NCBI GenBank assembly: GCA_913042205.1
Contig: CAJWIY010000001.1
Span: 54,998 to 118,997 of the forward strand
From: an uncultured Gammaproteobacteria bacterium
GTDB taxonomy: Bacteria; Pseudomonadota; Gammaproteobacteria; Pseudomonadales; Litorivicinaceae
Length of the DNA: 64,000 nucleotides
Direction of reading: 5' to 3'
The position numbers and the translations under genes are program-made. Each line of letters starts with the position of its first letter. The first letter of the stretch is position 1. Shown one piece after another: positions 1 through 64,000 of the stretch. The notes below the pieces were generated by a model. That model saw only the letters and a program-made list of their open reading frames with translations. It did no database searches and was not told where the DNA came from.

Positions 1-169
1 GTAGCGGCCAAAATACCCAAGGAGAGAGGCTTTCTTTGTTTATCATAAAAAAATCCAAAACCGGCCCCGAGACAATTACCGCTACTGAACCCGTTACTGC
101 AAACACGATAAAAATGACTACTAACTGCCAACGGGATTCGGCTTTAAACAAGACCATTAGTTTTTGCAT
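1..169 (-). CDS. small membrane protein, partial at window edge (DUF6787-like?)
   Basis: Manual translation of the minus strand from ATG at 169: MQKLMVLFKAESRWQLVVIFIVFAVTGSVAVIVSGPVLDFFMINKESLSPWVFWPL...; hydrophobic helix; runs off the window. Family assignment is weak. Confidence 0.5.
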   Translation of the reverse strand, partial: MQKLMVLFKAESRWQLVVIFIVFAVTGSVAVIVSGPVLDFFMINKESLSPWVFWPL

Positions 170-206
170 ATTTCCATCTCAGGCGGATAGGGCAACTTCA
201 TTTTGA

Positions 207-1328
207 TCACAGAGTCAGAGATCTCGCTCTTTCCTTAGCCGCCTCGGCTCGGATTTTATCACCGGATGCGGCATAACAATAACTTAGCAGTAACTCGCTA
301 ACTGGATCGGTTGGGTTTAGGGAGCGTACTTTGAGTGCAGACTGGATGGCCTTTCTTGCCTGTTTGCTTGCGACTAGTAATTCTGCCTGAAGTCGCCATA
401 CGCTGTGTTCTTTGGGGAAACTTTCAAGCGCACGTCCAGTCAATTTCAGCGCTAGCGCGAAGTTGCCGTCGGCTGACGCTTTGCGGGCCTCAGCGATGAG
501 TTTCAATCCAGCCTCGTGTGTCTTTATCTCATATTTGGCTTTCTTAAACTCAGGGCTTGTTATTTGGCCTTTGGTTGGGTACTTAGAGACTTCTGATTTG
601 ATTGCGTTTAGACGCTCCCGGCTGATTGGATGGGTACCTAACAGTTTCTGTGCGATGGAGTTCCCGCCGGCTCCGAGTTTTGCCAGTTTTTGTTGCATGC
701 CGATCGCACCACGTGGATCAAACCCGGCACGGACCATTAAGTTAACGCCAACCCGATCTGCTTCAAGCTCGTTGGACTGACTGTACTGGCCCATTAAGAT
801 GTTTTGGCCAAGGCCTATGAGCTTGTTAGAGCCGGCTCGGGCCCCAGGTTCGGCTATTCCAATCTCAATTATCTGTGCGGCCAGACCGACCAGTGCCCCA
901 AATGTCTCCCGCCCGGTGCCGTGAAGCTCAATACTATGAGCCATTTCATGCCCCAAGACAGAGACTAGTTCGGCCTCTGTCTCGACCGCATTGATTAACC
1001 CGTAATTCACACCCATCTTACCTCCAGGGAGCGCCCAAGCATTGATGGAGCCATCATTGACTAAGCGGATTTCCCATGGGAAAGGGGAGTTAGCCGTTGT
1101 TGCAAGGCGTTGGATTAAACTATTTAAGTAGTCGGTCGTTACTTGAAACTCGGTGAGGTCGCCACCCGATTGTGCTAAAGCAAATGGATACTGGCGTTGC
1201 CCTTTTTGAATTTCTTTTCTAGGGTCTGTGACTACTTCTACGACTGAATCGATCGGATCTCTGATGGGGTTCTGACATCCTGTCAGCCCTGTTATTGTAA
1301 AAATTAGGGCGAGTACGATTAGTCTCAT
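207..1328 (-). CDS. M48 family zinc metalloprotease lipoprotein with C-terminal TPR-like region
   Basis: Lipobox-like LTGCQN signal, HEMAH (HExxH) motif, [22 protein letters not shown]-like C-terminus. Confidence 0.9.
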
Positions 1329-2347
1329 AAACGCTTTAAAGGAATGGTGTTCTGTTCACTTTTGGCATTTGAAATTCCCGCGTTATTTTTCAAAAGCGCC
1401 TGCTCGGCACGATAACTTGACCGGACCATTGGTCCTGAGACGACCTCAAGGAATCCACGTTCAAGACCCCATTCACGATATAGATCGAATTGCTCGGGGG
1501 TGACATACCGATCGATCGGCAGATGATTAACTGTTGGCCTCAAATACTGACCGAAGGTAACGATATCTACGTCATGCTCACGCATGTCGTCCATGGCTTG
1601 TTTGATTTCGTCTTCAGTTTCGCCTAGGCCTAACATCAAACTGGTTTTAGTCAGTACTTCGGGCCTATATTTTTTTCCGTGATGTAAAACATCGAGAGTT
1701 TGTTGATAACTTGCACGAGGGTCCCTAACCGGGTGCGTAAGGCGTCTGACTGTTTCCACGTTCTGAGCAAAAACTTCGAGTCCCGAGTCGATTATTGTCT
1801 CAATGTCCGATAGAACTCCCTGAAAATCGGGCGTTAAGGCCTCAACTGCCGTGTCGGGACTTTTTTGCTTGATTGCGCGTATTGTGGCAGCGAAGTGGTT
1901 CGCCCCACCGTCATCAAGATCATCTCGATTTACGCTGGTCAGGACCACATATCTAAGACCCATTAAAGCGACAGATGCAGCCGTATTCTGTGGCTCATGC
2001 AAATCAATCCAACCTTTCGGGTTACCGGTATCAACGGCACAGAACTTACAGGCCCGGGTGCATACTGACCCCATGAGCATGATGGTTGCGGTTCCGGCGC
2101 TCCAGCACTCACCGATATTAGGGCACATTGCTTCTTCGCATACAGTGGAGAGGCCGTGGGTCCGGACGATTTTTTTAACGTCTTGGTAGCCTTGTCCTCC
2201 CGGGCTAACAAATCGTAGCCAACTCGGTTTATCACCGCGCGGTGCCTGTTCATTCGATCGACGTTTCTGACCATTTTTTATGGCCTTGACACCGACTGCA
2301 TTGACTATTTTGTCCCCGCTACTTGGGCGCGATTTGTTTCCTGTCAT
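1325..2347 (-). CDS. lipA: lipoyl synthase
   Basis: Radical-SAM [36 protein letters not shown] motifs. Start taken at MTGNKSRP, which overlaps the gcvP stop; the ORF track start at 2398 would read into gcvP. Confidence 0.95.
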
Positions 2348-5175
2348 GCGGCTTCCGTTGGCGTAGCTACGTACCCAGAAAGTGGTAAGCAACTGCAAAT
2401 TAGATTTCGGTCACCATATACATTATCAATCCGGCCTACTGGTGGCCAGTAGCGATCCTTTTTCAATGAAACTAAGGGAAATGCTGCTTCCTGTCGCGAG
2501 AATCGATGATTCCAATGATCAGTCGTTACTGCCTCTACAGTGTATGGGGCATGACGTAATATAGAGTTCTCAGCGGATTCATCACCGTTTTCGATTAAAT
2601 TGATTTCTTTCCGGATTGAGATCATAGCGTCACAAAATCGATCAAGTTCGCTTAACGATTCGCTTTCAGTTGGCTCGATCATCAATGTTCCAGAGACTGG
2701 CCAACTCATTGTTGGAGCATGAAATCCATAATCGATCAAGCGTTTTGCAATGTCATCGACAGTAACCCCCGCACTTTCTTTGGCGGCCCGAGTGTCAACA
2801 ATGCACTCGTGTGCGACAAATCCGTTAGGGTCAGTATAGAGAATCGGATAGTGTGGCGCGAGCCGTCTGGCCATGTAGTTGGCCGATAGGATTGCGTTTT
2901 CTGTCGCTGCTGTCAGGCCATCTGGCCCCATCATGCGGATGTACATCCAAGAGATTGGAAGAATTAATGCGGAACCGTATGGTGCCGCCGACACTGGTCC
3001 GACCGGGTGATCGCCCTCAAACTCAGGGTGCCCGGGCATAAACGGTCGCAAGTGCTCAGCAACTCCAATTGGTCCAACTCCTGGCCCCCCTCCTCCATGT
3101 GGGATGCAGAAGGTCTTGTGAAGATTCAGGTGAGAAACGTCAGAACCAACAATACCTGGACTGGTAAGTCCAACTTGAGCATTTAAGTTCGCTCCATCCA
3201 AGTATATCTGACCACCTACGCCATGGATGATTGAACAAACTTCTTGGACCTCGGTCTCGAATACTCCGTGTGTTGATGGGTAGGTTATCATCAAGCAAGA
3301 CACATTGGTTCCGTGAGTCTTTACTTTTGTTTTGAGATCGTTAAGATCAATATTGCCGTCTTGATCACAACCAACCACAACAACATCGAGACCCACCATC
3401 TGGGCTGAGGCTGGGTTAGTACCGTGTGCTGAGGAGGGTACAAGACAAATCTTACGGTGACCTTCACCACGCGATTGATGATAACCCTGAATAGCTAGAA
3501 GTCCGGCATATTCCCCTTGCGCGCCAGAGTTGGGCTGCAGCGAGATACTGGCGTAGTCCGTTATTTCGGAAAGCCAATCATTTAAGTTTTCTATCATTTC
3601 CTGGTAACCAAGCCGTTGGGAAGCCGGTGCGAAAGGATGTATGTTGGCGAATTCAGGCCAACTAATTGGGGTCATCTCTGAGGCTGCGTTGAGTTTCATG
3701 GTACACGATCCCAACGGAATCATGGCCCGATCGAGAGCAAGATCACGGTCTGCCAATTTTCTTAAATAACGCATCATTTCGGTTTCGGAGTGATACGCAT
3801 TGAATGCCTCTTGGCTCATGAATTCAGTATGTCTCAATGCATATGTTGGGATATCGGATTTTGGAGCCCCTAGCGAGACACCGAATACGTGAGCAAGCTT
3901 TTCTAATTCTGCCTCAGTCGAAGCCTCATCGAATGAAACTGAGACCGTTGTCTCGTCCGCCTTAAAAATATTGAACCCGGATGCGAGTGCTGCAGCTAGA
4001 GTCTCATCTGAGTTATCCACTTGAATTGAGACGGTATCAAAAAATGTACGGTTGACCATTTGACCTGCGGCCTTGACTCCAGAATGGAGTCGTGAGGCGA
4101 GCTTATGGACCCGCATAGCCTGTGCCGCTAAAGCATCTGGTCCGTGATAGCACGCATAGAAACCTGCGATGTTGGCGAGTAATACCTGCGCTGTACATAT
4201 GTTGCTGGTAGCCTTTTCGCGACGGATGTGTTGCTCGCGTGTCTGCAGTGTCAAGCGGAACGCTTTACGGCCCTCAGAATCAATTGACTGACCGACGAGA
4301 CGGCCGGGGATATGTCTTTTTAGTCTGTCTGCGACCGCGAAGAAGGCGGCATGCGGCCCCCCATTACCCATCGGTACACCGAAGCGTTGTGTTGAACCTA
4401 GACAGATATCTGCACCCAAGTGTCCGGGCGCCTCAAGTATAGTGAGACTTAGGATGTCGGCCGCAACGATTGTAAGAATTCCTTGGGTTTTCGCAGATTC
4501 GATTAATGGTTTGATATCTATGATCGATCCGTCTTTACCGGTGTATTGAGTGATCAATCCAAAGGCATCTGTGAATATGGGTGGGTCTTGTGGATCAAAC
4601 TCAATAATTTCATATCCAAGAGGTTTTGCTCGTGTTCTGATCACGGCTTGAGTTTGGCTGAAGACGTTATTGGCAACATAAAATCGCTTAGACTTCGACT
4701 TTGAGCTCCGCGCACACAGTGTCATCGCCTCAGCTGCAGCCGTTCCCTCGTCAAGCAGGGAGGCATTAGCGACAGCCATTCCGGTCAGTTCAACGACCAT
4801 CGTCTGGTAGTTGAAAATAGCTTCAAGTCGACCCTGAGAAATTTCTGGTTGGTACGGCGTGTAGGCTGTATACCAGGCTGGGTTTTCGAGAACATTGCGC
4901 TGAATGACGGCCGGTGTAAGCGTGTGGTAGTAGCCCTGTCCGATCAGTGAACGGACTACCTGATTCTTCATTGCAATGGCTCTCAGGTTCGCAACAGCCT
5001 CTACCTCTGATAACGCTTCTGGAATCACCATCCCTTTTATTTTTCGAATATTATCCGGTACCACTTTGGCGACCAAATCATTCATCGAGTTCAGACCCAG
5101 AGTTTCGAGCATCACGGCTCGTTCATCCTCTGATAGGCCGATATGACGATCGCGAAATATCATTTCCTGCTTCAC
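2344..5175 (-). CDS. gcvP: glycine dehydrogenase (decarboxylating), P-protein
   Basis: Full-length 943 aa; [13 protein letters not shown]-terminus, PLP-lysine region [27 protein letters not shown] start at 5175. Confidence 0.98.
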
Positions 5176-5187
5176 GCAATTTACCTC

Positions 5188-5562
5188 TTACAATTCTTCT
5201 TGGATAAAGGCCTGATAGTCAGCCTCATCGAGCAGATCTTCGAGTTCTGATGTATCACTTAAATTCATTTTGAAAAACCAACCGTCATTCTCTGGATCCT
5301 CGTTGACCAATTCCGGTCGGTCTGACAGTTCCGCGTTGGATTCAAATATAGTCCCGGTGACCGGTGCGTAGATGTCACTCGCGGCCTTTACAGATTCTAC
5401 AACCGCGACTTCTGCACCCTGATCCGCTGCAGTGTCGGGTTCAGGTAATTCTACAAAGACTACATCGCCGAGTTGTTCTTGCGCGTAGAAGGTAATGCCG
5501 ACAGTTGCTGTATCTCCCTCGATACGGATCCATTCGTGTTCGCGAGTATATTTGACAGTCAT
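5188..5562 (-). CDS. gcvH: glycine cleavage system H protein
   Basis: 124 aa; YTREHEWIRIEGDTATVGIT, lipoyl-lysine region VESVKAASDIYAPVTG. Confidence 0.98.
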   Translation of the reverse strand: MTVKYTREHEWIRIEGDTATVGITFYAQEQLGDVVFVELPEPDTAADQGAEVAVVESVKAASDIYAPVTGTIFESNAELSDRPELVNEDPENDGWFFKMNLSDTSELEDLLDEADYQAFIQEEL

Positions 5563-5574
5563 AAACTAATCCTC

Positions 5575-6690
5575 TTAATGGCTTAAATTCCGTACATAGC
5601 GGTGTTGGACGAAGATCGGATCGCAGACGGTGCAACGAAGGTCCTTGCCCCTGACCTCTGCTAATAATTCTGTACCGATAGCATTCAAATTCTGTGACAC
5701 GTAACCCATAGCCACCGGTCCGTTATGCGTTGGTCCAAAACCTCCAGAAGTGATTTCTCCGACCACATTGCCGGCGATATTTTTCAGTATCGTGTGATCC
5801 CTCAATGGAGTTCTTCCGTCTTCCGGTTTAATACCGACTCGCTTTCGAGATGATCCGTCTTTGATCTGTTTGAGAATTATCTCAGCGCCCAGGAACCCAC
5901 CATCTGTTCTGCGGCGTTTTTGGATTGACCACGAAAGATCAGCCTCGATTGGTGTCGTGTCAGTGGTGAGATCGTTGCCGTATAGGCACAGACCTGTCTC
6001 AAGCCGCAGTGAATTTCGAGCGCCTAAACCAACCCAAGTGGTTTCCTTCAATTGAGTGAGTGCCTCGGCCAATTCACGTGCAAATTGTTTGGCAATCGAG
6101 ATTTCATAGCCATCTTCGCCCGTGTAGCCGCAGCATGACAGCGTGATGTCATGGCCGTTCCACAACGTTTGAGTTGAGCGCATGAATATAAGTTTTTCTG
6201 CTTCGGGTATCATTTCAGAAAGAACGCGACGGGCTTTGGGTCCTTGGACAGCTATTAAGGAGTAATTATCCAAATAGCGCATGGTAACGCCTGCCGGAAG
6301 GTGCTTTTTTAGGTGGTCCATGTCTCCATACTTGCAGGCGCCATTAACCACTAGACCCCAGTACTCGCCGTCCAATCGTGTCAGCATTAGGTCATCGAGG
6401 ATGCCACCATTATTTAGAGTCAGTTGCGAATATCGGATTTGACCAGGAATCATTTCTTGAAGCGCTGCGGGTACCAATTGTTCAAGAGCCTTTGTCGCTC
6501 CGGTCCCCTCGATCAGAAGTTGGCCCATATGTGAGACATCAAAGAGGCCTACAGCATCTCGGGTGTGTATATGTTCGCCTTTTACTCCGAGGGAATACTG
6601 CATAGGCATCCTATAGCCTGCGAACGAGCCAAACTTCGCGTCTTGTTCTACGTGGAATGATTCTAAAACCAACGAGTGTAGATCCGTCAT
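5575..6690 (-). CDS. gcvT: glycine cleavage system T protein (aminomethyltransferase)
   Basis: VGLFDVSHMGQ, LRLETGLCLYGNDL, TSGGFGPTHNGPVAMGYV. Start chosen at MTDLHSL, preceded by AGGAG. Confidence 0.97.
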   Translation of the reverse strand: MTDLHSLVLESFHVEQDAKFGSFAGYRMPMQYSLGVKGEHIHTRDAVGLFDVSHMGQLLIEGTGATKALEQLVPAALQEMIPGQIRYSQLTLNNGGILDDLMLTRLDGEYWGLVVNGACKYGDMDHLKKHLPAGVTMRYLDNYSLIAVQGPKARRVLSEMIPEAEKLIFMRSTQTLWNGHDITLSCCGYTGEDGYEISIAKQFARELAEALTQLKETTWVGLGARNSLRLETGLCLYGNDLTTDTTPIEADLSWSIQKRRRTDGGFLGAEIILKQIKDGSSRKRVGIKPEDGRTPLRDHTILKNIAGNVVGEITSGGFGPTHNGPVAMGYVSQNLNAIGTELLAEVRGKDLRCTVCDPIFVQHRYVRNLSH

Positions 6691-6729
6691 GCATACTCCT
6701 TTCAGGCTATTTCGCATGACCCATCTGTC

Positions 6730-6885
6730 ATTGACCTGAGAGATTCAGGAATGGACCCTTTCTCCTTCGGTGAGCGGTTGCTACTTTCCAGATTCCTCAT
6801 TCACCAGAGCGGTCCTGTTGCCTGAGAGTTTCCGAGTCGGTTGCTCCTTCGGCGGCACATTAGTGCTCTCTCCCGCTGAGATGGT
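6730..6885 (-). ncRNA. tandem glycine riboswitch (two aptamers) upstream of gcvTHP
   Basis: Minus strand reads GCGGGAGAGAGC...GCCGCCGAAGGAGCAACC...GGAAACTCTCAGGCAACAGGACCG then ...ATCTGGAAAGTAGCAACCGCTCACCGAAGGAGAAAGGGTCC...GAATCTCTCAGGT. Both CCGAAGGAG cores and both CTCTCAGG 3' elements are present. Confidence 0.95.
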
Positions 6886-6994
6886 CGCAAAGTAAATTGC
6901 GAGGAGCGGTTATTATCACCGTTAAAAACCTCTCAATCAAGCCGAGATGCCAGGGCCGGCGATAATAAAAAGGATATCCCGCGGGGCGAAATTT

Positions 6995-7615
6995 TTACGG
7001 ACCGCTCCAGTTGATTTGACATATTTCTGCGCTTCGATCTTCGAAGTCCCAGACCCGACCAAACGCTCTGACTCTGCCTTTCAGCGCCTTTGATATCGTA
7101 ATATCTGGACCCATCCAGTAGTTTGTGTTTGTTACGGAAACAGCCTGATTTTCGTCGGCCCCCGTTATTGGCTCAACACTTCCAATGATTTTTTTTCCTA
7201 CCGTGAGGCTTCGAACTTGCTTTTCTGTTTTAAACTCGATCGGCTCCCTAGAGGTACCGAGATGCTCACTGATTAGCAGAGAAAAAAGGTGAGTAGTTCC
7301 TTTTGCTTTGCCGCTGAAGATCTGGCTGAGGCCCTCGTATGCGGGAGCGGATGCTCTTTGGTCAATAAATATTCCAGCTTTCCAATCCCCTCTAGACATT
7401 CGACCCGGTATATCAATAAGCATAGCCACTTTGAGGTCGTTGAGATCCTCGTTACCGAAGCGTCCTTCATGGATATTGACACCCAGCCATGCTTGGCAGT
7501 GACCCTCTGTGGGATAGTGCACCCCCAGACTAATCACGCACGGACAAAAGACCGTGCAGTTACAATTGAGAATCAGTTCTCCCTTTATATGCCAGGATGG
7601 AAATTCTGAGCTCAT
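6995..7615 (-). CDS. DUF1326 domain protein
   Basis: MSSEFPSWHIKGELILNCNCTVFCPCVISLG (CxCx3CxC motif), ...GHCQAWLGVNIHEGRFG. Start at 7615 overlaps the upstream stop (ATGA). The longer ORF track start (7918) is embedded in the DUF2182 gene. Confidence 0.8.
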   Translation of the reverse strand: MSSEFPSWHIKGELILNCNCTVFCPCVISLGVHYPTEGHCQAWLGVNIHEGRFGNEDLNDLKVAMLIDIPGRMSRGDWKAGIFIDQRASAPAYEGLSQIFSGKAKGTTHLFSLLISEHLGTSREPIEFKTEKQVRSLTVGKKIIGSVEPITGADENQAVSVTNTNYWMGPDITISKALKGRVRAFGRVWDFEDRSAEICQINWSGP

Positions 7616-8388
7616 GTTATTACCTCCAAAAATATTGAGAGAACGAGAGTGATCGAGGCGGCACCAATCAGTGTCATCCCTACCAGTCCAGAGAATTTTT
7701 CGCTTAGGTGGCCTTGTTTCTCGATAATCATGATGGATGTTAAACCAGCCATCCAGAGCATATTCATTGCGCCGCCTACGAATGCTAGGAGCATGAGAGC
7801 CCAACAACAAGTAACGCAGACTATCCCCAATTGCAGTCCCATCCGGAAAGAGCCTGTGTGGCCTTCTTTCCAGTGACTCAAGAAAAAATGCATCGGGGAT
7901 GAGCAGACGGTAAGACACGCGTTTTTAATTTTTGTGAATTGATATACGCCGGCTGTGAGTAGAAGAAGACTGTTTAAAAACATTGACTGACTTCTACCGT
8001 CCAGATCTATCAGGTTCTGATCGAGGAAGTACTTCTGAGTGAAGCTCGCTACGGGGACCACGGTTACCCAGATAGCAACGTAACCCGACGTTAGTAGGGC
8101 CGTATGCTTGAAATCATTCCGTCTGATGTCTTGGTGTACGACCACGAAGTTGTAAAAGGAGGGAAGCATCATTGCTCCGATCATCAGACTCCACATTCCA
8201 GTTAGCTGAAATGTGGATGCCTCAGATGCTGATATGCAGAAGTCCTTGATAAACGTCAAACCCGGTGCTTTGTCGGTGGCCGACATGACGAAAAGCAGTA
8301 TCCAACTCGAACAAATGATTCCGTAAAACAATATCCAGAAAGTGTAGGACGGTTTGATTATGGTTGGTGTCCCGTCAAGATGCGTCAT
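7612..8388 (-). CDS. DUF2182 predicted metal-binding integral membrane protein
   Basis: Motifs GMWSLMIGAMMLPS, VYQFTKIKNACLTVCSSP, CVTCCWALM; multiple TM segments. Overlaps the acyl-CoA ligase stop by 4 nt. Confidence 0.8.
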   Translation of the reverse strand: MTHLDGTPTIIKPSYTFWILFYGIICSSWILLFVMSATDKAPGLTFIKDFCISASEASTFQLTGMWSLMIGAMMLPSFYNFVVVHQDIRRNDFKHTALLTSGYVAIWVTVVPVASFTQKYFLDQNLIDLDGRSQSMFLNSLLLLTAGVYQFTKIKNACLTVCSSPMHFFLSHWKEGHTGSFRMGLQLGIVCVTCCWALMLLAFVGGAMNMLWMAGLTSIMIIEKQGHLSEKFSGLVGMTLIGAASITLVLSIFLEVIT

Positions 8389-10025
8389 GGATTGAGTTCT
8401 TGGCGTAACAAAAATTTTTGAACCTTACCGGTGGCGGTCTTAGGGATTTCTCTGAATATGACTTCCTTTGGGGTCTTAAATCCAGCAAGGGAGCGACGGC
8501 AATGGTTTATTATCTCGGTCTCCGAGTATTCCGTATCTGCCTTAAGCTCAATCACGGCGACAGGAACCTCGCCCCATTTTTCACTGGGCTTGGCTACGAC
8601 CGCTGCACATGCAACCCCCGGTAGGCGATACAAAACATTTTCCACTTCGACAGACGAAATATTTTCCCCGCCCGAGATTATTACATCTTTAAGGCGATCT
8701 TTGATTTCAATATAACCATCAGGATGTCGGACCGCGATGTCTCCGGTCCGGAAAAATTTATCGTCTTTGAAGACAGTCTCTGTTGCTGCCTCATCTTTGT
8801 GATAACCCTTCATCAAGGTGTTGGATCTAATCACAATTTCGCCCTGAGTTTTTCCGTCGTGTGGGACCGGCTGGTTGTCTGCTAGCCGAAGTACTTCTGT
8901 TTCTTCGGTGTGAGTGAATTGGACACCCTGACGGGCTTTTATAGTGGCCCGTTCACCAAAATCTAGATCATCCCAGTCTGTGTTCCAGGCACAGTGCATT
9001 ATGTGACCAAACGTCTCAGTTAAGCCATAGACCTGCATGATCTCCATCCCTAACTGTTCAACCTTTTCAAGAACCGCAGGTGGTGGCGGTGCACCTGCTG
9101 TCATGACTTGAACAGAATGCTTAAATGTCTTCTGATCAATCGCTGGGGCGTTGATTAAGAGACCTAAGACGACCGGGGCACCACCAAAGTGTGTGACCCT
9201 ATATTCGCTGATTGCGTCGAAAATTATTTTGGCACTAATTTTTTTTACACAAATAATTGAGCCGGCCACCAGCGCATTCAGCCAGGCATGGCCCCAGCCG
9301 TTACAATGAAACATTGGTACGGTGTAGAGATAGACCGGATGCTGCGGTACGCCCCATGCAGGCACTGTTCCCATAGCCATCAGATATGCGCCACGGTGAT
9401 GAATCACGACACCTTTGGGTGTGCCTCCTGTACCTGAGGTGTAGTTTAGGCCGTATGCTTCCCATTCACTCTCTGGCAGTGACCATGAATCATCTGGGTC
9501 TCCGCTTTCAAGAAAGTCATCGTAAAGAACTTCTTCTGGGAAGTGATGTCGGGAGGCTTCATGCTCGGGGCACGGGATTACGATTAGTTTTTTTTCGTTC
9601 CTGTTGATTTGGGTTAGTGCTAGTTCTAGCTGCGCTGTGAGTTCGGCGTCTACGACAATAAGCGCAGGCTCCGCGTGCGCTATGATTCCAGCTATCGTGT
9701 CTTTGTCCAGTCTGGTGTTTATGGTATTCAATACCCCCCCTGCCATCGCGACGGCGAACTGCAACTCAACCATTTCTGGTGTATTGAAGGCGAGAACGCT
9801 TATGACCTCACCACGCCTGACACCGAATTTTTTTACTGCAGAGGCGAAAAGGCAGCAGCGTGTATAGACCTCGGACCACGTCCTTGTTTTCCCGTTATAG
9901 GTGGTGGCCGGTTTGTTCCCATAGACCGCCGCCGTTCTCTTGATAAACGACAGAGGACTCAGGGGGACATGATTCGCAGCCCTCGGCCCCATAAATTTAC
10001 TGTTGATCGAATCTACTGTGGTCAT
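8385..10025 (-). CDS. AMP-dependent acyl-CoA synthetase; candidate MMPA-CoA ligase (DmdB-like)
   Basis: ANL family: NYTSGTGGTPKGVV, VYGLTE, FRTGD, C-terminal PKTATGKVQK; lies 7 nt downstream of the dmdA-like gene. DmdB specificity is inferred from context. Confidence 0.85.
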   Translation of the reverse strand: MTTVDSINSKFMGPRAANHVPLSPLSFIKRTAAVYGNKPATTYNGKTRTWSEVYTRCCLFASAVKKFGVRRGEVISVLAFNTPEMVELQFAVAMAGGVLNTINTRLDKDTIAGIIAHAEPALIVVDAELTAQLELALTQINRNEKKLIVIPCPEHEASRHHFPEEVLYDDFLESGDPDDSWSLPESEWEAYGLNYTSGTGGTPKGVVIHHRGAYLMAMGTVPAWGVPQHPVYLYTVPMFHCNGWGHAWLNALVAGSIICVKKISAKIIFDAISEYRVTHFGGAPVVLGLLINAPAIDQKTFKHSVQVMTAGAPPPPAVLEKVEQLGMEIMQVYGLTETFGHIMHCAWNTDWDDLDFGERATIKARQGVQFTHTEETEVLRLADNQPVPHDGKTQGEIVIRSNTLMKGYHKDEAATETVFKDDKFFRTGDIAVRHPDGYIEIKDRLKDVIISGGENISSVEVENVLYRLPGVACAAVVAKPSEKWGEVPVAVIELKADTEYSETEIINHCRRSLAGFKTPKEVIFREIPKTATGKVQKFLLRQELNP

Positions 10026-10032
10026 TTTATCC

Positions 10033-11145
10033 TTACCTTATAATCGGTAGCGGAGTCACTCGTGCCTCTCTTTTACAATCTGAGAAGTCAACAACTACTT
10101 CGCTCCCGTCAATTGCGTGTCTGGTGTCTATAACACCGACCGCGATATTGGAATTCAGTCTTGGGCTGTATGCCGCTGCAGATGCGTAACCGACGTAGTT
10201 GTCGTCAGCGTAGATTGAAGACTTGTCCTCGGGGGGTGAATTAAACATTGGTCCATCGACCCGGAGCCCAATAAAGTCTCGCTTTACACCGGTCTGCTTG
10301 ATCTTTTGCAGTGCCGCCTTGCCAATAAACTCCTGATTTTGATCGAGGTCAATAAAACGACCAAGGCCAAACTCAAACGGGTTACTATGCTCGTCACAGT
10401 CGGTTCTGAAGGAGAGCAGCCCACTTTCCAGTCGTTCGACATAGTTTGGCGCACCTGGACCAATATTATATTTTGCCCCCGCACTTTTAACCTCGGCCCA
10501 TAAGCTTTCTCCCAGATTGTTATCGAGCAGATAGATCTCAAAGCCTCCCTGTTTCGACCAACCGGATCTGGCCAAAATCACTGGGATACCCTTTAACTTT
10601 GTTTTCTCGAAACCAAAAAATTTGAGATCATGGACCCACTGTCCAAAAAGGTCGGCAATTAAAGGTGCCGCGAGCGGTCCCTGGACCGCGAGTGGTGAGG
10701 CGTCAGGTTCGAAAACATCGACACGATATTCAAGGGAGTCAGCGATTCCCGATACCCATAATTTGATATCACTGTCTGCTATCGATAACCAAATTTCGTC
10801 TTCTGAAATTTGGAGCAGGATAGGATCGTTTATGAGTCTCCCTCGGTAATCGCAGAGTGGAATGTATTTACCTTGACCGATCTGTAGGTCGCCCAGATTT
10901 CTGCCTGTGAGATACCGCGCAAGCTTGACTGCATCCCTGCCTTTAAAGGCAACTTGCCGTTCTATGCTGACATCCCACATAGCCACCCCTTTTAATAATC
11001 GATCATACTCCGCGGATCTATCACCGTAACTGGTCGGGAAATACATGTGGTTATAGATGCTAGCCGACGTAAGCCCATCCCGTAACGTAGATTGGAAAAA
11101 AGGACTCTTTCGGTTCTGTGGACCGATTGAAAGGGAGATTGTCAT
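10033..11145 (-). CDS. dmdA: dimethylsulfoniopropionate demethylase (DmdA-like; GcvT-fold)
   Basis: IYNHMYFP, WDVSIERQVAFKGRDAVKL, NDPILLQISEDEIWLSIADSD, LKFFGF...ARSGWSKQGGFEIYL, NIGPGAPNYVERLESGLLSF, NPFEFGLGRF closely track the SAR11 DmdA sequence as I remember it; clearly distinct from the bona fide gcvT at 5575..6690. Confidence 0.82.
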   Translation of the reverse strand: MTISLSIGPQNRKSPFFQSTLRDGLTSASIYNHMYFPTSYGDRSAEYDRLLKGVAMWDVSIERQVAFKGRDAVKLARYLTGRNLGDLQIGQGKYIPLCDYRGRLINDPILLQISEDEIWLSIADSDIKLWVSGIADSLEYRVDVFEPDASPLAVQGPLAAPLIADLFGQWVHDLKFFGFEKTKLKGIPVILARSGWSKQGGFEIYLLDNNLGESLWAEVKSAGAKYNIGPGAPNYVERLESGLLSFRTDCDEHSNPFEFGLGRFIDLDQNQEFIGKAALQKIKQTGVKRDFIGLRVDGPMFNSPPEDKSSIYADDNYVGYASAAAYSPRLNSNIAVGVIDTRHAIDGSEVVVDFSDCKREARVTPLPIIR

Positions 11146-11261
11146 GCTCGCTCCTCTTTTTTTTTCGACTTTGCAGGAAAACTTTTTGTGGAGTCAATTA
11201 ATTTCGCGCCGCTAATCGAAACCGGCTGAGTAAAAAGAGTGTCTGTTTAACGGCTTAAACT

Positions 11262-12104
11262 TTATTTGAATAATTCTTGCGCGAATTTGGCGGTTTTTCG
11301 AAAACCGCCAAATGCGTAGAAGTGGATCGATTCAAAGCACGTGTTAGCCGAGGGGGAAAATTGTGGGGCTAGGAAACAAATTAGCTCGGTGGGGTCGTAT
11401 GAATTTATAAGTTTGGTCAGCTTGTCCCGCTCGTTGATCAGAAATTTTAATGAGGGTCCAACACCAGCCTTAATTGCAAAATTGATTAGTGAAAGTAATT
11501 TCGTGGGACCAGCAACACCGACTCGGATTGGCAGCGAGTTACCTCTGTCGCGGATTGCCTTTTCCCAATTGATTATCTTCTGTGCATCGAAGCAAAATTG
11601 AGTCTCGAGAAAAATATTCAGATCTCGCGATGCGGCGAGGTAATTTTTTTGATCGAGAGCGTCCTGGAGTTGTTGTTGCGTGATGTCAGGAGAACCCTCT
11701 GGATGACCTGCTACTCCGATGTTAACGATACCATAGTGTTCAAATACACCAGAGCTGATGAGGTCTGCAGAACTTGAGAAGCGGCCAGCAGCTTGATCCT
11801 TGCTGCCAGCGATGATGAGGACCTCTGAGATCTCCAGATTGGCATATTTTTCCACGACCCTGGCTAGGTCATCTTCGTCGGTTATGGTGCGGGCGGTGAT
11901 GTGCGGTATCGGATTCATGCCATCGTGTTTCAATTTCTCAACCGCTGTAAGAGTGTCTCGGACGGACGTCTTCGGCAGGTTGGTAACGTTAACTTTGGTG
12001 CCCTCTTCGAGAAACGACGAGAAACAACCGATGGTCTTAGTTTCTTGTGGCGTGATCTCTATCGACCAGTCCTTGAGCGTACCTTTGGCATCAAACGTTT
12101 TCAT
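11262..12104 (-). CDS. methylenetetrahydrofolate reductase-like protein (MTHFR C1-domain paralog)
   Basis: From MKTFDAKG: PHITARTI, VLIIAGS(K)DQAAG, NIGVAGHPEGSPDI, FLETQFCFDAQKIINW, IRVGVAGPTKLLSLINFA. Second MTHFR-type gene in addition to metF at 51770..52624. Confidence 0.8.
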   Translation of the reverse strand: MKTFDAKGTLKDWSIEITPQETKTIGCFSSFLEEGTKVNVTNLPKTSVRDTLTAVEKLKHDGMNPIPHITARTITDEDDLARVVEKYANLEISEVLIIAGSKDQAAGRFSSSADLISSGVFEHYGIVNIGVAGHPEGSPDITQQQLQDALDQKNYLAASRDLNIFLETQFCFDAQKIINWEKAIRDRGNSLPIRVGVAGPTKLLSLINFAIKAGVGPSLKFLINERDKLTKLINSYDPTELICFLAPQFSPSANTCFESIHFYAFGGFRKTAKFAQELFK

Positions 12105-12285
12105 TTTAGGTTCACTTTTTGTTAGTGTACGGCCGTCAGGGTTAGCCCGAATCCAAAGAATCGTAACTAAAATCGTGGGACGCTTCAAAGTACGCAACCG
12201 CGGAGCGGGCATTAAAGGCCTGCCGCCGTTAGCGGTGGCTTAATGATAGACCCCCAGAATGATTAGGAAACAGGAGTGAGCGTAA

Positions 12286-13539
12286 ATGTTCGACATGAAT
12301 TCATCAATATCAGTCTATGATGAAGCTTTGTGTGAGGCGTTAAAGTATGAATCTACACGACAAGAGGATCATGTTGAGCTGATTGCCTCAGAGAACTATG
12401 CGAGTCCTAGGGTGCTGGAGGCGCAAGGCTCGGTTCTTACGAACAAATATGCAGAGGGCTACCCCGGTAAGCGGTACTACGGGGGTTGTGAACATGTGGA
12501 CGTGGTTGAGCAGTTGGCTATTGATCGCGCAAAGCAGCTTTTTGGTGCGGAATACGCGAATGTGCAGCCTCATGCCGGTTCGCAAGCCAATGCGGCAGCA
12601 TATCTCGCGCTGATGGAGGCCGGCGACACGGTTCTCGGTATGTCGCTGGCGGATGGTGGTCACTTGACGCACGGCGCATCTGTCAACTTCTCGGGCAAGG
12701 TCTATAACGCTGTTCAGTACGGTATCGATGCTGATGGTTACATGGATTACGGCCAGATGTCGGATCTTGCTGACGAGCATAAGCCCAAGCTAATTCTTGG
12801 TGGTTTCTCGGCATACTCGCGTGTGGTTGATTGGGCTAAGATGCGGGAAATCGCCGATAATGTTGGTGCATATTTTTTGGTTGACATGGCCCACATCGCG
12901 GGCCTTGTCGCGGCCGGTGTTTATCCGTCACCCATCCCGTACGCACATGTGGTCACAACCACAACACACAAGACACTACGCGGCCCCCGGTCGGGCTTGA
13001 TCCTGTCAGGTCAGGATGACGAAATCCTCCACAAGAAACTGAACTCGGCTGTGTTCCCTGGGATGCAGGGTGGACCGCTAATGCATGCAATCGCCGCAAA
13101 GGCTGTGGCCTTTAAAGAAGCGATGGAACCAGAATTTAGGACCTATCAGGAGCTAGTTGTGAAAAATGCTCAGGTGATGGCATCGGTCTTTGTCCAACGC
13201 GGCTTCAAAATCGTCTCGGGTGGAACCGATAATCACTTGATGCTCGTTGATCTAGTTGCTCAAGGAATTACAGGCAAAGCTGCCGATGCTGCACTCGGTG
13301 AGTCACACATCACGGTGAATAAGAATGCTGTGCCGAACGACCCGCAGTCACCATTCGTGACGTCAGGGATCCGGATTGGTACGCCCGCTGTCACGACCCG
13401 TGGATTCGTCGAGAGCGACTGCCGTGCCCTTGCTAACCTGATCTGTGATGTGCTTGATAACCTCGACGACGAGGGTGTCAAAGGGAGAGTCCGTGATCAA
13501 GTCAAGATGATGTGTGATCGCATGCCGGTGTACCGTTAA
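12286..13539 (+). CDS. glyA: serine hydroxymethyltransferase
   Basis: [52 protein letters not shown]. Confidence 0.98.
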
Positions 13540-14389
13540 GCATCTGTTCGATACGGGCATCTTTTTTGGCCCATATTGAATTCATCCATGCTCGGAACGC
13601 TTTGAGTTCAGCCAAGGTTTTTGGTTTTTCCTCGAGCCCCTTCGGTACCTCAATCTGTTCGACATGGATCATGGCTTTAGGGACATGACCCGCGAGTAAA
13701 TGCCAGACACTCAGTCGTGCCCCGGGATACGCGATCGTGATATCAAATATTCCATCCAGACGGTCTCGGAGGCACTGGAGTGTGAGTTGTGGGCCGCCAA
13801 CCCTAGGTTTGAGTAAATGCTGATACGGTGAACGGTTTTTCTTGTGTTTTTCGGGGGTGAATCGTGTGCCCTCGGCATAGTTCACTACCACACACGTTTG
13901 ATCGGGGTTCCGTGACAATACGTCGTGTGCATGGTCGAAATCACGATTCTTCAGCGCAGGTCGGTTCTTTATGTCTTCCTGCGTGTAGCGGCGCATAATT
14001 GGGAAGTTTAGAGCCCACGCACAAATATTGATAACGGGTACGTAAATCAGTTCCCATTTCATGAAAAAACGTGGGAGCGTTGTACCCTTGCCGAGGACTA
14101 CCATCACCATCATGATGTCAATCCAACTCTGGTGATTTGCGATGATAAGATAAGTCCCTCTGGGGTTAATTTTGTCACCAGTGATCACATACTCCATGGG
14201 CACCGTGGTTAATAGCCAACGCATGAAGTCACCCCAAATTCCAGCGATTCGAGCGGCGAGTCGATAGCTGAGGGCCTGCGTTGACGGAAATAACTTCAGG
14301 GGCGATACAAGGGTTATAAGCAACCCGCCTGAAAATGTTGCGACTGCGAGAAGAAAAAGACGTAAACTTGATAACATTTGTTTGGCCAT
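13502..14389 (-). CDS. 1-acyl-sn-glycerol-3-phosphate acyltransferase (PlsC/YihG-like)
   Basis: [11 protein letters not shown] (NHxxxxD), [29 protein letters not shown]. Confidence 0.88.
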
Positions 14390-14453
14390 AGTGTTGTTGC
14401 GTGTATAGATTAGCGCGATTAGGCTTCGTGTTCCTTAGTACGTTGGAAGTTGC

Positions 14454-15137
14454 ATGCTTGACGCAGTTGTCGTAGAACCATTACAAAGCGCCGACAGTGC
14501 CGTTATCTGGCTCCACGGGCTCGGTGCAAGTGGTCATGACTTTGAACCTGTATTACCGTTGTTGGAACTCGATAGCCAAACCACACGTTTTATTTTCCCG
14601 CATGCTCCTGAAATCCCTGTAACTGTGAATGGTGGGATATTGATGCCCGCCTGGTACGACATTGAGCACATGGATATCGATCGGACAATTGATGTCCACG
14701 GAATCTCTCGCTCAGCAGATCGAGTGGATGCGATTGTTCAAACGCAAATGGATGAGGGCATCCCTGCACACCGCATCATTTTTGTTGGTTTTAGCCAAGG
14801 TGGAGCAGTCGCGCTCTACGCCGGTGTGCGTTCTAAACAGCGTCTTGCTGGAATTTTAGCGCTGTCGACTTATTGGGTCGGCGCACAAGATTCTAGGTTG
14901 ATACCGGGGTGTGCTCCTGAGGGCTTACCTGTAGAGATTCACCATGGGACTTCGGACCCTGTGGTTCCCTATGTACTAGGAGAGCAAGCGCGTGACGCAC
15001 TGTCGGCGCTGGGCTATCCGGTTACGTTTCAGGCGTTTGCCATGCCGCACAGTGTGGTGCCTGAACAACTTCAGGCCATCGGGCAATGGATGGCGTTACG
15101 TTTGAAACCCGATTCCTCATCAAGGAGCAAGGAATGA
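14454..15137 (+). CDS. phospholipase/carboxylesterase family alpha/beta hydrolase
   Basis: [47 protein letters not shown]. Confidence 0.88.
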
Positions 15138-16156
15138 GAGAACCTGTACGTGTTGCTGTTACTGGCGCTGCCGGCGCGATTAGTTACACAATTTTATTCA
15201 AAATTGCAGCTGGAGAGCTGCTCGGCAAAGATCAACCGATGATCCTTCAGTTGGTTGAAATCCCACCAGCGATGACAGCGCTTGATGGTGTTGTTATGGA
15301 ATTGGTTGACTGCGCTTTTCCGCTAGTCTCTGGTATCTCAACGAACGACAACCCAGAAGAGGGTTTTAGAGATGCTGATATCGTTTTTCTGATTGGTGCA
15401 CGTCCACGCGGGCCGGGTATGGAGCGGGCCGACCTGTTAAAAGAGAATGCAAAGATCTTCTCCTCACAGGGTAAAGCATTAGACAAATTTGCATCGAAGG
15501 ATGTCCGTGTTTTGGTCGTTGGTAATCCAGCGAACACTAACGCTTTGATTGCGAGCCGCAATGCTCCGAGTCTGGATCCGCGGCAGTTCACGGCGATGAC
15601 CCGCCTTGACCACAACCGTGCGGTCGGGATTTTGGCAAATCACTTGGGTGCTCGGCCGACAGATGTTGATAGTGCATTCATTTGGGGTAACCACTCACCG
15701 ACTCAGTATCCAGACCTGCATCGCGCGACTGTAAAAGGCCAACCGGCGCTAGATCAGATTGATCGAGCCTGGTACGTGAATGATTATATTCCGACGGTCG
15801 CAAAGCGTGGTGCAGCAATCATTGACGCACGTGGAGCCTCCTCTGCTGCATCTGCGGCGCAGGCTGCAATTGATCACATGCGTGATTGGATTCTAGGAAC
15901 GAATGGTAATATTGTGTCGATGGCGGTTCCTGCGGACGGTTCATATGGAATTGCACCAGGCGTGATTTATTCATACCCGGTTGTCTGTCAAGGCGGTGAC
16001 TATAAGTTGGTTCAGGGTATCAGTATCAGCGATTTCTCGCGTGAAAAGATGGATGCGACCAACGATGAACTTGTTGCTGAGCGTGATGCGATTGCTGATT
16101 TGCTGCCTCCGGAAACTGAAGAGAAACTAAACTCGGTCTCGCATCCTGTCACATAA
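15134..16156 (+). CDS. mdh: malate dehydrogenase
   Basis: [55 protein letters not shown]. Start at MREPVRV (ATGA overlap with upstream stop). Confidence 0.95.
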
Positions 16157-16209
16157 TCGGTGACTATAAACGAAAAGGGGGCGTTGACCCTCATCGCTTG
16201 GAGTTGCTC

Positions 16210-16590
16210 ATGAATACCCAGCGTGTTTGGTTCGCTTTTTTTACCGTCCTAGCGCTCACGTTGAATTTCGGATTCTTCGTTGGTGAGATTGATAATCCTG
16301 CTCACCACAATCTTTATGAGTTCTTCTTCGCGCTGATTGTGTCGCTCATCGCAACGATCCTGAAGATTGGTGATCGATCGCATCTGGGCGCAGTCTTGTT
16401 GGCGACAAGCTTGGTCGCTGACCTTCAATTAATCGCGGCGGCGGTGATTTGGGGCTATGGATCCCAGGTGACTGGCCATGTATCAGGCAACGTAATGGCA
16501 AGTATCGTATCACTCGCAGGCGGAGCGATGCTGGCCAACGTCACAAGCGTTATTCTATTAATCGCTGAAACGATCCAGTTGAAACGCTAA
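16210..16590 (+). CDS. DUF6394-type small membrane protein
   Basis: MNTQRVWFAFFTVLALTLNFGFFVGEIDNPAHHNLYEFFFALIVSLIATILKIGDRSHLGA...; overlaps the start of the downstream K+ channel gene. Confidence 0.6.
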   Translation: MNTQRVWFAFFTVLALTLNFGFFVGEIDNPAHHNLYEFFFALIVSLIATILKIGDRSHLGAVLLATSLVADLQLIAAAVIWGYGSQVTGHVSGNVMASIVSLAGGAMLANVTSVILLIAETIQLKR

Positions 16591-18293
16591 TGGAATCCAC
16601 CCATCGGACTCGGTCACGTATTCGTGGTGTAGCGATGTGGCTACTTCTTCCGAGGCTCAAGGCGCCACTTATAGCCCTGATCATCGCCTACTCTGTGAGT
16701 ATTTTGGGGTTGGTTTTAATTCCAGGACAGGAACCCGGTGGCGGGGTCTACTATCTGTCATTCCTTGATGCATTTTTTGTCGTAAGTTATACCGCGACGA
16801 CCATTGGCTTCGGTGAAATTCCACATCCGTTCACGGCTCAGCAGAAAATGTGGATGCTTTTTGTGATGTATTCCACGGTAATTGCTTGGCTCTACGCGAT
16901 AGGTTCTGTGTTGTCTGTGATCTCGGATCCTGGTTTCCGTCGGCTTCGCGCCTACCAGCGCACGGTTGGTCGGATTCAGGCCCATAAGCAACCGTTTTGG
17001 ATTGTTTGTGGATATGGCGGTGCGGGTAATCAAGTGATCCGATTCATGGATCAATCGGGTATCCGTAGCGTGATGATCGAATCGAATCAGACACGGGCCG
17101 ATACAGCCAAATTATCGGATATGACTTATGATCTCGATGTTTTGGTGGGCGATGCCAGTTTGCCTCAAACACTCGTTGATGCGGGGGTACAGAGTGCATT
17201 GTGCCGGGGCGTTCTTGCCTTGACCGATCACAATCAAACGAATCTAACCATCGCAACCAATACCCGTATTTTGGCACCGAGGGTGCTTGTCCATGCTCGT
17301 TCGGAGAGCGATGCCAACACCCGTAACCTTAGGAGTTTCAATACAGACGTAGTAATCGATCCTGCTCGAGTCGCAGCCCGCAGCCTGACACAGCTTATTC
17401 GGAAACCACGCGCATTTGCTCTATATCACGAACTGGTGGACCCAGACTTTAATCAGATTGAAATTCTTAATGTACCTGATTCTGGACACTGGGTCGTTTG
17501 TGCCGGAGACCGCTTAGGTGACAATATCACAGAGGCATTTTTGAGGGCCGAAATACCTTTCTGTCTGGTGAGTCCAGAAGTGTCAACGATCGCCGACTCT
17601 ATCACTTGGGTACAAGGGCTGGGCACAGAGGCGAATACGCTTCGGCAAGCAAGGATCACTGAAGCAGTAGGAATCGTCGCGGGAACCAACGACGATGGGG
17701 ATAACCTTTCTATTCTTTTGACCGCCCAAACTGAAAATGAACGTCTGATAACCGTCGCTCGAAGAAATAAGCCAACGAGCGAACCTGTGTTTCGCCAAGG
17801 TAACTTTCACTATGTGTTACGTGAGGGGCGGATAATTGCTCAGGAGATGTATGCTCGGATTACGACTCCACTACTACATCAGTTTATAGGTCAGCTCGAG
17901 GGGATGCCGGAAGCCTTGGTGCAGGGAATTATCGAAAAACTGAATCAGCGATTGGGTAATCAAAGCCCTGATTTGGCTCACTTTGATATCAGCCTAGACG
18001 CAGAGGACGCACCGGGAGTGTTGCCATTCCTAAACACTGCGAGAGGTCCCAAGGTGGCTGATTTGTTGGTGGATCCGGGCGCCGATCATTTGAATATGCC
18101 TCTGATCTGCTTGTTATTGGTCCGGTTTAATGGTGACTTGGTGCCTTTCCCCGGGGAAGGCCTTTTACTCGAGGAGAATGATCGAATGCTGTTGTGGGGC
18201 GCCGCGGGAAGCCACCACCGGTTGCACCTTCTCATCCGTCGTGCAGATCTGTTCGATTCAGTTTTGTCATCGAGACGAAAAACGGCGGGTTGA
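16590..18293 (+). CDS. potassium channel with RCK/TrkA-N domains
   Basis: Pore motif YTATTIGFGEIPHP, Rossmann VCGYGGAGNQVIRFM, second TrkA-like half. Confidence 0.85.
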   Translation: MESTHRTRSRIRGVAMWLLLPRLKAPLIALIIAYSVSILGLVLIPGQEPGGGVYYLSFLDAFFVVSYTATTIGFGEIPHPFTAQQKMWMLFVMYSTVIAWLYAIGSVLSVISDPGFRRLRAYQRTVGRIQAHKQPFWIVCGYGGAGNQVIRFMDQSGIRSVMIESNQTRADTAKLSDMTYDLDVLVGDASLPQTLVDAGVQSALCRGVLALTDHNQTNLTIATNTRILAPRVLVHARSESDANTRNLRSFNTDVVIDPARVAARSLTQLIRKPRAFALYHELVDPDFNQIEILNVPDSGHWVVCAGDRLGDNITEAFLRAEIPFCLVSPEVSTIADSITWVQGLGTEANTLRQARITEAVGIVAGTNDDGDNLSILLTAQTENERLITVARRNKPTSEPVFRQGNFHYVLREGRIIAQEMYARITTPLLHQFIGQLEGMPEALVQGIIEKLNQRLGNQSPDLAHFDISLDAEDAPGVLPFLNTARGPKVADLLVDPGADHLNMPLICLLLVRFNGDLVPFPGEGLLLEENDRMLLWGAAGSHHRLHLLIRRADLFDSVLSSRRKTAG

Positions 18294-18437
18294 GATGGAA
18301 ATATCACTACAGGATAGGTTTCGTTGTTCACCGCTTGCTTACCTTTGCGACGCGGTTGTTGCATATGATTTAAACAGCATAGTGTTCCTTATGGCTCGTA
18401 TCATTAATCGATCATGGTCAACCAGTGAAGGCAAAGT

Positions 18438-19040
18438 TTGAACTGGCTTGTTGCCGGCTCTGGCTTTGGGGTCGCTCTTGGTTTGATTGCAGCGATCGGG
18501 GCTCAGAATGCTCATGTACTAAGACAGGGCATAGCTGGCCTTCAGCTTCCTGTGACGGTGGCTGTTTGTATTACCTGCGACACAATCTTGATGGCCTCCG
18601 GTGTCTACGGGATGGGTCGGATAGCTACTATTTGGCCACCATTTGAGTGGATTACCCGGATTGGCGGTGCTGTTTTTTTGATTGGTTATGGTGTGTTATG
18701 TTTCAGATCAGCCTTAAAAAATCGGGCTCTCGGAAGTGAAGGCCAAGTGATCGAGTCGTTCTGGCCTGCCCTAGTCTCGATTTTGGCAGTGACTTTGTTA
18801 AATCCCCACGTTTACTTGGATACAATCGTATTTATAGGCGGGATTGGAGCGCAGTACGGTGAAGACGACCGACTTTCCTTCACTCTAGGCGCCGTCTCAG
18901 CCAGTTGGGTGTGGTTTGTCGCCTTGGGCTATGGAGCGCGCTTACTGGGACCGACATTCGAAAACCCTAAAGCTTGGACTGTTCTTGATATCGGAATTGG
19001 TGTCCTTATGTGGTCGATTGCTCTAACTCTTCTGTTGTAG
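18438..19040 (+). CDS. LysE/ArgO family amino acid exporter
   Basis: GLIAAIGAQNAHVLRQGI, LLNPHVYLDTIVFIGGIGAQ. Confidence 0.88.
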   Translation: MNWLVAGSGFGVALGLIAAIGAQNAHVLRQGIAGLQLPVTVAVCITCDTILMASGVYGMGRIATIWPPFEWITRIGGAVFLIGYGVLCFRSALKNRALGSEGQVIESFWPALVSILAVTLLNPHVYLDTIVFIGGIGAQYGEDDRLSFTLGAVSASWVWFVALGYGARLLGPTFENPKAWTVLDIGIGVLMWSIALTLLL

Positions 19041-19401
19041 CTTCGAGTTCTCTATAACCGTAACGAGCGAACAACATGGCGGAGAAAAAAATCCCAGCCG
19101 CTAAGATGGATTCAACAATTCCAAATAATTCCCTGCCTTCGGTCATGGCATTGAGTACCCCAATGGTGAAAAACAGACAAGAGATAAAGCTCAGCCATAA
19201 CGAGGCTTTGATATCCCGTTTCAGAACCGGCCACACAAACGCAACTAAGATCAACGTTATCCCAATGGCACCCATCACGGTGGCTGGAGGGGTAAGTAAC
19301 CACAGTCCTGAAACGCGTAACGCAATCAGACCAATCAAAGAAATCCGTAACCAAGTGTGAAACAGTTGTTTACGTTGGCGATAAAGTTCTATCTCAGTCA
19401 T
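19006..19401 (-). CDS. DUF2069 membrane protein
   Basis: From [29 protein letters not shown]; four TM segments; sits beside wrbA. Confidence 0.75.
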   Translation of the reverse strand: MTEIELYRQRKQLFHTWLRISLIGLIALRVSGLWLLTPPATVMGAIGITLILVAFVWPVLKRDIKASLWLSFISCLFFTIGVLNAMTEGRELFGIVESILAAGIFFSAMLFARYGYRELEATTEELEQSTT

Positions 19402-19972
19402 GTAGACTCCATTTGACAAGCCGTTGGCCCAAGCGCACGGCCATATCCTTCTCGTGTGGGCGAAGCTTTTCGGCATCCAGGTGTGTCGGACCGTAGGGTG
19501 TTCCACCACCTTCAGTTGCCGCTAATCCCGGATCCGAGTAGGGACAGCCCATAATAACCATTCCGTGGTGCAACAGCGGAGTCATCATTGATTGCAGAAC
19601 TGACTCGTGGCCTCCATGCAGAGAGGATGCGGACGCAAACACAGCACCCGGTTTATCAATCATGGCCCCTGATAGCCACAAATCTGATGTTGTTTCTAGA
19701 AAACCTTTTAGAGGTGCAGCCATGGTGCCAAAACGCGCCGGTGAGCCAAGCGCAAGCCCATCGCACTCTCGTAAATCATCTTTGGTCGCGAACAAGTATC
19801 CAAGCTCGCTTTCGAATGTGTCCTCGGACGCTGGCTCAGAAGCCGGTCTGAGGTTCGGCACAGTCCGCAGCTTTGCCTCACCGCCTCCCAGTTCGATACC
19901 AGCCGCCACTGCTTCGGCCAGATCAGCAATATGGCCAGTACGGCTGTAGAAAAGGACAAGGATCTGGGTCAT
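19394..19972 (-). CDS. wrbA: NAD(P)H:quinone oxidoreductase (WrbA family flavoprotein)
   Basis: [48 protein letters not shown]. Confidence 0.88.
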
Positions 19973-21678
19973 TCGATTTTCACCACAAGGTCTACAATTT
20001 CTGAGAGCGGCACCCGGGTCGCACTATCTTTCGTTCTTTGTTTGAGTTCGACTTCAGACTCTTCAAGGGTCTTTGCACTGACGACAATCCGAATCGGGAT
20101 ACCGATTAGGTCCATGTCTGCGAAGCGTGGGCCCGGGCCCAGATTACGATCATCAAGTAACACCTCGAGACCTCGGTCTTCCAGTCGGTTCTGGATTCGG
20201 ACTGCCTCTACATCCACAGCGGGATTCTTATTGCCGCCGATTGGTACGATACAGACGTCGAAAGGTGATAGTGACTTGGTCCAGCAGATTCCGCGATCAT
20301 CATGACGCTGCTCGATTGCGGCTGCGACGATCCTCGTTACTCCAATACCATAGCAACCCATGAATAGGGCTGTTTGTTTTCCATTTTCATCAAGAACATC
20401 TGCTTGCATTGCGAGTGAGTACTTTTGACCGAGTTGAAACACGTGTCCGACCTCGATTCCACGACGGATTAGATATTGACCTGATCCATCTGGAGCTGGG
20501 TCTCCTTCAACAGCATTCCGCAGATCTGCTGTTTCTGGATCGTCACAATCGCGACCCCAGTTAATCCCAAAATAATGCCAGCCATCTTCGTTGGCACCAG
20601 CTCCGAAGTCAGAACAGATGGCAGCCTGTCTGTCGGTCACCAGAGGTATTTTACAATTCACTGGACCTAAAGATCCCGGACCGGCTCCCATTACGGCTCT
20701 AATCTCCTTTTCTGTTGCAAAGGTAAGCGGGCTCCTGACCATCGGATGGTTCTCTGCTTTGACCTCATTCAGTGTGTGGTCACCACGAAGAATGAGTGCT
20801 ATGAAATCAACCTCGCACGAATCGGAAGCGCGTACGATCAATGTTTTGACAGTTTTTTGGATGTCGATCCCGAAATCGTTTACTAGCGCTTCGATAGTTT
20901 TTTGAGTCGGTGTTTCGACCTTCCGCATCTGCTCATCAGGATCCAGGCGTGCTCCTGAGGCGACACATTCTGCTTTTTCGATATTAGCGGCGTAGTTCGA
21001 CCCATCCGAAAAGACGATGTCGTCTTCGCCCGAGTCTGCGAGCACATGAAATTCTTGTGATCCGCTGCCACCGATAGCGCCCGAATCGGCTAGAACCGCG
21101 CGATAATCTAAGCCAATCCGGTCGAAGATTCGACAATAGGCGTCATACATAGCTTGATAGCTCTGTTGCATACCATCCTCATTGCTATCAAAAGAGTAGG
21201 CATCTTTCATGATGAATTCGCGTGAACGCATCACACCGAAGCGAGGGCGAACTTCGTCCCGGAATTTTGTTTGCACCTGATACAAGTTAAGAGGAAGTTG
21301 TTTGTATGAACTGACCTCGCGGCGGACGATGTCGGTGATAACTTCCTCATGTGTCGGCCCCAAACAAAAATCTCTTTTGTGTCGGTCCTTGAGCCGCAAA
21401 AGTTCCGGCCCAAATTGGCTCCAACGACCGGACTCTTGCCACAGTTCAGATGGTTGAACGCCAGACATCAAGACTTCTTGAGCGCCCGCCCGGTCCATTT
21501 CTTCTCGAACGATTCGCTCGACTTTCTTTAATACACGAAGCCCGAGCGGCAACCATGTGTATAGCCCCGAGGCAAGCTGCCGGATCATTCCGGCGCGTAG
21601 CATTAGCCTATGGCTGACCAAGACGGTATCGACAGGGTCTTCTCTGAGTGTCGGAAGTAACATTTCGGAGGTCCGCAT
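19969..21678 (-). CDS. proS: prolyl-tRNA synthetase (with YbaK-type insertion)
   Basis: [68 protein letters not shown]. Confidence 0.97.
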
Positions 21679-21830
21679 AACGCATCCACTTGTTCCAAGT
21701 CTTAAAGAGCTAAGTATAACGGGCTTCAGCCCTGAGAAGTGGAAAGCAAACCTACTTTGTGTGGGACATGTTTCACTAGCCTCATGCAGGCCAGACTTAG
21801 CAGAGTGGAAAAACGTGGTTCGGCGATGCC

Positions 21831-22982
21831 TTAGATTGAGATATTCTCATCTAGTGCTTTGAAGGGTGTATGACTATCACAGGTCTCAAAATATCGATCG
21901 ATGTGATTTCTCTCGCTGATAAGGAACTGCTTGATTGCTACCTGAAATTCAGAATGCTTTACCCAATGCAGGCTGCGGGTTTTAACCGGTCTGAATCCTC
22001 GTGCAATTTTGTGCTCGCCTTGTGCACCAGGGTCAAAACGCTCAATCCCAAGCTCAATGGCGTCCTCGATCCACTGGTGAAAACAGGTCTCAAAGTGCAG
22101 ACAATCAACCTCGTATAAAGCCCCCCAGTAGCGACCATAAAAATTCTTTGTATCTCTTAAGCAAAACGACATTGCGATACGTTTACCTCGGTGGATTGCA
22201 AACGCCACGCGAATCGACTCGGGGATACGGTTGACCGCATATTCGAAAAAGGCACGGTTCAGATATCCAAGACTACCCCGTAATCGGTAGGTCATTTGAT
22301 AGCACTGGAATATGATGTCGATCGCCTGATTATCCAATTGGCACCCACTCAGTCGCTCGAACACAATCCCCTGATCAGAAACACGTCTTCGTTCTCTGCG
22401 AACCTCTTTTCTGCGTTTTGAATTAAATGTCGCAAGATGCTCATCAAAGTTCTTAAATCCATCATTAAACCAGTGAAACTGGACACCGAAGCGTTCGAGC
22501 CATGATCCATCAGAGCGCAGGAGTTGTGAGCTTCGCTCGTCAGGAAATAAGATATGCCAACTTGATACTCGCTCTGCGAATTCGTTTTTGAGTGCCTCAA
22601 TAAGTTGCCCCGTGATTTTAACGTAATCCTCGCCATCCTTTAAAAGAACGCGAGGCCCAGTGGCTGGCGTAAATGGAATAGCAGTGACGCACTTTGGATA
22701 GTAGTTGATGCCGGTCCGATGATAGGCGTCAGCCCATGCCCAATCAAACACGTATTCGCCGTAGGAGTCAGATTTAAGGTAGCAGACCATGGCACCGACG
22801 AGGTCGCTGCCCCTTTTCACCGATGCATAGAGTGGTTGCCAGCCAGTGCCCTCACCAACGCTCTCAGAATCCTCTAGGGATGATAGAAAGCCGTGTAGAA
22901 GACAAGGATAGCGAGAAGGATTGAGGGCATCCCACTCTTCTGGCCTAAAGGCATGTATCGACGGATGTAATCCTGATTGCAT
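21831..22982 (-). CDS. GNAT-fold / peptidogalycan biosynthesis-type (COG3146-like) protein
   Basis: [25 protein letters not shown]-like [74 protein letters not shown]. Confidence 0.8.
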
Positions 22983-22996
22983 ATTGCCCTCGGTCG

Positions 22997-23689
22997 TTAG
23001 GGCGTCCCTGATTTTTTGAAGGCTTTTAGCGTCAATGCAAAAAGCCGCTTTCTGTCATGTTTTTGAAGTTTCACTAGTTGATAGTCTAGTGACGGGGCCA
23101 GCCAAAACTCAAAGGAACGCTCCGACGCTGGATTATCCTCCGTGAGCATGAATTTCTGAGCTTCGATTTTTCCGTAAGGGGTATCCAACATCTCGAGCTC
23201 ACCCGCTGAAATAGTGCGGGCTTTTACATCGTCACCATCAAGCATGTTTATGGTATTCGGTAGGTCTTTTTCGTTCATCAACAGGTACGCTAACTGTAGC
23301 CGAAACCCGAGAGGGTCGAGTGCGTTTATCGGTATGGGTAACTCATTACGCTCGGGCTGGTGTAACCAGGTTAGCATTCCTGTGTTCCAGTTGAACCGGA
23401 AGTGACGTCCCTTAGTACGACCGAGGATATTCTGAGTGTAGCTGTAGTCCAGCGGTCTCCATCCGCTTTCTGGAAAATAAAGCAGGTTGGTTGTTTCGTT
23501 AGCAGAACCAACACTCGCTTTGGCGTCTAAGATAATTTGATAGCGGTTTCCGTTTTTTTTCAGTGTCTCAGTTGCCTCAGCCTTAAGCTTCAGGCCTACG
23601 CTCCAAAGCATGTCATATTTGGCTTCATAGCCTCGTGCGAGGGCAGGCAGACAAACCAAGTAAGTCAGTAAAAACAAAATTTTCAACAT
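22997..23689 (-). CDS. DUF3108 domain-containing exported protein
   Basis: Signal peptide, YEAKYDMLWSVGLKLKAEATETLKK, ...YTQNILGRTKGRHFRFNW. Confidence 0.75.
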   Translation of the reverse strand: MLKILFLLTYLVCLPALARGYEAKYDMLWSVGLKLKAEATETLKKNGNRYQIILDAKASVGSANETTNLLYFPESGWRPLDYSYTQNILGRTKGRHFRFNWNTGMLTWLHQPERNELPIPINALDPLGFRLQLAYLLMNEKDLPNTINMLDGDDVKARTISAGELEMLDTPYGKIEAQKFMLTEDNPASERSFEFWLAPSLDYQLVKLQKHDRKRLFALTLKAFKKSGTP

Positions 23690-24261
23690 TCAATCAACCC
23701 TAAAGAGAGATCGCGGATCACCGAAGGATACAGTGTATGTTCGGCATCGAGGACTCTTGCCTTGAGCGTTTCTTCCGTGTCCTCGCGCATTACGGGAACC
23801 TTAACTTGTCGAATTACGTTACCCGCGTCGACTTCCGAAGTGACCCAGTGCACAGTTGCGCCAGTATAATTGTCGCCGGCTTCCAGAGCACGCTTATGTG
23901 TATTCAAGCCTTTGTATTTAGGCAGCAGCGAGGGGTGTATGTTTATCAGCCGTCTATCGTAATGAGTTACAAAGTCGCCGGTAAGGATACGCATGAAGCC
24001 CACTAATGCGACGACGTCGGGCTCGTAGGTATCGATAACCTGTATCAATGCGTGATCGAAGGCGGATCGGTTAGGGAAGTCCTGGTGCGACAGAACTTTG
24101 GTGGGTATTTTGGCATTACCTGCTCGCTCGAGCCCCAGAGCGGTTTCCGTATTAGAAATCACGGCAACGATTCTTGCGCCCCCAAGCATGTCGTTCGCCT
24201 GCCAATTGATGAGCGCCTGTAAATTCGTTCCTCTGCCCGATATCAGACAAACAACACGCAT
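23683..24261 (-). CDS. purN: phosphoribosylglycinamide formyltransferase
   Basis: VCLISGRGTNLQALI, VALVGFMRILTGDFV, INIHPSLLPKYKGLNTHKRALEAGDNYTGATVHWV. Start at MRVVCL. Confidence 0.96.
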   Translation of the reverse strand: MRVVCLISGRGTNLQALINWQANDMLGGARIVAVISNTETALGLERAGNAKIPTKVLSHQDFPNRSAFDHALIQVIDTYEPDVVALVGFMRILTGDFVTHYDRRLINIHPSLLPKYKGLNTHKRALEAGDNYTGATVHWVTSEVDAGNVIRQVKVPVMREDTEETLKARVLDAEHTLYPSVIRDLSLGLIEC

Positions 24262-25316
24262 TAAGCAAAAGCCCCGGAGAAAACGACTGGTTGCGGTGTG
24301 CGTTGGATTAATTCCCCAATAACGAGAGGATGCTCGCCGGCTGTCGTGAGGACCTGTGAGACGATCGTCACGTGTTCTGGGGGACAGAACAAGATAAACC
24401 CAATACCGCAATTGAAGGTGCGAAGCATTTCTTCTGTTCCAACGTTACCTTCAGCTTTAAGCCACTTAAAAATCGTGGGACGTTTCCATGAGTCGAGATC
24501 AATTGATGCTGTGAGATTACTGTCAAAAGAGCGAGGCAGATTTTCTTGAAACCCACCTCCCGTTACGTGCACTGCGCCAGACACGTGGCCGGTTGCCATT
24601 GCTTGAAGGACCGCCTTAACATAGATCCGGGTGGGCTTCATGACTGCATCAATAAGGAGCTCACCGGACGCGAGTTCTTCGGCGACAGGATTGATACCGG
24701 CGTTTGTAATCACTTTACGAATTAGCGAATAGCCATTGCTGTGTGGTCCAGATGAGGGCAGGCCGATGATCACATCGCCGGCCCTCACGCGACTACCATC
24801 GAGAATATTTGATTCTTCGGCGACGCCGACACAGAAGCCTGCAAGATCGTAATCACCTGTTTGGTACATACCCGGCATTTCAGCGGTTTCACCCCCGGCT
24901 AGTGCACATCCAGCGAGTTCACATCCATTCGCGATTGAGGCTATGACTGCCTCAGCGATATCGACGTCTAGTTGGCCGGTTGCGTAATAATCGAGAAAAA
25001 AAAGAGGTTCAGCGTTGGAAACGATCAAATCGTTTACGCACATCGCGACCAAATCTTCACCAATTTGCTTGTGACGATGATGCTGAATTGCGAGCTTCAA
25101 TTTGGTGCCGACGCCATCGGTTCCTGAGACCAGTACAGGGTTACGATAGCCCTCTGGAATTTTAAAAAACGCTCCGAACCCGCCGAGGGCTCCTAATGAT
25201 TCTCTACGTGCTGTTCTCTTCGCGTGTGGTTTGATGCGTTCGATGAGTGCGTTACCCGCATTGATATCGACACCAGCGTCTCGGTATGTGAGACCTTTCT
25301 GATGATTGTGAGACAT
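24261..25316 (-). CDS. purM: phosphoribosylformylglycinamidine cyclo-ligase
   Basis: LTYRDAGVDINAGNALIERIKP, VSGTDGVGTKLKLA, CVNDLIVSNAEPLFFLDYYATG. The ORF track allows a longer start at 25367. Confidence 0.96.
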   Translation of the reverse strand: MSHNHQKGLTYRDAGVDINAGNALIERIKPHAKRTARRESLGALGGFGAFFKIPEGYRNPVLVSGTDGVGTKLKLAIQHHRHKQIGEDLVAMCVNDLIVSNAEPLFFLDYYATGQLDVDIAEAVIASIANGCELAGCALAGGETAEMPGMYQTGDYDLAGFCVGVAEESNILDGSRVRAGDVIIGLPSSGPHSNGYSLIRKVITNAGINPVAEELASGELLIDAVMKPTRIYVKAVLQAMATGHVSGAVHVTGGGFQENLPRSFDSNLTASIDLDSWKRPTIFKWLKAEGNVGTEEMLRTFNCGIGFILFCPPEHVTIVSQVLTTAGEHPLVIGELIQRTPQPVVFSGAFA

Positions 25317-25392
25317 TGACTTGATGGCTTCCTGCGTGATTGATTCGGGAAGTGTATCATCTGCCAAGATAACAGAACCAATGTGAGGTCCT

Positions 25393-26412
25393 ATGGTTGC
25401 CCGATTTCTAATTGTCGTCGCGTGCTTACTCCCGACCGCGGTGAGCGCGCTCGAGTACCGCGTTGAGGTAGGGGAGCCGTCTCTGTTCGATGTTGAGAAT
25501 TCAATCGAGAACGTAATTATCGGTGCGGCGGAAAAAATGACGGGTGTTCCACAGCCACAGATGATCAGTCATGCTCCTGATCTATTCAGTCTGTCTGAAG
25601 CTCTGGTGAACTCCTATGGTTATGATGACAATGTTTTCATCGTTGATATTGACGTTGACGGCCTGAAAACGAGACTTAAGACAGCTGGTATTGATTTATG
25701 GGAATCCGAACGCCCTGAGTTTCTGATTTGGGCAACAGAAGAGCGAGGACTCGAACGGTTAATGATCGGCCAGGAGCCTAACCGAATAATTGAGCGTCTA
25801 ATGGCCGCAAGTGAGCGATTTGGTGTACCAATGCAAAGGCCATTGATGGATCTTGAAGATACTTTGGCTCTATCTCCCGCCGAGATATGGGGAGAATTTG
25901 CAGGAGCAGTAAACAATGCATCTTCCCGCTATGGCATCGAGCATGTCTTAGTGGTTGGTGATCGACCAGAGCGCCAATCGATGAAATATTGGTTGTTTGA
26001 GTCGAATGGAGAGTATCGTTCGGGAGAGTTATCTGGTGTCGATGCAGATGAGCGCGCGAATGAGCTGGTTGCCGTGGTCATGCAATACGCGAGATCAATT
26101 TCTAATAACGTGGGGAAAAGTCGAGTGGTCTCAGACAGAGTGGCCGGCTCATCGGTTTCACTGCAGCCTCAAATGCAGGACGTCGCCGGGCAATGGACCG
26201 TGCGGGTAGAATATGACGACGTGATTCGATTAATGGAGCTGATCGATCACATTGAGGCGGCCGACTCTGTAACGATTCACGCTACTGAGATACGGGCCAA
26301 TGACGCAACGATTGTTCTGAAAACGGATCTGTCACTTGCCGTGACTGATGATTTGGTCTCAGACTTCACACCTGTTCAATTTATTTCGCCGCTCGTTTAT
26401 TCGCTCAAGTGA
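25393..26412 (+). CDS. DUF2066 domain-containing exported protein
   Basis: Signal peptide, pattern VIIGAAEKMTGVPQ..., position between purM and hda as in other gammaproteobacteria. Confidence 0.7.
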   Translation: MVARFLIVVACLLPTAVSALEYRVEVGEPSLFDVENSIENVIIGAAEKMTGVPQPQMISHAPDLFSLSEALVNSYGYDDNVFIVDIDVDGLKTRLKTAGIDLWESERPEFLIWATEERGLERLMIGQEPNRIIERLMAASERFGVPMQRPLMDLEDTLALSPAEIWGEFAGAVNNASSRYGIEHVLVVGDRPERQSMKYWLFESNGEYRSGELSGVDADERANELVAVVMQYARSISNNVGKSRVVSDRVAGSSVSLQPQMQDVAGQWTVRVEYDDVIRLMELIDHIEAADSVTIHATEIRANDATIVLKTDLSLAVTDDLVSDFTPVQFISPLVYSLK

Positions 26413-27101
26413 TTAAGTCCTTGCCCCTACAAGAAATACTCAAGTTTGAGAAGCCGGCGGGCTACTCCTTTGACTGTTGGATCGAGACTCGCCAGCATCG
26501 CATGATTCTTGATTATGTGCGTGATGCTATGACTGAACAGTCGGCCGAGCTTTGGATATACGGCCCACTGGGTGTGGGCAAAACACATTTCGCTTTATTT
26601 GTCGCCGAGCATTTTGATTGCAGTTACTACGATTGCGGAGATATCGATCCTGCTAAAGCAAGCGAATTACTTGAATGGCTTGATATCGATAAGGGTCTTA
26701 TTCTCGACCGAATTGATTTTTGGCTAAATGATATGGAAGCCGAGTCGGCATTATTTTCTTGGTGGAAGCGAAAGCGCAACGCTTTGGTCTTAGTGTCGGA
26801 ACATTCGCCGCATGTTGACCACCAATTTAATTTGCCAGATTTGCGAAGCCGAGCGCATGCAAGCATGATCCTGCGGTTAGAAGGCCTGAACGACGAGGAG
26901 ATAAATGAATTGTTTCACTGCCATCTGCGTAGTTTACATATTGAATTGTCGTCTGATGTACTGCGATTTTTGGCTCCTCGTCTACCACGAAACCCATCCC
27001 GACTTATGAGTTTGGTCCACTTAATTGATCAAGAAAGCTTGAGAGATCAGCGAAAAATAACGATCCCTTGGTTGAAACAGTTTCTTTCTCCACAGCTGTA
27101 A
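26409..27101 (+). CDS. hda: DnaA-family AAA+ protein (Hda-like regulatory inactivator of DnaA)
   Basis: Walker A GPLGVGKTH, DLRSRAHASMILRLEGLNDEEI, conserved order purN-purM-DUF2066-hda. GTG start. Confidence 0.75.
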   Translation: MIKSLPLQEILKFEKPAGYSFDCWIETRQHRMILDYVRDAMTEQSAELWIYGPLGVGKTHFALFVAEHFDCSYYDCGDIDPAKASELLEWLDIDKGLILDRIDFWLNDMEAESALFSWWKRKRNALVLVSEHSPHVDHQFNLPDLRSRAHASMILRLEGLNDEEINELFHCHLRSLHIELSSDVLRFLAPRLPRNPSRLMSLVHLIDQESLRDQRKITIPWLKQFLSPQL

Positions 27102-27104
27102 ACT

Positions 27105-27122
27105 ACTGACATTATTTTCAGT
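27105..27122. promoter_or_regulatory. candidate LexA/SOS-type box upstream of recA
   Basis: ACTGACATTATTTTCAGT: CTG-N10-CAG spacing with ACTGA/TCAGT inverted arms, about 75 bp upstream of the recA start. Confidence 0.4.
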
Positions 27123-27195
27123 GTTTCCTGCTGACAGCACGTTCGAACATGGTTACTCTTATACGACAGGATAAACACATGAGAAGGGTATTTGA

Positions 27196-28239
27196 ATGGA
27201 TGACAACCGTCGTAAAGCGCTTGATGCAGCGTTAAGTCAGATTGAGCGCCAATTTGGCAAGGGTGCCGTTATGCGCATGGGAGATGCACCACGTGAGGTG
27301 ATCCCTGCCATTTCTACAGGATCCCTGGGGCTCGACATTGCGTTGGGGATCGGTGGTCTTCCAAAAGGACGAATCGTTGAGATTTATGGTCCAGAATCTT
27401 CAGGCAAAACTACGTTGACGTTGCAGACAATTGCGGAGTGCCAAAAAGCTGGTGGCACAGCGGCGTTCATCGATGCTGAGCATGCACTCGATCCCGTATA
27501 TGCTGGCAAATTAGGAGTGAACGTAGATGATTTACTTGTGTCCCAGCCGGATACTGGTGAGCAGGCACTTGAAATCGCCGACATGCTCGTTCGATCTGGG
27601 AGCATTGACATTCTGGTGATTGATTCTGTTGCGGCCTTGACCCCTCGGGCAGAGATTGAGGGCGACATGGGTGATACACATGTCGGACTGCAGGCTCGTC
27701 TCATGAGCCAAGCGCTCCGCAAAATCACAGGTAATATTAAGCGGTCCAACTGCCTGGTGGTCTTCATTAATCAGATACGGATGAAGATAGGAGTTATGTT
27801 TGGAAACCCCGAGACAACCACTGGGGGTAATGCGCTGAAATTTTATAGTTCCGTGCGACTGGATATTCGGCGAATTGGAAGTGTGAAGCAAGGCGATGAA
27901 GTAATTGGGAATGAAACTCGAGTAAAAGTTGTGAAAAACAAGGTATCGCCGCCATTCCGTCAAGCTGAGTTTCAGGTAATGTACGGCCAGGGCATATATC
28001 ACATGGGCGAGCTGCTTGATCTGGGCGTACAGGAAGGCCTGATTGAGAAATCAGGAGCATGGTACTCCTACAATGGACAGCGTATCGGACAGGGGAAAGC
28101 AAACGCTGCCCAGTTCTTTGACGAAAATCGAGCGATGGCCGATGAGATTGAAAAATTGCTCCGTGACCGGTTGCTCGTGGCAGCGGTGAATACAGATGAG
28201 GCCGCGGAAGAGGTCGCAGAGGTTCCGCCCGAGGAGTGA
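27196..28239 (+). CDS. recA: recombinase RecA
   Basis: [55 protein letters not shown]. Confidence 0.99.
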
Positions 28240-28262
28240 CGACCTAACGCGTTATTGAGTCA

Positions 28263-29033
28263 GTGGCTACTTTTTTAATAGCGGATCCTATCAGCTGGGT
28301 TTTTGCTCTTCTTGGAGTTTTTATCGTTGGCGTTTCGAAGGGTGGCTTTGGCGGCAGTCTTGGCGTTGTAGGTGTCCCCTTTTTAGCAGTAGCGATCCCG
28401 ATTAATCAGGCAGCAGCGGTTATGCTGATTTGTTTAATCATTATGGACATCACAGGGATTTTTGGTTGGAAGGGTTTGTGGTGTTGGGGGCAATTGGCTC
28501 GTCTGCTACCCGCAGCGGGGCTAGGTGTTTGTTTGGGCGCGATGAGTTTTCATGCGCTATCAGAGAACGCGCTTCAGGTAATGATAGGTGTTATTGGTCT
28601 GGGATTTGCGGTCCAGTGGTGGATCAAACATCTGAATATTGTTGACGACTCTCGACGGACAATTCCTGGCGCGTGGCACACACGTTTTTGGAGTGTGGTC
28701 GCTGGATTTACTAGCTTTAGCGTGCACGCAGGGGGACCGCCGCTGCAGGTTGCTTTACTTCCTCAGAGATTGGAGCCCGCTGTATACGCCGCGACAACGG
28801 TGGTCTTTTTTGCATTCGTTAATATCATTAAAGTATTTCCTTACTACTGGTTAGACCAATTTTCTTCAAAAGTGTTATGGACCGCATTCGTCTTAGCACC
28901 GTTATGCCCGCTCGCGGTTCGGCTTGGAATCTTCCTAAATAAAAGGGTTTCGGAACTTTGGTTTTATAGGGTTTGTTATTTCGGTTTGGTCATTTCTAGT
29001 GGTCGATTATTGATAATTGGTATGACCACTTAG
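28263..29033 (+). CDS. TauE/SafE family sulfite exporter / anion permease
   Basis: GVFIVGVSKGGFGGSLGVVGVPFLA, multi-TM with second-half FTSFSVHAGGPPLQVALLPQ. Confidence 0.85.
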   Translation: MATFLIADPISWVFALLGVFIVGVSKGGFGGSLGVVGVPFLAVAIPINQAAAVMLICLIIMDITGIFGWKGLWCWGQLARLLPAAGLGVCLGAMSFHALSENALQVMIGVIGLGFAVQWWIKHLNIVDDSRRTIPGAWHTRFWSVVAGFTSFSVHAGGPPLQVALLPQRLEPAVYAATTVVFFAFVNIIKVFPYYWLDQFSSKVLWTAFVLAPLCPLAVRLGIFLNKRVSELWFYRVCYFGLVISSGRLLIIGMTT

Positions 29034-29117
29034 TCAGGGTTTTAAAGCCGGATTGTGATATCGTTTTATAAACATACTTTCAATTTAACACTAACTAATC
29101 CAAAAAAGGGCGATTGC

Positions 29118-30572
29118 ATGCAAACCCGAGAATTGGTGGCTGCGTTAGCGGCTGTTGTTCCAGCTCAACGAATACTTTTCGAGGAACAAGACATAGCTCC
29201 GTACGAGTGCGATGGTCTGACAATGTATAAGACGAAGCCGCAAGTAGTTGTGTTGCCGGAGACACGAGAAGAGGTCTGTCACGTACTTCGGACTTGTAAG
29301 GACCTAGTGGTTCCCGTCGTGGCGCGTGGTGCCGGAACGGGTCTATCCGGCGGAGCATTGCCGCACGCTGAGGGTGTGCTTCTCGTGATGACGAAATTCA
29401 ATCGGATTCTGGATGTTGATGCTGACGCAAGAACAGCCCGTGTTGAACCAGGCGTCCGAAACCTCGCTATTTCTGAGGCCGTCAGCCACCTGAATTTGTA
29501 TTATGCACCGGACCCGTCGTCCCAGATAGCGTGCTCGATAGGTGGAAATATTGCCGAGAATTCGGGTGGTGTCCACTGCCTCAAATATGGTTTGACCGTC
29601 CACAATGTTTTATCGCTAACCGTCGCCTTGGATGATGGTTCGATCATCACGGTTGGTTCGGATGCATTGGATTCGGCCGGATACGACCTGCTGGCTTTGA
29701 CTATCGGAAGTGAGGGACTATTAGCGGTTGTGTTGGAAATCACGGTCCGGTTGTTGCCCAAACCGGAAGAAATGCGTGTTGTGATGGCTGCTTTTGATGA
29801 CGTGACCAAGGCCGGGGATTCGGTGGGAGGCATCATCGCCGCCGGGATTATCCCAGCGGGTCTTGAGATGATGGACGGGCCCGCGGTTGCGGCGGTTGAG
29901 GATTTTGTGAAGGCTGGATACCCGCTTGATGCAGAAGCGCTTCTTTTATGTGAGGTCGATGGTACCCGGGAAGAGGTGGCGGAAGAGCTATCGCGCGTTG
30001 AGTCGATTCTGAAAGACTCCGGCGCAACCATGCTCCGAGTCGCGACTACTGAAGAAGACCGTCTTCTCTTCTGGAAAGGTCGCAAAAGCGCATTCCCTGC
30101 GGTAGGGCGAATCTCGCCTGATTACTATTGCATGGACGGAACCATCCCAAGGAAACATCTGTCTCTTGTTTTGCGCCGCATGCGGGAAATGTCAGAACGA
30201 TACGGTCTGCGTTGCGCAAATGTATTCCACGCGGGTGATGGTAATCTGCATCCACTGATTCTGTTTGACGCCAACGACCCTGACGAGGTCAAGCGAGCGG
30301 AAGAGTTTGGGGCAGAAATCCTCGAATTATCTGTCGAGGTGGGTGGAACGATTACTGGTGAACACGGAGTCGGTATCGAGAAGATCAATGAAATGTGTGT
30401 ACAGTTTTCGTCTGATGAGTTGACCCAGTTCCACTCGATAAAGGCCGCTTTTGATCCAACGGGTATCCTAAATCCGGGGAAGGCGGTACCGACCCTCCAG
30501 CGTTGTGCCGAGTTTGGAAAAATGCATATCCATCATGGTCGGATGCCTCACCCCGAGTTGGAACGTTTCTGA
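29118..30572 (+). CDS. glcD: glycolate oxidase subunit GlcD
   Basis: VVARGAGTGLSGGALP, NIAENSGGVHCLKYGLTVHNV, VFHAGDGNLHPLILFD, GTITGEHGVGIEK. Start at MQTREL. Confidence 0.94.
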   Translation: MQTRELVAALAAVVPAQRILFEEQDIAPYECDGLTMYKTKPQVVVLPETREEVCHVLRTCKDLVVPVVARGAGTGLSGGALPHAEGVLLVMTKFNRILDVDADARTARVEPGVRNLAISEAVSHLNLYYAPDPSSQIACSIGGNIAENSGGVHCLKYGLTVHNVLSLTVALDDGSIITVGSDALDSAGYDLLALTIGSEGLLAVVLEITVRLLPKPEEMRVVMAAFDDVTKAGDSVGGIIAAGIIPAGLEMMDGPAVAAVEDFVKAGYPLDAEALLLCEVDGTREEVAEELSRVESILKDSGATMLRVATTEEDRLLFWKGRKSAFPAVGRISPDYYCMDGTIPRKHLSLVLRRMREMSERYGLRCANVFHAGDGNLHPLILFDANDPDEVKRAEEFGAEILELSVEVGGTITGEHGVGIEKINEMCVQFSSDELTQFHSIKAAFDPTGILNPGKAVPTLQRCAEFGKMHIHHGRMPHPELERF

Positions 30573-31621
30573 TGTCCCAGCTTGTTGAGGACCTGTGTAG
30601 GCGGCTGGCAGCAAAAGAACGGGTAGCCGTGGTCGGCGGAAATACCAAATCGTTCCTCGGTGGACAGCTACTTGATGAGCCAGTTTCGATGCTGGAGCAC
30701 TCTGGCATCGTGAACTATGAGCCGACTGAGCTGGTTTTGACTGCAAAGAGTGGAACATCCTTGAGAGATATCGAGTCCTGTCTAAAAGATGCGCGACAAA
30801 TGCTACCCTTTGAGCCTCCTCAATTTGGCGCAGAAACCACGATAGGGGGCGTGATGGCGTCCGGATTGTCTGGGCCCCGTCGCATTCACCTCGGTAGCGC
30901 CCGTGACTGCGTTCTCGGTGTGCGGTTGATTAATGGGTTGGGGCAGCACCTCAAGTTCGGGGGCGAGGTCATGAAGAATGTGGCGGGCTATGATCTGTCA
31001 CGCCTATCAGTGGGCGCGTATGGGACATTGGGTGTCTTGACCGAAGTGTCAGTAAAGGTCTTGCCGATCCCTGACAAAGAGCGGACACAGGTTGTTGAGT
31101 GTTCACAGGCCGAGGCCATGGAGACACTGACTCGTTTTGGTAGTAGGCCGTATCCTATATCGGCAGCAGCCTGGGTCGAGGGGGCGTTATCTATTCGTCT
31201 GTCGGGAGCCGGAAGTGGTGTCGACTCGGCCGCCGCATCGATTGGAGGCGAAACCCGTGCGGATACTGACCAGTTTTGGGACAGTTTACGTGACCTGAAT
31301 CATGTGCAGTTCGATCAAGAGAATAAGTGGCTATGGCGGGTATCGGTCGCTCCGACCACGCCAAGTGACGCGATAGATTCCTTCGGCTTCGATTGGGGCG
31401 GTGGGCTGCGTTGGGTAAAAACCGATCCGGAGGATTTTTCCTTGTTCCAGCTGGCTGAGAGTCTTGGTGGTCACGCTACTTGCTTTGCACGTGAGAGGAA
31501 GTCGGGTACAGGAATGCAACCACTCGAGCCGGGTATCCTCCGTTTGAACCAACGAGTCAAAGAAGCGATGGATCCTTTCGGACTAATCAACCGTGGTCGA
31601 TTATTGGAGGGTTACCACTGA
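30572..31621 (+). CDS. glcE: glycolate oxidase subunit GlcE
   Basis: FAD-binding: LTAKSGTSLRDIESCL, TIGGVMASGLSGPRR, GGEVMKNVAGYDLSRL. ORF track start is upstream within glcD. Confidence 0.92.
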   Translation: MSQLVEDLCRRLAAKERVAVVGGNTKSFLGGQLLDEPVSMLEHSGIVNYEPTELVLTAKSGTSLRDIESCLKDARQMLPFEPPQFGAETTIGGVMASGLSGPRRIHLGSARDCVLGVRLINGLGQHLKFGGEVMKNVAGYDLSRLSVGAYGTLGVLTEVSVKVLPIPDKERTQVVECSQAEAMETLTRFGSRPYPISAAAWVEGALSIRLSGAGSGVDSAAASIGGETRADTDQFWDSLRDLNHVQFDQENKWLWRVSVAPTTPSDAIDSFGFDWGGGLRWVKTDPEDFSLFQLAESLGGHATCFARERKSGTGMQPLEPGILRLNQRVKEAMDPFGLINRGRLLEGYH

Positions 31622-32835
31622 TGCAGACCAATATTATCGAGCGCTACGCCGGTACAGATTACGCACGTGAGGCGGAAACAATTTTGAGGAAGTGTGTCCA
31701 TTGTGGATTCTGCACGGCAACCTGTCCGACATATCAGTTGCTCGGAGATGAACTCGATGGGCCTCGTGGCCGAATCTATCAAATCAAAGAGATTCTTGAG
31801 GGAGCAACTCCTACCGCATCGGTGCAGACACACCTTGATCGTTGTCTGACATGTCGTTCATGTGAGACCACTTGCCCTTCCGGAGTCGATTACGGTCGAC
31901 TCGCCGATATTGGTCGTAAAATCGTTGAAGATGAGGTAGGCCGTTCGTGGATCGAAAGACTGATCCGTAAGACTTTGATATATGTCATCCCGAATCGACT
32001 TTTGTTCTCAACCCTACTGCGCGTGGGCCAGCTATTCCGCCCTATCCTGCCGGGCATTGTAAAACGTAAGATCCCCCAGAAGTCGGCCCAAGGTATTTGG
32101 CCCTCGACCACACATTCGCGCACGATGCTGATCTTGGAGGCGTGCGCGCAGCCGTCCGCGACCCCAAACGTCAATGCAGCAACTGCTCGTGTCCTTGACC
32201 GCTTGGGCATCCAGTTAATCTCGGCAAGCGAGGCAGGGTGCTGTGGCGCCGTGGCCCACCACTTGAGCGACCATAATCGAAGCCTAGACGCAATAAAGAA
32301 AAACATTGATGCCTGGTGGCCTTTTGTAGAGCAGGGTGTTGAGGCGATCGTAATCACTGCATCTGGTTGTGGCGTCATGGTAAAAGACTACGCCCATTTA
32401 TTGGCTGGAGACGCTCTGTACGCCGACAAGGCGGCGCGTGTTTCAGCGCTCGCTAGAGATATCTCTGAGGTATTGTCGACCGAGGACCTTCGGGGGCTAA
32501 AGGTTCGGCAAGCCAAACACGTAGCTTTCCACTCGCCTTGCACGCTCCAGCATGGTCAAAAGCTCAACGGTCTCACCGAGGATGTCTTGCGCGGGCTGGG
32601 GTTTGAACTTAAGCCTGTTGTGGATTCGCACTTATGTTGCGGATCTGCGGGGACTTACTCGATATTGCAGCCCGATCTAAGTCGCCGGCTTCTCAAGAAT
32701 AAGATCAAATCACTCGAGGCCACCGGAGCGCCTACTATTGCCACTGCCAACGTGGGATGCCAGCTTCATCTGTCCACCGGGACTGATAACCCGGTTAAAC
32801 ATTGGATCGAGTTGGTCGACGAAGCTACCGAGTGA
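31621..32835 (+). CDS. glcF: glycolate oxidase iron-sulfur subunit GlcF
   Basis: CVHCGFCTATCPTYQLLGDELDGPRGRIYQIKEI, CLTCRSCETTCPSGVDYGRL, CCG motifs. Confidence 0.95.
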   Translation: MQTNIIERYAGTDYAREAETILRKCVHCGFCTATCPTYQLLGDELDGPRGRIYQIKEILEGATPTASVQTHLDRCLTCRSCETTCPSGVDYGRLADIGRKIVEDEVGRSWIERLIRKTLIYVIPNRLLFSTLLRVGQLFRPILPGIVKRKIPQKSAQGIWPSTTHSRTMLILEACAQPSATPNVNAATARVLDRLGIQLISASEAGCCGAVAHHLSDHNRSLDAIKKNIDAWWPFVEQGVEAIVITASGCGVMVKDYAHLLAGDALYADKAARVSALARDISEVLSTEDLRGLKVRQAKHVAFHSPCTLQHGQKLNGLTEDVLRGLGFELKPVVDSHLCCGSAGTYSILQPDLSRRLLKNKIKSLEATGAPTIATANVGCQLHLSTGTDNPVKHWIELVDEATE

Positions 32836-33817
32836 GGACAACTTTGCCGATTGGTTCACCTGATTCTAGATAGGCATGGGCATCGGCGACGTCCTCGATT
32901 TCGAATTGTTGCTGATCTATCAGTGGTTGAAGGTCACCGTTTTCAGCTAGTTCACTCAATTTCTCGAGTCTTGGCTTGATGCTGTGACGGTTGAGCGGGT
33001 TTGCGACCTGACCGACCAAGAAAACCACGTGAAGTGTGAGCCCTCTTGAGTGCATTGGCGTCAGATCATGCGTTGATCGTGCTGCGATATTGACAATGGT
33101 TCCACCATAGCGAGCTGCCTGGAAGCTGGCGTCTAAGTTGTCACCACCGACGGTATCGAAGACGACGTCATAGCCCCTGCCGTCAGTATACTTTTTGACG
33201 TAATCATCAACCGAGAGGCCTCGGTATAAGATCGTCTCATTTGCCCCAAGTTCTCGCGCAGCGTGCGCTTTTTGCTCATTACTTACCGTGGTATGAACCG
33301 TGGCGCCCAAGTGTTTGGCGATTTGAATACCGACATGACCAACCCCACCCCCGCCCGCGTGCACGAGGACAAGGTCACCGGTTTGGATTTGTGCCCGATC
33401 TGAAAGTGCAAACCAAGCTGTCAATGAAACTAGTGGAAGCGCCGCCGCCTCAACAAACGAGAGATTTTTTGGCTTTTTTGTAATCAGCTGCGCGTCTGTC
33501 AGCATTCTTTCAGCAAGTGCTCCAGAGGGTAGGCCATTAAAACCGCCCGCGCATCCCCAGACCTCGTCGCCAACCTGAAGATGACTAACACCTTGGCCGA
33601 CCTCGCTTACGATCCCGGCCACATCGCCATGCAGCACGGCGGGAAATGGAGGGGTCGCCGGCGGTACCATACCTGACCGGATCTTAATGTCGATTGGATT
33701 AACGCTTGACGCTTTTACATCAATAACGACCTGGCCCTCGCCGGCTTGGGGTTCAGGCATGTCATGCTCAGAAAATACTTCCGGGCCCCCAAAGCCCGAG
33801 ATAGTCATTACTTTCAT
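32825..33817 (-). CDS. zinc-type alcohol dehydrogenase / quinone oxidoreductase family protein
   Basis: MDR fold: VKASSVNPIDIKIRSG, VLVHAGGGGVGHVGIQIAKHLGA. Confidence 0.85.
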   Translation of the reverse strand: MKVMTISGFGGPEVFSEHDMPEPQAGEGQVVIDVKASSVNPIDIKIRSGMVPPATPPFPAVLHGDVAGIVSEVGQGVSHLQVGDEVWGCAGGFNGLPSGALAERMLTDAQLITKKPKNLSFVEAAALPLVSLTAWFALSDRAQIQTGDLVLVHAGGGGVGHVGIQIAKHLGATVHTTVSNEQKAHAARELGANETILYRGLSVDDYVKKYTDGRGYDVVFDTVGGDNLDASFQAARYGGTIVNIAARSTHDLTPMHSRGLTLHVVFLVGQVANPLNRHSIKPRLEKLSELAENGDLQPLIDQQQFEIEDVADAHAYLESGEPIGKVVLTR

Positions 33818-33863
33818 TGGTTTTTCATCCAGTTTTGTTTTTATGAGGTGTTAAGCTTCGACT

Positions 33864-34349
33864 ATGGCAATCGAATCAATTGAGATCAATCTCCAAACGC
33901 AAAATTGTCGAGTTTTCATGGCCGATGGTTTTCACGATTACCCCTGCTCGACCGCTCTTAATGGGCCAGGAGAGAGAGAGGGCTCTGGTTGTACACCTCG
34001 AGGTGGGCATCGGATTCGTGCGATAATCGGGCGCGGGGAGCTTGAGAATACGATTTTTGTTGGTCGACGATCGACTGGGAAGGTGTGGACTCGTGAGTTA
34101 CATGACAAATATCCAGATCGCGATTGGATTCTTGGACGCATATTATGGCTTTGTGGTAACGAGAGTGGGTTTAATCGTGGTGGGCAGGTAGATAGCCAGC
34201 GGCGATATATCTACTTGCATGGTTCGCCGCCGGTTGAGCCAATGGGTGTGCCCATGTCCCATGGGTGTATTAGGTTGCGCCCCGCTGATGTTTGTGAACT
34301 GGCTGATCAGATGAAGCCAGGTACTTTAGTTTCGATCTTGGAATCCTGA
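33864..34349 (+). CDS. L,D-transpeptidase (YkuD domain)
   Basis: YIYLHGSPPVEPMGVPMSHGCIRLRPADV catalytic SHGCIRL motif. Confidence 0.88.
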   Translation: MAIESIEINLQTQNCRVFMADGFHDYPCSTALNGPGEREGSGCTPRGGHRIRAIIGRGELENTIFVGRRSTGKVWTRELHDKYPDRDWILGRILWLCGNESGFNRGGQVDSQRRYIYLHGSPPVEPMGVPMSHGCIRLRPADVCELADQMKPGTLVSILES

Positions 34350-34350
34350 C

Positions 34351-35484
34351 ATGCTTGAGCTTTTCATTGAATCGGTTCTGTCGCTCCTTAAGGGTCCACT
34401 GACTGAAATTGGAATATCTCCTATCGCAGTACTTCGCGGCGTCGAACTGTTTGTGATCGTTTTGATAACCGTTTTTGGTGCTTATTTCATGCGTCGATTT
34501 GTTCGTAGCTTGAAACTGCGGGCTGAGAAAACTGCATCGAAGTGGGACGATACTTTTTTTGCTGCACTCCAAGGCCCCGCACGGACGCTGGTTTGGGTTG
34601 TGGGTCTTACCTTTGCGTTCGAGCGCGCATCAATCGGATTGGATATTGAGGCCATCTTCGGTCCACTTCGTTCGGCATTGGTAATTGCGACCCTGACTTG
34701 GGGACTGATTCGTTTTATCGACCGTGTACAGCGACAGATGATTCGTGATCCTCAGACCGATGATTTAGATCTGACGACTGTAGAAGCTATTGGGCGACTG
34801 ATCCGAATCACCGTACTGATAACAGGTGGCCTGATTATTCTTCAGACACTAGGATTTTCCGTATCCGGAGTATTAGCTTTTGGTGGTTTGGGTGGTATCG
34901 CTGTTGGCTTTGCCGCAAAAGATTTGTTATCCAATTTTTTTGGTGGTCTGATGATTTTTCTTGACCGTCCCTTCGGTGTGGGCGATTGGATCCGTTCACC
35001 GGATCGTGATATCGAGGGGACTGTTGAATCACTGGGTTGGAGACTTACAACTATCCGGACGTTTGACAAGCGTCCCCTCTACGTCCCAAACGCAACCTTC
35101 TTATCTATCGCTGTTGAGAATCCATCACGAATGTCGCATCGTCGTATTTATGAGACTATCGGTGTTCGGTATGACGATGCTGAACAGATCCGTCGGATTG
35201 GAGAACAGGTGAAATCAATGCTTGAGCAACACCCCGACATTGACAATTCACAGACCCTGATGGTGAATTTCAATCAGTTCGGGCCGAGTTCTCTTGATTT
35301 CTTCATCTACTGTTTTACCAAGACCACGGTGTGGGCTGAATATCATACGGTTAAAGAGGATGTGCTGCTTAAGGCGTATGACTTGATCACTGGGCTTGGG
35401 GCAGAGGTGGCGTTTCCAACTCAGACGCTACATTTGCAGGTTGAGCCTGAGGTTCTGCCGGCTGAATCGGTTCGGCAGCGATGA
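34351..35484 (+). CDS. MscS family mechanosensitive channel
   Basis: GGLGGIAVGFAAKDLLSNFFGGLMIFLDRPFGVGDWI, LYVPNATFLSIAVENPSRM. Confidence 0.92.
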   Translation: MLELFIESVLSLLKGPLTEIGISPIAVLRGVELFVIVLITVFGAYFMRRFVRSLKLRAEKTASKWDDTFFAALQGPARTLVWVVGLTFAFERASIGLDIEAIFGPLRSALVIATLTWGLIRFIDRVQRQMIRDPQTDDLDLTTVEAIGRLIRITVLITGGLIILQTLGFSVSGVLAFGGLGGIAVGFAAKDLLSNFFGGLMIFLDRPFGVGDWIRSPDRDIEGTVESLGWRLTTIRTFDKRPLYVPNATFLSIAVENPSRMSHRRIYETIGVRYDDAEQIRRIGEQVKSMLEQHPDIDNSQTLMVNFNQFGPSSLDFFIYCFTKTTVWAEYHTVKEDVLLKAYDLITGLGAEVAFPTQTLHLQVEPEVLPAESVRQR

Positions 35485-36046
35485 TGACGCCGAACGCTGG
35501 ATGGTCCAGATAATGAATGTCTTTCGATGACATCTTTCTGAACTCTCGCATTAGATACACTTCGTCAATAGTCTTTCCGTCGGGTGCCTGTCGAATACTG
35601 GCACGTGTCACCCTCAAATCGGTATCCACCTCAATGAATCGGTCAATTGACCACCTCAGATAACCCCGCAGACTGAGACCATCTTCGGTTATGCCAGAGA
35701 TCCGGAACCAGGGGTTTGACTGTTGCTTTTTGGTCAATGGATGAATCCAGCGCTTGTGGAATAGAACTTGCCCGTTGAGTTGTGTACGGATGCGAAGTGC
35801 AGAGTTTCTGAGTATACGACCTGAGTCAGGAAGGGGTGTCAGGTTGTTAAAGCCTGAGTCCAGCGCCACTTGTAAGTCGAAGCTTTGGGGTGCTTCGGGC
35901 TCTGTCACTGGGAAAACCTCGGTTATGGACTGTACCGGCTCCGGGCGCGAAAATATTAACACCTCAAGAGCATAGGGTCTTACTTCGGCATAGGCGAAAG
36001 ATGTCGTGAGTGTTGTGATTAAAAGACTGGGGATCCAGTTTGTCAT
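35387..36046 (-). CDS. CsiV-like exported protein
   Basis: Signal peptide, YALEVLIFSRPEP..., LFHKRWIHPLTKKQQSNPWFRISG, LRGYLRWSIDRFIEVDTDLRV; immediately downstream of mfd. Confidence 0.65.
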   Translation of the reverse strand: MTNWIPSLLITTLTTSFAYAEVRPYALEVLIFSRPEPVQSITEVFPVTEPEAPQSFDLQVALDSGFNNLTPLPDSGRILRNSALRIRTQLNGQVLFHKRWIHPLTKKQQSNPWFRISGITEDGLSLRGYLRWSIDRFIEVDTDLRVTRASIRQAPDGKTIDEVYLMREFRKMSSKDIHYLDHPAFGVIIAAEPIQPAEPQAQPANVASELETPPLPQAQ

Positions 36047-39000
36047 TTGGTCGGGGGCCTTTTTAACGCATCGAGAATTTCGTAAATAAAACCAAATCGT
36101 GCTTCCGTACCGACTGTTTCTCGAATAATTTTCAATGCGGTAGCACCATCAAGTTTGTATTCATCCGGCTGGGACTGTACCAGACTGATGAGAATCATTG
36201 GATCGACTTTCGTCTTTTCACGAAATTCGATTCTGCCAGACTTCGGACCTAGGGTGATTTGTTGAATACCGAGAGACTCGGCAACCAGACGGATTTTGGC
36301 CTGTTCGAACAGGTTTTTTACCTGTGTTGGAAGCAAGCCGAACCGATCGATCATTTCTATTTCGATTTCAGAGAGCAGCTCATCCGACGTCGCCGAACTG
36401 ATCCGTTTGTAGAGCTGAAGCCGCAACGGCACGTCATTGAGATAGTCATTCGGAATCAAAGCAGGGATCTTTAGATCTACCTCGGCGTGCGCTGATTCTG
36501 TCTGGTCAAAATCGGGTATGCGCCCCTCCCGAATCGCCGTTACGGCCTCGTCAAGCATTTCCATGTAAAGAGAAAAGCCGATAGTTTGCATATTACCTGA
36601 CTGTTCCTCGCCCAAAAGCTCCCCCGCGCCTCGAATCTCGAGGTCATGGGTCGCCAACTGGAATCCAGCACCCAAGTCACTGGCGGCTTCGATCGCCTCC
36701 AAACGCTTCATGGCGTCAGCAGTCATAGACCGCGGATCTGGTGTCAGGAGGTAGGCATATGCCTGATGATGTGACCGACCAACTCGTCCCCTCAATTGAT
36801 GTAGTTGAGCCAAACCGAACTGATCAGCCCGCTCGATTAAGATGGTGTTTGCAGACGGGATATCGATGCCTGTTTCGATAATGGTCGAGCACACCAGGAC
36901 GTTGTACTTTTTATGATAAAAATCCGTCATCACATCTTCAAGATCACGCTCTCGCATTTGGCCATGGGCCACAACAACTCGGGCCTCGGGCAGGAGCTGT
37001 CGGATATCGTCAGCCGAGCGCTCGATGCTTTTGACCTCATTATGCAGGTAATACACCTGACCGCCCCGGAGCAGTTCGCGAAGGATCGCCTCTTTCACAA
37101 GCGCGCGATCCTTTTGTTTAATAAATGTTTTGATCGATAAGCGACGTGCTGGCGGCGTTGCGATGACTGACAGGTCTCTAATGCCAGCCATCGATAGATT
37201 TAAGGTTCGTGGAATAGGCGTTGCCGTTAGCGTCAGGACATCCACATCGGATCGATATTTCTTTAATCTCTCCTTCTGCGCCACTCCAAAACGGTGCTCC
37301 TCGTCGATGATCAGAAGACCAAGGTTTGGTAGTTTCAGGTTACTCGATAAAAGTTTGTGGGTACCGACGACAATATCCACCCGGCCATTGTTTGCACGCT
37401 CGATTATAGCCTTGGTCTCTTTTGCGGATTTGAATCTGCTCAAGACTTCAATGGATACAGCCCAATCGGCAAAACGGTCTCGGAATGATTCAAAGTGCTG
37501 CTGAGCGAGAAGTGTTGTCGGCACCAAGACACACACTTGCGTTCCACTGCAAACCGAAGCAAATGCTGCCCTCATTGCGACCTCTGTCTTGCCGAATCCG
37601 ACGTCGCCGCACACAAGGCGATCCATGGGTCTGGGTGCTCTAAGATCGGTGATTACTGCTTCGATAGATATCTCTTGATCGGGTGTTAATTCAAATGGAA
37701 AACCGTCAGAAAAACGGTCGTATTGCATCTCATCAATCCGATGTGCATAGCCTTCTTTGACCGCACGTCTGGCGTAGATGTCTAAGAGATCAGCTGCCTT
37801 GTCTCGAACCTCTTCAGCCGCTTTCTGTTTGGCTTTGTTCCAGCGATCGGTTCCAAGTTTGTGGGCTGAAACCGAATCTGGGTCACCACCCGCGTATCGG
37901 CTCAATACCCCGAGATTGGTGACCGGAATGTATAGCTTCGCACCGCCCTGATACTCAACGACTACAAATTCATTTATGTCTTCACCGAGGGTGATAGTCT
38001 CGAGGCCTTTGTAATGTCCGATACCGTGGTCAATATGGACAATTGGGACGCCCTCTGAGATCTCAGAAAGGTCGCGCACAATAAGATCGGTCGCGATCTC
38101 ATGCTGTTTTCGTCGGCGTCTTTGTGGTACACGGCGACCAAACAGTTGACTCTCTGGAATGATGGCAATTTCATCGACGACAAGACCCTGATCAAGCAGG
38201 CCAAGTGTAATCGCACAGTTTTGTGTTTCTGATGAAAGATCACCGACCTGTTGGATTGGTTCTGGTCGAATGCCGTGTCTGGTCAAAAGCTCCAAAAGCG
38301 CCTCATGTCGGCCGGCTGACTCAGCGACGAAGCAAACTGCTTTGCTGCTGTCGATGAATGCTCTGATTTTCGAGGCTGGATCATCTGATTTAGTGTCAAA
38401 AGCTATATCTGGGAGGGGGCGAATCCGAGGATGCTTGGAATCGCCATCCTTGATCTCAACCGAGGCAAAGACCTTCAGGCCAGCGAGTAACTCTTCAGTA
38501 CGAAAGAAAAGTTTTTGTGGCTCAAGAATCGGTCTCATGCGGTCGTGTCGTAGGCTTTCGTAGCGTGTTGACACATCATTCCAAAATTGTTCAAGCGCAC
38601 CGTGAAGTAGTCCCACGCGGATGGTCAGTGTATCCGCCGGCAAATAGTCAAAAAGCGATGCCATTTTGTTGAAGAAGAGCGGGGCATAGTACTCGACTCC
38701 CGGAGGCGCTAGCCCTGACGATACGTCCTGATAGATTGAGCACTCCCTCGGGTTGCCCTCAAAGGTCTCGTGCCAGTTTTGTCTGAAACGGGCGATTCCA
38801 GCCTCTGTTAGGGGAATTTCGCGTGCCGGTAAGAGCGTGACTGAATCGACCTTGGTGATGGTCCGTTGGGTGTCCGGGTCGAAGGCTCGCAGGCTTTCGA
38901 TCTCTTTGTCAAAGAGTTCGACACGTAACGGCTGGATAGATCCCATCGGGAACACGTCAAGAATCGCCCCACGTACCGCAAATTCACCATGCTCTCTGAC

Positions 39001-39564
39001 GGTTTCTACAGCATGATATCCGCTCGCCTCCAGTCGCCGACGTTCACTGTGTATATCGAACTGGTCACCAACTTTGAGAACAAATCGCTGACCATCTAGG
39101 TGTTCTCGCGGCGGTAGTCGGTGTGCCAGTGTTTGCACTGGTAGGATCAGAAGACCACGATGCAGGTCATCCAATTGGCTTAACGCTTTCAGCCTTTCGG
39201 ATGTGATGTCTTCGTGTGGGGAAAAGCTGTCGTAGGGTAAGGTTTCCCAATCCGGTAAGTGTACGATCGGAACCTCCGCAGGACCATCTGCTTCACCCTC
39301 ATCATCGAGGTGATGTTCTTGACCCAAATAAAAATGTAGATCGTTTACTAGCTGCTGGGCATCCTGTGATTTCTCGACCAACACCAAGACCAGTGAATTC
39401 GAGCGGGCGGCAATTTCAGCAATCGCTAGTGGAATCGCACTTTTTGGTAGATTTGAGAGCGTTTTATTTGAACTTTGGGGCTCCGGTAATAGTTCGATCA
39501 GTGGCGGTTCTATTTTCAGCATGTTAGGTCGTGGCTTTGTCTGAGACACGAGTATAGGTGACAA
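36043..39564 (-). CDS. mfd: transcription-repair coupling factor
   Basis: CarD-like HIDHGIGHYKGLETI, RecG-like helicase: RLVCGDVGFGKTEVAMRAAF, DEEHRFGV, LTATPIPRTLNLSMAGIRDLSVI. Start may be MLKIEPP at 39522. Confidence 0.97.
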   Translation of the reverse strand: MSPILVSQTKPRPNMLKIEPPLIELLPEPQSSNKTLSNLPKSAIPLAIAEIAARSNSLVLVLVEKSQDAQQLVNDLHFYLGQEHHLDDEGEADGPAEVPIVHLPDWETLPYDSFSPHEDITSERLKALSQLDDLHRGLLILPVQTLAHRLPPREHLDGQRFVLKVGDQFDIHSERRRLEASGYHAVETVREHGEFAVRGAILDVFPMGSIQPLRVELFDKEIESLRAFDPDTQRTITKVDSVTLLPAREIPLTEAGIARFRQNWHETFEGNPRECSIYQDVSSGLAPPGVEYYAPLFFNKMASLFDYLPADTLTIRVGLLHGALEQFWNDVSTRYESLRHDRMRPILEPQKLFFRTEELLAGLKVFASVEIKDGDSKHPRIRPLPDIAFDTKSDDPASKIRAFIDSSKAVCFVAESAGRHEALLELLTRHGIRPEPIQQVGDLSSETQNCAITLGLLDQGLVVDEIAIIPESQLFGRRVPQRRRRKQHEIATDLIVRDLSEISEGVPIVHIDHGIGHYKGLETITLGEDINEFVVVEYQGGAKLYIPVTNLGVLSRYAGGDPDSVSAHKLGTDRWNKAKQKAAEEVRDKAADLLDIYARRAVKEGYAHRIDEMQYDRFSDGFPFELTPDQEISIEAVITDLRAPRPMDRLVCGDVGFGKTEVAMRAAFASVCSGTQVCVLVPTTLLAQQHFESFRDRFADWAVSIEVLSRFKSAKETKAIIERANNGRVDIVVGTHKLLSSNLKLPNLGLLIIDEEHRFGVAQKERLKKYRSDVDVLTLTATPIPRTLNLSMAGIRDLSVIATPPARRLSIKTFIKQKDRALVKEAILRELLRGGQVYYLHNEVKSIERSADDIRQLLPEARVVVAHGQMRERDLEDVMTDFYHKKYNVLVCSTIIETGIDIPSANTILIERADQFGLAQLHQLRGRVGRSHHQAYAYLLTPDPRSMTADAMKRLEAIEAASDLGAGFQLATHDLEIRGAGELLGEEQSGNMQTIGFSLYMEMLDEAVTAIREGRIPDFDQTESAHAEVDLKIPALIPNDYLNDVPLRLQLYKRISSATSDELLSEIEIEMIDRFGLLPTQVKNLFEQAKIRLVAESLGIQQITLGPKSGRIEFREKTKVDPMILISLVQSQPDEYKLDGATALKIIRETVGTEARFGFIYEILDALKRPPTK

Positions 39565-39592
39565 TCACCGATTTCGCTTCAGGGAACTTTTA

Positions 39593-40648
39593 ATGACCGT
39601 GTTTGTAGCTGATGAGGGACTGCTTGGACTGAGAGAGTTGGTCCCGAGTAATTTAGAACTCCGTTGGTATTCCGGTCGTGATATTTCAAGGTCACTATTA
39701 GAAGGAGCAGATGCTCTTCTTGTTCGGTCAACCGCAAGGTTTTCGGCTGATCATTTACCTGATTCAATTCGCTTCATTGGAACAGCAACAATCGGAACCG
39801 ACCATCTGCCCCTGACTTCCCTTGCAGCACGAAATATAACAGTCGCATCTGCGCCAGGCTGCAATGCCTTTGCCGTTACCGACTATGTGCTTTCCCATAT
39901 CATTACTTGGGCAAAATCAAGAGGCCGCAGGATCGACGAAATGACACTGGGTGTGATTGGTGTCGGCGCCGTGGGTACTTTGTTGAATCAGCGGGCGCAT
40001 GAGCTAGGGATCCGAGTATTACTCTCAGATCAACCTCGATTTGATTCGGGCAGCCTGCCAGATCACATTCCTTTGAAAGATCTCGCTCGTCAATCTGACT
40101 TGATCTCATTGCATGTCCCGCGGGTAACGGAGGGGGTTTATACCACTGAGCGGCTGCTAGACGCTGACGTGCTCTCGGGTTTGAAGCGACAAGCACTGTT
40201 GATCAATGCCTCAAGGGGTCAGGTATTACACGAACATGATCTGCTGGAGCATACCCACTTTGATTTGGTGTTGGATGTATTTCCTAATGAGCCTGTGATT
40301 GGTGACGCTCTGATTAGCCGATGCTGGCGAATAAGTCCTCATATTGCAGGCTATTCTGCCGAAGGAAAGTATCGAGGAACAAAAAAAGTACTGGAGCAGG
40401 CAGCAGCCATGTTCGGGTTTGGACTTAAAGAGATTGATGACGAGGCATTCCTAGAGTTGGCCGCTGGTTCACGGCCGGTATGCGATACGCGTATCGAGGC
40501 TATTTTAAGGGCATGCCCTATGACTGAAACAGATAGAGCACTCCGAGAGTCAGTGTTTCGTGCGTTTGAGATGGAAAAGCCCGAGCTATTCGATGAAACC
40601 CGGAAATCTTATTCTTTACGAAGAGAGTCAGAGATCTACCCTCTTTGA
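39593..40648 (+). CDS. pdxB: erythronate-4-phosphate dehydrogenase
   Basis: VFVADEGLLGLRELV, FIGTATIGTDHL, APGCNAFAVTDYVLSHI, LGVIGVGAVGTLLNQR, SPHIAGYSAEGKYRGTKK. Confidence 0.93.
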   Translation: MTVFVADEGLLGLRELVPSNLELRWYSGRDISRSLLEGADALLVRSTARFSADHLPDSIRFIGTATIGTDHLPLTSLAARNITVASAPGCNAFAVTDYVLSHIITWAKSRGRRIDEMTLGVIGVGAVGTLLNQRAHELGIRVLLSDQPRFDSGSLPDHIPLKDLARQSDLISLHVPRVTEGVYTTERLLDADVLSGLKRQALLINASRGQVLHEHDLLEHTHFDLVLDVFPNEPVIGDALISRCWRISPHIAGYSAEGKYRGTKKVLEQAAAMFGFGLKEIDDEAFLELAAGSRPVCDTRIEAILRACPMTETDRALRESVFRAFEMEKPELFDETRKSYSLRRESEIYPL

Positions 40649-40892
40649 AAAGAAGTATCTATCAGTAAAAACACACCAGCCCGGCATGTTCTCAGACCCA
40701 GTTCATCTTTGCAGAAATGCAGATTTCCACCCACCTTCGATGTTCCGCGGCGTGGCTTTAGTAATAGAGGTATCGGAATTGTCTTGCCCTCGATATGTGC
40801 ATTTACCCCTCATAATGAGGATCGCGATGGCTACGATTCGATTGAAGTTCAATCGCTCTAACGTAATCAACTCGGAATCACGTAACGCTAAA

Positions 40893-41120
40893 TCACCCCT
40901 GCAGAACATGACAGAGAAACCTTCGGCATCTGGGGGTTTTCGGCTCGGTCTTAGAGACAGTGAAGTCATCGGCTCCGTGGTCTAAAGAGAAATCGTCAGA
41001 CTGTTCGGCCGAGGCAAATTCCTTTAGGGGTGATCGTATCTCCGTATCACCTCTATCATTTTTCTTGCTCTTTTTGGTAGACCATTGCCGTGCGGTTGAG
41101 TTCCCATAGTCAATATGCAT
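40893..41120 (-). CDS. possible small hydrophilic protein (75 aa), unassigned
   Basis: ORF from ATG 41120: MHIDYGNSTARQWSTKKSKKNDRGDTEIRSPLKEFASAEQSDDFSLDHGADDFTVSKTEPKTPRCRRFLCHVLQG, with an AAGGA-like sequence upstream; no recognised family. Confidence 0.3.
   Translation of the reverse strand: MHIDYGNSTARQWSTKKSKKNDRGDTEIRSPLKEFASAEQSDDFSLDHGADDFTVSKTEPKTPRCRRFLCHVLQG
41029..41078 (+). terminator. possible intrinsic terminator
   Basis: Near-perfect inverted repeat AGGGGTGAT...ATCACCTCT followed by a T-rich tract (atcatttttcttgctcttttt). Position is over 380 bp beyond the pdxB stop. Confidence 0.35.
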
Positions 41121-41292
41121 TTCCAAGTCCTTGCCTTGGAAACTATTATTGATTTAATCAGGACTTACCGTTGAGGAGGTTTTAGTTTGGGTCAGATACG
41201 ATTTGTGATTTCATTATGTCGAGGAGGGCGGTAGGCTGAAATTACGTTCGAGCTACCGGTTTGTTACCAATAATGTCTGAGGCACAGGAAAG

Positions 41293-42060
41293 GTGATGGT
41301 TTGTTTCGAATGCTTCGGATTGCGTATTCGGTTTCACTGGTTGTCTGCGGTCATCGCGTTTCTCTTATTTCTTGCGTTCAGTAGTTTGGGCATTTGGCAG
41401 TTTGGTAAGGCTAAAGCCAAAATAGAGGCGTTGGAACAATCAGAGGTTTTGGCCTCTCAAGAGCCGGTTAATTTGAGAGAGCTCTCGTTCGGGGGGCTGG
41501 TCTCTGATCGGATCTCGTTGCAAGGTAAGGGTGTGTTCATTAACGGCCATTACTTGAATGATAAAAATATCTTTCTCATCTATAAACACTATCAGGATAT
41601 GATTGGCTACGAGGTAATCACACCGTTTAGGATCCGGGAGGACAATGGGGTTGTTCTGGTGAGCCGCGGTTGGATAACCGCGCCATCTCCAACCCAGCTC
41701 GTTGAAAAAATTACCCCTGTTATTGGCGAGATCCGTTTAACCGGGCAGATATACGTGCCCGAGTCTGATGTTGAGGTGGGCGCGGAAGAGTTGAGGGATG
41801 TTGAATGGCCACTGATAACAAAGGATATCGGCGCAACAAATTTGAAAGATATATTCGATGGTCCGATTTATCCTTATCTAGTTCGAGCGGGTGAAGACGT
41901 CCCTGGGGTGCTGGTTCGATACTGGCCAGTCATAAACCCAGACCTTGGTATGCATTTTTCCTATGCGATGCAGTGGTTTGGTATGGCTTTGTCTGTCTTG
42001 GCAGTATTTTTTATAGCTTGCTCTGGCCTAAAAGATCGCTTTATCAGGTGGCTCAAGTGA
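41293..42060 (+). CDS. SURF1 family cytochrome oxidase biogenesis protein
   Basis: SSLGIWQFGKAKAK, GVVLVSRGWI, RYWPVINPDLGMHFSYAMQWFGMALSVLAVF. Confidence 0.9.
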   Translation: MMVCFECFGLRIRFHWLSAVIAFLLFLAFSSLGIWQFGKAKAKIEALEQSEVLASQEPVNLRELSFGGLVSDRISLQGKGVFINGHYLNDKNIFLIYKHYQDMIGYEVITPFRIREDNGVVLVSRGWITAPSPTQLVEKITPVIGEIRLTGQIYVPESDVEVGAEELRDVEWPLITKDIGATNLKDIFDGPIYPYLVRAGEDVPGVLVRYWPVINPDLGMHFSYAMQWFGMALSVLAVFFIACSGLKDRFIRWLK

Positions 42061-42108
42061 GACGAGGAACTTGTGGATGAGTCAACACAGTAGGGACAGG
42101 CTTTTAGC

Positions 42109-42315
42109 GTGATTCGGCTTTTGTATCTAATGATATCTATAGTCTCGGGAGCCATTTCATTGGTGTGCTTTGTGGGAACCGTCTCGACCATTCTGGAGGG
42201 GGGTACCATCCAAGCGATCGATGCGTTGGTTGGGGGTATAGTTCTCGGAACAGCGAGCGCTGCCGCCGCGGTTATCAGCTACCAAAGGGCTAGGAACACT
42301 GAAGATAAAGGTTAA
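42109..42315 (+). CDS. small membrane protein, unknown function
   Basis: GTG start; 68 aa, two TM segments, between SURF1 and cox genes in the same orientation. Confidence 0.5.
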   Translation: MIRLLYLMISIVSGAISLVCFVGTVSTILEGGTIQAIDALVGGIVLGTASAAAAVISYQRARNTEDKG

Positions 42316-42517
42316 TACCAAGGTCTAAGCGGCTTGCATCAAAAAAATAAACTCGGTATACAAGAGGAAGAATACAGCACCAAGTCTTGTTGGCAGCGAC
42401 AATGATCGGTTTAGCGGGTCACAAAAGCGACCGTAAATAGCGGGTGTATGAGGGTTGGTCCGCAGTAGAATTTAGTTACTTTCCGTTCGATAAAAATAAA
42501 CTTGGAAGGGGCCCTAA

Positions 42518-43099
42518 ATGAAGTGTCTATACTATTTGACACCAGACCTTGTGAGTACCCACAGGGTATCCGACGACCTCCACGAGGCGGGGGTTGGCGA
42601 TGGGTTCGTCCACATTGTAAGCCACGATGAGGCCGGGCTCGCTCGCAAGCACCTACATTCAAGTAATTATCTAGAGACCTTGGATATTGTTCGCGAGGTT
42701 ATAATTGGGACGCTTCTTGGTTTCTTGGGCGGTATGGTAATCGCTCTGGTGATAAAGCTTATCGATCCCTTTCCGATGCAGCTTCCCTTCTTAGCTTATT
42801 TGGCTATAGTTGTGTTTTACACAATGTTTGGGTGCTGGGTCGGTGGCTTAGATGGTTGGGCTAAACGCAATCGTAAGATCGAACGCTTCATGCCGGACAT
42901 CGAGGCTGGAAAATATTTGGTTTTGGTATACGCTAAGCAGACACAGTTGGAAAATGTTTTCGATATGATGGCCTCGAGGCATCCGGAGGCAAAGCTGGTG
43001 GCAAGTGATAGTCGTTTCATGAACCCGTTTAGTACGTTGGAAGTTATTAAGGGGACACATAAAGCGATCCGGGCGGGGGTAGTCTCTCCGGTAACTTAA
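42518..43099 (+). CDS. DUF1269-like membrane protein, unknown function
   Basis: Central glycine-rich TM hairpin (VIIGTLLGFLGGMVIALVIKL...YTMFGCWVGGLDGWA) flanked by soluble domains; 193 aa. Confidence 0.6.
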   Translation: MKCLYYLTPDLVSTHRVSDDLHEAGVGDGFVHIVSHDEAGLARKHLHSSNYLETLDIVREVIIGTLLGFLGGMVIALVIKLIDPFPMQLPFLAYLAIVVFYTMFGCWVGGLDGWAKRNRKIERFMPDIEAGKYLVLVYAKQTQLENVFDMMASRHPEAKLVASDSRFMNPFSTLEVIKGTHKAIRAGVVSPVT

Positions 43100-43128
43100 A
43101 AATCGAAGCATCGCTCGGCTATCTAATT

Positions 43129-44577
43129 TTGGCCGGGCGAGGCATTAAAAAAACGCGCAAAGTAAAGGATAACTTAAGCATGGCGTTCGCAATTATAATA
43201 GCACTCCTAGTTATAGGCTCGGTCATATTCCACGCATGGAGTCCTTGGTGGCTCACCCCAATCGCCTCGAATTGGGGCTCCATCGATACAACGATAGATA
43301 TCACTGTCTGGGTGACAGGGTTCGCTTTCGTTGTGATTAATCTTTTCTTAGCTTACACGGTCTACAAATACAGGTACTCGAAGAAGCGTAGGGCTGAGTA
43401 CGAGCCCGAGAACAAGAAACTGGAAATCTGGCTTACAGGAATCACATCTGTCGGGGTTGCTGCCTTGCTTGCCCCGGGACTGTTTGTTTGGGCCGACTTC
43501 GTTAACCCACCCGAGGAGGCGCATGTGGTTGAGGTTACTGGGCAGCAGTGGCAGTGGGCCTACCGCTATCCCGGGGCCGATGGCAAGTTAGGTGCTGCTG
43601 ATCCTGGCCTCATCACCGAGGCAAACCCCTTCGGGATGAAGGAGGATGACCCGGCCGGGCGGGACGATATTTTGGTCGAGAGCGCTATTATGCATCTGCC
43701 GGTCGACAAGCCGGTCAAGGTTGTCCTGCGGTCAAAGGATGTCCTGCACGATTTCGCTGTCGCGGAGTTTCGCGTGAAGATGGATATGGTGCCGGGCGCG
43801 GTGAGCTATCTGTGGCTGACGCCTACCAAGACAGGGACATACGACATCCTCTGTGAGGAGCTCTGCGGTGTGGGCCACTTTGTTATGCGGGGTAGGGTTA
43901 AGGTCCAGGAGCAGGCCGATTTTGACCAGTGGCTGGCCTCCCAAAATACCTACGAGGATGCCCTAGCTCTTGCGAGAGTTGATAGGGCCAACGGCCAGGC
44001 CACATATGCCATGTGTGCGGGTTGTCATGGTGTGCAGGGTGAGGGTAATCCAGCACTAAATGCCCCACAAATCGCTGGTCTACAAGACTGGTATGTGACC
44101 GCCCAGTTGGAGCACTTCAAGACGGGTATCAGAGGCGGCAATCCTGCAGACACTTACGGTGCGCAAATGATCGGTCTAGCCGCCGCGTTGCCAGACAGTC
44201 AAACGATACGGAACCTGTCCGCCTACATTAATTCGCTTCCGGCTACTCAGACTAAACAGACCCTGAGTGGCAACCTGAAAAATGGTAAAGAGCTCTACGA
44301 CCACAACTGTAGCGTGTGTCACGGTGACAACGGACGGGGTGTGTGGTCGGTACATGCGCCAAAGCTGGCCGGAATGGACGATTGGTACCTGGCCCGGCAG
44401 CTGAGACACTTTAGAGACAAAGTGCGTGGCGCACATCCGGAGGATGACTTGGGTCACCAGATGCAATTAATGGTGTCAGTTTTGGGTGATGACCAGGCGA
44501 TAAACGATGTGGCTGTATACATATCCGGGTTGGGCTATAGCGACCCTAGCTATGTAGCGGCAAGTAAAGCGAATTAA
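43129..44577 (+). CDS. coxB: cytochrome c oxidase subunit II fused to two cytochrome c domains
   Basis: CuA motif CEELCGVGHFVM, GQQWQWAYRYPG; two c-heme sites CAGCH and CSVCH. Confidence 0.95.
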   Translation: MAGRGIKKTRKVKDNLSMAFAIIIALLVIGSVIFHAWSPWWLTPIASNWGSIDTTIDITVWVTGFAFVVINLFLAYTVYKYRYSKKRRAEYEPENKKLEIWLTGITSVGVAALLAPGLFVWADFVNPPEEAHVVEVTGQQWQWAYRYPGADGKLGAADPGLITEANPFGMKEDDPAGRDDILVESAIMHLPVDKPVKVVLRSKDVLHDFAVAEFRVKMDMVPGAVSYLWLTPTKTGTYDILCEELCGVGHFVMRGRVKVQEQADFDQWLASQNTYEDALALARVDRANGQATYAMCAGCHGVQGEGNPALNAPQIAGLQDWYVTAQLEHFKTGIRGGNPADTYGAQMIGLAAALPDSQTIRNLSAYINSLPATQTKQTLSGNLKNGKELYDHNCSVCHGDNGRGVWSVHAPKLAGMDDWYLARQLRHFRDKVRGAHPEDDLGHQMQLMVSVLGDDQAINDVAVYISGLGYSDPSYVAASKAN

Positions 44578-44603
44578 TTTTTTGGAATGTTGAGGAAGCA
44601 AGA

Positions 44604-46373
44604 ATGGCTTACGTACCGATAGCGGATCGTCCGGATGAGATGCATGATCCGCAGAGCTTTATAACGAAATACATCTGGAGTCAGGATCATAAGGTAATTG
44701 CGATCCAGTACGGTGGGACCGCGATCGCGATTGGTGTAGTGGCTCTGGTGTTGTCGGTGTTGATGCGACTGCAATTGGGCTTCCCAGACACCTTCGCGTT
44801 CATCGATCCGACAGACTATTACCAGTACGTGACCATGCACGGCATGATCATGGTTGTTTATCTTCTCACGGCACTGTTCTTGGGTGGGTTTGGTAATTAT
44901 CTGATTCCTCTGCAGATCGGTGCTAGGGATATGGTGTTCCCGTTCCTGAATATGCTGAGTTACTGGTTTTATCTGTTGTCGGTCATCATTTTGGCGGCGA
45001 GTTTCTTTGTGGCGGGTGGTCCGACGGGCGCTGGGTGGACCTTGTATCCGCCTCAGGCGATTACTGAAGGTACGCCGGGCGCGGAGGGTGGCATTCTTCT
45101 GATGCTTCTCTCTTTGGCTGTCTTCGTTGTTGCTTTTACGATGGGCGGGTTGAATTACGTGACAACAGTCCTGCAGGCCAGAACTCATGGCATGACTCTG
45201 ATGAGGATGCCGCTATCGGTTTGGGGTATATTTGTGGCAACGATCCTAGGATTGTTCGCGTTCCCGGCCCTGTTTGTCTCAGCAGTCATGATGGCGTTTG
45301 ACCACTTATTGGGGACCAGCTTTTTTATGCCCGCTATGATATCTCTGGGAGAATCTGTTGAGCACGCGGGTGGAAGCCCAATTCTGTTCCAGCACTTGTT
45401 TTGGTTCTTTGGGCATCCTGAGGTTTATATCGTCGCTCTGCCAGCCTTTGGCCTGGTGTCTGATGTGCTAAGTACCCACGCTCGTCGTAACATCTTCGGC
45501 TACCGGATGATGGTTTGGGCGATTGTAGCGATTGGCGGGCTGAGCTTTATCGTCTGGGCGCACCATATGTATGTGAGTGGAATGAATCCATATTTTGGCT
45601 TTTTCTTCGCATTCACTACGCTGATTATTGCGGTTCCGACCGCGATCAAGGTTTACAACTGGGTTCTCACGTTATGGAAGGGGAATATCCGAATGACGGT
45701 CCCGATGTTGTTCGCGATGGGCTTTATTTTCACATTCATCCACGGCGGTTTGACGGGTCTTTTCCTCGGGAACGTGACCGTGGATCTACCACTCTCTGAT
45801 ACCTATTTTGTGGTCGCTCATTTTCACATGGTGATGGGCGTGTCACCGGTTCTTGTTTTGTTTGCAGCGATCTACCACTGGTTCCCTAAAATCAGCGGCA
45901 GGATGTTTGATGAGAAGCTGGGTAAAATCCATTTCTGGGGAACTTTTCTGGGTACCTACGCAATCTATTTGCCAATGCACTACATCGGCGCATTGGGTGT
46001 ACCACGGCGTTATTTTGCGCTTGGTACTACTGATTTCATCCCCGAATCTGCGTTCGAGCTTAACGCCGCTATCACCGTTGCGGCTCTGATCGTGGCTGCA
46101 ATTCAGGTCGTGTTCTTTATCAACGTATTCAAGAGCCTCTGGAAAGGCGAAAAAGCCGATCCAAACCCATGGGAAGCGACCTCGTTAGAGTGGCACACCC
46201 CTCATACGCCGCCCCATCATGGTAACTGGGGGCCGAATCTACCGGTCGTCTATCGCTGGGCCTACGAGTATGCTACTCCTGGCGTCAAAGACGATTTTGT
46301 GCCGCAATCGGTCCCACCGGGTGATGTGGTCATGAAGAAAAAAGGGGACGTGTTTAAGGAGTCAGAGCATTGA
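44604..46373 (+). CDS. coxA: cytochrome c oxidase subunit I
   Basis: WFFGHPEVYIVALPAFGLVSDVL, MNPYFGFFFAFTTLIIAVPTAIKVYNW, YFVVAHFHMVMG. Confidence 0.97.
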   Translation: MAYVPIADRPDEMHDPQSFITKYIWSQDHKVIAIQYGGTAIAIGVVALVLSVLMRLQLGFPDTFAFIDPTDYYQYVTMHGMIMVVYLLTALFLGGFGNYLIPLQIGARDMVFPFLNMLSYWFYLLSVIILAASFFVAGGPTGAGWTLYPPQAITEGTPGAEGGILLMLLSLAVFVVAFTMGGLNYVTTVLQARTHGMTLMRMPLSVWGIFVATILGLFAFPALFVSAVMMAFDHLLGTSFFMPAMISLGESVEHAGGSPILFQHLFWFFGHPEVYIVALPAFGLVSDVLSTHARRNIFGYRMMVWAIVAIGGLSFIVWAHHMYVSGMNPYFGFFFAFTTLIIAVPTAIKVYNWVLTLWKGNIRMTVPMLFAMGFIFTFIHGGLTGLFLGNVTVDLPLSDTYFVVAHFHMVMGVSPVLVLFAAIYHWFPKISGRMFDEKLGKIHFWGTFLGTYAIYLPMHYIGALGVPRRYFALGTTDFIPESAFELNAAITVAALIVAAIQVVFFINVFKSLWKGEKADPNPWEATSLEWHTPHTPPHHGNWGPNLPVVYRWAYEYATPGVKDDFVPQSVPPGDVVMKKKGDVFKESEH

Positions 46374-47023
46374 GATTTCTTAAGGCAATACTGAATAAGC
46401 CTTGGGACCACCAGGGCGAGGCGGCGAGTGCCATTGCTGGAGACATGATGAGTGTCTCCACATCCCCGCAGCAGTTGGCGCTGAATCTGTTTCTTGCGGT
46501 CGCGAGTGTTCTGTTTGCACTCTTCGGGGTCGCTTACCTTATGCGGATGGAGGTCGATACAAGTAGTCCGTTCTTTTGTGGTGCTGGGTATTGGGAGGTA
46601 CTCCAAGAGCCGGATTTATTGTGGCTGAATACTGGGATTTTGGTCCTGACGAGTGGGGTTATTGAGTTCACCAAAAGAGAATCTCGCGCAAATAGGTCGC
46701 TTGCCACCAAGATAGGATTGAGTGTCGGCGCTCTACTGACCTTGGCTTTCCTGTATGGTCAGTCCGCGGCTTGGGGAATACTTCATGAGAATGGCCATCT
46801 GGTTGACAGTACTGCTGCCTCATCATTTTTCTATTTATTAACTGGGCTCCATGCGCTCCACCTTATTGGGGGGCTGTGGGTCTGGCTTTCTGCCACGATG
46901 TCTGCGTTCTTGGATCGTGATGAACCGAACAAGGTCAGCGAGACTGTCAGGCTCTGTGCAATCTATTGGCACTACCTGTTGCTTTTGTGGGTGGGGCTGT
47001 TCGCTTTGTTTTTGAATACTTAA
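46370..47023 (+). CDS. heme-copper oxidase subunit III-like protein (first copy)
   Basis: TTG start overlapping the coxA stop; LLTGLHALHLIGGLWVWLSA, AIYWHYLLLLWVGLFALF. Confidence 0.85.
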   Translation: MRFLKAILNKPWDHQGEAASAIAGDMMSVSTSPQQLALNLFLAVASVLFALFGVAYLMRMEVDTSSPFFCGAGYWEVLQEPDLLWLNTGILVLTSGVIEFTKRESRANRSLATKIGLSVGALLTLAFLYGQSAAWGILHENGHLVDSTAASSFFYLLTGLHALHLIGGLWVWLSATMSAFLDRDEPNKVSETVRLCAIYWHYLLLLWVGLFALFLNT

Positions 47024-47039
47024 GAAGGGACTCTTAGAG

Positions 47040-47711
47040 ATGAGTGCAACGGATATAGCAAACCCGGCCGGAACATCGGAATTTGTAAAGGACTGGTCTT
47101 CCGAAAAACAGACCTACCATGTGCCTTGGGGCAAGGCCATGATGTGGCTTTTCCTGGTCAGTGATACGTTTATTTTCACCTGTTTTTTGGTTGGTTATTT
47201 AAACGTTAGGCGAACAACCACTGACCCATGGCCCTATCCAAGCGAGGTATTTGCGTTAGAGTTATTTGGGCACAATCTCCCTCTGATCCTTATCGCAATA
47301 ATGACATTTGTTCTGATCACTAGTAGCGGGACCATGGCGCTGGCGGTTCGGTATGCCCATTTCCGGGATAAGCAGAAGATTTTCTGGTTCATGGTAATTA
47401 CTGCATTGTTCGGTGCGACCTTTGTCGGGATGCAGGTGTTCGAGTGGTCTAAGCTCATTTCTGAGGGTGTGAGGCCCTGGGCCAATCCTTTTGGTGCGCC
47501 ACAGTTCGGATCTATTTTCTTCATGGTGACGGGCTTCCATGGGGTGCATGTGTCGATTGGTGTTCTATACCTCTTGATCGTCGCCAACAAAATCAGAAAG
47601 GGCGACTATGATAAAAGTGGTAATTACGAGATCGTAGAAATTACCGGACTTTATTGGCACTTCGTTGATCTCGTCTGGGTGTTTATTTTCGCATTCTTTT
47701 ATCTTTGGTAG
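47040..47711 (+). CDS. heme-copper oxidase subunit III (second copy)
   Basis: MMWLFLVSDTFIFTCFLVGY, FFMVTGFHGVHVSIGVLYLL, GLYWHFVDLVWVFIFAFFYLW. Confidence 0.92.
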   Translation: MSATDIANPAGTSEFVKDWSSEKQTYHVPWGKAMMWLFLVSDTFIFTCFLVGYLNVRRTTTDPWPYPSEVFALELFGHNLPLILIAIMTFVLITSSGTMALAVRYAHFRDKQKIFWFMVITALFGATFVGMQVFEWSKLISEGVRPWANPFGAPQFGSIFFMVTGFHGVHVSIGVLYLLIVANKIRKGDYDKSGNYEIVEITGLYWHFVDLVWVFIFAFFYLW

Positions 47712-47723
47712 GGAGACAGAGAC

Positions 47724-48095
47724 ATGAGTTCCGAGGCTGATCAAAATCATCACCCGATAGGGATTTATTTAAAGGTCTGGACACTGCTATTTGTGCTCAG
47801 TATCGCTTCTTATATGGTGGACTACTACGACTTTCAGGGACTGCTTCGTTGGACCCTAATCATTGCCTTTATGCTTTTGAAGGCGGGTTTTATTATGGCG
47901 GTGTTTATGCACTTGATGTGGGAACGTATGGCGCTGATTGGGACCGTCTTGGCTCCCCCATTAGCCTTATTGTTTCTGATTGGGTTCATGATCTCCGAGG
48001 GCTACTATGTCTTCGATGCACGGGTCGACTACTTCGGACAGCCAGAGGCCGCGACCCGGATTCACGTGTCTGATGTTTTGGGGACCAAGCACTAG
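47724..48095 (+). CDS. cytochrome c oxidase subunit IV (prokaryotic)
   Basis: IYLKVWTLLFVLSIASYMVDYY, LLKAGFIMAVFMHLMWER. Confidence 0.88.
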   Translation: MSSEADQNHHPIGIYLKVWTLLFVLSIASYMVDYYDFQGLLRWTLIIAFMLLKAGFIMAVFMHLMWERMALIGTVLAPPLALLFLIGFMISEGYYVFDARVDYFGQPEAATRIHVSDVLGTKH

Positions 48096-48104
48096 CTTTT
48101 TCGG

Positions 48105-51100
48105 TCACCCCAAAACAGGCGCGAGCCACCGAGCACTCTCGTCAATGGGCTCGTTTCGGAGGTCGGAGTAGGTCTGAAGTTGATCCTTTCCGATCTGACC
48201 CAAAGTGAAATACCTTGCATCTGGGTGAGCAAAATAGAGGCCGCTGACTGAGGATGTGGGCCACATGGCGAGGCTATCGGTGAGAGAGATACCGGTCGCT
48301 GATTCAACATCGAGCAGTGACCATAGAGAGCATTTCTCGCGATGGTCGGGACACGAGGGGTAGCCAGGTGCGGGTCTGATCCCACGATACTTCTCGCGAA
48401 TTAGTTCCTCGTTCGATAATGATTCATTATTTGCGTATCCCCAAAACTCTTTGCGGATACGCCGATGCAGGTGTTCTGCAAAACTTTCGGCGAAGCGATC
48501 GGCCAGCGCCTTTAGAAGGATAGCCTGATAGTCATCGTGTGCATCCTCGAATGCTTTGACATGACCATCAATACCATGACCGGTGGTGACAGCGAATGCA
48601 CCAATATAGTCAATCTGGCTGGATTTCTTTGGCGCAATAAAATCACTTAAGCACAGTTGTGGCTTGCCGTCAGGCATCGGGCGTTGTTGCCGGAGCCAGT
48701 GCGTTCGGAGCAACTCAAGCTCATGATTATTTGGATCCAAAATCACGATGCTGTTCCCGTCTGAGTAGGCGGGGAAGCATCCGGCGACGGCATCGGCCCG
48801 TAACCATCTTTCATCAACGATTTTATCGAGCATTACCTGCGCGTCATCGTAAAGCTTTCGCGCCTCGGGACCTTTCCGTGGATCGTTTAAAATATCGGGA
48901 AACTTACCACTGAATTCCCATGCATTGAAAAAGGGCATCCAATCGATCGTATCCAACAATGCGTCCAGTGGATAATCGTTTAGCACAACGGTGCCAGTGG
49001 TTTTCGGCTGTGCGATCGTTGTTGAGTCAAATGTAAGGCCCGCACGCCGTGAATTGGCTTCCTCTATCGAGAGGAGTTTCTTCGGTGCTTTCCCGGCGTG
49101 GGCTCTTCGCTTTGTCTCGTGATCGGTTGCGATCTCTTGGTGGTATGTCTCTCGTTCATCACTCAGAAGCTTTGAGGCAACGCCCACAGCGCGTGAGGCA
49201 TCCTTCACGTAAAGGACAGGCCCAGAGTATGCAGGATCGATCTTCACCGAGGTGTGTGCGGGTGATGTTGTCGCGCCACCAATCAGAAGCGGACACGCGA
49301 ATCCCTGACGTTCCATCTCCGAGGCTACCGTAACCATTTCATCAAGTGATGGCGTGATAAGACCCGACAGACCAATGATGTCTGCGTTATGTTCACGCGC
49401 CGCGTCCAGAATTGTCTGGGTCGGTACCATCACGCCCAAATCGATGACCTTGAAGTTATTACACTGCAAGACCACGCCGACGATGTTTTTGCCGATATCA
49501 TGTACATCGCCTTTGACGGTCGCCATGATGATAACGCCATGCTCCTGACTGGTGTCGCCCGCGGCTTCCTTTTCTTGTTCGATAAATGGGATGAGATGCG
49601 CGACCGCTTTCTTCATCACCCGCGCAGATTTAACAACTTGCGGTAAGAACATTTTACCCGCACCAAATAGATCACCGACGGTGTTCATTCCCTCCATCAG
49701 GGGCCCCTCGATCACCGCCAGTGGACGCGTTACGTTCAGTCGCGCTTCTTCGGTATCCTCGACCACAAAGGTATCGATTCCCTTGATGAGCCCGTAGGCC
49801 AGTCGCTCCTCGCAGGTCCCGCTACGCCACTCGGCAACGGTTGTGTTGTCCTCTTCTTTGTCGACGTTGTATTTCGGTGCGATATCGACGAGACGTTCCG
49901 TTGCATCGTTGCGTCGATTCAGGATAACGTCTTCCACGAGCGCTCGAAGTTCCGTGTCGATGTCTTCATAAATAGCTAACTGTCCTGCATTCACGATACC
50001 CATCGAGAGGCCTTCGCGGATTGCATGGAACAAAAAGACTGAGTGCATTGCTTCCCGAACGGAGTCGTTTCCGCGGAAAGAGAATGAGACGTTGGAGATC
50101 CCTCCCGAGATATAACTATGCGCGCAATGCCTGGTAATGTCTTTACAGGCATTGATGAAATCTAGCGCGTAATTGTTGTGCTCCTCAATTCCCGTCGCTA
50201 CAGCAAATACATTTGGATCGAACACGATATCCTCGGCAGGAAAACCGACAAGCTCGGTGAGTAACCTGTACGAACGTCGGCAGATCTCTAGTTTTCGCTC
50301 GCGAGTATCGGCTTGGCCTTTTTCGTCAAAGGCCATGACCACGACAGCAAACCCGTATTGTCGAATCTTTCGGGCTTGTTCTAAGAAAATTTCCTCGCCT
50401 TCTTTGAGTGAGATAGAGTTAATGATTCCCTTACCTTGCACGCACTGCATGCCGGCCTCTAGGATTTCCCATTTGGACGAGTCAATCATCACCGGGACCT
50501 TCGAGATATCCGGTTCAGAAGCGATCAGATTCAAGAACGTTACCATGGCCGATTGAGAGTCGAGCATCCCCTCGTCCATGTTTATGTCGATGACCTGTGC
50601 CCCGTTTTCCACCTGCTGACGAGCGACAGCGAGTGCTTCGTCAAACTGGTTGTTGAGGACTAATCGTTTGAACATCGCAGAGCCCGTGACGTTAGTCCGC
50701 TCACCAACGTTTACGAACCCGGTCGTGTCATCGGCAATAAATGGCTCAAGTCCGGACAGTCGCATCACAGGCTGGGGTGTTGGTGGTAGCCTTGGTTTTT
50801 CAGTCGTCACGTTATTTGCGATCAATCGGATGTGTTCGGGTGTGGTACCACAACAACCGCCAATGATGTTCACGAGACCCGCTTTCGCGTATTCAGCGAC
50901 AATCTCAGCCATCTCAACGGCGTCGAGGTCATACTCACCAAACTGGTTAGGTAGACCCGCGTTCGGATGTGCCGAAACAAACGTGTCTGCGACGCGCGAT
51001 AGATCGGCCAGGAACGGACGGAGTTCTTTGGGCCCAAGGGCGCAGTTCAAACCGATAGTCAACGGCTTTGCATGGCGGACTGAAAACCAAAACGCTTCTG

Positions 51101-51773
51101 TGGTTTGACCGGACAGTGTCCGACCCGAGGCGTCGGTAATTGTGCCGGAGATCATGATACGAATCTGGATCTCGGTCGCACGTGCGACTTCATCGATCGC
51201 GAAAAGCGCCGCTTTAGCATTCAATGTATCGAAAATGGTCTCGACCATAATCAGGTCAGCACCACCCTCCAACAGAGAATATGTCGCATCCGTATAGGTC
51301 TCGACAAGTTGATTGAATGTGATATTCCTAGCACCTGGATCGTTAACATCAGGGCTGATAGAGGAGGTCCTGTTTGTTGGCCCCAACACACCCGCGACGA
51401 GCACTGGTCGTTCACATGAGTCAGCAACCGATCGGGCGAGCTTGGCCGCCTCCTGGTTCAGTTCACTGACCATGTCCTCCATCCCATAGTCAGCCATGGA
51501 TGGATGGTTCGAGTTAAAAGTGTTGGTCTCTATGATGCTCGCACCGGCGTCAACGTATTGTCTGTGGATAGACTCAATTAGGTCAGGTTGGGTGAGCGTT
51601 AGGAGATCGTTATTCCCCTTCAAGTCGTGCGGAAAATCTTTGAATCGCTCGCCACGATAGTCACACTCCCCGAGACCTGCGCCCTGGATCATGGTACCCA
51701 TCCCACCATCGAGAATAACAATCGATTCAGTCAGGGTGGCCTCGAGCCATTCGACTCGGTCGTCGCGGGTCAT
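48105..51773 (-). CDS. metH: cobalamin-dependent methionine synthase
   Basis: 1222 aa; [33 protein letters not shown]12 motif [18 protein letters not shown]-terminal activation domain. Confidence 0.98.
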
Positions 51774-52624
51774 GTGCTACCTCGGACGCCCAAAGCGTGG
51801 CATACCGCAAAGCTTAGGTCTGCACGATTTAGCGTATAAAAATGAAAATCATTCACGCCCTCGCGGCCTAGGTGTTCTGCTTGCGAGACCGCGGCATGTG
51901 CCGCAATCAATTGTCGCGTCGTCGGATCCTCATCTAGCCCCTCAAACAGCTTGGAGAAACATTGCGGGATCGATGCACCGCAGGCATCCGCGAATCGTTT
52001 GAGTGTATTGAAGTTCGTGACAGGTAGGATTCCTGGGATCAACTCAACGTTAATTTGTGCGGCAGCTAGACGGTCCCTGAACCGAAGAAAGATTTCGTTG
52101 TCGAAAAAAAACTGGGTAATTGCGCGACGGCTACCAGAGTCTACCTTGCGTCTGAGGTTCTCAAGATCCTCATCGGCTGAAATTGCTTGTGGATGAGTTT
52201 CTGGATATGCGGCCACGAGCAACTCAAATGGGTGCTTTTCGAGCAATCCTTGCACCAAATCAGATGCATACGCGTAGCCCTCGGGATGGGGAATGTAGTC
52301 AGCCTCGGCGCCCCCCTCAGGGTCGCCACGGAGTGCGACGATCTGTTTCACGCCCATGTTCCAATATTCATCGGCAATCGTATCAATTTCTTTTTGCGGT
52401 GCACCGACGCAGGTGAGGTGAGGAGCGGGCCTGAGACTTGTCTTGGTCAAGATATCCTTGATCACCTGATGGGTACGTTCTCGGGTCGATCCATCGGCAC
52501 CATAGGTGACGGAGACAAACTCGGGACAGAGAGGCTCCAATCTATTAACTGTTTTCCAGAGACTAACTTCGGCTTCTGGTGTTTTCGGTGGGAAAAATTC
52601 GAACGATACGCGTGGTGCACCCAT
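51770..52624 (-). CDS. metF: 5,10-methylenetetrahydrofolate reductase
   Basis: [66 protein letters not shown]. Confidence 0.96.
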
Positions 52625-53556
52625 TACCGGTCCTTGCTTTTTTCAGAAACCAACAGACTGATGTCTAACACGTCGCCAGGAAGAACGTTGGTTGTGACAA
52701 TTTTTAATCCGGCATCTTCAAGCCAAGAGCGAATGTCTGATATTGCGATACTGACCGCGGGTGGTGTTTTAGCGTTAGCAGCCTCTGTAAAGGCGACCAA
52801 GAGAAGTCGTCCGCTGGGTTTCAGCACTCGAGTAGCTTCTCTGATCAGCGCATCCGGGTTGGAGGCAAAATAGAGCACCTGATCTATCGTTACGGTGTCG
52901 AAATGTCGCGCTGGGAAACGCATTTGATACATATCTTCCTGACGTACGGTCAGGTGCGGAAGATCTGCCTCGGCCAGAGCGTTCCTTGCGACCATAACCA
53001 TTTTTTTTGACAGATCTATACCGACACCGCTTTCAGCCAAAGGCCCCGCGATTTTTAGCATGCGGCCGGTCCCGGTCGCGATATCAAGTAAATGACCTAC
53101 CTCTCTGCCACCTAACGCGCCTCGCACAGCGTCGCCGAACCTCAGCTCATCACCGTGATACTCATGCAAGCGAAGCCAGTCGGGGACCTCTGTCTCGACA
53201 AATTCTTCAGATAATTTTGCTCTCGCATCACGTAACTCATTCAGTCGCGTTTGGTCGAGATCCATCGAATCATCATCGGCCGGTAAGTGTTGCAAAAGGT
53301 CTGAAACTAGCTGCTGGCTCGGACTGTTCTGTGCGACCCGATAGAAAACCCAGTGTTGTTCACGGAAGCTTTCCAAGACTCCAGCATCCTGAAGAAGTTT
53401 TAAGTGACGTGAAACTCGAGGTTGTGATTGCCCGACAATTCTCATCAGTTCTGATACAGTGAGTTCACCTTGAGCACACAAACGCGTTAGTCTGAACCGT
53501 GTCGGTTCAGAAATCGCCCTCAATACGTCAATATAGTCGTCATAGGATTTCCACAT
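52624..53556 (-). CDS. sahR: ArsR-family HTH fused to SAM-dependent methyltransferase domain (SahR-like regulator)
   Basis: N-term wHTH EPTRFRLTRLCAQGELTVSELMRIVGQSQPRVSRHLKLLQDAGVLESFREQHWVFYRVA; C-term LLDIATGTGRMLKI, MVMVARNAL. Confidence 0.85.
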   Translation of the reverse strand: MWKSYDDYIDVLRAISEPTRFRLTRLCAQGELTVSELMRIVGQSQPRVSRHLKLLQDAGVLESFREQHWVFYRVAQNSPSQQLVSDLLQHLPADDDSMDLDQTRLNELRDARAKLSEEFVETEVPDWLRLHEYHGDELRFGDAVRGALGGREVGHLLDIATGTGRMLKIAGPLAESGVGIDLSKKMVMVARNALAEADLPHLTVRQEDMYQMRFPARHFDTVTIDQVLYFASNPDALIREATRVLKPSGRLLLVAFTEAANAKTPPAVSIAISDIRSWLEDAGLKIVTTNVLPGDVLDISLLVSEKSKDR

Positions 53557-53568
53557 GGGATATATAAT

Positions 53569-53590
53569 AATATAAAGATATCTTTATGTT
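53569..53590. promoter_or_regulatory. candidate SahR operator
   Basis: aaTATAAAGATATCTTTATGtt; 16-bp perfect palindrome ATAAAGATATCTTTAT (53572..53587) in the divergent region between the regulator and the HIBYL-CoA hydrolase gene. Confidence 0.75.
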
Positions 53591-53603
53591 CAATGGAGAA
53601 TTG

Positions 53604-54737
53604 ATGTCAGAGCCAACACTTCGGTTTTACACTGTCCCGCTAGGCAAGGCGGACGGCGTCTTAGGTGTTGCGGTGATGGACCGTCCAAAGGCTTTAAATG
53701 CGCTAGATCATGGCATGATTCGAGAGTTATTGAGGATTATCGAAGCTGTCGAGATCGATCCCGTCGTCAAGGGGCTTTGGATTGAATCATCTACTGAAAA
53801 AGCGTTCTGCGCTGGTGGAGATGTCCGCGATGTCACCGACAATGGGCAGGCTGGTGGCCTGACTGATTTGACGGGCTCCGCCGACTATTTAGCGGATGAG
53901 TATTTATTAGATGTGTGGCTCCGCTGCAGTACCAAGCCAATATTTGCTTGGGGCGATGGTTACATCATGGGCGGAGGCATGGGAATCTTTCAGGGTGCTG
54001 ACGTCCGCTTTGTGACCGAGCATTCCAACCTAGCCATGCCGGAAGTACGCATCGGATTTGTGCCAGATTGTGGTGGTAGTTGGTTTTTGAATAGGGTTCC
54101 TAACGGGCTTGGGATATGCCTAGCGATGAGTGGTACGACAGTCGGTGCCGAAGACGGCTGTTGGTTGAATTTAGCGGACTGGCTATTACCACGCACTGAA
54201 AAAACTGAAGTATTCGACGCAGTGCTTGAACTGGATTATTCCTCGAAAGAAGCTGCGTTGTCAGACATCGGGACGGTCTTGCACAATGCAACGTCAGAAT
54301 CCTCGCGGAAGGGACCGTGGGAAGAAAACGGGGCCCGCTTGGGGAACAGTGTCAGACATCAGCCGCCCATGACGGTTTGGCATACGATGCTGCTCTGGAA
54401 TCAGGAGGTCCCCGAACTTTTTGATGGGCTCGAGCAAGCGAGTCCTGGGGCTGCCATGGTTGCAGGCTATCAACAGCAGCGAGCTAAATATCAGAACCTC
54501 ACCCAAGCTGTGCTTCAAGAACACGATCTCGCCATGCGCTTGTTGTCTGACGGTGAATGGTGTGAGGGAGTGCGAGCGCTTTTGGTTGATAAGGACAAGA
54601 ACCCTAAATGGCGCTTCAAGGTCGTTGAAGAGGTTACACCAGATTGGATTCATGCAATGCTCGCCCCCATTAAAAGAACAAACGAGCATCCGCTAGCGGA
54701 AAAGTTATCTGACAAGGGTTTGCTTCACGATCAATAA
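53604..54737 (+). CDS. 3-hydroxyisobutyryl-CoA hydrolase / enoyl-CoA hydratase family
   Basis: VMDRPKALNALDHGMI, FCAGGDVRDV, GDGYIMGGGMGIFQGADVRFVTEHSNLAMPEVRIGFVPDCGGSWFL. Start at MSEPTLRF with GGAG upstream; the ORF track start (53586) would fall inside the palindrome. Confidence 0.88.
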   Translation: MSEPTLRFYTVPLGKADGVLGVAVMDRPKALNALDHGMIRELLRIIEAVEIDPVVKGLWIESSTEKAFCAGGDVRDVTDNGQAGGLTDLTGSADYLADEYLLDVWLRCSTKPIFAWGDGYIMGGGMGIFQGADVRFVTEHSNLAMPEVRIGFVPDCGGSWFLNRVPNGLGICLAMSGTTVGAEDGCWLNLADWLLPRTEKTEVFDAVLELDYSSKEAALSDIGTVLHNATSESSRKGPWEENGARLGNSVRHQPPMTVWHTMLLWNQEVPELFDGLEQASPGAAMVAGYQQQRAKYQNLTQAVLQEHDLAMRLLSDGEWCEGVRALLVDKDKNPKWRFKVVEEVTPDWIHAMLAPIKRTNEHPLAEKLSDKGLLHDQ

Positions 54738-54754
54738 AATAAGAGGGATTTCAG

Positions 54755-55639
54755 ATGAACGTTTCATTCTTAGGTTTAGGTGTGATGGGCTACCCTATGG
54801 CCGGCCACCTCGCGAGGGCTGGTCACAAAGTCACTGTATACAACCGGAGTGGTGCAAAAGCCGAGAAGTGGACAAATGAATTCGGCGGGGCGTTAGCGGC
54901 CACACCAAAAGAGGCAGCCATTGGACAAGAGATCGTGTTTGCTTGCGTCGGTAATGATGACGATGTGCGAAGTATCACGTTGGGAGAGGCAGGAGCATTT
55001 GCGGGAATGAGCGAGGGTTCGTTATTCGTTGACCACACGACCGCCAGCGCTGACGTTGCGCGTGAGCTATGCGGTACCGCGAAAGGACTCAACGTGGGCT
55101 TCATGGATGCACCGGTCTCGGGCGGACAACAGGGCGCAGAGAATGGTGCCTTAACAGTGATGGTCGGAGGGAGCCAAACGCATTTCGACCGCGCTTCACC
55201 GGTCATCAATGCCTACGCGCGTGCTTGTACCTTGATGGGTGAGGTTGGTACTGGTCAGCTGACTAAGATGGTGAATCAGATCTGTATTGCCGGCTTAGTT
55301 GAAGCATTGTCTGAGGGTCTTTCGTTTGCTCGGGCATCGGGTCTTGACGCGCAAAAGGTCGTCGACGTTATCAGCAAGGGCGCCGCGCAGTCATGGCAAA
55401 TGGAAAATCGATACGAGACAATGCTTGCCAATAAATTTGAGCATGGGTTTGCCGTCGACTGGATGCGTAAAGACTTGGCAATTTGCCTGGCTGAGGCTCG
55501 TAAAAATGGTTCGTCCATACCAGTTACCGCTGCCGTCGATCAACTTTACGGTGAGGTACAGTCAATGGGCGGCGGACGTTGGGATACCTCGAGCTTGTTT
55601 GCTCGTCTAGAGGCAATGCGTCAACACAGTGGCAGCTGA
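54755..55639 (+). CDS. 3-hydroxyisobutyrate dehydrogenase family NAD(P)-dependent oxidoreductase
   Basis: VSFLGLGVMGYPMAGHLARAGHKVTVYNR, DAPVSGGQQGAENGALTVMVGG, TKMVNQI. Confidence 0.88.
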   Translation: MNVSFLGLGVMGYPMAGHLARAGHKVTVYNRSGAKAEKWTNEFGGALAATPKEAAIGQEIVFACVGNDDDVRSITLGEAGAFAGMSEGSLFVDHTTASADVARELCGTAKGLNVGFMDAPVSGGQQGAENGALTVMVGGSQTHFDRASPVINAYARACTLMGEVGTGQLTKMVNQICIAGLVEALSEGLSFARASGLDAQKVVDVISKGAAQSWQMENRYETMLANKFEHGFAVDWMRKDLAICLAEARKNGSSIPVTAAVDQLYGEVQSMGGGRWDTSSLFARLEAMRQHSGS

Positions 55640-56069
55640 TCCTTACGACACGTTAACAGCTAGTTTGGCTAACCGAGAGCACTCGCGGGTCGAGCTCGAT
55701 CGAAAACTGCAAAGTCGCCATCCCGCCTTGTCTCAGTCCGAGCGTAAAGTCCTGCTCGATCGTTTGATTGAACTGAATCTTCAGTCAGACGAGCGTTTCG
55801 CTGAGATGCTGATCCGATCTCGTCTACAGCGAGGTCAGGGCCGTCGCCGGATCGAACAAGAACTTGGTTCACATCTAATTGATGTTAGCGGTGTGGCGCG
55901 TCACTTTGATGAGGCCGATCAGAGTGAATCGGACCGTTGTCACGCTGTACTTGAAAAATGGATCCAGGGTAAAAAAGATCCAACACGTGATAAAGCCCTA
56001 AGGTTTTTAGCCACCCGCGGATTTAATTTTTCAGATGCAACAGAAGCAGTCAAGGCGATTTTCCGCTAG
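55629..56069 (+). CDS. recX: recombination regulatory protein RecX
   Basis: REHSRVELDRKLQ, DRLIELNLQSDERFAEMLIRSRLQRGQGRRRIEQEL; directly upstream of alaS. GTG start. Confidence 0.88.
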   Translation: MAADPYDTLTASLANREHSRVELDRKLQSRHPALSQSERKVLLDRLIELNLQSDERFAEMLIRSRLQRGQGRRRIEQELGSHLIDVSGVARHFDEADQSESDRCHAVLEKWIQGKKDPTRDKALRFLATRGFNFSDATEAVKAIFR

Positions 56070-56107
56070 CATTGTTTACCGTTTGATTTTCAGATAATTG
56101 AAAAACT

Positions 56108-58705
56108 ATGAAAAGTGCTGAAATCCGTTCGCAGTTCCTCGAATACTTTAAGGAAAATGGCCACACCATCGTGCCGTCGAGTCCTTTAATTCCGGGGAAC
56201 GACCCGACTCTTTTATTTACCAACGCAGGTATGGTGCAGTTTAAAGATGTATTCACTGGTGAAGATGCTACGCCCTACAACCGAGCAACCACATCGCAGC
56301 GTTGTGTGCGAGCTGGTGGTAAACATAATGATCTTGAGAACGTCGGATACACCGCTAGACACCATACATTTTTTGAAATGCTCGGTAATTTTAGTTTCGG
56401 GGATTACTTCAAAGAAGACGCGATTCGGTTCGCTTGGGGCTTTCTAACCGAGCGTCTGGGGCTCCCCAAGGAGCGTCTGTGGGTGACAGTGCACGATTCA
56501 GATCAGGAAGCGGAGGATATCTGGCTTCAGAAAATTGGTGTCGATCGCAACCGCCTCTCTCGTTTGGGGGATAAAGATAATTTCTGGTCGATGGGAGACA
56601 CTGGTCCTTGTGGTCCGTGTAGCGAAATTTTTTACGATCATGGGCCTGATGTGCCCGGTGGACCGCCTGGATCAGAGGATGACGATCTCGACCGTTATAT
56701 TGAGATCTGGAATCTCGTATTTATGCAATTTGAGCAGGCCGCCGACGGAACCCGTTCACCTCTACCAAAACCGTCGGTAGACACAGGGATGGGCCTTGAG
56801 CGAATCGCTGCTGTCATGCAGGGTGTTCATTCAAACTACGAAATTGATCTGTTTCAGACGTTGCTGAGGGCCGCGGCTGACGTCACAGATACCGATGACC
56901 TCGAAGCCAAATCTTTAGCCGTCATAGCAGATCACATTCGGAGCTGTTCTTTCCTAATTTGTGATGGGGTCATGCCATCAAATGAGGGCCGTGGCTATGT
57001 ATTACGCAGGATCATACGCCGTGCGATACGGCACGGAAATAAGCTTGGTTGCGATCGTCTATTCTTCCATAAAATCGTGCACACTCTCGTAGCTGAAATG
57101 GGTGAAGCCTACCCAGAATTGCGAGATAACGAGGACCGCATCGTCGCAGCACTCAAGCAGGAAGAGGAGCAGTTTGCAAAGACGCTTGACGCTGGCATGA
57201 AGGTGCTCGAGGAAGCGATCGGCTCGCTGAAAGGGAAAGTACTTCCCGGCGAATTAATCTTCCGGTTATACGATACACATGGATTTCCGGTGGATCTTAC
57301 CAATGACATTGCCCGCGAGCGCAGCCTTGGGTTGGACATTGACGGGTTTGAAAAGGCGATGGCCGAGCAGCGAGCAAAGTCACGTCAAGCGTCAAGCTTT
57401 GCTGTCGAGGGCCAGATTCGATTTGATTTACAAGACTCCACAGAGTTCCTCGGCTACACACATTTGGATGCTAGTGCAGTCGTCGTCGCGTTAGCGAGAG
57501 AGGGTAATGAGGTTAAGGCACTCGGTGCTGGTGAGTCGGGCGTGGTTGTCCTGAATCAGACGACGTTCTATGCAGAGAGCGGTGGACAGCACGGGGACTC
57601 GGGTTCGCTGACGTCATCCAGTGCATCTTTTCAGGTAATGGAGACTAAAAAATACGGTCCACACTTTGGTCACGAAGGTAGGCTGGATAAAGGTGAATTA
57701 AAGGTTGGCGATACTGTCAATGCCCGAGTGGAAGGCCCAAGGCGTCAGGCAACCGCTTTAAATCATTCGGCCACGCATTTATTGCACGCAGCGCTCCGCT
57801 CTGTCCTTGGTGAACACGTGACGCAGAAGGGATCATTAGTCACTCACGAGCGGACACGTTTTGATTTCTCAAACCCACAGCCGGTCAAAGCCGAGGAGAT
57901 CGTAGCGATTGAGGCGATGGTTAACAATGAGATTCGCCAGAATGAGGAAGTTGTTACCCGCGTGATGCCTATAGAAGAAGCCAAGGCAGCCGGGGCAATG
58001 GCGCTGTTTGGCGAGAAATATGATGATGAGGTGCGTGTCTTGTCGATGGGAGATTTCTCTGTCGAGCTGTGCGGTGGTACTCACGTTAAGAGAACAGGTG
58101 ACATCGGTCTTTTCAAGATAATTACCGAAAGCGGGGTCGCTTCTGGGGTGCGCCGAATTGAGGCGGTAACAGGCGATGGTGCTCTCGACCATGTGCTTGC
58201 CCTAGAGACGATCCTAGGTCAGGCCACCACCCTTTTAAAGACGGGAGCCGATTCTCTTGTTTCTAAGATCGAGCAGATGGCTGAGCGCGTGAAGGTATCA
58301 GAGCGTGAAGTCGATGCGCTCAAGATGAAACTCGCGACCGCAGCTGGAGGAGATTTGCTAGATGACGTCGTTGATGTTTCTGGGGTGCAGTGTTTGGTCG
58401 CGAGCCTAGATGGGCAAGATCCAAAGACACTCCGAGACACGATGGATCGCTTGAAACATCGCCTGTCTCAAGGGGTCGTGGTCCTCGCGACCGTGCGTGA
58501 CGATAAAGTAAATCTGGTTGCAGGGGTTACAGATAACCTTACGGACCGTGTCAAAGCAGGCGATTTAATTGGATTTATCGCGACACAGGTTGGGGGTCGC
58601 GGCGGGGGACGTGCCGACATGGCGCAGGCAGGCGGAACCGAGCCAGCATCCTTGGCAGGGGCACTAAATTCGGTCCCTGGATGGCTTGAAGAGCAATTGA
58701 GTTAG
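56108..58705 (+). CDS. alaS: alanyl-tRNA synthetase
   Basis: [81 protein letters not shown]. Confidence 0.99.
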
Positions 58706-58713
58706 GAAGTTCG

Positions 58714-59943
58714 ATGACGTTAATCGTCCAAAAATACGGTGGAACCAGTGTAGGATCCGTAGAGCATATCCAGGGAGTGGCTCGAAAGGTACGAGGTTTT
58801 AGAGAGAAGGGACACGACGTCGTAGTCGTAGTCTCCGCGATGAGTGGCGAAACAAATCGTCTGATCGGTATGGCAAATGAGATCAGCCAGCGACCTGTCC
58901 CGAGAGAGATGGACGTGCTCATATCAACCGGCGAGCAGGTCACTATTGCGCTGCTAGCCATGGCATTGACAGAGATCGGATGCCTAGCCAGGAGCTATAC
59001 CGGTGGGCAAGTAAAAATCCACACAGACAGTGCGCACACCAAAGCTCGTATTGAGGCAATTGATAGCGAGAACATCTGTGCCGACCTCAAAGCGGGGCAT
59101 GTTGTGATCGTCGCTGGCTTTCAGGGGACGGACGACCAGAACAACATTACCACGCTCGGTCGCGGGGGCTCGGATACCACTGCGGTGGCGTTGGCAGCGG
59201 CTTTGAATGCGGAGGAGTGTCAGATTTATACGGATGTGGATGGTGTATACACCACCGATCCTCGTATTGTTGAGTCTGCGCGTAGGTTATCCAAAATTAC
59301 CTTCGAAGAGATGCTTGAGATGGCGTCTTTGGGTTCAAAGGTCTTACAAATTCGGTCGGTGGAATTTGCCGGCAAATACAATGTACCGCTCCGCGTGCTG
59401 TCCACTTTTGAAGAGGGCCCCGGTACATTGATCACCACTGAGGAGTTAGAGTCCATGGAACAACCCGTTATTTCCGGCATCGCATTTAACCGCGACGAGG
59501 CAAAGTTGACATTGCTTGGTGTGCCCGATGTTCCAGGTGTTGCTGCAAAAATTTTGGCTCCGGTTGGTGAAAAAAATATTGAGGTCGACATGATCGTCCA
59601 GAACGTTGGGGCGGATCAGACGACCGATTTTACATTCACGGTTCACCGTAATGATGTTGATGCTGCTCATGAAATACTCGAGGTTGTGGCTTCTCAGCTC
59701 GGGGCTAGAGAGGTCCGTAAAGATGCTAAAATCTGTAAGGTCTCGGTGGTGGGTGTCGGCATGCGCTCACATGCAGGCGTTGCGAGCCAGATGTTCGAGA
59801 CACTCGCCACTGAGGGCATCAACATCCAGATGATATCGACATCTGAAATTAAGATCTCTGTTGTTGTGGACGAAAAATATCTCGAGCTCGCTGTTCGTGC
59901 GTTACACCAGACTTTTGATTTGGCGCTAGAGGATGCCAGTTAA
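58714..59943 (+). CDS. lysC: aspartate kinase
   Basis: IVQKYGGTSVGSVEHI, TLGRGGSDTTAVALAAAL, two ACT domains. Confidence 0.96.
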   Translation: MTLIVQKYGGTSVGSVEHIQGVARKVRGFREKGHDVVVVVSAMSGETNRLIGMANEISQRPVPREMDVLISTGEQVTIALLAMALTEIGCLARSYTGGQVKIHTDSAHTKARIEAIDSENICADLKAGHVVIVAGFQGTDDQNNITTLGRGGSDTTAVALAAALNAEECQIYTDVDGVYTTDPRIVESARRLSKITFEEMLEMASLGSKVLQIRSVEFAGKYNVPLRVLSTFEEGPGTLITTEELESMEQPVISGIAFNRDEAKLTLLGVPDVPGVAAKILAPVGEKNIEVDMIVQNVGADQTTDFTFTVHRNDVDAAHEILEVVASQLGAREVRKDAKICKVSVVGVGMRSHAGVASQMFETLATEGINIQMISTSEIKISVVVDEKYLELAVRALHQTFDLALEDAS

Positions 59944-60706
59944 CACACCCGAAGCATTCAGCGGCATTGATCGCCTTTATGGCGGTACGGCCTATCAATC
60001 GCTCTCTCAGAGAAGGGTTTATGTTGTAGGTATCGGTGGTGTCGGCTCATGGGTTGTCGAAGGTCTCGCACGCTCCGGGATCGGTGAAATCCGAATGGCT
60101 GATCTCGATGACGTCTGTATCACTAACACCAACCGGCAGGTTCATGCGCTGATCTCAACGATTGGTCAGTCGAAGATTGAAGTGATGGCTGCCCGTTGCC
60201 TGGAGATCAATCCAAGCATAGCGATTCGCTGTGATCATGCTTTTGTCACGGACAAGACGGTTGGAGACTTGATTGAGAGTGATCTGGATCTTGTGATTGA
60301 TTGCGGTGATAACCAAATGGCAAAGGCCGCATTAATCGCGCACTGTAGACGTCTCAAAATACCGGTCATGACGCTTGGAGCAGCTGGTGGTCGAACCGAT
60401 CCGGGTAAAGTTAAGATCCGAGATCTTGCTAAAACTGATGGAGATGCCTTGTTGGCAGCGGTCAGGCAAACCTTGAGGAATCGGTATGGATTTTCTCGAG
60501 CTCCGGGGAAACGATTTTCGATAAATGCAGTCTATTCGGATGAGCAAACACGGTACCTGCAGGCTAACGGATCGGTTGGCCAACAAAAGCCTCGCGCGGG
60601 CGTGAATCGATTAGATTGTGCCGGGAGTCTTGGTGCAGTGACCCACGTGACCGCAGTTTTTGCATTTCACGCGACAGCTAAAGCGATCGAAATGTTGCTC
60701 ATTTGA
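59933..60706 (+). CDS. tcdA: tRNA threonylcarbamoyladenosine dehydratase (TcdA/CsdL family)
   Basis: RVYVVGIGGVGSWVVEGLARSGIGEIRMADLDDVCITNTNRQVHAL, VIDCGDNQMAKAALIAHC. Confidence 0.9.
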   Translation: MPVNTPEAFSGIDRLYGGTAYQSLSQRRVYVVGIGGVGSWVVEGLARSGIGEIRMADLDDVCITNTNRQVHALISTIGQSKIEVMAARCLEINPSIAIRCDHAFVTDKTVGDLIESDLDLVIDCGDNQMAKAALIAHCRRLKIPVMTLGAAGGRTDPGKVKIRDLAKTDGDALLAAVRQTLRNRYGFSRAPGKRFSINAVYSDEQTRYLQANGSVGQQKPRAGVNRLDCAGSLGAVTHVTAVFAFHATAKAIEMLLI

Positions 60707-61505
60707 TTACCTCAATCGTGATCGAAGGCCAGTAGCTTATCCAATCATAATCTGGGCTGTCGTCGGGCCGGATCACGACCCCACTAATAAGATATCTGTC
60801 GGGTGTTGGTAAGTGAAGTCGCACACGCCCATTAGCATCGGAGTACGCCTCAGATACAACCGCCCGATCATCGTATCGAAAAGCCTTGATCAGGACATTT
60901 GCAAGCGGCTTCTGGCCCTCAAACAGCGTGATAATGTGCTGCCCCGTCCCGAGTCGGTTCCACGAGCCTCCCAACACTAATTCGAAAGGCATTTTGCCGG
61001 AAAGTAAATCTGAAACTGGTTGGTCACCTGTTTTTATTAGGCTCTTGGCACACCTGACGTATCGTTCAGTCACCGGCACTGTATTTGGAACATCGGAATA
61101 TTGATTGATCTGACGATCGAGCCCGTCCAGTTCGACGTAGTTGGCCCACCTCTCGTCACCTTCCCCGAACCGAATTGAGAAGGGCGTGGTGAGATGGATA
61201 ATTTGATTGAGTCCTTTGGCCGTGCTAATTCGGGCTGCCGGTCTGGAGTCCCCTAACAGACCGTCGATGGTCCTTGATTTGTCAGTGACGTGGACAAATC
61301 GTTCGACCTCGTCGGGTAACAATGGTTGTGCACTACCACGAAATGTCTCTCCGACCTTGAGAATCAGTGCCACGGTTTCGTCGGGTTCTCCATAATGTTT
61401 TGATGCCTCAATCCAAAACTCATGCGCAGCAATTTGGCTACTGGACAACAGAAGTCCGGCATAGAGTGTTAGGCTACGGATTATTATCATCATGACCCCG
61501 ATCAA
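60699..61505 (-). CDS. DUF4198 domain-containing exported protein
   Basis: Signal peptide then AAHEFWIEASKHYGEPDETVALILKVGETFRGSAQP; C-term NVLIKAFRYDDRA...YSDANGRVRLHLPTPDRYLI. Confidence 0.8.
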   Translation of the reverse strand: MIGVMMIIIRSLTLYAGLLLSSSQIAAHEFWIEASKHYGEPDETVALILKVGETFRGSAQPLLPDEVERFVHVTDKSRTIDGLLGDSRPAARISTAKGLNQIIHLTTPFSIRFGEGDERWANYVELDGLDRQINQYSDVPNTVPVTERYVRCAKSLIKTGDQPVSDLLSGKMPFELVLGGSWNRLGTGQHIITLFEGQKPLANVLIKAFRYDDRAVVSEAYSDANGRVRLHLPTPDRYLISGVVIRPDDSPDYDWISYWPSITIEVIK

Positions 61506-61520
61506 TTGAGATGAATAGCA

Positions 61521-62633
61521 ATGAAAACTTTGTTGTTGGGCCTACTGTTCGCGATTTTCAGTAGCGTTGCAAGTGCTCACGAGATGCGCCCCTCGGTTGC
61601 ATCCTTATCGGTAGATTCCCAGGGGACGTTAACGCTTGAGTTGGTCACCAATATGGAGGCATGGATCGCAAACATTGATCCATCGCTATCTGACACCGAC
61701 GACTCACCAAATGCCGGGCATTACGATCAGTTACGAGCACTTGGCACAAACGCGCTGGTTGAGGCTATCAAAAAAGGCGAACGGGACATCACACAAGCGA
61801 TTGAGGTATTGGCTGGTGGCGGTAGGGTCGGTATGTCACTAATAGCGATCGAAGTTCTACCCGTTGACGATATTAATCTACCGAGAGATACCCGGTTGAC
61901 CCTCGGCGGGCGGCTCCCCGATGGTGTCAGTAGCCTTGTCTATCGCGTTCACGAGATGCTTCCGAATACCGCGGTGCGTCTGTTTTTAGAGAATGCTGAC
62001 CCGGTAGTCCAGTTTGTCCGAAGCGGCCGTACGTCAGATGCCCTATTACTCGATCAAGCTGTCCAACGGTCTGTGGGGGCGCTTGTGGCCGAGTACGTGG
62101 TACTAGGGTTCACGCACATCATACCGAAAGGTCTCGATCACATTATTTTCATTTTGGGTTTGGCCTTAATTTCTAAACGCTTCATCGATTTACTTATTCA
62201 GGTGACGGCCTTCACCGTGGCGCATTCAGTGACGCTGGCGCTTGGTCTTTACGGTGTACTGAGGCTTCCAGCGTCGGTTGTTGAACCACTGATAGCGGCC
62301 TCTATCGTCTACATCGCCGTGGAAAATATATGGCACCATCGGGTGAACATATCGCGTACTCTGATTGTGTTTTGTTTCGGCTTGTTGCACGGGCTGGGAT
62401 TTGCTGGAGTCTTGACCGAACTTGGGTTGCCTGAACGTGATTTTTTGGTGGGTCTTCTGGCATTTAATGGAGGGGTCGAAATTGGACAACTATCGGTTAT
62501 CTTGGTGGCCTATTTGTCGGTAGGTATCTGGGCCATAAGATTTCCCTGGTATCGAGAGCGAGTAGCTGTGCCGATTTCGGCGATCATTGGTTTGGTCGGG
62601 GTCTATTGGTTTGTTGAGAGGGTGGCCGGTTAA
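61521..62633 (+). CDS. HupE/UreJ family membrane protein
   Basis: YVVLGFTHIIPKGLDHIIFILGLALI, QVTAFTVAHSVTLALGLYGVLRLPASVVEPLIAASIVYIAVEN, FGLLHGLGFAGVL. Confidence 0.88.
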   Translation: MKTLLLGLLFAIFSSVASAHEMRPSVASLSVDSQGTLTLELVTNMEAWIANIDPSLSDTDDSPNAGHYDQLRALGTNALVEAIKKGERDITQAIEVLAGGGRVGMSLIAIEVLPVDDINLPRDTRLTLGGRLPDGVSSLVYRVHEMLPNTAVRLFLENADPVVQFVRSGRTSDALLLDQAVQRSVGALVAEYVVLGFTHIIPKGLDHIIFILGLALISKRFIDLLIQVTAFTVAHSVTLALGLYGVLRLPASVVEPLIAASIVYIAVENIWHHRVNISRTLIVFCFGLLHGLGFAGVLTELGLPERDFLVGLLAFNGGVEIGQLSVILVAYLSVGIWAIRFPWYRERVAVPISAIIGLVGVYWFVERVAG

Positions 62634-63748
62634 TGTCCGCTGAGATGAAAACGAGTGCCCAGATTATGACACGTGTTACAGCGATTGGAGCCGTTGTCGA
62701 TGGGTTACTTGGCCTGTTTAAAATCGTGATAGGACTTATTAGTCAGAGTCACGCCCTGGTCGCGGATGGTATTCATTCGCTTTCAGATCTTGGTACCGAT
62801 GTGCTGGTAATTTTGGCAGCGAAATGGAGCCAAGAGGAGCCTGATGCTGACCATCCGTATGGTCACGATCGGATTGAGACGCTTGCGACGCTGATCCTCG
62901 GGAGTATCTTGTTGGCGGTGGCGGGTGGAATCCTATACGACAGCATCCAACGATTCCTTGACGACGCAATCATTATCAATTTGGGTGTATCGGCTTTCGT
63001 TGTGACAGTCGCATCGGTCGTCTCAAAGGAGGCGATGTATCACTTTACCTCGTATTATGCTAGGAAACTTAATTCGAAATTACTTCTTGCTAATGCCTGG
63101 CATTCCCGTACCGACTCCTTATCCTCAGTTGCTGTGCTGACAGGATTGATCGGAGTGAGTTTTGACCTAGTATGGCTGGACGCGCTAGCCGCTCTTGTTG
63201 TAGCTTTTTTTGTCGCTAAAATCGCGCTGACACTTTTGTGGGACGCGACACAGGAATTAATCGACACAGCGTTACCTCTGGAGCAGGTGGATGCTATCCG
63301 GGCGGTCGCGCTCAGTGTTCCTGGCCTCCGTGACGTGCATCAAATCCGAACCCGCTCAATGGGAGGAAAGACACTGATGGACCTACATCTGCAGGTCGAC
63401 CCCCGTGTGTCTGTGTCTGAGGGTCACGAGATTGGTTGCTGGGTCGCTGCTTCTGTTAGGGCTGAATTTGACGACATTATTGATATCACCTTCCACATTG
63501 ATCCTGAAAATGACGCGGATATTGATCAGGAGGGGCCTTCGTTGCTTAGACCACTTCGAGAGACGGTAGTCGAGGATCTTACGGAGGACTGGAGCGGCTT
63601 GTGCGAGATTCTGGATTTCCGGCTACATTATCTCAGGGGGAAGATCGATGTCGAGCTGGTCACGTTGAGTGATGTTACGCTTGCCGAGCTTAAGTCAGCG
63701 ACAGTTAGACCGTGGTTGGGGAATGTCTCGATAATGAGGCCGAACTAG
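62633..63748 (+). CDS. cation diffusion facilitator family transporter
   Basis: SHALVADGIHSLSDLGTDVLVILAAKWSQEEPDADHPYGHDRIETLATLILG, ANAWHSRTDSLSSVAVLTGL. Confidence 0.92.
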   Translation: MSAEMKTSAQIMTRVTAIGAVVDGLLGLFKIVIGLISQSHALVADGIHSLSDLGTDVLVILAAKWSQEEPDADHPYGHDRIETLATLILGSILLAVAGGILYDSIQRFLDDAIIINLGVSAFVVTVASVVSKEAMYHFTSYYARKLNSKLLLANAWHSRTDSLSSVAVLTGLIGVSFDLVWLDALAALVVAFFVAKIALTLLWDATQELIDTALPLEQVDAIRAVALSVPGLRDVHQIRTRSMGGKTLMDLHLQVDPRVSVSEGHEIGCWVAASVRAEFDDIIDITFHIDPENDADIDQEGPSLLRPLRETVVEDLTEDWSGLCEILDFRLHYLRGKIDVELVTLSDVTLAELKSATVRPWLGNVSIMRPN

Positions 63749-63840
63749 TATCGAGATGATGCATCGTTACGTTTTTCAGTGACTCGAACCTTGTATTCTA
63801 GTTAAGGGCATCAGGTAGATCGGAAATTATCGGATAGGTC

Positions 63841-64000
63841 ATGCGGGAGTGGATTAGAGCATTTGCAGGTGTGTTCTTTGCTTTTTTGGGTGTTCAGTCG
63901 GAGGAGAATAGGAGACATGATTTTGAGAAAGTTCGGTTCAGTGTGTTTGCTGTGGCCGGTCTGATTTTAACTTTTGTGTTCCTGTTGATCGTTTACGGGC
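63841..64000 (+). CDS. DUF2970-type small membrane protein (partial at window edge)
   Basis: Manual translation: MREWIRAFAGVFFAFLGVQSEENRRHDFEKVRFSVFAVAGLILTFVFLLIVYG... Confidence 0.7.
   Translation, partial: MREWIRAFAGVFFAFLGVQSEENRRHDFEKVRFSVFAVAGLILTFVFLLIVYG

Follow-up and report, generated by a model that had tools for sequence, protein, structure and literature searches.

Organization of the locus

The window, as the whole 64,000-nucleotide stretch of DNA analyzed is called here, comes from a seawater bacterium of the HIMB30/OM252 genus in the family Litoricolaceae. It contains a minus-strand cassette of five genes, which run in the order MTHFR-like, dmdA-like, acyl-CoA ligase, DUF2182 and DUF1326. 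The features of the locus are listed below with their window coordinates.

11262..12104, minus strand: MTHFR-like protein (PF02219), 280 aa; Pfam 40 bits
10033..11145, minus strand: DmdA-type GcvT-fold demethylase, 370 aa; PRK12486 358 bits, best PDB match DmdA 3TFH
8385..10025, minus strand: acyl-CoA ligase, candidate MMPA-CoA ligase, 546 aa; PRK08162 735 bits
7612..8388, minus strand: DUF2182 (PpoB2 family) membrane protein, 258 aa; PF09948 178 bits
6995..7615, minus strand: DUF1326 protein, 206 aa; PF07040 162 bits
5575..6717, minus strand: gcvT, left flank of the cassette insertion site, outside the cassette; PRK13579 477 bits
12286..13539, plus strand: glyA, right flank of the insertion site, outside the cassette; translation inspected, synteny of loci L102-L114

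The gap between the MTHFR-like gene and dmdA is 116 bp and that between dmdA and the ligase gene is 7 bp. Read directly from the letters, a common ATGA joins the ligase gene to DUF2182 (8388-8385) and DUF2182 to DUF1326 (7615-7612). The initial annotation had given the same gene order, strand and spacings, which match to the base, and both of its ATGA overlaps are present. Two starts differ from those of the mechanically generated open reading frame list. The MTHFR-like gene starts at the ATG at 12104, in agreement with an 843-nt open reading frame in relatives, and the mechanical frame extends to 12212. For DUF1326 the list starts at a GTG (7918), and the true start is likely the ATG at 7615, since this ATG is preceded by ggagg and is conserved in relatives. 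The four-base overlaps are also kept in HIMB30, whose DUF2182 is just 44% identical, and all five genes have dN/dS values of 0.05-0.21 relative to close relatives; the arrangement is therefore more than chance.

Identity of the demethylase and ligase

The window DmdA scores 358 bits against the NCBI DMSP demethylase model PRK12486, below the NCBIfam equivalog cut-off of 410 bits, as does the HIMB30 DmdA (385 bits). Its best PDB match is DmdA (3TFH, 272 bits), and it carries SGWSKQGGFEIY, a motif as in P. ubique DmdA, where the window GcvT has CGYTGEDGYEIS. The signature SG[WYF]SKQGG[FY]E, which occurs in SAR11 and Rhodobacteraceae DmdA and is absent from GcvT, is found in the window DmdA as well. 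In the tree, the protein lies outside the canonical DmdA clade and groups with DmdA-like proteins of Marivivens and Phaeobacter G2 (support 97); the Marivivens gene adjoins a ligase gene, an acyl-CoA dehydrogenase gene and dmdD. Identity between the window DmdA and annotated Rhodobacteraceae DmdA is 38-39%, and SAR92 DmdAs with 38-40% identity to the R. pomeroyi enzyme are functional (PMC10746254). The published DMSP-specific residue W171 (PMC7487153) maps onto the alignment with uncertainty, since Rhodobacteraceae DmdA has Tyr or Phe at the position matched to it, and it carries no weight in the assignment. The original DmdA call is retained in a softer form, backed by the signature and the 3TFH match but weakened by the score and the non-canonical clade. 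The enzyme likely has DMSP as its substrate, and the MTHFR-like product probably oxidises the 5-methyl-THF coming from it.

The window ligase scores 735 bits against PRK08162, above the cut-off of 677 bits, and this subfamily also includes the dmdA-adjacent ligases of Phaeobacter, Marinovum and Marivivens. Against the DmdB equivalog PRK07008 (cut-off 822 bits) it reaches 279 bits. The P. inhibens ligase inside a dmdA-dmdD cluster likewise belongs to PRK08162 and scores 314 bits against PRK07008.

Distribution within the Litoricolaceae

The cluster forms a cassette flanked by glyA and gcvT, two genes that adjoin each other in relatives without it. A dmdA of this type and the PpoB2-DUF1326 pair occur together in 9 of the 25 family genomes and neither occurs in the other 16, so that the pair is present in 9/9 genomes with this dmdA and 0/16 without. 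AcuI/YhdH is uninformative here because it is found in 22/25 family genomes. No DmdD orthologue was found in the genus at E <= 1e-50; AcuH could stand in for DmdD (PMC10746254).

As a separate observation, a genome survey of OM252 reported DMSP demethylation genes as missing in all genomes (PMC8269220). Contrary to that survey, HIMB30 and its relatives do carry the dmdA-like cluster, with scores below the curated cut-off.

Association of the pair with DMSP genes beyond the lineage

In an even draw of 131 Rhodobacteraceae genomes, DUF1326 lies within 5 kb of 39 of the 57 bona fide DmdA genes, in all 39 cases upstream and on the same strand. It is present in 44/53 genomes with DmdA versus 22/78 others and is absent altogether from 9/53 DmdA genomes. 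DUF1326 copies at least 50% identical to the window copy, which define the DMSP-clade set, form a single clade (SH-aLRT 99), and a DMSP gene lies no more than 5 kb away at 96 of their 106 loci versus 1/32 loci of other DUF1326. PpoB2 accompanies 132/138 DUF1326 copies, DMSP-clade and generic alike. The survey of dmdA neighbourhoods thus extends the association well past this lineage and into the Rhodobacteraceae. It supports the tie to DMSP catabolism suggested in the initial annotation, and the evidence for the association is strong. The pair sits in the DMSP operon of most of the DMSP-demethylating Rhodobacteraceae sampled, with no described role; the open-access literature searched contains no mention of DUF2182, DUF1326, PF09948 or PF07040.

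In the Rhodobacteraceae, acuI is as constant a neighbour of the pair as dmdA, which makes DMSP/acrylate catabolism the partner and not methanethiol oxidation by itself. The tree shows that the DmdA type changes, with three represented, and that the pair persists throughout, so the pair tracks the pathway and not one enzyme. This persistence bears on whether the coupling is incidental, an option the initial annotation had left available, with the pair hitch-hiking in one transferred cassette. Genomes of this genus indeed have either the whole cassette or none of it. In a Rhodobacter MAG (L161) an MTHFR-like gene is followed by DmdA, ligase, PpoB2 and DUF1326 in the same order as in the window, and clusters may therefore have passed from one class to another. 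However, the pair is kept across differing gene orders, three DmdA types and two classes, and the genes are under purifying selection, which makes hitch-hiking a remote prospect.

The initial annotation had also linked the pair to the copper-dependent methanethiol oxidase MtoX (SBP56). In one form of such a link, the pair would carry out MtoX maturation in place of the SCO1/MauG genes found beside mtoX elsewhere. MtoX does contain Cu (PMC5739008), SBP56 is close to the pair in 5/80 surveyed loci, and Marinovum pMaD9 has both in one run (PpoB2-DUF1326-ligase-DmdA-AcuI-SBP56) with no SCO1 or MauG annotated. Nevertheless, none of the 25 Litoricolaceae genomes has SBP56, not even the 9 that bear the pair, and it is absent from 17/30 pair-bearing genomes elsewhere, being present in the other 13. 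MtoX maturation is refuted for this organism and is not general, and it is a very improbable account of the pair.

Protein features and proposed role

The CxCx3CxC motif noted earlier in DUF1326 is CNCTVFCPC (C18, C20, C24, C26). These four residues and C40 form a core that is invariant in 108/108 clade and 30/30 generic copies, and the protein has no evident signal peptide. The Cys/Met richness reported for the DUF2182 membrane protein is likewise seen, and its family, PF09948, is now Pfam PpoB2, 'copper chaperone' (178 bits versus a gathering cut-off of 28.7). Its core residues M65, M69, M73, M74, C158, C162, C191, C194, C195 and M199 are 87-100% conserved over 102 DMSP-clade and 30 generic copies. 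The DMSP clade adds H33, M168 and C199 in DUF1326 and C51, M213 and M220 in PpoB2. The AF2 model of PpoB2 (pLDDT 89) is nearly all helical, with helices lined by Met and Cys, and matches no PDB fold with E below 0.001; neither family has a homologue of solved structure. The AF2 model of DUF1326 (pLDDT 86) bears a resemblance to barrels of the acetoacetate-decarboxylase (ADC) type (best E about 1e-5, TM about 0.3-0.47), which could mean an enzyme instead of a chaperone.

The present assignment of DUF2182 to a copper chaperone family agrees with a metal role, and in Marinomonas mediterranea tyrosinase receives copper from PpoB2 (PMC2855505). The earlier idea of a metal or thiol function tied to DMSP and methanethiol keeps its DMSP tie and its metal component but loses the link to copper-dependent MtoX. 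We tentatively propose, at somewhat less than an even chance, that the pair belongs to a widespread soft-metal (Cu(I)-handling) module of two genes, of which it forms a DMSP-specific clade, and that it was recruited into DMSP catabolism, entering the dmdA-ligase operon here and the dmdA-acuI operon in the Rhodobacteraceae. DUF1326 would be a cytoplasmic protein binding Cu(I) via CxCx3CxC and the fifth Cys, and it may pass Cu(I) to PpoB2, or receive it from PpoB2, a predicted polytopic membrane protein whose helices bear conserved Met and Cys. The pair would most likely keep copper correctly trafficked and re-supply membrane or periplasmic copper enzymes. The need may arise as DMSP breakdown yields methanethiol, a strong Cu(I) thiolate ligand, and acryloyl-type electrophiles. 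No copper enzyme partner for the pair was identified in this genome, and no copper gene recurs beside generic pairs, where no family occurs in more than 2 of 86 neighbours.

The barrel resemblance also bears on a rather unlikely alternative, in which DUF1326 is an enzyme, perhaps metal-dependent, acting on a DMSP/acrylate intermediate or thiol adduct, and PpoB2 is its membrane anchor, metal loader or exporter. The weak ADC-like match, the clade-specific H33, M168 and C199, and the surroundings of the pair, where AcuI is constant and a DinB-family protein, from a superfamily that includes thiol S-transferases, is often near, are consistent with this. Yet the TM-scores are below 0.5, and the five-Cys core is invariant in generic DUF1326 without DMSP context, which favours a shared metal function.

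A thiol-disulfide or thiol-handling relay, serving methanethiol export or detoxification and carrying no metal, is also doubtful. Both proteins have Cys-rich pairs (CLTVC and CVTCC in PpoB2, CxCx3CxC in DUF1326), and a gene of the sulfur transporter family Sulf_transp adjoins two clade members. Nevertheless, the helix residues M65/69/73/74 and M199 suit soft-metal ligation better than redox chemistry, and the sole studied family member moves copper (PMC2855505).

Significance and comparison with known systems

Demethylation of DMSP, a sulfur compound from algae, ranks with the ocean's largest organosulfur fluxes, and the dmdA-acuI operon has received much study. The pair suggests that a step of the marine sulfur cycle has been missed. 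This may be, although we rate it a little short of an even prospect, an undescribed, dedicated membrane copper- (or thiol-)handling step in DMSP demethylation, carried out by PpoB2-DUF1326 across Alpha- and Gammaproteobacteria and three demethylase types and needed when methanethiol or acryloyl-CoA forms. If the pair handles copper, DMSP turnover would be connected to trace-metal status.

The published description of the Rhodobacteraceae dmdA-acuI operon (PMC3338564) makes no mention of the pair. Antarctobacter, like many others, has PpoB2-DUF1326 immediately upstream of dmdA-acuI, Marinovum has it upstream of ligase-dmdA-acuI, and Ruegeria lacuscaerulensis also has it upstream of dmdA. In contrast, the window cluster lacks acuI and its DmdA is non-canonical. 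The generic gammaproteobacterial DUF2182-DUF1326 pair has the same two families adjacent and the same Cys/Met core, but its DUF1326 is ~30% identical and it has no recurrent neighbour and no DMSP genes. The SCO1/SenC-MauG genes of mtoX (PMC5739008) likewise place a copper-delivery candidate beside an organosulfur oxidation gene; they belong to other protein families, and mtoX is missing from the window's lineage. In the tyrosinase operon of Marinomonas mediterranea, PpoB2 (COG5486; PMC2855505) shares PF09948 with the window protein, and both are membrane proteins whose genes lie in the operon for the process that they serve. The window differs in its DMSP operon and its lack of tyrosinase, and its PpoB2, which is paired with DUF1326, has the clade-specific C51, M213 and M220.

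Cassette layout and distribution

The window carries a five-gene cassette, whose position, order and strand in the initial annotation were confirmed, with directly read gaps of 116 bp and 7 bp followed by two ATGA overlaps:

11262-12104, minus strand, MTHFR-like gene
10033-11145, minus strand, dmdA-like gene
8385-10025, minus strand, ligase gene (candidate MMPA-CoA ligase)
7612-8388, minus strand, DUF2182 gene, the family now being called PpoB2, 'copper chaperone', in Pfam
6995-7615, minus strand, DUF1326 gene

With dN/dS of 0.05-0.21, all five genes are under purifying selection. The source genome (2.0 Mb, 98% complete) shares its genus with gamma proteobacterium HIMB30 (AGIG01000002; G001), a member of the OM252 clade, Litoricolaceae (PMC8269220). 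The cassette dmdA-like gene, PpoB2 and DUF1326 are jointly present in the same 9 of 25 family genomes searched, and none of the three was found in the remaining 16. The insertion point lies between glyA and gcvT, which directly adjoin in genomes without the cassette (e.g. locus L111), and in HIMB30 and genome G017 the cassette is reversed relative to both flanks.

Genomes G004 and G005 contain an additional, distinct dmdA-like cluster without the pair (L107:8765-12851; L108:8470-12544), comprising DmdA-like (SRTGWSSELGYE type), OsmC, enoyl-CoA hydratase and ligase genes. This second cluster also occurs, likewise without the pair, at L236, L258, L261, L264 and L266, and SBP56 (MtoX, methanethiol oxidase) lies close to it in several Rhodobacteraceae.

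Association of the pair with DMSP genes

PpoB2 is present in 32 of 321 gammaproteobacterial genomes, where it mostly adjoins DUF1326 without dmdA. In two genomes of another family, DUF1326 directly adjoins a dmdA-like gene, in the orders PpoB2-DUF1326-DmdA (G240) and DUF1326-DmdA-ligase (G126). The association extends past the window lineage. Among 131 evenly drawn Rhodobacteraceae genomes, counting DmdA above the curated cut-off (410 bits), DUF1326 occurs in 66, DmdA in 53 and both in 44 (Fisher p = 5e-10, genome kinship ignored). DUF1326 lies within 5 kb of 39 of the 57 above-cut-off DmdA genes, upstream on the same strand in all 39 by their coordinates, and near none of the 35 DmdA-like genes scoring 300-410 bits. 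At most Rhodobacteraceae loci without dmdA, acuI adjoins PpoB2-DUF1326.

Scanning named genomes with a DUF1326 alignment yielded 80 loci, for the most part in Rhodobacteraceae, with PpoB2 at 75, AcuI at 60, DmdA at 53, ligase at 19 and SBP56 at 5. Across all loci, a DMSP gene lies within 5 kb of 96 of 106 DUF1326 copies at least 50% identical to the window copy (the DMSP clade) and of 1 of 32 others, proportions valid for the collection at hand because the former set was gathered partly through similarity to the window protein. The two f105 copies (43-44% identity), tabulated among the others, cluster with the DMSP clade in the tree (support 99).

Antarctobacter heliothermus pSMS3-2 is annotated consecutively with DUF2182, DUF1326, 'dimethylsulfoniopropionate demethylase' and MDR oxidoreductase. 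The pair on Marinovum algicola pMaD9 is labeled 'Transmembrane protein' and 'protein involved in DMSP breakdown', so its annotators were already aware of the link; no description of the pair's function was found in the open literature searched.

A Rhodobacter MAG (L161:2121-9255) has MTHFR-like, pterin-binding protein, DmdA, ligase, PpoB2 and DUF1326 genes in near-identical order to the window, suggesting that the cluster has moved between Alpha- and Gammaproteobacteria. Many Rhodobacteraceae have a DinB-family gene between DUF1326 and dmdA or acuI (L189:9600-10127 and similar loci). In two Hyphomicrobiales MAGs (L182:4073-5164; L220:809-1900), DMSP-clade DUF1326 is followed by Sulf_transp (YeeE/YedE-type) and AIM24 genes rather than by DMSP genes.

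The demethylase

At 358 bits, the window DmdA falls below the 410 cut-off; it carries the SGWSKQGGFEIY motif as in SAR11 DmdA, but the tree places it in a second DmdA-like clade. A Marivivens member of this clade sits with ligase, acyl-CoA dehydrogenase and dmdD, a context that supports MMPA chemistry. Functional DmdAs are known from SAR92 that lie just as far from the model enzymes (PMC10746254). The pair accompanies canonical, window-type and f105-type DmdA and thus goes with the pathway rather than a single enzyme.

Proposed metal handling and MtoX

All 138 DUF1326 copies examined keep the five cysteines, and PpoB2 has a near-invariant core (M65, M69, M73, M74, C158, C162, C191, C194, C195, M199). 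The DMSP clade adds H33, M168 and C199 in DUF1326 and C51, M213 and M220 in PpoB2. The residues at core and clade-specific positions alike are soft-metal ligands by type. The only studied PpoB2-family member delivers copper to tyrosinase (PMC2855505). We infer that copper is the metal of the pair, and likewise what it is for. AlphaFold single-chain models are confident and mostly helical for PpoB2 (pLDDT 89) and beta-rich for DUF1326 (pLDDT 86, lowest at Cys loop 22-32); fold searches returned no structural relative for the former and a weak ADC-like match for the latter. Of the initial proposal of metal or thiol handling tied to DMSP catabolism, the tie holds and reaches further, as a clade-specific, cross-class association, and the soft-metal role is putative.

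Copper-dependent MtoX, the client first envisaged, is absent from the 25 genomes of the window lineage's family, and 17 of 30 genomes that carry the pair elsewhere also lack it. The Marinovum annotation shows neither SCO1 nor MauG close to SBP56. In many Rhodobacteraceae, SBP56 is followed by a 218-aa protein without a Pfam match (e.g. L231:13961-14617; also L189, L196, L199, L212, L261, L266 and L277), a candidate undescribed MtoX partner.

Elsewhere in the window (41293-48095), a SURF1-like gene accompanies a cytochrome c oxidase operon, in which inspection found no Cox11-like gene; its CoxB has two additional heme-c motifs, and there are two COX3-like genes.
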